Positions 1-30,732 of a DNA stretch of 30,732 nt are shown one piece after another. The translations under genes and the position numbers were made by a program. Source of the DNA: a virus. Below the pieces are notes generated by a model, which did no database searches, had not been told where the DNA came from, and worked only from the letters and a program-made list of their open reading frames with translations. How positions within the stretch are numbered: the stretch's first letter is position 1; the number at the start of each line of letters is the position of its first letter. The stretch lies in IMG/VR virus record IMGVR_UViG_3300020052_000024, positions 1-30,732 of that record. One strand, 5' to 3'.

Positions 1-54
1 ATCGTGCTATCGAATTTGTCTATAAAAATATGTAAAAAATATGCATATTGGCTA

Positions 55-83
55 TTTACATTCCCTTCAAACTATAGTATAAT
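55..83 (+). promoter_or_regulatory. sigma70-type early promoter P1
   Basis: TTTACA at 55-60 and TATAAT at 78-83 are separated by exactly 17 bases. An A-rich stretch with ATGCATA lies just upstream, at about 30-48. Downstream, the leader carries ATCAGATGGAAGGAG before the ATG at 115. The same layout recurs at 12735 and 14081. The ATG at 96 inside that leader is out of frame with the gene here, so the conserved leader block is best read as a ribosome-binding element and not a start codon. Activity is inferred from the match to the bacterial consensus. Confidence 0.85.
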
Positions 84-114
84 AGTAGCTATCAGATGGA
101 AGGAGAACTAACTG

Positions 115-663
115 ATGGCTTATTATGACAAGGTGAATACCGATATCAAATTAAAACTTTATGTTGAACTTATACTCGAAAATCATCCAAACTTTGCTGA
201 AGGGACCCCGTTCCGTGAAGCATTAATTCAAAAACCACAAGTCTTTAATATTGAACATCTTATTGAGGATATGATGGCCATCAGCTCAGGCGGCCAATAC
301 AATTTCATTGATGGAATACACGAAGACTTTGATGATGGTTCAGAATGCAAGACTGGTACACTTCACCTTAATGGTCTTTCGTCAGCAGAAATCACAAATG
401 TTAAATCTCAGAACGGTGTACTTAAGAAAGGTGCTGTTCGCTGTGTTGTACTTAATCCTCGTTTGGAAAAATTACATTTTGTCTTTATCCCTAAAAAGGC
501 ACTACTTGACTTGATGACTACTAAAAAAGGTACCATTAAGAAATCAAAATCAGCTTGGTTAAAATACACTGATAAGAAAGATTCTTTTGATCGTTGCTTT
601 GAGAAATACGGTATCACTGAGTTTGATACATTCAAAGAACTTGCTATGGAGAAAAACCGCTAA
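115..663 (+). CDS. hypothetical protein, weak PD-(D/E)XK-like signature
   Basis: This is a 182-residue protein that I do not recognise. The ATG at 115 has a strong AAGGAG upstream, and the gene is the first one after promoter P1, so early expression is likely. Around residues 71-79 there is an Asp-Asp-Gly-Ser-Glu-Cys-Lys stretch (D73/D74, E77, K79). It is followed by alternating hydrophobic strands, which is the layout of a PD-(D/E)XK nuclease active site. This is only a weak resemblance and could be chance. There is no signal peptide or membrane segment. It abuts the downstream phosphohydrolase gene through TAATG, so the two are probably co-translated. In a phage with modified cytosines, an early nuclease that attacks unmodified DNA would make sense, but that is inference. 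Confidence 0.75.
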   Translation: MAYYDKVNTDIKLKLYVELILENHPNFAEGTPFREALIQKPQVFNIEHLIEDMMAISSGGQYNFIDGIHEDFDDGSECKTGTLHLNGLSSAEITNVKSQNGVLKKGAVRCVVLNPRLEKLHFVFIPKKALLDLMTTKKGTIKKSKSAWLKYTDKKDSFDRCFEKYGITEFDTFKELAMEKNR

Positions 664-980
664 TGAAATACGACGAAGGTAAACCAAAGATCCATCTAGT
701 ACCACCCGAGGCAATCATCGAGGCTGCACGGGTTTTTGGCTTTGGTGCAGAAAAGTATGGTGAGAATAACTGGCGCAAAGACATACATAAGTTCCCTGTC
801 TCGCGACACTATTCATCCATTCAACGCCACTTGATGGCTTATATGATGGGAGAGAATGATGATCCTGAAAGCGGTCTTCCACATCTGTCTCACGCCTTGA
901 CTCAAATGATGATTCTTATCATGACGACTCAAGAAGGTGATCCCGAAACAACTGATGACCGTTTTAAGGAGAGTGAATAA
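663..980 (+). CDS. MazG-like dATP/dGTP diphosphohydrolase
   Basis: This 105-residue protein has the KYGENNWRK segment (about residues 31-39), a Tyr-Ser-Ser-x-x-Arg-His helix and a His-Leu-x-His-Ala helix. I associate this pattern with the phage dATP/dGTP diphosphohydrolase family (formerly DUF5664). That family has the all-alpha MazG/HisE fold, which hydrolyses (d)NTPs to monophosphates. Acidic and His residues in the helices would bind Mg2+. The start overlaps the previous stop (TAATG), with GGAG upstream. Its position directly before dCMP hydroxymethylase suggests a role in shaping the nucleotide pool. In phages with diaminopurine DNA, related enzymes work with PurZ, but no PurZ is present here. 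Pool cleansing is therefore the simpler reading. Substrate is not proven by sequence. Confidence 0.82.
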   Translation: MKYDEGKPKIHLVPPEAIIEAARVFGFGAEKYGENNWRKDIHKFPVSRHYSSIQRHLMAYMMGENDDPESGLPHLSHALTQMMILIMTTQEGDPETTDDRFKESE

Positions 981-1642
981 TGATCTTACCTACCGTAAAG
1001 GATATTCGTCAATTCTTTATTGATGAACTTAATGATGAAGCGTATACTATCGACAAGACAGGTCAAAAAACCATTGAAATGCTTGGCGCAAGTTTCCTTG
1101 CTACTGAACCTGCTATCTTTGGTAAACCAGTGCAAAGTTATATTGATGCTGAGTTGGATTGGTACGAATCTCAATCCACCAACATTTTTGATATACATGG
1201 TGATGATAAGGAACCACCTGCAGCATGGAAGTATGCGGCCAACCAACACGGAGAAATCAATTCAAACTATGGGCATTTGATTTTCTCCGAAAAGTATAAT
1301 CGTCAATACGATTCAGTGCTAGGCGAGTTGTCGGACAGTCCTGATGGCCGTCGTGCTACTATGATCTACAACAGACCGTCAATCTGGGCTGAATACAATG
1401 AGAACGGAAAGTCAGACTTTATCTGCACCAACGCTGTTACTTATTATATTCGCAATGATGAACTGCAGGCTGTTGTTCAAATGAGATCCAATGATGTTGT
1501 CTTTGGATACAAAAACGATTATGCATGGCAACAACACGTACTTGAAATGTTGGCCGATGACCTTGAGATAGCTCCAGGCTTTATTACATGGCAGGTTCAA
1601 AACCTTCATGTGTATGAACGCCACTTTGATCTGGTAAAATGA
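980..1642 (+). CDS. 42: dCMP hydroxymethylase (T4 gp42-like)
   Basis: This enzyme converts dCMP and methylene-tetrahydrofolate to 5-hydroxymethyl-dCMP, the precursor of hydroxymethylcytosine DNA. The 220-residue protein follows T4 gp42 closely from memory. It has an N-terminal DKTGQKTIEMLGASF block, GEINSNYG, SDFICTN with the nucleophilic Cys149, and MRSNDVVFG. It then has NDYAWQ with Asp180, and LHVYERHF near the C-terminus. Asp at 180, where thymidylate synthases have Asn, is the known signature for dCMP over dUMP and matches T4 Asp179. The protein is slightly shorter than T4 gp42 at the C-terminus. Start: the ATG overlaps the previous TAA, preceded by AAGGAG. It implies that this phage replaces some or all cytosine in its DNA. 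Confidence 0.95.
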   Translation: MILPTVKDIRQFFIDELNDEAYTIDKTGQKTIEMLGASFLATEPAIFGKPVQSYIDAELDWYESQSTNIFDIHGDDKEPPAAWKYAANQHGEINSNYGHLIFSEKYNRQYDSVLGELSDSPDGRRATMIYNRPSIWAEYNENGKSDFICTNAVTYYIRNDELQAVVQMRSNDVVFGYKNDYAWQQHVLEMLADDLEIAPGFITWQVQNLHVYERHFDLVK

Positions 1643-1643
1643 G

Positions 1644-2105
1644 ATGAGTGCTGATTGGGATAGAAGATACCTAGCACTGGCTAAAGAGATATCTAGTTGG
1701 TCAAAGGATCCGTCAAGAAAGATTGGCGCAGTCGCGGTTGGAACTAAAGGTCAAGTTTTGGCTCAAGGCTACAATGGATTCCCTCGTGGAATCGCAGACA
1801 GTCGTGATCGTTATAACGATCGCCCTGTCAAGTATAAGTATGTTGTTCATGCTGAGATGAACTGCATATATAATGCTACTTATAATGGTGTATCGCTTGA
1901 CGGTTCAATTATGTACGTATGGGGATTACCTATGTGTTCTGATTGCGCCAAAGGTGTTATACAAGTTGGAGTGAAACACGTCCTCTGGGGTACGGATATG
2001 CTTATCCCAAAAACCTGGGTGGACTCTTTGGAAGATACTACAGATATGTTTAGAGAGGCTGGTGTGAAAATTACTTGTTTACATTCGCCAGGATCTGTGG
2101 TATAA
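1644..2105 (+). CDS. cd: dCMP deaminase
   Basis: This enzyme deaminates dCMP to dUMP, which the ThyX encoded at 11167 can then methylate. The 153-residue protein has the zinc cytidine-deaminase signature: His69-Ala-Glu71 and Pro-Met-Cys98-x-x-Cys101. It also has a DPSRKIGAV segment and a GYNGFPRG loop typical of the dCMP deaminase branch. The start ATG lies 1 base after the hydroxymethylase stop and has no good ribosome site, so translational coupling is likely. Together with the hydroxymethylase it sets the fate of dCMP, either to thymidine or to hydroxymethylcytosine. The last codons overlap the -10 element of the next promoter. Confidence 0.95.
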   Translation: MSADWDRRYLALAKEISSWSKDPSRKIGAVAVGTKGQVLAQGYNGFPRGIADSRDRYNDRPVKYKYVVHAEMNCIYNATYNGVSLDGSIMYVWGLPMCSDCAKGVIQVGVKHVLWGTDMLIPKTWVDSLEDTTDMFREAGVKITCLHSPGSVV

Positions 2106-2106
2106 T
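2078..2106 (+). promoter_or_regulatory. sigma70-type promoter P2, internal to the operon
   Basis: TTTACA at 2078-2083 and TATAAT at 2101-2106 have a 17-base spacer. TGG directly precedes the -10 box, an extended -10 feature. The promoter lies inside the end of the dCMP deaminase gene; the stop codon TAA is part of the -10 region. The expected transcription start, about 2112-2114, is only a few bases before the next gene's ATG at 2116, so the transcript would be almost leaderless. It would drive the sugar-modification genes independently of P1. Confidence 0.8.
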
Positions 2107-2115
2107 AACTATGTT

Positions 2116-2586
2116 ATGGAAAATTGTACTGACGTAATATTCATTGGCATGCAGCCATCAAAAGCGCGGTTTCGTAAGAACTGCGCTATTGACCGTTTTA
2201 GTATATGGATGGAGAAACTAGGTATCAACTGTGTTACCTTTCAGAACGCAATCACTGATGTGGATCTTCCGCAAAAGGTAACATCAGCTGATTTCCAAAT
2301 GCTATATAGATGTGTACAAGGATACAACAAAGTTGTTGCCCTTGGCGCACTGTCATCGCAGATACTAAAAACGATGGGTATACCACACTTTCGTATGCCA
2401 CATCCGTCGCCTAGAAATCGTTTGCTGAACGATAAGGCATATGAAGAAATGATGTTAATTGAACTCAGGAGTTATATTGATGGTGAACCTAGTGATTCCG
2501 GCAGCTGGAGCAGCTACGAGGCTGCGTCCACTTTCGACAAATACCTCAAAGGTAATGGTTCGAGTCAACGGCAAGCCATGCCTTGA
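2116..2586 (+). CDS. uracil-DNA glycosylase superfamily-like protein
   Basis: This is a 156-residue protein. Residues 8-15 (IFIGMQPS) resemble motif I of the uracil-DNA glycosylase fold (GxxP). VVALGALSSQIL near residue 75 resembles the central strand-helix, and PHPSPRN near residue 95 resembles motif II, where family enzymes have HPS. The usual catalytic Asp or Asn of motif I is not obvious, so classical uracil excision is uncertain. The globular part seems to end near residue 120. The last 35 residues are Ser-rich and are read through the first 107 bases of the next gene in another frame. Start: no ribosome site, and the ATG is within a few bases of the predicted transcription start of P2. 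Roles could be repair or a step in base modification; it sits inside the modification cluster. Confidence 0.75.
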   Translation: MENCTDVIFIGMQPSKARFRKNCAIDRFSIWMEKLGINCVTFQNAITDVDLPQKVTSADFQMLYRCVQGYNKVVALGALSSQILKTMGIPHFRMPHPSPRNRLLNDKAYEEMMLIELRSYIDGEPSDSGSWSSYEAASTFDKYLKGNGSSQRQAMP

Positions 2587-3958
2587 CTATATAATCGAAC
2601 ACGCAAACAAGATGGCTGATATCGATGAGATCGTTGTTGTTGACGGTCAGTTTAATGATATTCGTGAGTACTGCTCTCGTCGTCATCCAAAAGTTAAAGT
2701 GGTGAATCAACCCTCTTTGGATGGACCTCGTGATGCCATATCCATCGGTATGAATGCACTTAAGGATCCTAATAAACCCGTTGTTGTTTGGTTAGGCGAT
2801 GCAATCATTCTTGATGAATCCATGAATCTTGGCGAGGACTTCTTACTATGTAAAGAGGTAAAGAACCATTCTGACTGGTGTATGTGGGACGGTAGTACGT
2901 TCTATAATAAACCTACGCAGAACGTCACTGACGGTGTGGCACTGGTTGGCCTATATTCGTTTAAGAATGGTTCACATGCTCAGATGGCCTTTTCGTCAAC
3001 TGATGAATATGATATCTCTCATGCCTTGACCTTGTACGGTAAGTTTGACAAAGTACTTACAGATAAGTGGTACGACATTGGTGATCTACCAACGTATTAC
3101 CAAACGTGTGCATCTCTTCTTGATATGAAATCGCGTGAGTTCAATCGTATGATATACGACCACGATCTAGGTACACTGACAAAGACTCCTGACTATCATA
3201 ACAAAGAATCAGTACTTACGTTAACGTGTGAGCGGTTATGGTACAATGGATTATCCTTTGAGCAAAAGTGTTTCGTACCACGAGTGTTTAACGATGGTCA
3301 GAATATCGTTATGTCATTTGAGTCAGGTACGTTGCTTTCTGATTTAATGTTGTACGAGAATCTTAGTGAATCCGCATGGGAATATATCGTTGATAAGTTG
3401 TTTCGTATTAAGCTAAACTATTTTAGCACACGCTGTTCGGATCGAAACTTCACTGATAAGTTTGCTGAGCAAGCAGACAAAATCTGGTTGGATAAGACCA
3501 ATAAAAGACTTAAGAACACTGACCTGCCACCTAAACTTCAGAGCAAGATTAGTTCAATGGCATGGCGTGTCTGCAGGAATACATATCCTATTGAGTGTAT
3601 GCACGGAGATCTTCATTTCGGCAATGTACTATACAATCAGCAAACGGATCAAATGAAACTAATTGATCCTCGTGGCCGTTATGGTAACGAAATTGGTACT
3701 GAAGGTGATAATCTATACGACTGGGCTAAACTTGCTCACGATCTATATCATGGGTACAACGCAATGGTCGCTGATGTAAAACATAACGAGTTAGTAAAGC
3801 GAATCTTCGTTCAGAAACTCCATGAATACAATCTTCCTGTTGATGATATCATTAATGGTGGTTTGGTACTACTAGCAACGTGCATCCCACTTCATTATGA
3901 TGACAGTGAGAGACAACAAAGGTTTCTTAACTACGTAAAGGAATATAATTATGACTGA
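2480..3958 (+). CDS. sugar-1-phosphate nucleotidyltransferase fused to an APH-type kinase
   Basis: This is a 492-residue bifunctional protein. Residues 1-235 are a GT-A-like nucleotidyltransferase, with IPAAGAATRLRPLS and Lys24 at the N-terminus, a WLGDA metal-binding segment, and a WYDIGDLPTYY segment typical of nucleotide-sugar pyrophosphorylases. Residues 260-492 resemble the aminoglycoside/choline kinase fold, with catalytic HGDLHFGN (His375, Asp377, Asn382) and metal-binding IDPRGR (Asp396). The likely job is to phosphorylate a free sugar or alcohol and then couple it to a nucleotide, giving an NDP-activated donor for the glycosyltransferase two genes downstream. I chose the ATG at 2480, not the upstream 2459, because AGGAG lies 8 bases before it and homology begins there. 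It overlaps the previous gene by 107 bases and the next by 8. The sugar is unknown. Confidence 0.9.
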   Translation: MVNLVIPAAGAATRLRPLSTNTSKVMVRVNGKPCLDYIIEHANKMADIDEIVVVDGQFNDIREYCSRRHPKVKVVNQPSLDGPRDAISIGMNALKDPNKPVVVWLGDAIILDESMNLGEDFLLCKEVKNHSDWCMWDGSTFYNKPTQNVTDGVALVGLYSFKNGSHAQMAFSSTDEYDISHALTLYGKFDKVLTDKWYDIGDLPTYYQTCASLLDMKSREFNRMIYDHDLGTLTKTPDYHNKESVLTLTCERLWYNGLSFEQKCFVPRVFNDGQNIVMSFESGTLLSDLMLYENLSESAWEYIVDKLFRIKLNYFSTRCSDRNFTDKFAEQADKIWLDKTNKRLKNTDLPPKLQSKISSMAWRVCRNTYPIECMHGDLHFGNVLYNQQTDQMKLIDPRGRYGNEIGTEGDNLYDWAKLAHDLYHGYNAMVADVKHNELVKRIFVQKLHEYNLPVDDIINGGLVLLATCIPLHYDDSERQQRFLNYVKEYNYD

Positions 3959-4322
3959 TACAATTGTTTTTGATCTTGATGATACGATCTGCTATCCTAA
4001 CTTAGACCAACCTGACACAAAGCAGCGGTATGGTAATGCACAGCCAAACGGTCGTGTGATATCCATCATGCAAAGGTTAAAGGCAAAGGGATACCACATC
4101 ATCATCCACAGCGCACGAAGAATGGTCACACATAATGGTGATATAGATAAAATTGAGAACGATGTTGGTCAAGTAACTAAGGATTGGCTAAAGTTCTACG
4201 GTGTACCATACGATGATCTAATCTTTGGTAAACCATACGCCTCAACGTACTATGTTGACGATAAGGCAATGAACCTAAAGCAACTATATGAATGGGTAAG
4301 CGATGAAGATAGCAATAGGTAA
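3951..4322 (+). CDS. HAD-superfamily phosphatase, capsule-biosynthesis (BcbF/EcbF) type
   Basis: This 123-residue protein has motif I FDLDDTIC (Asp8 nucleophile, Asp10), a Ser-Ala-Arg motif II, Gly-Lys-Pro motif III, and YVDDKA as motif IV. The small size and the ARRM and GKPY segments resemble the BcbF/EcbF family, found next to nucleotidyltransferases in capsule clusters. The likely role is removing phosphate from a sugar-phosphate intermediate, either for precursor synthesis or as editing. AAGGA precedes the ATG. It overlaps the kinase-nucleotidyltransferase gene by 8 bases and the glycosyltransferase gene by 20, so the three are translationally linked. Polynucleotide 3'-phosphatase activity is an alternative. 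Confidence 0.9.
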   Translation: MTDTIVFDLDDTICYPNLDQPDTKQRYGNAQPNGRVISIMQRLKAKGYHIIIHSARRMVTHNGDIDKIENDVGQVTKDWLKFYGVPYDDLIFGKPYASTYYVDDKAMNLKQLYEWVSDEDSNR

Positions 4323-5559
4323 GGTCGGAAAGTCAATTCTATTCGACTCAAACAAATGGGGTGCAATCGGCGGAGACAATGAGGCACCTATCTTTTACGA
4401 AAATCTGTTTCACAACAACCCTGACGTAGATTTCTATCTCGTTGGGGTATCTGACTTTACACGGTTGGATCGTAAGGAACAGGAACGTATCAATAAGCAC
4501 GGTAATGTTCACGATGTTTGGGAACACTTTAATCATTGGCGTAAGACATACGATGGCGACGAGCGTGGCGAGCGTATCTTTTATATGCAGGATTGGATGA
4601 AGAATCTATCACCTAAGTTTGATGCAGGCCTTTTCTTTATGGGTCCAACCGCAACATCAAACGTATGGGGTAAGGCACGTAAGGTAACCGAACCTGATAA
4701 ACTCGCTTCACCACTTATGATGCAATGTAAGTATGCAGGTCCTGTGGTTGACTTTATCAATGAAACCGGAATGCCATACGCAATCATCCTAAACGATCCA
4801 CGATTCTTCCCAGCTCAAATGCGGGATCTTTTCCATAGACCACAGGTTATCTTGAGTCAGTATACCGAAGAGATCAACCACCGTGCCTGGAAGGCCTATA
4901 CTGATATGGAGATGACTCATGTTAAAATACCTGCCGAATATAAAGCAATGGAAACAATCTTCCTCATTGGTAAGGAAAGAGGTAAAGCCATCGTTGATAC
5001 TCCATCTACTCTGGATTCATTCTTCACTGATGCGGTAGAACGTAAGCCGGGTGAGAAGGACATTAACTTTATGATCGTATGTAACGAGGGTAGACCATCA
5101 CGGTACAATGATCTCAAGAAATACATCCTCGATAACGTAGAGGAAGTGGACATCTATGGTAAGTGGGACGAGCGAACGATTGGCGAGGATCCGCGATTCA
5201 AAGGTCCAAAGAAGTTTAATGATCTGCAGGAAATGCTTCCACGAGTTAAGTATACGTTCTGCATTCCAATCAAGAAGGGTTGGGTAACCGCTAAGTTCTG
5301 GGAGATGGCCCACTATGGTATTATCCCTTTCTTACATCCAACATACGACGAACAAGACAACCTTAAGTGTCCAGAGTTTTTAAGAGTAACGGATTCTGCT
5401 GACTTGTTCAAAAAAATTCAGTTCCTTGAGGACAATCCTGAAGCATACGAAACACTAAAGGGCAATATCGAAAGCATGCTTAAGGATGAATACTACGATG
5501 GGTCGTATCTCAACGATCTTGCCATGAACACGCTGAAGGAGATTACAGCACATGAATGA
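4303..5559 (+). CDS. GT-B DNA glycosyltransferase, T4 beta-glucosyltransferase-like
   Basis: This 418-residue protein would transfer an activated sugar to hydroxymethylcytosine in DNA. Its layout parallels T4 Bgt: an MKIAI first strand, an NDPRFF segment at residue 164 followed by SQYTEE, then EGRPSR at 262-267, an IYGKWDER strand, and KFWEMAHYG with Glu334. In T4 Bgt the equivalent Arg-rich loop and a WE glutamate contact the nucleotide sugar. It is longer than T4 Bgt (about 350) with an extra N-terminal stretch. The gene overlaps the HAD gene by 20 bases and the methyltransferase-like gene by 8. Acceptor and donor are inferred from neighbours: dCMP hydroxymethylase upstream and a sugar-activating fusion adjacent. 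A glycosyltransferase acting on a host glycan is the alternative. Confidence 0.85.
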   Translation: MKIAIGKVGKSILFDSNKWGAIGGDNEAPIFYENLFHNNPDVDFYLVGVSDFTRLDRKEQERINKHGNVHDVWEHFNHWRKTYDGDERGERIFYMQDWMKNLSPKFDAGLFFMGPTATSNVWGKARKVTEPDKLASPLMMQCKYAGPVVDFINETGMPYAIILNDPRFFPAQMRDLFHRPQVILSQYTEEINHRAWKAYTDMEMTHVKIPAEYKAMETIFLIGKERGKAIVDTPSTLDSFFTDAVERKPGEKDINFMIVCNEGRPSRYNDLKKYILDNVEEVDIYGKWDERTIGEDPRFKGPKKFNDLQEMLPRVKYTFCIPIKKGWVTAKFWEMAHYGIIPFLHPTYDEQDNLKCPEFLRVTDSADLFKKIQFLEDNPEAYETLKGNIESMLKDEYYDGSYLNDLAMNTLKEITAHE

Positions 5560-6784
5560 TATTACTTATGGTTCGATCGTTCCACTTATTGGTGGCGAGA
5601 ACTTTGGAATTATGAAATCACTTGAGGGTCAATTACCAGAGTGGGTACTTTCGTACACTGACTTTGCTAAGAACGATGCTCATTTTATTAACCATCTTAA
5701 AGAGAAGGATTGGAAAGGTGAATATGTTTTCCTTAATGAAGAGGGCAACGAAGGATACAAGGCTAAAACCGTTGATGTGGTTAATACTGTTTGCCCTTGT
5801 GCTGGACTTAGTTCTCTCTCCGTTTCATCATCTGCAGATTCTGCAGTAAACGAATGGATGTATACGACTTCGGAATATGTTCTTAGTGAGATTAAGCCTA
5901 AGGTATTCTGGGGTGAGAACGCACCTCGTCTTTATACGAAGGCTGGTGAAAAGGTTGCCAATCGCCTGTATGAAATTGGTAAGCAGCATGGTTACTCGCT
6001 TAACTTGTATTACACAGAGTCCAGACTACACGGTTTGGCCCAAAAGCGACCACGTACGTTTTACTTCTTTACGAAGGGTACTGACAGCGCACCGTTGTTT
6101 AGGTATATCCGCCGTCCTCTTGAAAACATCGAGGATATTCTTAAAGCGGATATTAGTCCTGACGATCCTATGAACCGTTTGATTAACTCAGACAATCCGA
6201 TGGATAATCCTTGGGTTGCTTACTGCGTTCACAAGTCAGGATCAAAGACACTTGCTGAATATTACGAAAAGATTGAGAAGACGACCAACTGTATCGTATC
6301 ATCCGATAACATTTCAGATAACCTAAACGAGGTTGCTGATTGGATGGAACAACAGGGGTTTGACCAAAAGTTCGCTGACCGCGCTCGAGCAATGCAAGAG
6401 AAGGTCGACGGAGGTAAGGGTTATTGGGCACACGGTGTCACAATGCCAAAGGGGGAAATCCCATCATTGATTGGCGCAATGCCACACTCACTGATTAATC
6501 CATTCAAGGAGCAGTTCTTGACTCTACGTGATGCGCTTCGTATCATGAAGATGCCGGATGATTTCAATATGATTGGCGATAATCCTCAATCGCCAGGAAA
6601 CGCAAATGCTATCTGTCAGAACGTCCCAGTGACTACTGCGGCTGATATGATGGACTTTGTAGTTGAGTACTTAAAAGGTATGACTGATACGGTATCAAGT
6701 GATTATGTTAGACAGAACAATTCTAGCATGAAGCATGAGATCGTTAATGAAGATCTTGTAGAGCTTGACCAATTTTTTGTATAA
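5552..6784 (+). CDS. C5-cytosine DNA methyltransferase homologue with atypical motifs
   Basis: This 410-residue protein keeps the order of C5-methyltransferase motifs. A Gly-Gly loop sits near residue 15 (motif I), VCPCAGLS has Cys81 and Cys83 (motif IV), and GENAP lies near 122 (motif VI, usually ENV). QKRPR at 164-168 corresponds to motif VIII. A C-terminal TLRDALRIMKMPDDF stretch followed by a polar loop and NVPV corresponds to motifs IX-X. Motif IV lacks the standard PPCQ; C83 follows Pro82 and is the presumed nucleophile. AAGGAG precedes the ATG. Standard methylation would conflict with hydroxymethylcytosine in the phage genome because C5 is already occupied. The enzyme may act on residual cytosine, on host DNA, or on the modified base. 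It is the last gene before promoter P3 and its operon probably ends here. Confidence 0.88.
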   Translation: MNDITYGSIVPLIGGENFGIMKSLEGQLPEWVLSYTDFAKNDAHFINHLKEKDWKGEYVFLNEEGNEGYKAKTVDVVNTVCPCAGLSSLSVSSSADSAVNEWMYTTSEYVLSEIKPKVFWGENAPRLYTKAGEKVANRLYEIGKQHGYSLNLYYTESRLHGLAQKRPRTFYFFTKGTDSAPLFRYIRRPLENIEDILKADISPDDPMNRLINSDNPMDNPWVAYCVHKSGSKTLAEYYEKIEKTTNCIVSSDNISDNLNEVADWMEQQGFDQKFADRARAMQEKVDGGKGYWAHGVTMPKGEIPSLIGAMPHSLINPFKEQFLTLRDALRIMKMPDDFNMIGDNPQSPGNANAICQNVPVTTAADMMDFVVEYLKGMTDTVSSDYVRQNNSSMKHEIVNEDLVELDQFFV

Positions 6785-6789
6785 AATGG

Positions 6790-6818
6790 TTTACATACTT
6801 ATCATTTTGTGGTATAAT
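6790..6818 (+). promoter_or_regulatory. sigma70-type promoter P3 for uvsX
   Basis: TTTACA at 6790-6795 and TATAAT at 6813-6818 have a 17-base spacer, with TGG before the -10 box. It lies in the 84-base gap before uvsX, the only gap between genes in the first 10 kb after P1. The leader of about 45 bases ends in AGGAG ahead of the uvsX ATG. Confidence 0.88.
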
Positions 6819-6868
6819 GGTAACTATAATATACAATGATTCGCTAATGAAACACAATAGGAGACTAT

Positions 6869-7930
6869 ATGTCTATAATGGATAAACTTAAAAAGAACTC
6901 AAAGATCAAGGAGACCTCGGTTCTCTCTGACTCAAAGTTCTTTTCTGAAAAAGATCAAACACCAACCGAGGTTCCGATGGTGAACGTTGCCCTGTCAGGT
7001 AATCCTGATGGTGGCCTTGCATCTGGTCTGACTGTCCTCGCTGGTCCATCAAAACATTTTAAGACTTCGTTCGCATTGCTTATGGCTGCAGCGTATCTTA
7101 AAAAGTATCCTGATGCAGTAATGCTGTTTTATGATTCTGAGTTTGGCTCACCGCAGGCATACTTTGAAACATTCGGTATTGATACGTCACGGGTACTACA
7201 CACGCCAATCACTGATGTTGAGAAACTGAAGTTTGATGTGGTTGGTCAACTTGAACAACTATCACGAGGCGATCGTGTGATCGTCGTTATTGATTCGGTT
7301 GGTAACCTTGCATCTAAGAAAGAACTAGAGGATGCAATCAACGAAAAGTCAGTCGCTGATATGTCTCGAGCAAAAGCACTAAAAGGTTTGTTCCGTATGG
7401 TTACACCATACCTTGCTATGAAGAACATTCCAATGCTTGCGGTCAACCATACTTATCAAGAGATTGGTTTATTTCCTAAGGCTATCGTTTCAGGTGGTAC
7501 GGGTATTTACTATTCAGCTGATAACATTTGGATTCTTGGCCGTCGTCAGAACAAGACAGGTACCGAGGTAACAGGATATGACTTTGTGATTAACGTGGAG
7601 AAATCACGATATGTTAAAGAAAAGTCAAAGATTCCTATTTCGGTTTCTTGGGACGGTGGCATCGAGCGGTATAGCGGTCTTATGGATGTTGCTGTTGCTG
7701 GCGGTTATGTTGTTAAGCCTTCTAATGGTTGGTATGCACATGTTGATCGATCTAATGGAACGTTTGAAGGAAAAAAATACCGAATGGCTGAATCCATGAC
7801 TGCAGACTTTTGGGATCCTATCTTTGAGAAAACTGACTTCAAAGAATTCCTAATTAAGTCTTATACGATTGGCCATAAATCAATGTTTGATAGTATTGCA
7901 CTGGAGATGGACGATGCAGCATCTGATTGA
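6869..7930 (+). CDS. uvsX: UvsX, RecA-like recombinase
   Basis: This is a strand-exchange ATPase for recombination-dependent replication and repair. The 353-residue protein has a phage-type Walker A (GPSKHFKTS, residues 59-67) very like T4 UvsX. The YDSEFG segment near residue 90 holds the catalytic Glu equivalent, and VIVVIDSVG is Walker B. An AVNHTYQEIG loop and a GGTGIYYSADNIW stretch correspond to the DNA-binding loops. Length fits UvsX (391 in T4, shorter in many relatives). AGGAG lies before the ATG. It opens the uvsX-40-41 order known from T4 and its stop lies inside the next gene. Confidence 0.96.
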   Translation: MSIMDKLKKNSKIKETSVLSDSKFFSEKDQTPTEVPMVNVALSGNPDGGLASGLTVLAGPSKHFKTSFALLMAAAYLKKYPDAVMLFYDSEFGSPQAYFETFGIDTSRVLHTPITDVEKLKFDVVGQLEQLSRGDRVIVVIDSVGNLASKKELEDAINEKSVADMSRAKALKGLFRMVTPYLAMKNIPMLAVNHTYQEIGLFPKAIVSGGTGIYYSADNIWILGRRQNKTGTEVTGYDFVINVEKSRYVKEKSKIPISVSWDGGIERYSGLMDVAVAGGYVVKPSNGWYAHVDRSNGTFEGKKYRMAESMTADFWDPIFEKTDFKEFLIKSYTIGHKSMFDSIALEMDDAASD

Positions 7931-8273
7931 TGAAATCTCAAAACTTCATTATAAGTATATCACAAATGAAGATGATCCCGACGCAACAGTTTGCGTCGGT
8001 TTAACTCAGCCTCCATACGAGGGTGTTGTTATTCAGTACGGCAATATGGATATAGTTGAAGATGAAGAAAGTGATGAGGCTCGACTTAGTTTTACGTATA
8101 AAGTAGTCGAGACTCCAATTGACGAAAGTCTATTTGATGATGCATTCAACGATTACCTAGGAGCGATCCTACATCATATCGTTGAGGATGCCGTAACTAG
8201 AGCTAACGAAACCGGAGAGCAGATAATTGGAACAAAAGATTCAAACGACGATACTACGGAATCTGATCAATAA
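7914..8273 (+). CDS. hypothetical acidic protein at the T4 gene 40 position
   Basis: This 119-residue acidic protein has no domain I can name. I chose the ATG at 7914, not the upstream in-frame 7869, because GGAG lies 7 bases before it and the shorter overlap (17 bases) with uvsX is typical here. It has a C-terminal low-complexity Asp/Glu/Thr tail. It occupies the position of T4 gene 40, a head-vertex assembly factor between uvsX and 41, but I see no clear sequence likeness. Its last 47 bases overlap the helicase start. Confidence 0.8.
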   Translation: MQHLIDEISKLHYKYITNEDDPDATVCVGLTQPPYEGVVIQYGNMDIVEDEESDEARLSFTYKVVETPIDESLFDDAFNDYLGAILHHIVEDAVTRANETGEQIIGTKDSNDDTTESDQ

Positions 8274-9618
8274 TGACGACTTCACTCGTAAGGTAATTCC
8301 GTTCATTCGGAAGGACTACTTCGAGTCGGATCATCGTCTAATATTTGATCAGGTTATTTCTTTCGTTGACAAGTACAACAAGTTACCAACACCGGAAGCT
8401 TTAGAGATTGAGCTTTCGTCATTGGACGTTAATGATGCATTACTTGTTGATGCGTCAACCGTACTTAATGGTATCCGCGCAACTAAAGACAATGAAGTGG
8501 ATACTGAATGGCTTGTTGACGAGACCGAAAGGTGGTGTCAGGATCGCGCAATACATCTTGCGATCATGGAATCTATAAATATAATTGAAGGCAAGCATAA
8601 TTCATTAAAGAAGGACGCATTACCAAAACTCTTATCAGATGCGCTTGGTGTAACATTTGACTCAAGCGTAGGTCACGATTATATCAACGATGCAGAAAAG
8701 CGATTTGATTTCTACCACACGGTTGAGGATCGTATCCCGTTTGATCTAGAGTACTTTAACTCCATCACCAAAGGTGGATTACCCCGCAAAACATTAAACA
8801 TCGCACTCGCTGGCACAGGCGTAGGTAAATCCCTATTCATGTGTCATGTTGCAGCTAACGCCTTAACACAAGGAAGAAACGTACTTTACATTACAATGGA
8901 AATGGCTGAGGAACGTATCGCAGAACGTATCGATGCTAACTTGATGAACTTGCCTATCGACCAATTAGAAACTTTGCCTAAGGAAATGTTTGACAACAAG
9001 ATCACGAAGATCGCACAGAAGAACATCGGCAAACTAATCATAAAGGAGTATCCTACTGGTGCTGCTCACACGGGACACTTTAGAGCCCTACTGAATGAAC
9101 TGAAGCTGAAGAAAAACTTCATGCCTGATATGATCTTTATTGATTATTTGAATATTTGTAGTAGTAGTCGGATGAAAGGCCTTGGCGGATCAATCAATAC
9201 CTACTCACTCATTAAGTCAATCGCAGAAGAAATCAGAGGACTCGCAGTCGAGTTCAATGTACCAATTATCTCAGCGACTCAGACAACTAGAAGCGGATTT
9301 GGAAACAGCGACGTTGGGCTGGAAGACACGTCTGAATCATTTGGACTACCTGCTACAGCTGACTTCATGTTTGCGCTCGTCTCAACCGAAGAACTCGAAA
9401 AGCTTGGACAGATAATGGTCAAGCAGTTAAAGAATCGCTACAACGATCCTACTGCAAACAAACGATTTGTTATTGGGGTCGATAGATCTCGTATGAAATT
9501 ATATGATGTAGAAGAAGACGCTCAAACACTCATGGACGATGGCCCTGCCTTTGATAAGTCAACGAGTGGTGAGAGGGTCAACAGTGAGAAGAGAAACTTT
9601 AATGATTTTAAGGTATAA
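8227..9618 (+). CDS. 41: replicative DNA helicase (T4 gp41, DnaB-like)
   Basis: This is the hexameric 5'-3' helicase of the phage replisome. It has 463 residues. The N-terminal helical domain resembles gp41 (DYFESDHRLIFDQ). Walker A is AGTGVGKS at about 196-203, followed by NVLYITMEMAEERIAERIDAN, which closely follows T4. It also has a LLNELKLKKNF block, Walker B MIFIDYLNICSSS, and the downstream SATQTTRSG and GLPATADFM segments. The start codon is TTG at 8227 with GGAG 9 bases upstream. Alignment to T4 gp41 begins right there, and no in-frame ATG or GTG fits. It overlaps the previous gene by 47 bases, with the start inside the acidic tail. Confidence 0.95.
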   Translation: MEQKIQTTILRNLINNDDFTRKVIPFIRKDYFESDHRLIFDQVISFVDKYNKLPTPEALEIELSSLDVNDALLVDASTVLNGIRATKDNEVDTEWLVDETERWCQDRAIHLAIMESINIIEGKHNSLKKDALPKLLSDALGVTFDSSVGHDYINDAEKRFDFYHTVEDRIPFDLEYFNSITKGGLPRKTLNIALAGTGVGKSLFMCHVAANALTQGRNVLYITMEMAEERIAERIDANLMNLPIDQLETLPKEMFDNKITKIAQKNIGKLIIKEYPTGAAHTGHFRALLNELKLKKNFMPDMIFIDYLNICSSSRMKGLGGSINTYSLIKSIAEEIRGLAVEFNVPIISATQTTRSGFGNSDVGLEDTSESFGLPATADFMFALVSTEELEKLGQIMVKQLKNRYNDPTANKRFVIGVDRSRMKLYDVEEDAQTLMDDGPAFDKSTSGERVNSEKRNFNDFKV

Positions 9619-10123
9619 CGATAGCTATCCTATAATGGAAGGCGCAGGTCAGCGGGCAATCGCTGATATGATTGAAAACATTTTCGTTGAGGATATCGTA
9701 GATCAGGGTGGGGTTAAACCACAGTCAGTCAGAACCATTGAGGATGTATCACTTGATGGTGTCCTTATAGATATTAAAACGAAGGACGTTGATCGTAGTT
9801 TCTCTATGCCTAATCTTATTTCGATTGATAGGCTACGAAAAAATTTTGATAGAACCATACGATACGTGTTTATTGATTACAGCGTTAATGATAACGAAGT
9901 AAGCATCGTTGGTGTTACCACCAAGGACATACATGAGATTCCTTGGGATTGTCTAGCGATCCAAAACCTTGGATTAGGACAATTGCAGTTAGCAAAAGAT
10001 ATTGGCTCTGCGGTATATAACGGAACGAAAGAAGAATGGTTTGATCAGCTTAAGGCTGAATCATACTCGTTTTATGAAAAGCAAATCGCTAAGTTTGAAA
10101 AAAAGAAGAAGGAATTATTATGA
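9602..10123 (+). CDS. possible PD-(D/E)XK nuclease
   Basis: This 173-residue protein has a classic-looking strand, LDGVLIDIKTKD, with Asp52, Asp57 and Lys59 (D-x4-D-I-K). A conserved helix with Glu13 sits before it and a VFIDYSV strand after it. This is the arrangement of restriction-endonuclease-fold enzymes. I do not recognise the family. The start was chosen at 9602 (weak GAGA upstream, overlap of 17 bases with the helicase gene). The upstream ATG at 9539 would give a 79-base overlap and has no ribosome site. The Lys-rich tail could bind DNA. Possible roles are host-DNA degradation or recombination. Confidence 0.72.
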   Translation: MILRYNDSYPIMEGAGQRAIADMIENIFVEDIVDQGGVKPQSVRTIEDVSLDGVLIDIKTKDVDRSFSMPNLISIDRLRKNFDRTIRYVFIDYSVNDNEVSIVGVTTKDIHEIPWDCLAIQNLGLGQLQLAKDIGSAVYNGTKEEWFDQLKAESYSFYEKQIAKFEKKKKELL

Positions 10124-10131
10124 GCGAACAG
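10112..10131 (+). repeat. direct repeat, left copy
   Basis: The 20-base stretch GAATTATTATGAGCGAACAG recurs at 10497-10516 with one mismatch (C to T). It includes a start codon and the first four codons of a Met-Ser-Glu-Gln peptide. The two copies flank the gene at 10160-10498. Confidence 0.9.
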
Positions 10132-10170
10132 GCACCTGGCATATTTGGAGAGTGGGACAGTGGATTATAA
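10120..10170 (+). CDS. 16-codon ORF, possible gene remnant or leader peptide
   Basis: The ATG at 10120 has AAGGAA upstream and reads 16 codons to a TAA at 10168. It begins Met-Ser-Glu-Gln like the gene at 10505 and lies in the repeated segment. It may be the stump of a duplicated gene. It may also be a short coupling peptide, since its stop lies inside the start region of the next gene (10160). Expression is not shown. Confidence 0.35.
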   Translation: MSEQAPGIFGEWDSGL

Positions 10171-10498
10171 TCCAGACAGTTGGGTAGTATTAAAGATTAA
10201 AGAAGGTAAAGGTACATTCCCTTTTTACAAAGTTCTAGCAGGTTGGAGCGGTGGTTATCTTGATGGTGACTCTTGGCGTATGAACAGCGGTATCACGGGT
10301 GTAGAGAAACAGTCATATCTGTATGGATTCTACGGTAGTTCTGGTTCTGTGTATTGGTGTCATAAAGGAGGTTATCGCTTGACAATGTCGCTCGCTGGAG
10401 TGTATAATCAACTCAAAGAGAACGAAGCCTTTGAAGGTCAGATTACGCTGATGCCTGAAGATACTAATTGGATGGAGATTGAGTGGTGGGAAGAATGA
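10160..10498 (+). CDS. conserved phage protein of unknown function
   Basis: This 112-residue protein starts at GTG 10160, with GGAG 9 bases upstream. A TTG at 10145 is the alternative, but the GTG start gives the N-terminus MDYNPDSWVVLKI, which I recall from small proteins of T4-like phages. It is rich in Trp, Tyr and Gly (AGWSGGYLDGDSW, GFYGSSGSVYWCHKGGY) and has no obvious membrane segment. The beta-rich composition suggests a small barrel or sandwich fold. It is flanked by the direct repeats described separately, so it may be an inserted cassette. No function can be assigned. Confidence 0.82.
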   Translation: MDYNPDSWVVLKIKEGKGTFPFYKVLAGWSGGYLDGDSWRMNSGITGVEKQSYLYGFYGSSGSVYWCHKGGYRLTMSLAGVYNQLKENEAFEGQITLMPEDTNWMEIEWWEE

Positions 10499-10516
10499 AT
10501 TATTATGAGTGAACAG
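10497..10516 (+). repeat. direct repeat, right copy
   Basis: This is the partner of 10112-10131, matching 19 of 20 bases. It spans the start of the 53-codon gene at 10505. Confidence 0.9.
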
Positions 10517-10666
10517 CAAAACTATTGTACGACGAAAGGCCTGCTTCCTGCATTCCTTATCATCGTATTCGTAATCGTGGGGATCCCACTATTGATGGTG
10601 GATAACGCTCGGTACTGTAAGCAATCGATTATTGTACCTTGTTATCCGTGGACGGTGCCAGAATAA
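10505..10666 (+). CDS. small membrane protein
   Basis: This 53-residue protein has a single strongly hydrophobic segment at about residues 13-33 (LLPAFLIIVFVIVGIPLLMV). Its C-terminal part contains two Cys residues, besides one near the N-terminus. Its ATG follows the previous stop by a few bases. The stop overlaps the start of the next small ORF (TAATG). Function is unknown. An Lys or Cys-rich exterior tail is compatible with an inner-membrane protein that acts on the host envelope. Confidence 0.7.
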   Translation: MSEQQNYCTTKGLLPAFLIIVFVIVGIPLLMVDNARYCKQSIIVPCYPWTVPE

Positions 10667-10752
10667 TGGCCGAAGCAATGACAGCAGCAATGATTCTTGC
10701 TATTATCATCTTAGGCGCCGTATGGATCGTAGTATCGGAGATGAATAAATGA
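10666..10752 (+). CDS. 28-residue membrane peptide
   Basis: The ATG overlaps the upstream stop codon by one base and the stop overlaps the next ATG, so it is embedded in a tightly coupled run. It has one predicted transmembrane helix (MILAIIILGAVWIVV) and short polar ends. Phages often encode such peptides, but expression here is inferred from the coupling pattern only. Confidence 0.6.
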   Translation: MAEAMTAAMILAIIILGAVWIVVSEMNK

Positions 10753-10919
10753 ATGCGGAAACTAAAACGTGGCAATGCAAAATAATCACAGACTCTAGCG
10801 GTGAAGCAATGGTAGAGTTTAGCGATGAAATAATGGAACACCTTGAGCTCAAGGACGGTGATACAATTGAGTGGATTGATAATAAGGACGGAACATGGTC
10901 GATACAAAAGAAGAAGTAA
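10749..10919 (+). CDS. small protein resembling the AbrB/SpoVT fold
   Basis: This 56-residue protein reads ELKDGDTIEW then DGTWSIQKK at the C-terminus. That resembles the swapped-hairpin AbrB-type DNA-binding fold seen in antitoxins and regulators (a Gly-Asp-x-Ile turn followed by short strands). ATGA overlap with the previous gene supports coupling. It could be a transcriptional regulator or simply a small beta protein. The match is by pattern only. Confidence 0.65.
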   Translation: MNAETKTWQCKIITDSSGEAMVEFSDEIMEHLELKDGDTIEWIDNKDGTWSIQKKK

Positions 10920-11176
10920 GGTACACGTTTAAGAATCGCTACGGTGACACTATGTCTATCGTAGAAATAGATAAATCAACCCTTTTATGGAGAGGATCCC
11001 ATAACCACGAAAGGATCTCGTGTAACGAGGCTGGGACGATCACAATGGTCGACCCGTCAGGAGGGCCATATATTTGTGAAGGGCAAGACATCGGTTTGGA
11101 CTATCCCCCTTGGAAAGGCCGAATCGTTGACCACTTTCAGCATCATGAAGAAGGATACTTAATTTTATGCAGGTAA
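10895..11176 (+). CDS. hypothetical protein
   Basis: This 93-residue soluble protein has no motif that I can assign. AAGGA lies before the ATG. It contains a hydrophilic beta-rich sequence with a VDPSGGPYICEGQD segment and a His-rich C-terminal stretch (DHFQHHEE). It overlaps its upstream neighbour by 25 bases and thyX by 10, which supports its being translated. Confidence 0.75.
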   Translation: MVDTKEEVRYTFKNRYGDTMSIVEIDKSTLLWRGSHNHERISCNEAGTITMVDPSGGPYICEGQDIGLDYPPWKGRIVDHFQHHEEGYLILCR

Positions 11177-11865
11177 GACTAATCGGTTATACTCAACCCG
11201 TAGCGGATGCGATCATTGGAATAGATGATGTTCAGGATTTGATCGCGTACTGCGCCAGAGTCTCTAACCCAGATAATCAGCTGAATCAGAAAACAGCGAA
11301 AAAGCTGTTGAACTATTTGGCCAAACATAAGCATTGGTCTCCCTTTGAGATGGCGTCAGCAACGATGGAGATCGAAACGACTCGTGACATCGCACGTCAG
11401 ATCTTGCGACACCGTTCCTTTTCGTTTCAAGAGTTTAGTCAGCGATACGCGGATCCTACCCAGGATCTTAGTTTTGTAAAACGAGAAGCAAGATTACAGG
11501 ATCCTAAGAACCGACAGAACTCGGTAGACATCGAAAGCGATCCTTCCCTTGTGGATAACGTAAAGAATCAGGAACTGATCGCGGAGTGGGGTCGCCGACA
11601 AAGCGGTATCATTGAACTGGCAAAGAAACACTATCGTTGGGCTGTAGAGAATAACATCGCAAAGGAACAGGCTCGTGCGGTACTACCTGAAGGCCTAACA
11701 GTTTCTAGGATGTATATGAATGGAACCATACGGTCTTGGATCCACTTCATTGAACTGCGATCAGGAAACGGAACACAAAAGGAGCACATGGAGGTCGCTA
11801 AGGCTTGCGCAAAAGCAATCGTAGAAATCTTCCCATTGGCCAATGAATACATTTCTTCTAAATAA
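11167..11865 (+). CDS. thyX: ThyX, flavin-dependent thymidylate synthase
   Basis: This enzyme makes dTMP from dUMP using methylene-tetrahydrofolate, FAD and NADPH. The 232-residue protein carries the ThyX signature RHRSFSFQEFSQRY at 81-94. It also has an N-terminal CARVSNP segment and a C-terminal RSWIHFIELRS helix with the dUMP-binding Arg region. AAGGA lies upstream of the ATG. With dCMP deaminase it completes a phage route to thymidylate, which in T4 is done by the unrelated ThyA-type Td enzyme. It sits far from the other nucleotide genes and overlaps its neighbours on both sides. Confidence 0.96.
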   Translation: MQVRLIGYTQPVADAIIGIDDVQDLIAYCARVSNPDNQLNQKTAKKLLNYLAKHKHWSPFEMASATMEIETTRDIARQILRHRSFSFQEFSQRYADPTQDLSFVKREARLQDPKNRQNSVDIESDPSLVDNVKNQELIAEWGRRQSGIIELAKKHYRWAVENNIAKEQARAVLPEGLTVSRMYMNGTIRSWIHFIELRSGNGTQKEHMEVAKACAKAIVEIFPLANEYISSK

Positions 11866-12613
11866 TACTAAGAATTACCACAAAGGCTGTGAAGTCGTTG
11901 CCGAGTATCTTATAAATAAATACGGCGTATCTGATTGGAGATACACTCGAGATCAACTTGAGGATATCGACTTCAGTAAGTATGACCGCGTCGTCCTAAA
12001 CGGCGAAGGTACGCTTCATCACAATACTCGTTCAGCTCGAAGACAACTAACAGCCCTGAGGTTAGCCCAGTATGCAGGATGCGAAACTCATCTTGTCAAT
12101 ACTGTGTGGCAAGAGATGCCTAACACTTGGGATGACGTACTCGCCAACTGTAAATCCGTTCAAGTAAGAGAGGTACTATCACAATATGAAATGTCGTCTA
12201 AACATGGAAGACTACCTACAGTTGCTCCTGACTGTAGCTACCTTCATAACGATGTGGCTGTCCGTGAGTTCGCTCACGTAGCAGTCTACGAAGGCCAATA
12301 TATGAAGGCCAATCCATACGGGGTTCAAGGCGGCTATCCTCGTATCGATATATTTAGTCAAACGTGGGAAGAGATCGTTAACCGTTTACGTAACTGCGAT
12401 TTACTTATCACTGGTAGACATCATGAGATGTATGCCGCCTGTGTAGCAGAGTGTAGATTTCTTGTGACTCCTGGTAACACCTGGAAGAACCAAGGATTGT
12501 TGAAATCAGCTGGTGTGGATATACCGTTCGACGTAGATGGAGCCCTTTCGGGCAAATACGACGATCAGTATAACCGTTTGTGGGATTATTTAAGGTCCTT
12601 TAGAACTAAATAA
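11843..12613 (+). CDS. polysaccharide pyruvyl transferase-family protein
   Basis: This 256-residue protein resembles the CsaB/WcaK family. An N-terminal His-x-Gly-Cys segment sits at residues 13-16, and LNGEGTLHH runs from residue 52 to 60. A late TGRHHEMYAACVAECRFL block follows at about 191-208, and a GNTWKNQGL segment is near the end. Family members add pyruvate ketals to sugars or act as glycosyltransferase-like enzymes with a GT-B-like fold. The start ATG at 11843 overlaps thyX by 23 bases; no strong ribosome site is visible. It may decorate the DNA-linked sugar made by the 2480-5559 genes, or change a host surface glycan. The gene ends just before a strong terminator. Confidence 0.87.
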   Translation: MNTFLLNNTKNYHKGCEVVAEYLINKYGVSDWRYTRDQLEDIDFSKYDRVVLNGEGTLHHNTRSARRQLTALRLAQYAGCETHLVNTVWQEMPNTWDDVLANCKSVQVREVLSQYEMSSKHGRLPTVAPDCSYLHNDVAVREFAHVAVYEGQYMKANPYGVQGGYPRIDIFSQTWEEIVNRLRNCDLLITGRHHEMYAACVAECRFLVTPGNTWKNQGLLKSAGVDIPFDVDGALSGKYDDQYNRLWDYLRSFRTK

Positions 12614-12635
12614 TCTAAAAAAAATTCATTTTTTT

Positions 12636-12700
12636 AGCCAATAAAATCAATAGGTTACGGAGGATCACCTCTAAGCCATTGATTCTATTGGCTTTTTTTT
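12636..12700 (+). terminator. rho-independent terminator with unusually long stem
   Basis: AGCCAATAAAATCAAT at 12636-12651 pairs with ATTGATTCTATTGGCT at 12678-12693 (16 bases, one mismatch), followed by eight T. The 26-base loop can fold again through GGAGG and CCTCT. It closes the operon that ends with the pyruvyl transferase gene. The 179-base gap to the next gene holds this and promoter P4. Confidence 0.9.
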
Positions 12701-12734
12701 ATGAAAAAAAAATGAAAAAATATGCATTTTTCTA

Positions 12735-12763
12735 TTTACATCCGCTAAAACATAGTGTATAAT
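12735..12763 (+). promoter_or_regulatory. sigma70-type early promoter P4
   Basis: TTTACA at 12735-12740 and TATAAT at 12758-12763 have a 17-base spacer. As for P1 and P5, an A-rich block with ATGCATT lies upstream and ATCAAATGGAAGG follows downstream, containing the ribosome site for the gene at 12793. Confidence 0.88.
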
Positions 12764-12792
12764 GGTACTATCAAATGGAAGGAAACTATGTT

Positions 12793-13131
12793 ATGATTAA
12801 GATTTACCAAATTCAACTGACCGAAGATCAAGTCAACCTTATCAATGAAACTGGCGACCACAACTCGGTTCCAGCTCAAAAGGCTAAGCTTGATGCTTCT
12901 ATCCTTGGCAAGTTCGCTGCCGAAAACTTCAAGTTCTACACTGAGGCATATCATGTCTACAGCGACGATCTTGAGGAAGCCTTCGAGGCAACCAATCTTT
13001 GGAACAAGCAAGAGATCGTGGACGTAATCGGAGATCGTGGTTACAGTTCATCAACTGGCGATATCTTTGAGAAGAACGGTGAGTTCTTCCTTTGCGCCAA
13101 CTTCGGATTCAATCAAGTGGAGGTAGCATAA
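12793..13131 (+). CDS. small hypothetical early protein
   Basis: This 112-residue soluble protein is expressed first from P4. I chose ATG 12793 because the upstream in-frame ATG (12775) is the conserved leader ATGGAAGG that supplies the ribosome site. The other ATG at 12788 is out of frame. The sequence is acidic with many Asn and Phe, and no domain is recognised. I recall similar small proteins in T4-like phages. It is coupled to the next gene by TAATG. Confidence 0.82.
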   Translation: MIKIYQIQLTEDQVNLINETGDHNSVPAQKAKLDASILGKFAAENFKFYTEAYHVYSDDLEEAFEATNLWNKQEIVDVIGDRGYSSSTGDIFEKNGEFFLCANFGFNQVEVA

Positions 13132-13466
13132 TGTACGTAGTATCAACTCAGCACGTCGAGAACTATGGCGCTCATTGTGAGGACGGTAAGTTCTCTTCTG
13201 GTAACTCTTATTGGAAGTTCAAGGGTGGACAGGACTACATCGTAAAGGATGTGGATCGTCCTGCCGATGCTATGGCCTTCGTCATGGCTGCGTTCTCCAT
13301 GAACTCTATTATGTTCAAGGAGTTCCCAACCGAGGTTAAGACCTTTGAGGAGTGGAACGCTGATCTTCCTGACGACCAGGAGTATCGTAAGTTCCTTCGT
13401 GAGCAGGTACTTGTTGTATCTCCTCTTACTGGCAACGATTTCAAAAAGGGGTGGCTCAATGTTTAA
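13131..13466 (+). CDS. small hypothetical protein
   Basis: This 111-residue protein has a HVENYGAHCEDGKF N-terminal segment and a Trp/Phe-rich body, with GGAGG ahead of the ATG. The ATG overlaps the upstream TAA. No catalytic motif is visible. It is probably an early host-takeover or accessory protein, inferred from position only. Confidence 0.82.
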   Translation: MYVVSTQHVENYGAHCEDGKFSSGNSYWKFKGGQDYIVKDVDRPADAMAFVMAAFSMNSIMFKEFPTEVKTFEEWNADLPDDQEYRKFLREQVLVVSPLTGNDFKKGWLNV

Positions 13467-13662
13467 GAACCTATGTTACTCTATAGTCTTCTTTGGATTA
13501 ATTGGTGTCGGAGTGTATGCCGGCAATGAGGCTCTTAAGATGCCGGATGTAAAGTTTAGTTACTCTACTGGAGCGTGTGTTGAAGTCGTCAACTACGATT
13601 CAGACCACAACTACACTTGTGAAGACTATCCGACTAAATTCAACCACGTATGGGTAGAATAA
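13459..13662 (+). CDS. small protein with N-terminal membrane segment or signal peptide
   Basis: This 67-residue protein has a hydrophobic stretch at residues 7-20 (SIVFFGLIGVGVYA). The rest is polar with two Cys residues that could form a disulphide outside the membrane. It overlaps the previous gene by 8 bases. The ATG at 13459 was chosen over the longer in-frame start because it follows AAAAGGGG and because the upstream part would be a shadow of the preceding gene. Confidence 0.78.
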   Translation: MFKNLCYSIVFFGLIGVGVYAGNEALKMPDVKFSYSTGACVEVVNYDSDHNYTCEDYPTKFNHVWVE

Positions 13663-13877
13663 TGAAGTTAGCTTATTGTGATTACATAGCTGATCGTATC
13701 AGACATTTCTTAAACTACGATCTCAAAGAGAATCGTCTTTACACTATTATCAGCGAGGTTGGTAGGGTTGAGATGGATCTGCATCCAACTGAAGGTTACT
13801 TTCAATCCACCAAAAAAGTCATTGAGGTAACTGACATAAATAGTAAAAGGTATAGGATTACCGTAGAGGAGATTTAA
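13662..13877 (+). CDS. small hypothetical protein
   Basis: This is a 71-residue basic-to-neutral soluble protein. It starts at the ATG that overlaps the previous TAA; an alternative ATG lies 12 bases upstream. No recognisable motif. Its length and coupling (TAATG at both ends) support it as a real gene. Confidence 0.72.
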   Translation: MKLAYCDYIADRIRHFLNYDLKENRLYTIISEVGRVEMDLHPTEGYFQSTKKVIEVTDINSKRYRITVEEI

Positions 13878-14077
13878 TGTTTTTAGAGTATTGGATGATA
13901 GCAGTACTTGCAGCTATGTTTGCGGCAGGTATGTGGGACATGAATCTTAAAGGATTCAAGGAAGGCGTAGCGGCTGGAGCAGAAGGTGCTTTGGCCATGT
14001 TGGAGAAGGAAGGAATCATTGATGTTAGTATCGATGGAGAAATTTCTTCGTCAAAATGTGAAAAAAATTCATTTTAG
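13877..14077 (+). CDS. small membrane-anchored protein
   Basis: This 66-residue protein has a hydrophobic N-terminal helix (about residues 5-20, WMIAVLAAMFAAGMW). It continues with an Ala/Glu-rich stretch and a polar tail. GGAG lies before the ATG. It is the last gene before P5; no terminator is seen between them, so readthrough is likely. Function unknown. Confidence 0.78.
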   Translation: MFLEYWMIAVLAAMFAAGMWDMNLKGFKEGVAAGAEGALAMLEKEGIIDVSIDGEISSSKCEKNSF

Positions 14078-14080
14078 CTA

Positions 14081-14109
14081 TTTACATTAGCTAAAGACTA
14101 TGGTATAAT
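14081..14109 (+). promoter_or_regulatory. sigma70-type early promoter P5
   Basis: TTTACA at 14081-14086 and TATAAT at 14104-14109 have a 17-base spacer, with TGG before the -10 box. The leader repeats the P1/P4 pattern with ATCAAATGGAAGGAG. The -35 box starts three bases after the preceding stop codon. Confidence 0.88.
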
Positions 14110-14138
14110 GGTTATATCAAATGGAAGGAGAATACATT

Positions 14139-14471
14139 ATGTTTCAACAAGTAAATACTAAAGCCCGCAGTTCCAAGGATTATCTTGGATCAATCTATGC
14201 TGCCGATGCGGCCGGCATGCTTCAACTCGAAGATCTTCGTCGTATGGTTAAGAACTTGAATACCGATCTTCGTAAATTCGGTGCCACTGATTCTAAAGGT
14301 AACGCCATTCAGTTCCGAGTACGAGTCTGTGGTCGTGAACCTATTGAGACTGGAACCGCTACGCATTGGCTCTTTGGTACCGCAAAGGGTCGTAAGTACG
14401 ACTGGGGCGGTAACTGCATCGGCGGTTTAGCTAACGCTTCTCGTTTTGATATCTACCTCTATAGGAGATAA
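14139..14471 (+). CDS. small basic hypothetical protein
   Basis: This is a 110-residue basic protein. The start ATG 14139 was chosen because the in-frame upstream ATG at 14121 is part of the conserved leader. It contains many Arg and Lys residues and a Gly-rich WGGNCIGGLANASRF segment near the C-terminus. I do not recognise the family. Basic character fits nucleic-acid binding, which is a guess. Confidence 0.82.
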   Translation: MFQQVNTKARSSKDYLGSIYAADAAGMLQLEDLRRMVKNLNTDLRKFGATDSKGNAIQFRVRVCGREPIETGTATHWLFGTAKGRKYDWGGNCIGGLANASRFDIYLYRR

Positions 14472-14473
14472 TC

Positions 14474-14683
14474 ATGGGAAGAGTTAAGGACTATTTCTGG
14501 GACGAGATCGAGGCTGCAAGGGAACAAGAATACCTTGAGCCTGATTTTGAATCATATTACGAAAATTTGGAGTCACAAAATGCTACTGAAGATAAAGGGC
14601 GGAACCAAGAAGCAGAGAATGTTGGCGGAGGATGCGATAGTGTTCGTGGCCAACAAGTTCATGCCACGGATGACAACTCTTGA
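14474..14683 (+). CDS. small acidic hypothetical protein
   Basis: This 69-residue acidic protein has an aggressive AGGAG ribosome site before the ATG. The N-terminus MGRVKDYFWDEIE is a pattern I recall from short T4-like phage proteins. The last third overlaps the start of the metallopeptidase gene by 104 bases in another frame, so only the first 35 residues are likely to be under protein-level constraint. No function. Confidence 0.68.
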   Translation: MGRVKDYFWDEIEAAREQEYLEPDFESYYENLESQNATEDKGRNQEAENVGGGCDSVRGQQVHATDDNS

Positions 14684-15029
14684 TGTAGAGCTACGCATTC
14701 GTAAGTTCAACAAGAGTGGTGAGGAAGGCGTCGTCGGATGGTGTACATGGGAAGACAGCAATGTCCGACCCAGAACCTTCTTGATTGAGTCTGACTCTCA
14801 GCAGAATACAACGTCGTTCATTAAGACCGTCATTCATGAGATGGTCCACGTTAAGCAGTATGCTACGGGTCAAATGAAGGAACGTTTCAAGATGGGCCAT
14901 AGGGTCTATTGGAAAGACAAGGATTATACTGGCACGAGTTACTCAAAGACTCCATGGGAGCGTGAGGCATATCGTAAACAGGAAAGTTTAACAAAGGAAT
15001 TCCTTAGGGAATGGTTAGATGTAGAATAA
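14580..15029 (+). CDS. SprT-like zinc metallopeptidase
   Basis: This 149-residue protein has His86-Glu-Met-Val-His90, with a later Trp-Glu-Arg-Glu-Ala-Tyr segment that can give the third zinc ligand. The layout fits the SprT/SPRTN superfamily. Eukaryotic SPRTN degrades DNA-protein crosslinks; bacterial SprT is poorly known. The start ATG 14580 follows GGAG. It is the last gene before a terminator and the late promoter at 15111. A role in clearing crosslinks or host proteins is inference. Confidence 0.85.
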   Translation: MLLKIKGGTKKQRMLAEDAIVFVANKFMPRMTTLDVELRIRKFNKSGEEGVVGWCTWEDSNVRPRTFLIESDSQQNTTSFIKTVIHEMVHVKQYATGQMKERFKMGHRVYWKDKDYTGTSYSKTPWEREAYRKQESLTKEFLREWLDVE

Positions 15030-15074
15030 GAAGCCCGTTTTAAGGGACAAGAAACTTCCATTTGATAAACTTGG

Positions 15075-15111
15075 GGCGGCGGGGTGTAAACTTTGTCGCC
15101 TTTCTTTTTTT
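15075..15111 (+). terminator. rho-independent terminator
   Basis: GGCGGC at 15075-15080 pairs with GTCGCC at 15095-15100 (one G-U), followed by a T-rich run that leads straight into TATAAATA. It separates the early block from the late block. Confidence 0.8.
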
Positions 15112-15118
15112 ATAAATA
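15111..15118 (+). promoter_or_regulatory. T4-type late promoter box
   Basis: TATAAATA matches the T4 late consensus exactly and lies about 22 bases before the 15141 ATG, with GGAGG at 15132. It directly follows the terminator T-run. Confidence 0.85.
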
Positions 15119-15140
15119 GTAGTGTAACTTCGGAGGTAAC

Positions 15141-16202
15141 ATGGCATACGACTTTTTTCCAAAGAGCGAACGTGAGTTAGCTAATAAGATTAAGGGATTT
15201 CCTGCTGACAATCAGTTGGAGATCATACGGCTGTTTAACTTCTTAAAGAAAAAAGCACGTGGGCTCGATGCGCCAATCAACCTAGATTTGAAAAAGCCAT
15301 CCAATGTCAATGTAAGTAGACAACTCGATGGCGATGTTCGTATCGCAGACGTATCCCGCGGAGCTAAACTTAAGAAGGTTAAACTCAAATTTGGTAATGG
15401 CTCTTCAGGAAACCGAGGAGCTAAGAACAGGGGTAACCTATTCGAGGAGCAGTTTGCTAATGCTCTTTTGGACTGGTGGGCTGGACGACCCGTTGATGGC
15501 AAAATGTTAAAGGCTATTGAGGATCTCGATAAGACCTACAAACTAGGTGACTCCAAGAAGTTCATCGTTAAGGTTGAGGGTGGAGAAAACACCAGAAGGC
15601 CATTGCAGTTTGATTCAGGTATCTACCTTGACAATCCAAAGGGTCAAGGAAACGATGTTGGTCAATCAGTAACCGACATTACACTTGAGACGGACAAGGG
15701 CCCAATCTTTCTCAGCTTGAAACTCGGTGGTACGACTACGTTCTTTAACGTTGGTGTTCGTACTATCCTAACTCCACAAGAAATTCAAAAAGGTCAGATT
15801 ACGAATCCAAAGGGTCTTTCCTTGTTGAAACTATTCGGAGTTGACCAAGAAAAGTTCTGTAAGATCTTCACCGGTGATCTACCAGGAGGAGAGATTATTA
15901 AGAATGCGCCATACGACAAAGGTATGATGAAAAAGCTGATGGAGTCTGGCATTGGATTCAACTACCATATCATTCATAAGTTTCCTGCTCGTATCCTAAG
16001 TAAGAAGATGGATAAAAAGGCAATGCAGTCAGCGGCTAAGACTGGAGATCTTACGATCTTTTATGGCGGTAAAGGCGGTAGCGGTAAACGAATAGACATG
16101 GAGTTTTCATCTCCTACATATTCATTTAAGATTAACATCAGAGACACACAAGGTAAGGATGGATTCCCTACTCGTATGATGTGTGACTTCAAATACGTAT
16201 AG
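15141..16202 (+). CDS. late protein with nuclease-like motifs
   Basis: This 353-residue protein is the first gene after the late promoter. Residues 98-110 (GNLFEEQFANALL) and 177-197 (VTDITLE, then FLSLKLGG) place Glu102, Asp179 and Lys194 in an order compatible with a PD-(D/E)XK active site. I recall similar proteins of unknown function in marine T4-like phages. The N-terminal 100 residues are Lys-rich. GGAGG precedes the ATG. Possible roles include DNA processing in packaging or a virion protein; the nuclease reading is tentative. Confidence 0.82.
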   Translation: MAYDFFPKSERELANKIKGFPADNQLEIIRLFNFLKKKARGLDAPINLDLKKPSNVNVSRQLDGDVRIADVSRGAKLKKVKLKFGNGSSGNRGAKNRGNLFEEQFANALLDWWAGRPVDGKMLKAIEDLDKTYKLGDSKKFIVKVEGGENTRRPLQFDSGIYLDNPKGQGNDVGQSVTDITLETDKGPIFLSLKLGGTTTFFNVGVRTILTPQEIQKGQITNPKGLSLLKLFGVDQEKFCKIFTGDLPGGEIIKNAPYDKGMMKKLMESGIGFNYHIIHKFPARILSKKMDKKAMQSAAKTGDLTIFYGGKGGSGKRIDMEFSSPTYSFKINIRDTQGKDGFPTRMMCDFKYV

Positions 16203-16210
16203 GAACAAAC

Positions 16211-17452
16211 ATGCAGACGTTCAAAACATATATCGCTGAGGCGGCTAAGAACCTCCATATGACTCACCTTGAGGATCAAGTAATCTATGGTGGAGTGAAT
16301 GGCGCAAGACAAGCAATCCTTGCTCTTCGTTCTCTTCGTGATATGTTAGCCGGTGAGGCAAAACGTCCGGTTGATGTAACCGTCAAATGGGACGGAGCAC
16401 CAGCCATCTTTGCTGGAGTGGATCCAAGGGATGGTAAGTTCTTTGTTGCTAAGAAAGGCGTGTTCAATAAAAACCCTAAGATCTATAAGACTGATGCCGA
16501 TATCGATGCGGATACATCCGGTGATCTATCAAATAAGCTAAAGACTTGCCTTAAGTATATGCCTTCACTTGGTATCAAAGGTGTGGTTCAAGGCGACTTG
16601 ATGTTTACGTCTGATGATATTGATACCGATACTATTGACGGTACTAAGTACTATACCTTTCAGCCAAACACAATCGTATATGCAGTACCCGTTGACTCTG
16701 ACGGCGCAAAGGAAATCAAAAAGGCTAAGATGGGTATCGTATTTCATACACGATACACCGGATCTGACTTTGAGTCAATGAAAGCATCGTTTGATGTTAA
16801 GGCTTCTGAGTTTAAGGCAACACCAAATGTTTGGTTCCAAGATGCAACCCTTAGGGATCTATCAGGTACGGCTACGTTGACTAAGAAGGATACCGACGAG
16901 GTAACCAAGGCATTATCCGAAGCGGGTAAGATATTCCGTAAGATTGCTGGATCAACTCTTCGTGAGATCGAAGGAAATGAAACCTTGGCTCAAACCATTG
17001 AGACTTACAATAATACGTTCGTTCGTAAGCAGGAAGTCATCAAGGATACTAGAAAACACGTTGACGGATTAATCAAATATATATCTGATAAGTATCAAAA
17101 AGAAATCGATACCAAAAAGTCAGAGAAGGGTAAGGCAACATGGGAAGGCAAGAAGGCGGATATCTTAAAGTTCTTTTCTTCCTCAAATAAAGCTAACCTA
17201 AAACTACTGTTTGATTTGCAAAAAGCAATCGTTTCTGCGAAACTTATTATTATAAATAAACTAAACAGGTTGCAAAAGATGTCAACATTCGTTCGTACTC
17301 CAAACGGATTTAAGACGACAGGTGTTGAAGGATACGTTGCAATCGACAAGTTAAGTGGTGGTGCAGTTAAGTTGGTGGACCGTATGGAGTTCTCCTACAA
17401 CAACTTTAGCCCTGATATTATTAAAGGCTGGGACAAACCGTCTCGATCCTAA
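16211..17452 (+). CDS. ligase-like nucleotidyltransferase with capsid-targeting-like N-terminus
   Basis: This 413-residue protein starts MQTFKTYIAE-A, close to the T4 capsid-targeting sequence MKTYQEFIAE-A, which gp21 protease cuts after Glu. Lys59-Trp-Asp-Gly62 matches motif I (KxDG) of ATP-dependent ligases and capping enzymes. FVAKKG, VVQGDLMF, VEGYV and VKLVDR follow in the order expected for motifs III, IIIa, IV and V. Thus it may be a covalent nucleotidyltransferase of the DNA/RNA ligase superfamily, though no OB-fold is obvious. The protein may be packaged in the head. A structural protein that keeps only the fold is possible. It is late-expressed, 8 bases after the previous gene. Confidence 0.82.
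   Translation: MQTFKTYIAEAAKNLHMTHLEDQVIYGGVNGARQAILALRSLRDMLAGEAKRPVDVTVKWDGAPAIFAGVDPRDGKFFVAKKGVFNKNPKIYKTDADIDADTSGDLSNKLKTCLKYMPSLGIKGVVQGDLMFTSDDIDTDTIDGTKYYTFQPNTIVYAVPVDSDGAKEIKKAKMGIVFHTRYTGSDFESMKASFDVKASEFKATPNVWFQDATLRDLSGTATLTKKDTDEVTKALSEAGKIFRKIAGSTLREIEGNETLAQTIETYNNTFVRKQEVIKDTRKHVDGLIKYISDKYQKEIDTKKSEKGKATWEGKKADILKFFSSSNKANLKLLFDLQKAIVSAKLIIINKLNRLQKMSTFVRTPNGFKTTGVEGYVAIDKLSGGAVKLVDRMEFSYNNFSPDIIKGWDKPSRS
17251..17258 (+). promoter_or_regulatory. possible internal late promoter
   Basis: TATAAATA lies within the 3' part of the ligase-like gene, about 210 bases before the next gene. It could give the downstream block its own late promoter. Chance occurrence cannot be excluded. 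Confidence 0.4.
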
Positions 17453-17467
17453 TGGGAATTTGGAAAA

Positions 17468-17869
17468 ATGAAAGACTATAAACAAGTTCAACGAGAGCTT
17501 ACGGAATTAAATGCAGATGGACATCAAGACTCGACTGACGAGGCCTTGACTGCTCAACAGCGAATGAAGCTGAAGCAATCCATCCGTCGTAACAAGGCTA
17601 AGATTCGCCTTGGACGTGAAAAGGCAAAACGTAAGACCGCGTCTCCAGAGGTACTACAAAAGAGAGCCAACAAACAGGCTCGTAACGCTATCCTTAAAAA
17701 GATACTAAAGAACAAGGATAAAAGCGACCTCAGTTATTCCCAAAGATCATCCATTGAAAAGCAGCTCGATAAAAAGAAGTCTGCTATCAAGCGTATCGCT
17801 AAACAACTCCTTCCAAAAATTCGTAAGGCCGACCGTGCTAAGTTAAGCGGCGGTAAGAAGGAGAAGTAA
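17468..17869 (+). CDS. small highly basic late protein
   Basis: This 133-residue protein is extremely Lys/Arg-rich and predicted helical. A conserved-looking core runs from LTAQQRMKLKQSIRRNKAKI to RIAKQLLPKIRKADRAKL. I recall this arrangement from late proteins of marine T4-like phages. A DNA-binding internal head protein or core component is plausible. The stop overlaps the next ATG (TAATG). No membrane segments, no signal. Confidence 0.82.
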   Translation: MKDYKQVQRELTELNADGHQDSTDEALTAQQRMKLKQSIRRNKAKIRLGREKAKRKTASPEVLQKRANKQARNAILKKILKNKDKSDLSYSQRSSIEKQLDKKKSAIKRIAKQLLPKIRKADRAKLSGGKKEK

Positions 17870-19308
17870 TGTCTTTTAAGAGTTTTGCTGAATACGTTAC
17901 CGAAGAGACGAAAGAAGTCGTCGTTGCATGGGGTCGATATAATCCCCCTACGATTGGTCATGAGAAGCTTATGACTGTTGTTAAAAAGGTTGCGGGTAGC
18001 GGTCAGTACAGAATCTATGCATCTCAATCGCAGGATCCCAAAGAGAATCCTATTGAGTATAAAACCAAAGTAAAATATATGCGCAAGATGTTTCCAAAAC
18101 ATGCGCGCAGCATTATGCTTGAACCAAAGATCCGTACAATGTTTGATCTGATGACCAAACTATACGACGAAGGATTTACTAAGGTAACCCTCGTTGCTGG
18201 TTCTGACAGAGTTCCTGAGTATGATGTAACACTAAATAAGTATAACGGTGTAAAGGGTCGCCACGGTTTCTATAACTTTGAGGGTGGCGTTAATATCGTA
18301 TCGGCAGGACAGCGAGATCCTGACGCAAAGGGCGCAGCGGGTATGTCTGCATCTAAGCTCAGAGCTGCGGCCGAAAATAACGATTTCAAAACATTCAGTA
18401 AAGGTATGCCTGCTGGGTTCAAAGAAACCCAACAGTTGTTCAATGATGTTCGCAAAGGTATGGGTCTGAAGGAATCATATGACTTTAGATCTCACTTGCA
18501 GTTACAGTCAGTGTCGGAGGAAAGGGAAGCCTACGTTTCTGGAGATCTATATAAAGAAGGTGATCTTATTGTCGTAAAGGAAGACGACGAGGTTGGTGAG
18601 ATCATTATGCTAGGATCTAATTACGTATTGGTCGAAATGGCTAGTGGTAAAAAGGTACGTAAATGGTTAACCGACATTGAGTTGGTTGAGAAACTAAAAC
18701 CACAAGATCCTGATGCTGATGAAGTTCCAGGGTCTCAACCTAAAGGTTACTACAAAGGTGTTGATAAGGATAAGAAAGTCGCACGGGCTAAGCACTTCCA
18801 ACGAGGCGCTAAGAGTGACGATGATGATCCTGCTTCTTATAAGCCTGCTCCAGGAGATGCCGAGGCCAAGACTAAGCCATCCAAATTTACTAAAAAGTTC
18901 AAAAGAATGTATGGTGAGCAGGACGCAACTGACAAGGCCAAGGAACGTATTGATAGAGAAAAAGAATCTGATAAGATTAAGCATGACCGTATGATGGATC
19001 GTGCAAGGCTCAGAGATACCAAAGCAAAAAATCAAGAGGAAGATGTGAAATCATTTAGTTCATTTGCTGGTATCATGACCGAGGATACTACTGCAGCACT
19101 TAAGAAGAAAGCTGATAAATCAGGTATGCCAGTAGGGATCCTAAGAAAAGTTTATAACCGTGGCGTAGCCGCTTGGAGAACAGGACATCGTCCTGGTACT
19201 ACTCCTGCACAGTGGGGTATGGCTCGCGTCAATTCATTCGTAACTAAATCGTCAGGAACTTGGGGCAAGGCTGATTCCGATCTTGCTTCTAAAGTAAGGG
19301 GAAAATAA
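17869..19308 (+). CDS. NMN adenylyltransferase-like fusion protein, late
   Basis: This is a 479-residue multidomain protein. Residues 1-12 (MSFKSFAEYVTE) resemble a capsid-targeting leader. Residues 17-190 are a nucleotidyltransferase of the NMNAT/cytidylyltransferase type, with AWGRYNPPTIGH at 20-31 and MSASKLR as the ISSTxxR equivalent. Residues 218-270 form a small beta domain (KEGDLIVV to KWLTDIELVE). A charged linker follows. Residues 385-479 contain a Gly-Ile-Leu-Arg-Lys-Val-Tyr ... AWRTGHRPGTTPAQWG domain that I recall repeatedly from marine T4-like phages. Possible gp21 sites lie at VTE-E, SVSE-E and IMTE-D. An NAD-related or adenylyl-transfer role is plausible; the substrate is unknown. 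Confidence 0.85.
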   Translation: MSFKSFAEYVTEETKEVVVAWGRYNPPTIGHEKLMTVVKKVAGSGQYRIYASQSQDPKENPIEYKTKVKYMRKMFPKHARSIMLEPKIRTMFDLMTKLYDEGFTKVTLVAGSDRVPEYDVTLNKYNGVKGRHGFYNFEGGVNIVSAGQRDPDAKGAAGMSASKLRAAAENNDFKTFSKGMPAGFKETQQLFNDVRKGMGLKESYDFRSHLQLQSVSEEREAYVSGDLYKEGDLIVVKEDDEVGEIIMLGSNYVLVEMASGKKVRKWLTDIELVEKLKPQDPDADEVPGSQPKGYYKGVDKDKKVARAKHFQRGAKSDDDDPASYKPAPGDAEAKTKPSKFTKKFKRMYGEQDATDKAKERIDREKESDKIKHDRMMDRARLRDTKAKNQEEDVKSFSSFAGIMTEDTTAALKKKADKSGMPVGILRKVYNRGVAAWRTGHRPGTTPAQWGMARVNSFVTKSSGTWGKADSDLASKVRGK

Positions 19309-20639
19309 TGGACTTCTTTAAGTTAAGAGAAAACGCTGGAGAGTTTGGCACAGACAAACTCAAAAAGAAATACGAGGATGACACTCCTGGTCAAAACGAA
19401 AAGTATCGCCCACCTACTAAGGCGGAGATCGATGCTGACAAGAAGAAGGATCAAAGAGGTAAGAAGCGTCCTTCTATGTCATATAAGAGCGCTAAGAAAT
19501 CTGTATATAAAGGCATGATGGGCGGTCTTAAGAACGAATCAGTTGAGCAGCTCGACGAGTTGGATGCAAAGACTCAAAAGAAGTTCGTCGCTGGCGCAAA
19601 GGCTATGAAGGCATACGCTACGAAGAATGGTGGAGTCGATAAGGCAGACTTTATGAAGGCTGCTAAAATGATGGACGACATCGCTCGCATCAATCTACTT
19701 CAAGCAGGTCCTATCCTTTCAAGACTGAATCGTTTTGTTGATGGATTGGATACTGATGTCCGTGAGCGTATCTACGTTGAGCTTAAGAAGGTTGGTCTTG
19801 TAGAATCCATCAACGAAGAGCTTAAGGTATCTGATGGTGTAGCAAAGTGGATTACTGATTTCCAAGCATCTGATGCTCCACAGTTCCAAGGTAAGTCTGA
19901 CGACGAAAAGAAAAAGATGGCTATAGCTGCATTCATGGCGGCTAAGCAAAAAGACGGTGGCGACGATAAGGAACCACAAAAGGATGAAAGCTCAAAGGCG
20001 GCCTTAATGAAGAAGCTTGCTAAATCGGCAGCCTCTTCCGAAAAAGGTAAAGCAAAAGTAACTTTGAAAAAGGCTCCTTGGGATAAGAAGAACGAATCGG
20101 TTCAAAAGGGAACTCATATTTCAGACGATCCAAAGGCTATGGCTAGAATAGAAAAATTCTTCAAAGGTTTGAAGCATCAGCCCAAAGGCAAAGATATGAA
20201 AGATATGTTTGGGTTCATGATGAAACAAATGGGTTATAACTCCAAGACCGGCCTTAAAGAAGATATGAACGAAAACGAAGATCTAGCAGAAGCTCCTGGC
20301 AAATATACAAAAAGAGGTGATAAAGAGCTGTATCAATGGGGTGACATCAATCAAGCTTTGATGTCTGCCGGCGCTAATATGCGAATTATCAGCAATGTAT
20401 TGACTAAGCTTTCAAAGAAAGAAGTTGGTTTACACGAAGATCTAGCAGAAGCAGCCCCTAAGATTAAAGGTCCTTCCGTAAAAGGTGGAAAGATCATGGG
20501 AGTGCCAGGAAAAAAGCTAGGGCAGAAACTTGACATCGAGCCACAAGTTAGTGGTCTGAAATTGATGTTCAGAGTAACGAGTGACGATGGTTCGTTTAAG
20601 ACCGTTGATGTTGCTGGTTTAGCTAAGATGGTAAAGTAA
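19308..20639 (+). CDS. Lys-rich late protein with repeated prohead-protease-type sites
   Basis: This 443-residue, strongly charged protein has multiple modules. Residues 1-75 are Lys-rich. Residues 85-170 are helical and end VESINE. At 173-212 there is a VSDGVAKWITDFQASDAP-to-AIAAFMAA module that I recall in marine T4-like phages. The last part has two copies of Glu-Asp-Leu-Ala-Glu-Ala (cleavage after Glu328 and Glu381 if cut as by T4 gp21). Such LxE-A sites are typical of proteins processed in the prohead. It is probably a scaffold-core or internal virion protein. The stop overlaps the next ATG. Confidence 0.85.
   Translation: MDFFKLRENAGEFGTDKLKKKYEDDTPGQNEKYRPPTKAEIDADKKKDQRGKKRPSMSYKSAKKSVYKGMMGGLKNESVEQLDELDAKTQKKFVAGAKAMKAYATKNGGVDKADFMKAAKMMDDIARINLLQAGPILSRLNRFVDGLDTDVRERIYVELKKVGLVESINEELKVSDGVAKWITDFQASDAPQFQGKSDDEKKKMAIAAFMAAKQKDGGDDKEPQKDESSKAALMKKLAKSAASSEKGKAKVTLKKAPWDKKNESVQKGTHISDDPKAMARIEKFFKGLKHQPKGKDMKDMFGFMMKQMGYNSKTGLKEDMNENEDLAEAPGKYTKRGDKELYQWGDINQALMSAGANMRIISNVLTKLSKKEVGLHEDLAEAAPKIKGPSVKGGKIMGVPGKKLGQKLDIEPQVSGLKLMFRVTSDDGSFKTVDVAGLAKMVK
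20277..20452 (+). repeat. 17-base direct repeat pair within the Lys-rich late gene
   Basis: GAAGATCTAGCAGAAGC occurs at 20277-20293 and 20436-20452 in the same frame, encoding Glu-Asp-Leu-Ala-Glu-Ala both times. Identical codons point to a recent duplication or gene conversion of the cleavage-site module. Confidence 0.9.
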
Positions 20640-20869
20640 TGAAGTCTTTTCTAGATTATACTAAGGAAGGTTCAGAAACCTGGGAAGCAGGTTACAAGAG
20701 AAGAGTCGTTAAGACTACGAAACCTGAACATAAAGAGAAGGGGCTTAACTGGAGGATCAAAGGTAAGGATCGTCCGGAGATATCTATAAAGCTCTATAAA
20801 GATAAGCCATCGCAGCAAGAATTTAATAAACAAATGAAGCGCGTGGCAGGTCATGAGTTTGGAGGCTAA
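20639..20869 (+). CDS. small basic late protein
   Basis: This 76-residue basic protein begins MKSFLDYTKE-G, a weak capsid-targeting-like leader. The rest reads as a short helical/beta domain ending in VAGHEFGG. Its TAATG coupling with the previous gene supports translation. It may be a head-interior protein; no enzyme motif is visible. Confidence 0.78.
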   Translation: MKSFLDYTKEGSETWEAGYKRRVVKTTKPEHKEKGLNWRIKGKDRPEISIKLYKDKPSQQEFNKQMKRVAGHEFGG

Positions 20870-20870
20870 G

Positions 20871-21224
20871 GTGAAAAAATTCAATAGTTATAATCAAGAC
20901 GTAGTGGATCAATACTGTGAAGAGTGTGATCTTTACGAGAATCTTGAAATCACTGAAGCCGAATATCAGGGTAAGAAAGTTAAACTAAATGATCCGTTTA
21001 GAACGTCGGGTGGTCCTAAAAAGTTTGCAGTATACACTAAGAACGATAGTGGTAATGTTGTTATTGTACGCTTTGGTGACCCTAAAATGGAAATCAAAAG
21101 AGACGACCCAGCTCGTCGAAAGTCTTTCCGTGCCAGACATAACTGTGACAATCCTGGACCAAAATGGAAAGCCCGATACTGGAGTTGTTACCAGTGGCGA
21201 GGCGGAGCAAAAGTAGATAACTAG
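20871..21224 (+). CDS. late virion-associated protein, marine T4-like family
   Basis: This 117-residue protein starts at GTG 20871, with GGAGG 5 bases upstream; an ATG at 20853 in frame is the alternative. The leader runs MKKFNSYNQD to LEITE-A (Glu29), a gp21-type site. The core has FGDPKMEIKRDDPARRKSF, then RHNCDNPGPKWKARYWSC with two Cys. I recall this Cys-containing domain from many marine T4-like phages in the prohead gene neighbourhood. It is probably an internal head or core protein after proteolysis. Zinc binding by the Cys/His pair is possible but not demonstrated. Confidence 0.82.
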   Translation: MKKFNSYNQDVVDQYCEECDLYENLEITEAEYQGKKVKLNDPFRTSGGPKKFAVYTKNDSGNVVIVRFGDPKMEIKRDDPARRKSFRARHNCDNPGPKWKARYWSCYQWRGGAKVDN

Positions 21225-21237
21225 GGGATTAACTACC

Positions 21238-21600
21238 ATGGCAACTAAACGCGAGCAAGAACTGCTCACAAAACTATCAGACAAATTTGATGTACACATG
21301 GAACAAACCGCCCATGATCAAAAGAGAATGATAGTGATGGAAGAGAAGCTAGATAAACTAGCCGACGCTGTTGTTTCCATCGCAAGAGCTGAAGAAAAGA
21401 TTTCTGTTCTCATTGAGGATACGCGTGATATAAAAACTAGCGTGGATGAGAACACTAAAAAGATCCATGAACTTGAACTAACTTCGTCAGCCAACTCTGC
21501 TGATCTGAAAACATTAGGCAAGTTCTTCTGGATGGTCGCTGCGGCGGCAATCACAATCTGTGCCGGAGCAATATCAATGGCACTTGGAATACTAGAGTAA
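21238..21600 (+). CDS. coiled-coil protein with C-terminal membrane helix (XhlA-like)
   Basis: This 120-residue protein has a long amphipathic coiled coil (residues 3-90), then one hydrophobic helix (FFWMVAAAAITICAGAISMA) near the C-terminus. The layout resembles XhlA-type hemolysin/holin-associated proteins. No endolysin is next to it, so a lysis role is only one option; a membrane tether is another. It has a weak GGGG-type ribosome site and sits between head-type genes. Confidence 0.8.
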   Translation: MATKREQELLTKLSDKFDVHMEQTAHDQKRMIVMEEKLDKLADAVVSIARAEEKISVLIEDTRDIKTSVDENTKKIHELELTSSANSADLKTLGKFFWMVAAAAITICAGAISMALGILE

Positions 21601-21616
21601 TTAAAGGAGCACTCAA

Positions 21617-22252
21617 ATGTCGCTAGACAACGAACTTAAGAGTATCGCTCAAGCGTATTTGAGCATGCTTGACGAAAAGAAAATGGCCAAAGAAAATGAT
21701 GATGAGGACAAGGTTGATTGTCCTAAGTGTGAAGGCAAAGGATGCGATCATTGCGATGACAAAGGTTATCATATGAAAAAAGATGAAGCAATGGATCCTG
21801 TCAACAAAAAGGCCGTTAAAAAAGATTTTGACGATCGTAAAGATAAAGACATCGATAACGACGGAGACGTCGATGATTCTGATGAGTATCTTCACAAGCG
21901 TCGTAAGGCAATATCAAAATCAGTCAAGAAGGAATCCTATGATTGGGATACTATTCTTGAGATGAGCGATGACGAACTCGATGCATTTATCGATAGTCTT
22001 CCAGAGTCTGCAATTGATCAACTCACGAAAGAGTTTGAAGCGATCAGTGAAGCAGCTTCCGCTCAGATGAAACCAAAGCCTGAGGATCAAGAGAAGCTTG
22101 AACCACGCGCAGCTGGTGAAAAGGATTTTGCCGATAAGCATAAGGTTGACGTAAAGGATAATCCTGAGACTAAAAAGCAGGATGGTTCTGAAAAGGTTAA
22201 ACAAGCTGCTGGTCGTAAAGGCGATAAAAGACTAAAGGACGTTCGTAAGTAA
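21617..22252 (+). CDS. acidic prohead-core-like protein with CxxC and EF-hand-like motifs
   Basis: This 211-residue highly charged protein has three parts. CPKCEGKGCDHC (Cys35, 38, 43, 46) looks like a zinc module of the DnaJ type. DKDIDNDGDVDDSDEYL at 76-92 resembles an EF-hand calcium loop followed by an RRK helix. FEAISE-A at 145 resembles a gp21 site. Acidic and Lys-rich low-complexity regions follow. This composition is typical of scaffolding-core proteins of marine T4-like phages, where an EF-hand-like element recurs. AAGGAG precedes the ATG. Metal dependence is inference. Confidence 0.82.
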   Translation: MSLDNELKSIAQAYLSMLDEKKMAKENDDEDKVDCPKCEGKGCDHCDDKGYHMKKDEAMDPVNKKAVKKDFDDRKDKDIDNDGDVDDSDEYLHKRRKAISKSVKKESYDWDTILEMSDDELDAFIDSLPESAIDQLTKEFEAISEAASAQMKPKPEDQEKLEPRAAGEKDFADKHKVDVKDNPETKKQDGSEKVKQAAGRKGDKRLKDVRK

Positions 22253-22254
22253 CC

Positions 22255-22262
22255 AATAAATA
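22255..22262 (+). promoter_or_regulatory. possible late promoter, one mismatch
   Basis: AATAAATA differs from TATAAATA at the first base. It sits in the 43-base gap before the gene at 22296, where a promoter is expected. A 7-base perfect inverted repeat (22259-22265 with 22272-22278) overlaps it. Confidence 0.4.
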
Positions 22263-22278
22263 TCAGTATAATGATATT
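22259..22278 (+). repeat. inverted repeat between late genes
   Basis: AATATCA and TGATATT are perfectly complementary around a 6-base loop. The loop and right arm also contain TATAAT. There is no T-run, so a terminator is unlikely; an operator or RNA hairpin near the late promoter is possible. Confidence 0.6.
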
Positions 22279-22295
22279 ATTGAGGTTACGCAATT

Positions 22296-22664
22296 ATGAA
22301 GTCTTTTGATGAATTGAATGATGAAAACTTTTTGGAGTTTGCTGCAAAGTATTATAGTAATCCGCAGTGTACTTCAGAAGAAGAGTTTTATGATGACTTA
22401 AACCGTTTTAAGTATTTGAAACGATTGATGAAAAGGTATTTTGACAAGGGGGATCTGCAGGAAAGATTGATACTAAACCACATTATTATACTATACAATG
22501 TGTTTGGTATTCCTGCAGCAAACCGCATGATGTTCTATAAGTTTGAACCTCATTGCTGGCCCCTTATTAAAACCTTTCTTATCTTTCTTCATTACCTTAA
22601 GACGAATGAGTATAACGACATTCCTCTTGACGAAAATGTTATAGAGGTACTAAGGAATCTATAA
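22296..22664 (+). CDS. late protein of marine T4-like phage type, unknown function
   Basis: This 122-residue helical protein has FKYLKRLMKRYFDKGDLQERLILNHIIILYNVFG in its middle and DIPLDENVIEVL near the end. I recall this gene as a neighbour of prohead genes in marine T4-like phages. There is no enzyme motif. Weak GAGG upstream of the ATG. It is coupled to the next gene by TAATG. Confidence 0.82.
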   Translation: MKSFDELNDENFLEFAAKYYSNPQCTSEEEFYDDLNRFKYLKRLMKRYFDKGDLQERLILNHIIILYNVFGIPAANRMMFYKFEPHCWPLIKTFLIFLHYLKTNEYNDIPLDENVIEVLRNL

Positions 22665-23245
22665 TGGGCATTGTTTCTAGAGCAGCAGATGTATATTACA
22701 CATACAGATTCATTCGCACGTTGGTCACACCGTGGGAAGAACTGGATGCCTATAAGTTAGGTCTTATTGACGGAAACGGAAAGAACCTAAAGAAACCTTC
22801 TACGTCTGAGGAAAAGGATTCATACAGCGTATTCTTTAGACTCGTATTTAATATCAAAAGAATTTTAGAAAAGTTGCCGTTCGGTAAGAGTCGTATCTCT
22901 TCCTATGCCGCAGCTTTGTTTTTGCTCAAGGAACACACTAAGATGTCCGATGAGCAAATGGCCCATGCTTTTGCCGAGGTAGGAATAGACATTGATAGTC
23001 TACTTGCTGAGGATAACGCGTGGCACGTACAAGAGAATAACACACTATCTCCTGGTGTGTTTAAGTTGGCGCAGGATATCGCTAGTCCACTGACTGGTGA
23101 AATGATTGCTCGTAAAGGAACTACTGTTTTAGTTGACGAAGGGACAGAACCGTCAGGTCTTGTCTTAGGCGAAAGTATATATAAAATTAAGCATGTTCAA
23201 ACTAAGCAGGACATATTTGTATCTTCCGGAGACTTGTTGCGATGA
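22664..23245 (+). CDS. late protein of marine T4-like phage type, unknown function
   Basis: This 193-residue protein starts MGIVSRAADVYYTYRFIRTL, with a KRILEKLPFGKSRISSYAA segment near residue 70. The C-terminal part (LTGEMIARKGTTVLV) looks like a small beta domain. I recall the N-terminal half from marine T4-like phages next to the previous gene, which supports a shared head or tail role. No membrane segment or catalytic motif is visible. It overlaps the next gene by 4 bases. Confidence 0.82.
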   Translation: MGIVSRAADVYYTYRFIRTLVTPWEELDAYKLGLIDGNGKNLKKPSTSEEKDSYSVFFRLVFNIKRILEKLPFGKSRISSYAAALFLLKEHTKMSDEQMAHAFAEVGIDIDSLLAEDNAWHVQENNTLSPGVFKLAQDIASPLTGEMIARKGTTVLVDEGTEPSGLVLGESIYKIKHVQTKQDIFVSSGDLLR

Positions 23246-23757
23246 AAAATTTTAGCTTTTGGGTAGCTACTATGGATGAAGAATTACAAGAAGCTGCTGC
23301 TCCTCGTTGGAAAAGAGCTGGTCCTAATGGCGAAATACAAGCTACTATCGGTGGAAAGAAATATCAAATAGAAAAAGCACTAGACCACAACGAACGCCAT
23401 AAAGGCGAGTGGAAAGTTATGGTTTGGGATAAGCGTAGACGAGACTGGGAGTGGGAAACCACTGAGTACAGTAAAGCCAACGCTAAAGCTTGGATTATGG
23501 ATAGACTAAAAGAAGAAACCATTGATGAAGATAGTCCTTGCTGGGATGGTTATAAGCAAGTCGGTACTAAGAAAAAGGGAAAAAGAACAGTTCCCAACTG
23601 TGTACCAGAAGATGCACCCGTAAACGCGGTCGGTACGGACGGTGGCGTTGATCTGAACCCAACAGGTCGCCCCGTGAAAATGGATCGCAGGTCTAGGTGG
23701 GACGTGAGCAAGTTGTTCCGTCGTGCAAATGGACCTAAAAAGAAACAGGAGAAATAG
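23242..23757 (+). CDS. basic late protein with capsid-targeting-like leader
   Basis: This 171-residue protein begins MKNFSFWVATMDEELQE-A (possible cleavage after Glu17). Residues 24-90 form a beta-rich domain with many Trp and Lys residues. At about 98-124 is a DSPCWDGYKQVGTKKKGKR-to-PNCVPE motif with two Cys residues that I recall from marine T4-like proteins. The Lys/Arg-rich C-terminus could bind DNA. The ATG overlaps the preceding stop region (ATGA). It is probably a virion-internal protein. Confidence 0.82.
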   Translation: MKNFSFWVATMDEELQEAAAPRWKRAGPNGEIQATIGGKKYQIEKALDHNERHKGEWKVMVWDKRRRDWEWETTEYSKANAKAWIMDRLKEETIDEDSPCWDGYKQVGTKKKGKRTVPNCVPEDAPVNAVGTDGGVDLNPTGRPVKMDRRSRWDVSKLFRRANGPKKKQEK

Positions 23758-23758
23758 A

Positions 23759-23878
23759 ATGATTGACGTACTTATCTGGGTAGCAGTTGGCGCATTTATC
23801 GGTTGGAACTTTCCTCAACCGTTTTGGGCAAAGGCCATCCAAAATAAAGTTATGAGCGTTCTTAAAAGAGACGTATAA
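23759..23878 (+). CDS. 39-residue membrane protein
   Basis: This short ORF has AGGAG 8 bases before its ATG. It starts with a hydrophobic helix (VLIWVAVGAFIGW) and ends basic. The stop overlaps the start of the i-spanin gene (TAATG), so it is translated in the same lysis-like cluster. It could help the holin or spanin, but no motif says so. Confidence 0.7.
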   Translation: MIDVLIWVAVGAFIGWNFPQPFWAKAIQNKVMSVLKRDV

Positions 23879-24258
23879 TGTTTGGTGGATTGAAGGTTTA
23901 TTTGATTATGGGATCAGTGTTGGCGACGGTTGCCGTAGGTGGTTACTTTTACTATAAAGACACTCAGGCTCAGATCAAACTATTAACTGAAAACGCAGCA
24001 AAACTAGAAACAGCAGTTGACGCCCAGGAAGTCGTAATAGACCAAATGGAACAAACTGCGGCAAGGCAAGCTGAGCTAAACACTCAGCTTAACGAGTCTT
24101 TACAAGCAGCAGAATCCTATCAGGATGAGCTATTGAATAAACTTCAGGAACACGACCTTACTCGCTTGGCGATTCGTAAACCTGGACTAATCGAAAGTAG
24201 AATTAATGATGCAACCAAAAAACTATTTGACGATCTCGAGTCTGCTACTAGCAACTAG
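23878..24258 (+). CDS. i-spanin, Rz-like
   Basis: This 126-residue protein has one N-terminal transmembrane helix (VYLIMGSVLATVAVGGYFYY) and a long coiled coil (about residues 30-95). That is the plan of an Rz-type inner-membrane spanin, which bridges to the outer membrane during lysis. The partner overlaps its 3' end. Length and order fit a classical Rz/Rz1 pair. Confidence 0.85.
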   Translation: MFGGLKVYLIMGSVLATVAVGGYFYYKDTQAQIKLLTENAAKLETAVDAQEVVIDQMEQTAARQAELNTQLNESLQAAESYQDELLNKLQEHDLTRLAIRKPGLIESRINDATKKLFDDLESATSN

Positions 24259-24592
24259 TGTACTCGGTGGCTGCGCACTGTTCTCTCCACAAGAGAAGAT
24301 AGTAACCGTACCTCAGATCATAGAAAAAGATATCCCATTGGCTGATAGACCAAAAGGTCTTTCTTTGGCCGACGTTGAGTTTTTTGTTGTCACCGCCGAG
24401 AACTATGATGAGTTCGAAAGTCGTTTTACGGATGAGAACGGCCAATTGGTATTCGTTGCTATGTCAGTCCGCGGCTACGAGGCAATGTCCTTGAACATGG
24501 CCGAACTTCGTAGGTACATACTTCAGCAAAAAGAAGTCATTGTTTACTACGAAAATTCTTTAGAAAAAAATACGAAAAAAGACACACAATAG
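24206..24592 (+). CDS. o-spanin lipoprotein, Rz1-like
   Basis: This 128-residue protein has an N-terminal signal peptide ending in a lipobox (VLGGC, Cys23). A proline-containing segment follows the lipobox. It starts in another frame inside the last 53 bases of the i-spanin gene, a typical Rz1 arrangement. It would be an outer-membrane lipoprotein that joins the coiled-coil i-spanin at the last step of lysis in a Gram-negative host. It is larger than many Rz1 proteins, with an extra acidic and helical C-terminal region. No holin or endolysin is recognised in the window. Confidence 0.85.
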   Translation: MMQPKNYLTISSLLLATSVLGGCALFSPQEKIVTVPQIIEKDIPLADRPKGLSLADVEFFVVTAENYDEFESRFTDENGQLVFVAMSVRGYEAMSLNMAELRRYILQQKEVIVYYENSLEKNTKKDTQ

Positions 24593-24594
24593 GG

Positions 24595-24623
24595 TTTACA
24601 TCCTAGCCTTTTTGTGGTATAAT
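24595..24623 (+). promoter_or_regulatory. sigma70-type promoter P6 for nrdA
   Basis: TTTACA at 24595-24600 and TATAAT at 24618-24623 have a 17-base spacer, with TGG before the -10 box. It begins two bases after the o-spanin stop and restarts early-type transcription for the ribonucleotide reductase genes. Confidence 0.88.
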
Positions 24624-24655
24624 AGTCTTATCATTTAGAAAATTGGAGTCACTTG

Positions 24656-26947
24656 ATGGCAGATAATATTTTTGTTACTAAAAGGGACGGCCGAACTGAG
24701 CCGTTCGACCTTGATAAAGTCCATAAAGTACTCGAGTGGGCAACTGCAGATATCACTGGCGTGTCTATATCAGAGATTGAAATCAAGGCAAATATTCAGT
24801 TATACGATAAGATCCCAGCCTATGACATTCATGAGCTTTTAATCAAATCGGCGGCAGAGCTGATATCTGATAGAACGATTAACTATCAGTATGTTGCCTC
24901 ACGTCTAATTAACTACAAGTTGCGTAAAGAGGTCTATGGTCAATACGAACCTTGGCCCTTGGCTCAACTTATCATTGAGAACGTATCCCGTGGTGTATAC
25001 GATGGATCCATCATGGAGGAATATACCCGTGATGAGATAGATCAATTAGGATCATACATCAAACACGAACGTGACGATATGTTTACATTTGTTGGTATGG
25101 AACAGTTCCGTGGCAAGTATCTCGTGCAGGACCGTAGGACCAAAGAATACTACGAAACTCCGCAGATGCTGTATATGATGATTGCGGCCACACTGTTTAT
25201 AAACTATCCAAAAGATACCCGTATGAAATGGGTAAAGGAGTTTTATGATGCAATCTCACAATTTTACATTTCTTTACCGACTCCAATTATGGCTGGCGTG
25301 CGTACACCTACTCGTCAGTTCTCGTCATGTGTCCTTATTGAAAGCGGAGATAGCTTGGATTCAATCAACGCCACGTCGACGTCGATTGTTCGGTACATTT
25401 CTAAGAAGGCTGGAATCGGCATTGCCGCAGGCAGTATCAGAGCACTCGGAGCTAAGATTGGAGATGGTTCGATTGTACACACAGGACTTATCCCTTTTCT
25501 TAAGTACTTCCAGGCTGCGGTCAAATCGTGTAGTCAGGGAGGAGTGCGCGGCGGTGCAGCAACTGTATATCTCCCAATCTGGCATTTAGAGTTCGAGGAT
25601 CTTGTAGTACTTAAAAACAACAAGGGTACCGAAGAGAACCGAGTCCGTCATATGGACTACGCGTTTCAGTTCAATAAACTGATGTATGAAAGGCTACTAT
25701 CAGGTGGTAACATTACGTTCTTTTCGCCTGATGATGTCCCTGGACTATACGAAGCATTCTATGCGGACCAAGACAAGTTTCGTGAGTTATACGAAAAGTA
25801 TGAGCGCAAGACATCCATTCGTAAAAACTCTATGCCAGCGATTGATGTCTTTAGTCAGTTCATCAAGGAGAGAAAGGACACTGGTAGAATCTACCTAATG
25901 AATGTCGACCATGCAAACGATCACGGCGCGTTCAAATCAGACCTTGCTCCAATCAGGCAGTCAAATCTATGTTGTGAGATTGATCTTCCAACTAAACCAT
26001 TAAACTCAGCAAACGACGACGAGGGTGAGATCTCGCTGTGTACGTTATCAGCAATTAACTGGGGACTCATTAATGAACCTAAAGACTTTGAAAAATACTG
26101 TAATCTCGCCGTTAGATCGCTGGATGCTCTTCTCGATTACCAAGCTTATCCTGTTAAAGCAGCCGAAGTTTCCACACGGAACCGTCGTCCTCTTGGGATT
26201 GGTATTATTAACCTTGCTTACTTTTTGGCGAAAAGAGGATTGGGATATAACGAAGAAGCATTGGCCACTATTGATGAATACGCTGAGGCATGGTCATATT
26301 ACCTAATCAAGGCATCTGCTGATTTAGCAGCAGAGCAAGGATCCATTCCATTGATCAACGAATCAAAGTATGGTGACGGAGTTCTTCCTGTTGACACCTA
26401 TAAGAAGGATGTTGATGAACTCGTCAAACCTAAACAGAGAATGGATTGGAAAGGTCTACGAAAGCAACTGAAAACATCAGGCATTCGTAACTCTACTCTG
26501 ATGGCGTTGATGCCAGCAGAAACATCTGCTCAGATATCCAACTCCACGAATGGTATTGAACCACCTCGTGCGTTGGTATCGTATAAGCAGTCAAAGGATG
26601 GTGTAATGGCTCAGGTAGTTCCTGGGTACCACCATCTTAAAAATAAGTACGATCTGCTGTGGGATCAAAAATCTCCACAGGGTTACCTTAAGATTTGTGC
26701 AGTACTACAGAAGTATATCGATCAGGGAATATCCGTGAACACGAGTTATAATCCTGAGCACTTTGATGAAGGTAAGGTACCTATGTCTGAAATGATTAAA
26801 GACATTGTTACTTTTTACAAGTATGGTGGTAAGCAACTATATTATAACAACACTTACGATGGATCCGGTGAGTTCAAGGAAGAAGCATTAGTGGAACTTG
26901 AGTCAGCCGCAATAGATGATGAGCACTGTGATAGCTGCGTCATATAA
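24656..26947 (+). CDS. nrdA: ribonucleotide reductase class Ia, large subunit NrdA
   Basis: This enzyme reduces ribonucleoside diphosphates to deoxy forms. The 763-residue protein has an N-terminal ATP-cone-like region and FSSC (Cys225). It also has SNLCCEIDLPT (Cys439, Glu441) and ISLCTLS (Cys462); these Cys positions match the well-known E. coli numbers exactly. KQLYYNNT carries the radical-transfer tyrosines, and the C-terminus ends CDSCVI with the redox Cys pair. ATG 24656 was chosen over TTG 24653; GGAG lies upstream. NrdB and glutaredoxin follow directly, so the phage carries a complete pathway. Confidence 0.97.
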   Translation: MADNIFVTKRDGRTEPFDLDKVHKVLEWATADITGVSISEIEIKANIQLYDKIPAYDIHELLIKSAAELISDRTINYQYVASRLINYKLRKEVYGQYEPWPLAQLIIENVSRGVYDGSIMEEYTRDEIDQLGSYIKHERDDMFTFVGMEQFRGKYLVQDRRTKEYYETPQMLYMMIAATLFINYPKDTRMKWVKEFYDAISQFYISLPTPIMAGVRTPTRQFSSCVLIESGDSLDSINATSTSIVRYISKKAGIGIAAGSIRALGAKIGDGSIVHTGLIPFLKYFQAAVKSCSQGGVRGGAATVYLPIWHLEFEDLVVLKNNKGTEENRVRHMDYAFQFNKLMYERLLSGGNITFFSPDDVPGLYEAFYADQDKFRELYEKYERKTSIRKNSMPAIDVFSQFIKERKDTGRIYLMNVDHANDHGAFKSDLAPIRQSNLCCEIDLPTKPLNSANDDEGEISLCTLSAINWGLINEPKDFEKYCNLAVRSLDALLDYQAYPVKAAEVSTRNRRPLGIGIINLAYFLAKRGLGYNEEALATIDEYAEAWSYYLIKASADLAAEQGSIPLINESKYGDGVLPVDTYKKDVDELVKPKQRMDWKGLRKQLKTSGIRNSTLMALMPAETSAQISNSTNGIEPPRALVSYKQSKDGVMAQVVPGYHHLKNKYDLLWDQKSPQGYLKICAVLQKYIDQGISVNTSYNPEHFDEGKVPMSEMIKDIVTFYKYGGKQLYYNNTYDGSGEFKEEALVELESAAIDDEHCDSCVI

Positions 26948-26956
26948 GGAAAGCAC

Positions 26957-28078
26957 ATGTCAGTATTTCAAAAGAAGAAAAAATCTCACCTTGAGTCAAT
27001 GATGTTCTTTGACGAGCCCGTGGATGTGGCTCGTTATGATCAATTGCGTTATCCTACATTGGATAAGATTACCGATAAACAGTTAGGTTTCTTTTGGCGA
27101 CCAGAAGAGGTCGACGTATCAAAGGACAAGGGCGACTTTGCCAACCTGACTGATAACGAAAAACATATCTTTACATCGAACCTTAAACGGCAGATCCTAT
27201 TGGATTCCGTTCAGGGTCGAGGACCAACCGAAACGCTCATGCCGGTTGCGTCAGTTCCAGAGATTGAGCCGTTGGTTATGGCGTGGGCATTCATGGAGAC
27301 TATTCATAGTCGTTCTTACACGCATATCATTCGTAACGTATATCCAAACCCAAGTCGTGTCTTTGACGAAATGTTGGATATCCAAGAGATCGTTGATTGC
27401 GCAAAGGACATTAGTCGATATTATGATGAATCGATAGAGGCCTCAAAGTGGTGGGAACTACTCGGTGAAGGCACGCATACCGTTAATGGTAAAAAGGTCG
27501 AAGTGGATCTATACGAACTAAAGAAAAAACTATGGATGGCTCTGAACTCAATTAATGTTTTAGAAGGAGTACGATTCTATGTTTCGTTCGCTTGTTCGTG
27601 GGCTTTTGCAGAGCTTAAGAAGATGGAAGGCAACGCCAAAATCATCAAGTTCATCGCAAGAGATGAAAACACCCACCTCGCCGCCAGTCAAACAATCCTC
27701 AAAGCCCTCCCGAAAGACGACCCAGACTTCGAAAAAATCAAAGAAGAAACGTCCGACGCGGTAATTCAAATGTTCGTTGATGCAGTCGAACAAGAAAAGC
27801 AATGGGCTGATTATCTGTTCAAGGACGGATCAATGATTGGCCTTAACGCTAAACTCTTATATGATTATATAGAATGGATCGCGTGTAAGCGCATGAAGGT
27901 GTTAGGTTACGCCTGTCCGTACTCTCCTGGTCAATCAAATCCATTACCGTGGACTGAAAAATGGATTGGCGGAGGAAACGTTCAGGTGGCACCACAAGAA
28001 ACTGAGATCAGTTCTTATGTTCTTGGCGGGGTTAAACAGGATGTATCTGAGGATACTTTTAAGGGATTATCACTATGA
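26957..28078 (+). CDS. nrdB: ribonucleotide reductase class Ia, small subunit NrdB
   Basis: This 373-residue R2 protein holds the di-iron tyrosyl radical. Motifs are LLDSVQGR (Asp ligand), METIHSRSYTHII (Glu, His and radical Tyr) and ARDENTHLA (Glu and His ligands). The length fits the family (388 in T4). AAGGA precedes the ATG. The gene overlaps the glutaredoxin start. About 27640-27765, around and after the ARDENTH motif, the codon choice changes to C-ending codons with few T, unlike the rest of the gene; see the findings. Confidence 0.97.
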   Translation: MSVFQKKKKSHLESMMFFDEPVDVARYDQLRYPTLDKITDKQLGFFWRPEEVDVSKDKGDFANLTDNEKHIFTSNLKRQILLDSVQGRGPTETLMPVASVPEIEPLVMAWAFMETIHSRSYTHIIRNVYPNPSRVFDEMLDIQEIVDCAKDISRYYDESIEASKWWELLGEGTHTVNGKKVEVDLYELKKKLWMALNSINVLEGVRFYVSFACSWAFAELKKMEGNAKIIKFIARDENTHLAASQTILKALPKDDPDFEKIKEETSDAVIQMFVDAVEQEKQWADYLFKDGSMIGLNAKLLYDYIEWIACKRMKVLGYACPYSPGQSNPLPWTEKWIGGGNVQVAPQETEISSYVLGGVKQDVSEDTFKGLSL

Positions 28079-28323
28079 ACATTACTATCTATTCAATGGA
28101 TGGGTGTGGTCACTGCGTTGGTGCAAAGGCCGCACTCACTCTTAAGAACATTGATTTTACTGAAGTCAAGGTTCCACACGATATGACTACTGCAGCCTTC
28201 GTTGAGAAGTTTCCTATGGCAAGATCGATGCCACTTATCTTTGATGGCGACCACCTGATTGGTGGTCTTCAAGAACTACAGTCCTATCTACTCTCAAAGG
28301 AGTTAGAGGGCGTTACGATATGA
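28075..28323 (+). CDS. glutaredoxin
   Basis: This 82-residue thioredoxin-fold protein has active-site Cys11-Gly-His-Cys14. A cis-Pro segment (SMPLIF) and a terminal GG motif (IGGLQEL) for glutathione binding follow. It would reduce the NrdA/NrdB reductase, whose genes precede it. The start overlaps the nrdB stop (ATGA), and the stop overlaps the next ORF's ATG. The Gly-His pair, in place of Pro-Tyr, is a variant seen in reductase-coupled glutaredoxins. Confidence 0.93.
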   Translation: MNITIYSMDGCGHCVGAKAALTLKNIDFTEVKVPHDMTTAAFVEKFPMARSMPLIFDGDHLIGGLQELQSYLLSKELEGVTI

Positions 28324-28481
28324 GCATCACTAAGGAATGTTTTGCTTGTGGGGTTAAGTTTAGTATTAAGTTTGACGATGATGAGGCAGAACTAAATTTC
28401 TGTCCTCATTGTGGTGAAGAGGATTTTGAGGAACTACAGTTCGAGGATGATCCTGACTATGGAGACTGGGACGAGGAGTAA
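28320..28481 (+). CDS. 53-residue zinc-ribbon protein
   Basis: Two Cys pairs (Cys7-x-x-Cys10 and Cys28-Pro-His-Cys31) form a small zinc ribbon, followed by a very acidic tail. The ATG overlaps the glutaredoxin stop. It could be a regulator or a redox partner. I see no stronger assignment. Confidence 0.78.
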   Translation: MSITKECFACGVKFSIKFDDDEAELNFCPHCGEEDFEELQFEDDPDYGDWDEE

Positions 28482-28483
28482 CA

Positions 28484-28491
28484 TATAAATA
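28484..28491 (+). promoter_or_regulatory. T4-type late promoter box
   Basis: TATAAATA lies three bases after the zinc-ribbon stop codon and about 30 bases before the ATG at 28521. An exact match to the consensus in a gap between genes. Confidence 0.8.
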
Positions 28492-28520
28492 GTCTATATT
28501 GAATAAAATATGGACTAAGT

Positions 28521-28961
28521 ATGAATTGGTTATATGAAGGCGCGGAGTACGAACTACCAGAAGGCGTTGACCATTCGGATATTTACGGGTTTGTTTATCT
28601 TATTACTAATATCGAGAATGGCCGCAAGTACATTGGAAAAAAGTTCTTTTGGCGCAAGAAGATCCTTCCCATCACTAAAACTCGTAAACGACGAAAACAC
28701 ACCCAGGTCGAATCCGATTGGAGAAGTTACTATGGGTCGTCGGAAGAGCTCAATTCAGACATAGAAAAATACGGCAAAGACAACTTTCGCAGAGAGATAC
28801 TACACATCTGCAAAACCAAAGGCGAGTGTGGTTATCTGGAAGCAAAGGAGCAATTCGTGAGAGATGCATTGCTAACAGACGAATACTACAACACGTGGAT
28901 TCAAGTTAGAGTAAGAAAAAATCATATTAATGGTTTACATCTTAAGGAAAATGGTGTATAA
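28521..28961 (+). CDS. GIY-YIG endonuclease-like protein
   Basis: This 146-residue protein has the GIY-YIG core GFVYLITNIENGRKYIGKK (GFVY for GIY, KYIG for YIG). It continues with a basic region, a DWRSYYGSS segment and a helix with conserved Arg and Glu. I recall homologues in T4-like phages annotated as seg-like or putative endonucleases. A DNA-processing role is likely. It could be a homing endonuclease, but the late promoter and the absence of an interrupted gene argue for a normal phage function. Start: ATG 28521, with a weak ribosome site. The 3' end overlaps promoter P7. Confidence 0.87.
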   Translation: MNWLYEGAEYELPEGVDHSDIYGFVYLITNIENGRKYIGKKFFWRKKILPITKTRKRRKHTQVESDWRSYYGSSEELNSDIEKYGKDNFRREILHICKTKGECGYLEAKEQFVRDALLTDEYYNTWIQVRVRKNHINGLHLKENGV

Positions 28962-28962
28962 T
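28934..28962 (+). promoter_or_regulatory. sigma70-type promoter P7
   Basis: TTTACA at 28934-28939 and TATAAT at 28957-28962 have a 17-base spacer, all inside the end of the GIY-YIG gene. The expected transcription start falls at about 28969, exactly the ATG of the next gene. Confidence 0.8.
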
Positions 28963-28968
28963 AGTACT

Positions 28969-29247
28969 ATGAATGATAACGTAATACCTTTCCCTGTGGT
29001 ACATAAGTCTGAGGAATCAGTCGAATTGGCCCTTGACATATTTGAAGGTATAGCCGAATTCTTAGATGATGAAGGCTACGACATAGATGATATGAAGGAT
29101 GATCTGAACGTCATCTGCAATATGATGGTAGCAGCCATCACCCGACAGGCTGGAAATCCGCATTTCCTACATGAGGTATTGGCGGAACTACATCAGACCT
29201 TAAAAAAACTCGTAGAGGATAACCAAGAAGATAATGATAGTAATTGA
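28969..29247 (+). CDS. small acidic hypothetical protein, possibly leaderless
   Basis: This 92-residue acidic helical protein starts MNDNVIPFP and has no known motif. Transcribed from P7, its mRNA would begin at or near the start codon, so translation would be leaderless. In-frame ATGs upstream (28951, 28930) would put the start inside the promoter; the one at 28951 has AAGGA close by and would work on longer transcripts. It overlaps the RNase H gene by 14 bases. Confidence 0.78.
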   Translation: MNDNVIPFPVVHKSEESVELALDIFEGIAEFLDDEGYDIDDMKDDLNVICNMMVAAITRQAGNPHFLHEVLAELHQTLKKLVEDNQEDNDSN

Positions 29248-30082
29248 TTATAATGGAATCGCCATAGCTGGCGTTGTGGTACAAAAACTAGAGATCAATG
29301 AGGACCTTATACGTCACATGATTCTCAACTCAATTCGAATGTATAACAAAAAGTTTCGTAGTGAGTACGGCCAAGTAGTTATCGCGTGTGATGCGCGGAC
29401 ATGGCGTAGGGATTACTTCCCTAACTATAAATTTAAGCGGAGAGAAAACCGTGACGACTCGGCAGCAGACTGGGATGAGATCTTTCGTATCATCAATCAG
29501 GTCAGGGATGAGATCGCTCAAAACTTCCCTTATAAAGTTATTCATATTGACGGCTGTGAGGCTGACGATATCATTGGTGCTCTTGCTTATGAGACTCAAG
29601 AGTTTGGTAAACACGAACCAATGATGATCGTTTCATCCGACAAGGATTTCATTCAGCTGCAAAAGTTTAGTAACGTTAAGCAGTTCAGTCCAATGCAAAA
29701 GAAAGCAGTGACTGATAAGAACCCAAGACATTATCTATTCGAACATATACTGAAAGGAGACTCAGGTGATGGAGTCCCTAATTGTCTCAGTCCTGATAAT
29801 ACTTTTGTTGATGGTATACGACAGTCACCAGTGACTAAGAAAAAGATTGAACATTGGCTAGAACATGCAGAGGATCTGCAGTCCGTTATGGACGAGAACA
29901 CTTATCGTAATTACGTTCGCAACAAGAACCTAATCGATCTGTCCTGCACACCTAGTCATATAAAAGAAGCAATTATAAATAAGTTTGAGGAGGATCCTAT
30001 TGGTCTCAAAAGGAATGTCCTAAATTATCTTATTAAGAAACGTTGCAAAATGCTAATAGAATGTGTTGAGGAGTTTTACTAA
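29234..30082 (+). CDS. rnh: RNase H, 5'-3' exonuclease of T4 Rnh / FEN1 type
   Basis: This enzyme removes RNA primers and acts on 5' flaps at the replication fork. The 282-residue protein has the FEN-family acidic clusters: Asp5 in VIDYNG, CDARTWRRDYFPNYKFKR, GCEADDIIGALA, SSDKDFIQL and GDSGDGVPN. These are the residues that bind two Mg2+. Length fits T4 RNase H (305). The ATG is 13 bases inside the previous gene. Confidence 0.95.
   Translation: MIVIDYNGIAIAGVVVQKLEINEDLIRHMILNSIRMYNKKFRSEYGQVVIACDARTWRRDYFPNYKFKRRENRDDSAADWDEIFRIINQVRDEIAQNFPYKVIHIDGCEADDIIGALAYETQEFGKHEPMMIVSSDKDFIQLQKFSNVKQFSPMQKKAVTDKNPRHYLFEHILKGDSGDGVPNCLSPDNTFVDGIRQSPVTKKKIEHWLEHAEDLQSVMDENTYRNYVRNKNLIDLSCTPSHIKEAIINKFEEDPIGLKRNVLNYLIKKRCKMLIECVEEFY
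29974..29981 (+). promoter_or_regulatory. possible late promoter inside rnh
   Basis: TATAAATA lies about 110 bases before the ATG at 30084. The downstream gene resembles late-class proteins, so this could be its promoter. Chance is possible because the box lies within coding sequence. Confidence 0.5.
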
Positions 30083-30083
30083 A

Positions 30084-30527
30084 ATGGCAGTGAATAAGTT
30101 GACTGGACTAACAGTCCATGAAATCCTAACTAAAGCGGGTGAAGCACCTACCCGTGTTGACAAGGTTGAAGTACTTCGTGAGTACAATACCCTTGCTCTT
30201 AGGGATGTTTTGAAGGGTGCATATGATGACGAGGTTGAATTCATTCTTCCTAAAGGTGAGCCACCATACACACCTGCTGATGAAAAAAGTGTTCCCTCGA
30301 ATCTTAATAAGCAAACGAAACGGTTTCGCTATTTCGTTAAAGGCGGCCCAGGCGAGTCGCTCCAACCCGTAAAGGTAGAGATGATGTTCGTCAAGTTGCT
30401 TGAGGCAATCCACCCTAACGATGCGCAGCTTGTTATTAAGATGAAGGAAAAGGACCTAGCTGGTGCCTATAAGGGAGTTACCAAAAAGCTAGTGTCAGAA
30501 GCTTTTCCGGGCCTAATCGTTAAATGA
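30084..30527 (+). CDS. late protein of marine T4-like family, unknown function
   Basis: This 147-residue protein has VEFILPKGEPPYTPADEK in the middle, RFRYFVKGG, MMFVKLLEAIHPNDAQLVIKM and KGVTKKLVSEAFPGL near the end. I recall this pattern (a family I know as DUF6433) from marine T4-like phages. The start at 30084 (MAVNKLTGL) is preferred over 30063, since GGAG lies at a suitable distance. No catalytic motif is visible. Confidence 0.85.
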   Translation: MAVNKLTGLTVHEILTKAGEAPTRVDKVEVLREYNTLALRDVLKGAYDDEVEFILPKGEPPYTPADEKSVPSNLNKQTKRFRYFVKGGPGESLQPVKVEMMFVKLLEAIHPNDAQLVIKMKEKDLAGAYKGVTKKLVSEAFPGLIVK

Positions 30528-30535
30528 TGTAAAAA

Positions 30536-30543
30536 TATAAATA
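30536..30543 (+). promoter_or_regulatory. T4-type late promoter box
   Basis: TATAAATA lies 8 bases after the previous stop. It is followed only about 33 bases later by a terminator hairpin, so its transcript would be short unless the terminator is bypassed. Confidence 0.7.
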
Positions 30544-30576
30544 CCATTATGGTAAGAAAACATTATCATTCAACTG

Positions 30577-30614
30577 AAAGCTCTAAGATCGTTCTACGGT
30601 CCTAGGGCTTTTTC
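30577..30614 (+). terminator. rho-independent terminator
   Basis: AAAGCTCTAAGATCG at 30577-30591 pairs with CGGTCCTAGGGCTTT at 30597-30611 (one mismatch, two G-U pairs) around a 5-base loop. A T-run follows. Confidence 0.85.
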
Positions 30615-30696
30615 ACTTTTTGGAGCTATCACACAACGGAGGAACCTAACTATATCTCGGCAACGACCAATCACTAACAAACGGAGAGATGACGAA

Positions 30697-30732
30697 ATGT
30701 ATGGATCTCAAATAGAAAGATTGAAGCGAGAC
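30697..30732 (+). CDS. start of a gene cut by the window end
   Basis: ATG at 30697 with GGAGA about 10 bases upstream opens a frame of 12 codons (MYGSQIERLKRD) that reaches the end. No promoter of the two types described above is seen between the terminator and this start. The product cannot be identified. Confidence 0.5.
   Translation, partial: MYGSQIERLKRD

Follow-up and report, generated by a model that had tools for sequence, protein, structure and literature searches.

Bacteriophage T4 takes UDP-glucose from its host. In T4 (42-bgt-uvsX) and in phage S16 (42-GT-bGT-uvsX), glycosyltransferase genes lie between gene 42 and uvsX, and the locus described here has the same interval and order. 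For RB69, the available text of PMC6024577 presents ORF53_52c as the UDP-arabinose candidate; the accessible part of PMC12838424 gives TH1_060 of Shewanella phage Thanatos as a homologue of ORF53_52c, and RB69-type phages are reported, in the excerpt at hand of PMC13390438, to build on 5-hydroxycytosine and not on 5-hydroxymethylcytosine (hmC).

The locus lies in a 30.7-kb virus fragment (the window, i.e., the whole stretch of 30,732 nucleotides that was analysed), whose source is a T4-like bacterial virus represented by metagenome sequence only. A longer 39.4-kb contig, G001, extends the locus by a DNA polymerase gene upstream, and the 12 window proteins compared with it were all 100% identical. 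Based on sequence and structure models, we consider it probable (about 0.8) that the locus serves DNA decoration in a T4-like phage, acting by stepwise hmC synthesis, sugar activation, sugar transfer and methyltransferase chemistry. It is unusual in apparently combining a base of the T4 type with RB69-type sugar activation. That the locus serves cytosine hypermodification and brings its own sugar-activating enzymes had been predicted in a sequence-only reading, and this prediction is supported. A literature search listed no paper describing the locus, and an earlier description in Iyer et al. 2013 or Mahler et al. 2025 is possible.

Gene content of the locus and its relatives

The features of the window are as follows.

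663..980, + strand: dATP/dGTP diphosphohydrolase-like dNTP pyrophosphohydrolase (PF18909, 8e-29)
980..1642, + strand: T4-type dCMP hydroxymethylase (PF00303, thymidylate-synthase/dCMP-hydroxymethylase, 4.3e-17)
1644..2105, + strand: dCMP deaminase (PF00383, 2.4e-17; phrog_174, 1e-41)
2116..2586, + strand: UDG-superfamily-like protein (motifs GMQPS and HPSPRNR; invariant PHPS..NR)
2480..3958, + strand: sugar nucleotidyltransferase-APH-type kinase fusion (PF00483, 8.7e-14; phrog_4098, 1.3e-28)
3951..4322, + strand: BcbF-type HAD sugar-phosphate phosphatase (TIGR01689, 3.2e-20; phrog_1238, 7.8e-19)
4303..5559, + strand: T4-Bgt-like GT-B glycosyltransferase (GT), predicted to act on DNA (model fold; profile match to 1bgt)
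5011..5025, + strand: LDSFF, a candidate sliding-clamp peptide within a GT loop modelled at low confidence
5552..6784, + strand: C5-methyltransferase homologue (MT), catalytic half intact, cofactor half changed (PF00145, 3.5e-13)
6764..6778, + strand: C-terminal LDQFF peptide of the MT homologue
6869..7930, + strand: UvsX, right flank of the locus (phrog_97, 3.2e-91)
11167..11865, + strand: ThyX, a separate thymidylate synthase (PF02511, 3.9e-43)

The hydroxymethylase, fusion, HAD, GT and MT genes, which the sequence-only reading had named, are open frames at these coordinates and match the claimed families (frame check; Pfam, TIGR and PHROG profiles). The fusion had been described as following the hydroxymethylase; the deaminase and UDG-like genes lie between the two. 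The genes had also been described as all overlapping, which is correct for fusion, HAD, GT and MT (8, 20 and 8 nt) and for the UDG-like gene and the fusion, but not for hydroxymethylase and deaminase.

The 980–1642 enzyme was 51.8–53.2% identical to the 40 matches listed of 1409. It keeps the RSxDxxxG motif, whose residues presumably have a folate role; four RB69-type rows lack the motif and read RSQNCAVV or RSENTAIV. The pattern RS.D...G..?.D fitted all survey hydroxymethylases (59/59). In an alignment with T4 gp42, S16 and KR1, the enzyme has Asp, not Asn, at the position of E. coli ThyA 177, where Asp denotes dCMP specificity according to the available text of PMC8670742. A tree placed it outside the RB69/Ac42/VR5/PspYZU05 clade (100/98 support), with long-branch warnings for the S-TIM61 and Enterococcus 9183 rows. 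The Asp, the kept motif, its recurrence throughout the survey and the separately encoded ThyX argue for the DNA-decoration reading. As ThyX is encoded elsewhere, the 980–1642 enzyme need not make dTMP, and together with the Asp this ruled it out as the thymidylate synthase of the phage. The neighboring dNTP pyrophosphohydrolase possibly serves as a pool cleaner. The UDG-like protein, which we take to resemble SMUG1, gave no Pfam match at E 1; two of the four relatives scanned were above the PF03167 cut-off, HPS motif B is present in the window protein, and a profile search of the PDB with the alignment of UDG-like proteins gave one weak match (E 0.36).

The survey of related loci drew on the best 80 of at least 535 and the best 80 of 289 relatives, taking the loci that were new there, plus 6 of 17 loci of an earlier set; of the other 11, nine are contigs that return within the 80 + 80, and L017 and L018 did not enter the survey. 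Grouping by shared exact 100-mers placed 160 loci in 59 clusters, with overlap between MT-seeded and GT-seeded clusters. The hydroxymethylase was found in all clusters with an MT and 5 kb of upstream sequence (23/23 MT-seeded and 24/24 GT-seeded, overlapping sets), and at lower upstream thresholds in 26/27 and 26/28 (2 kb) and in 25/26 and 26/27 (3 kb); both loci without it at 3 kb, L072 and L194, start at a contig end. Hydroxymethylase and MT occurred together in 46 contig clusters, indicating that the locus is not a product of chance, and in 46 of 55 clusters the MT preceded UvsX by less than 400 nt. A GT without an MT, seen in 2 of the 59 clusters, was counted against the DNA-decoration reading. 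Relatives have exchanged the central part of the locus for other modules (Bgt-, Agt- and TAGT-type GTs, epimerases and others across the 59 clusters), while the hydroxymethylase and the MT homologue stay. The slot holds a PF11440 AGT (6.7e-31) in sibling L023 and a PF20691 TAGT (3.7e-21) in sibling L065; by these profile matches, the occupants are of DNA-glycosylating families, which argues for DNA decoration.

Predicted sugar activation and transfer

The fusion protein (listed open reading frame from TTG 2459; likely start ATG 2480) combines an NTP_transferase domain with a weak APH/choline-kinase-like match, and homologues occur in 218 phage records. The family matched by the window fusion is phrog_4098, one half of which corresponds to RB69 ORF053 and the other to ORF052, and phrog_1238 is common to RB69 ORF051 and the window HAD, whose TIGR01689 (EcbF-BcbF) match, at 72 bits, is below the curated cut-off of 162. 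Direct BLASTP of fusion and HAD against ORF053, ORF052 and ORF051 gave E values of 7e-8, 3e-7 and 2e-7. The earlier suggestion of an enzyme set different from that of RB69 had to be dropped, and the fusion was rejected as a new enzyme set, because fusion and HAD belong to the same families as RB69 ORF53/52 and ORF051.

These shared families raise the alternative that the phage, like RB69, uses D-arabinose, made from host arabinose-5-phosphate and yielding arabinosyl-hmC, so that the sugar itself would be nothing new. We regard this as quite conceivable, if somewhat short of an even chance. Sibling L056, in which a ribulose/allulose-phosphate epimerase, an SIS isomerase and a phosphatase precede its own fusion and Bgt-like GT, is consistent with it, whereas no SIS-type isomerase (arabinose-5-phosphate isomerase) was found in the 8 records examined, 7 of which are possibly fragments; this result was also counted against the DNA-decoration reading. 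Further, the fusion, at 23–27% identity to the named phages among the matches listed, is too distant for its substrate to be fixed, and the GT is unlike RB69 ORF003c (no BLASTP match at E 0.1; direct comparison, E 7.8). A novel sugar is possible, with a pentose no less likely.

The GT model (pLDDT 90.5) had T4 BGT as its top fold match (Z 21.4, 3.9 Å, 314 aligned), and the first PDB profile match was also T4 BGT (1bgt), with a weak E value of 0.011, in agreement with the proposal that the GT is T4-Bgt-like. Placement among host-glycan enzymes was checked on the structure model, where other GT-B enzymes came next after BGT, and the proposal was not refuted; the match of these non-DNA enzymes at Z 19 was counted against the DNA-decoration reading, as were the weak profile matches. 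No Pfam GT match exceeded its curated cut-off (weak ones at E 0.005 and 0.03), and no Pfam BGT match appeared at E 1. The positions of BGT R195 and E272 are kept as R267 and E334, and R269 corresponds to K331; we take all three BGT residues to be UDP-binding. The nearest fold being T4 BGT, together with the interval shared with T4 and S16, argues for DNA decoration.

GT and MT share an L[DE].FF peptide that resembles the C-terminus of the phage's DNA polymerase. It occurred in 3 of 63 proteins in G001 (0.27 expected) and in 3 of 47 in G002 (0.23 expected), in both cases the polymerase, the GT and the MT. Among relatives, it was present in 26/34 GTs, 7/11 Agt-type enzymes and 17/58 MTs (40/58 by a looser C-terminal pattern), and in 0/51 hydroxymethylases and 0/23 fusions. 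In Pseudoalteromonas phage XG4, none of 226 proteins carried it, GT and MT included, and the polymerase ends SLDDLFM. The counts for G001, G002 and XG4 used open reading frames of ≥60 aa with overlaps removed, in pieces of ≤20 kb, so that a border-spanning gene could be missed; coverage was 156.0 of 158.2 kb for XG4 and 100.0 of 100.8 kb for G004. A polymerase-like peptide on both GT and MT suggests that the two enzymes are tethered to the clamp and act on DNA. According to the accessible part of PMC13216743, T4 α-GT binds the gp45 clamp and T4 β-GT does not. Counts above expectation and clamp binding by the α-GT argue for DNA decoration; the peptide-free XG4 proteins and the β-GT were counted against it.

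The C5-methyltransferase homologue

The MT homologue, which the sequence-only reading had named just in passing, is the most unusual part of the locus. Its model (pLDDT 92.6) has the M.HaeIII/M.HhaI fold over nearly the whole chain (M.HaeIII, Z 25.9), and its PF00145 match is above the cut-off, with the best stretch beginning at profile position 57. The catalytic Cys, the ENV Glu and QxRxR (C83, E122, Q164, R166 and R168) are invariant in 58/58 MT sequences. Motif I reads PL[IV]GG in 58/58, with FxGxG in 0/58 and the looser [FYWL].G.G in 2/58 (first 70 residues); the matching of F18 to V10 and of G20 to L12 rests on the GG anchor, as the profile alignment to M.HhaI placed motif I poorly. The Asn304 (motif X) position, matched by HMMER alignments, is Gln in 58/58 (Gln356 in the window protein). 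Asp occupies the probable motif III position in 44/58 and Glu the probable ribose-binding position in 11/58. In the profile matches, the best stretch never begins before residue 42 and in some cases covers the C-terminal part only.

M.HhaI-type enzymes perform chemistry with hmC and aldehydes in vitro; a literature search for cofactor-free C5-MTase chemistry returned nothing relevant. Possibly, the MT acts on hmC and does so without ordinary SAM. In a more far-reaching reading, which we hold to be less likely than not, it would form a Cys-C6 adduct on DNA hmC and, without ordinary SAM, remove, replace or derivatise the hydroxymethyl group at selected sites while clamp-tethered beside the GT; the DNA would be two-layered (bulk sugar-hmC with a site-specific second cytosine form), and the whole locus would be a swappable DNA-coat locus with an organisation like that of bacterial O-antigen loci.

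It is unlikely, in our judgment, that the MT is an ordinary SAM-dependent cytosine methyltransferase with an anti-restriction role and no hmC chemistry. Its fold, its Pfam match, the invariant Cys, Glu and both Arg, and the motif III and ribose-position counts fit such an enzyme, but motif I and the Asn304 position are changed in every sequence (at the latter, the carboxy-SAM enzyme CmoX has Arg), the profile stretches begin late, and no C5-H would be left to methylate if all cytosine were hmC. That the MT is catalytically idle and serves the GT as a base-flipping or clamp-docking adaptor seems distinctly unlikely: an idle scaffold need not keep the catalytic residues found in 58/58, and S-TIM-type loci have an MT yet no GT-query match in the loci fetched, even though the MT partners GTs of several families, bears the same clamp-like peptide and has an altered cofactor half.

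Proposed pathway and comparison with known systems

In the DNA-decoration reading, the hydroxymethylase would make 5-hydroxymethyl-dCMP, the pool enzymes would remove dCTP and dCMP, and hmC would enter the phage DNA. The HAD and the kinase-nucleotidyltransferase would convert a sugar phosphate of the host (like RB69's, most likely that of a pentose) to an NDP-sugar, which the Bgt-like GT would place on hmC while its clamp peptide keeps it at the replisome; the C5-MTase homologue, likewise tethered, would act on the same DNA by Cys-C6 chemistry. Homology and fold, along with gene order and the peptide counts, are computed results, whereas substrates, sugar and clamp binding are inferred. The idea that the locus genes serve host-surface or virion glycan chemistry is very improbable: although BcbF-type HADs and NDP-sugar enzymes are, by their family names, typical of capsule loci, the locus sits between gene 42 and uvsX, its slot holds Agt-, Bgt- and TAGT-type GTs, and the polymerase-like peptide is on GTs and absent from sugar enzymes, and a host-glycan role of the GT was rejected on fold, locus and peptide.

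The locus would thus join T4-type hmC with RB69-type sugar activation, and the 42-uvsX interval appears as an exchange site for DNA-decorating modules among related phages; such exchange predicts many unseen cytosine modifications, for which mass spectrometry could be used to search. With the MT homologue there is a concrete candidate, open to testing, for naturally occurring C5 chemistry directed at hmC, and the shared clamp-like peptide may help to separate DNA-directed from glycan-directed glycosyltransferases in phage genomes.

The MT homologue has the fold and the catalytic Cys, Glu and Arg of M.HhaI and M.HaeIII, from which it differs in motif I and the Asn304 position throughout the 58 sequences. 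The carboxymethyltransferase CmoX of phage S-B43 (8yf3; Z 23.5 to the window MT) is a phage C5-MTase fold with changed cofactor use; the available text of PMC12783734 describes an SPPC motif and Arg350 at the Asn304 position, where the window MT has VCPC and Gln356. In Pseudoalteromonas phage vB_Psh_XG4, which has an isolate entry, hydroxymethylase, HAD, fusion, GT and C5-MTase homologue lie in one run, at 27–41% identity to the window proteins, and this recurrence of the cassette argues for DNA decoration; XG4 differs in gene order, in a second GT-like gene and in its lack of L[DE].FF on GT and MT. The arabinosylation cluster of RB69/Mosigvirus has a nucleotidyltransferase-kinase and a BcbF-type HAD of the same families as those of the window, whereas the window hydroxymethylase is T4-type, no isomerase was found (8 records), and the GT is unlike ORF003c by BLASTP. 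The likeness to T4 and S16 extends to the T4-type hydroxymethylase and to the GT fold, which is closest to T4 BGT; by contrast, the window phage has its own genes for sugar activation, and its locus ends in a C5-MTase homologue.

Base and activated sugar

The cassette genes named by the sequence-only reading were borne out in place by open reading frames and family matches, and two extra genes were found between the hydroxymethylase and the fusion, one for a dCMP deaminase, the other for a small UDG-superfamily-like protein.

Genes of the window discussed here
980-1642, hydroxymethylase
1644-2105, dCMP deaminase
2116-2586, UDG-like protein
2480-3958, nucleotidyltransferase-kinase fusion
3951-4322, BcbF-type HAD phosphatase
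4303-5559, glycosyltransferase (GT)
5552-6784, C5-methyltransferase homologue (MT)
11167-11865, ThyX
11843-12613, polysaccharide pyruvyl-transferase-like protein

The hydroxymethylase resembled T4-type gp42 (51.8-53.2% identity among the 40 matches listed of 1409), and the alignment showed that it keeps RSxDxxxG and has Asp at the position that, according to the available part of PMC8670742, sets dCMP rather than dUMP specificity in the ThyA family. This T4-type pattern fitted 59 of 59 surveyed hydroxymethylases, and ThyX is encoded separately in the window. In contrast, RSxDxxxG was absent from 4 of 4 rows of the RB69 clade, whose enzyme is reported to make 5-hydroxy-dCMP (PMC13390438, available part). 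In a tree with long-branch warnings, the RB69 enzymes formed a separate clade (support 100/98), while the window enzyme joined the T4-type set with moderate support (82/90). From these sequence features we infer that the base is hmC rather than hydroxycytosine. RB69 ORF050, a "peptidase" (L002:26492-27661) beside the arabinose genes, resembles UbiU only weakly (E 9e-4, a match far under its cut-off) and may, as an idea only, bear on the making of hydroxycytosine.

The fusion matched 218 phage records, of which 166 were Escherichia phages. In RB69 its two halves are separate (ORF053 and ORF052) and adjoin an arabinose-5-phosphate isomerase and ORF051. Because both halves and the window fusion matched phrog_4098, and ORF051 and the window HAD phosphatase matched phrog_1238, the sugar-activation module is of the RB69 kind; the earlier proposal of a different enzyme set from RB69 did not hold. 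As stated in the accessible portions of the sources, ORF53_52c is a UDP-arabinose candidate (PMC6024577), and inactivation of the homologue TH1_060 of Thanatos nearly halts propagation (PMC12838424). No SIS isomerase was found in the 8 records examined. The sibling locus L056 carries, all before its fusion, a PF00834 phosphate epimerase, a PF01380 SIS isomerase and a KdsC-like phosphatase; the phosphatase match and the best NCBIfam match of the isomerase, 6-phospho-3-hexuloisomerase, both fell below their cut-offs. A pentose is our default guess for the sugar.

Glycosyltransferase, methyltransferase homologue and a shared peptide

The likeness of the GT to T4 Bgt, suggested earlier, was upheld by structure comparison: in its AlphaFold2 model (pLDDT 90.5), T4 BGT was the top of 998 aligned chains (Z 21.4, 3.9 Å, 314 residues), followed by BshA (Z 19.1) and, lower, by the phage HY126 GT (16.6) and T4 AGT (16.4). 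T4 BGT was also the first profile match (E 0.011), with R267, K331 and E334 of the window protein paired with R195, R269 and E272 of BGT.

The MT model (pLDDT 92.6) showed a C5-MTase fold across residues 1-378, matching HaeIII (Z 25.9), HhaI (25.4) and CmoX (23.5). C83, E122, Q164, R166 and R168 were invariant in 58 MT sequences, as were P11, L12, G14, G15, F38, N41 and D42 of the cofactor half, which shows that this half is not decaying. These cofactor-half residues differ from the canonical ones; FxGxG occurred in 0 of 58 sequences, and the positions of Phe18, Gly20 and Asn304 held V, I or Q, Leu, and Gln, respectively. CmoX, unlike the window MT with its Gln, has Arg at the Asn304 position, and this residue binds the carboxyl group of carboxy-SAM (PMC12783734, available part). 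We give an hmC-directed chemistry of the MT a probability of about one in three, and ordinary methylation is almost as likely. An Asp near motif III (44/58) and a Glu near motif II (11/58) speak against a loss of SAM binding, but plain methylation is awkward because C5 is already occupied in hmC, unless cytosine replacement is incomplete or host DNA is the target. An adaptor role for the MT is less likely than either, and the remaining weight goes to none of these three readings.

The clamp-like peptide L[DE].FF was present in 3 of 63 proteins of the related contig G001 (0.27 predicted by shuffles), namely the polymerase C-terminus (TLEDFFA), the GT (STLDSFF) and the MT (ELDQFFV), and in 2 of 46 window proteins (0.17 predicted). 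Other related contigs gave 3/47 (G002; polymerase, GT and MT; 0.23 predicted), 3/174 (G004; GT, MT and one other; 0.62 predicted), 2/30 (G005; GT and MT) and 1/27 (G006; GT), and locus L023 gave 1/8 (GT); Pseudoalteromonas phage vB_Psh_XG4 had 0/226. In the survey, 26 of the 34 distinct GTs carried it, as did 7 of the 11 Agt-type GTs; among the MTs the count was 17 of 58, or 40/58 with a looser C-terminal pattern. The strict peptide was found in 0/51 hydroxymethylases, 0/42 deaminases, 0/11 UDG-like proteins, 0/23 fusions, 0/22 HAD phosphatases (looser pattern, 1/22), 0/38 UvsX, 0/43 gp41, 0/16 ThyX, 0/31 MazG-like proteins, 0/17 HAD-kinases, 0/12 nucleotidyltransferases and 0/19 epimerases. 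The GT peptide overlaps the sole model segment with pLDDT <50, which might fit a docking peptide, and we infer clamp binding by the GT and MT peptides. According to the available part of PMC13216743, T4 alpha-GT, but not beta-GT, co-purifies with gp45, and gp45 contact did not set the alpha-glucosylation share.

A swappable slot in related loci

Two scans of relatives (best 80 of 535 and best 80 of 289), supplemented by 6 of 17 loci from a further scan, with a six-frame map gave 160 loci in 59 clusters, among which the contents of the slot between hydroxymethylase and MT differed.

Modules found in the slot
Fusion, HAD phosphatase and Bgt-like GT, in either order
HAD-kinase and RfaE/TagD-like nucleotidyltransferase, with or without GalE-like epimerase
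Agt-type GT, with or without epimerase (L023: PF11440, 6.7e-31; PDB T4 AGT, 7.7e-35)
TAGT (L065: PF20691)
Set with NAD-dependent sugar epimerase (L016)
Inositol-phosphate-synthase-like protein and 5-hmdU-kinase helical-domain protein (L066)

The MT was present in 57 of 59 clusters (all except L169 and L174). Where a cluster with an MT extended 5 kb or more upstream, the hydroxymethylase accompanied the MT in 23/23 MT-seeded and 24/24 GT-seeded cases, two overlapping sets. The locus is swappable, with a recurrent MT homologue. In distant S-TIM-type cyanophage loci (14 in total), an MT homologue occurred together with a ThyA homologue, which had the Asp in 10 of the 10 loci where ThyA was seen; the S-TIM-type loci are mutually close relatives.

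Several side observations were made. The S-TIM-type cyanophages (L005 and L197-L210) carry a ThyA homologue with the dCMP-type Asp and an MT homologue, and one S-TIM5 protein carries the description DNA alpha-GT. Enterococcus phage 9183 (L004) combines a thymidylate-synthase-like gene whose product has Asp at position 177 with an HAD, a fusion and a Bgt-like GT; cytosine glycosylation is predicted for this phage, whose host is Gram-positive. The inositol-phosphate-synthase-like protein matched PF01658 above cut-off and TIGR03450 below it (1.4e-57); the slots of L066 (1227-5630) and L068 also hold a 5-hmdU-DNA-kinase helical-domain protein, a FkbM-like protein (by eye) and a further protein with C-terminal NNTLEEFF, and an inositol-derived cytosine modification is possible there. 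TAGT-type GTs with a C-terminal LEEFF/LEDFF/IEDFF peptide occupy the slot in L065 (8117-8938), L069 and L082, as called by Pfam on L065 and likened by eye in the other two. Long insertions, probably inteins or introns, split gp41 in L013, L014, L015 and L016 and UvsX in L019.

Gene order compared with T4 and S16

The window record is a virus fragment, and G001 (39.4 kb), which encodes 12 of 12 compared window proteins at 100% identity, supplies the polymerase upstream of the cassette. Because G001 extends upstream, the order reads polymerase, hydroxymethylase, deaminase, UDG-like protein, fusion, HAD phosphatase, GT, MT, uvsX, gp41. The motifs of the UDG-like protein presumably resemble those of SMUG1; 18 distinct proteins were listed in its comparison, one identical to the window's, and it could excise hydroxymethyluracil arising from hmC deamination. 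The pyruvyl-transferase-like gene overlaps ThyX (PF04230, 1.5e-5, at its cut-off), had survey matches confined to loci whose neighbours are 94-100% identical, and might decorate the DNA sugar.

The cassette is ordinary in kind, namely phage cytosine glycosylation, and new in combination; the paper searches made listed no description of the modular locus. It occupies the same interval as the 42-to-uvsX genes of T4, ordered 43, imm.1, imm, 42, bgt, segA, uvsX, 40, 41, and of Salmonella phage S16, ordered 42, two GTs, uvsX.
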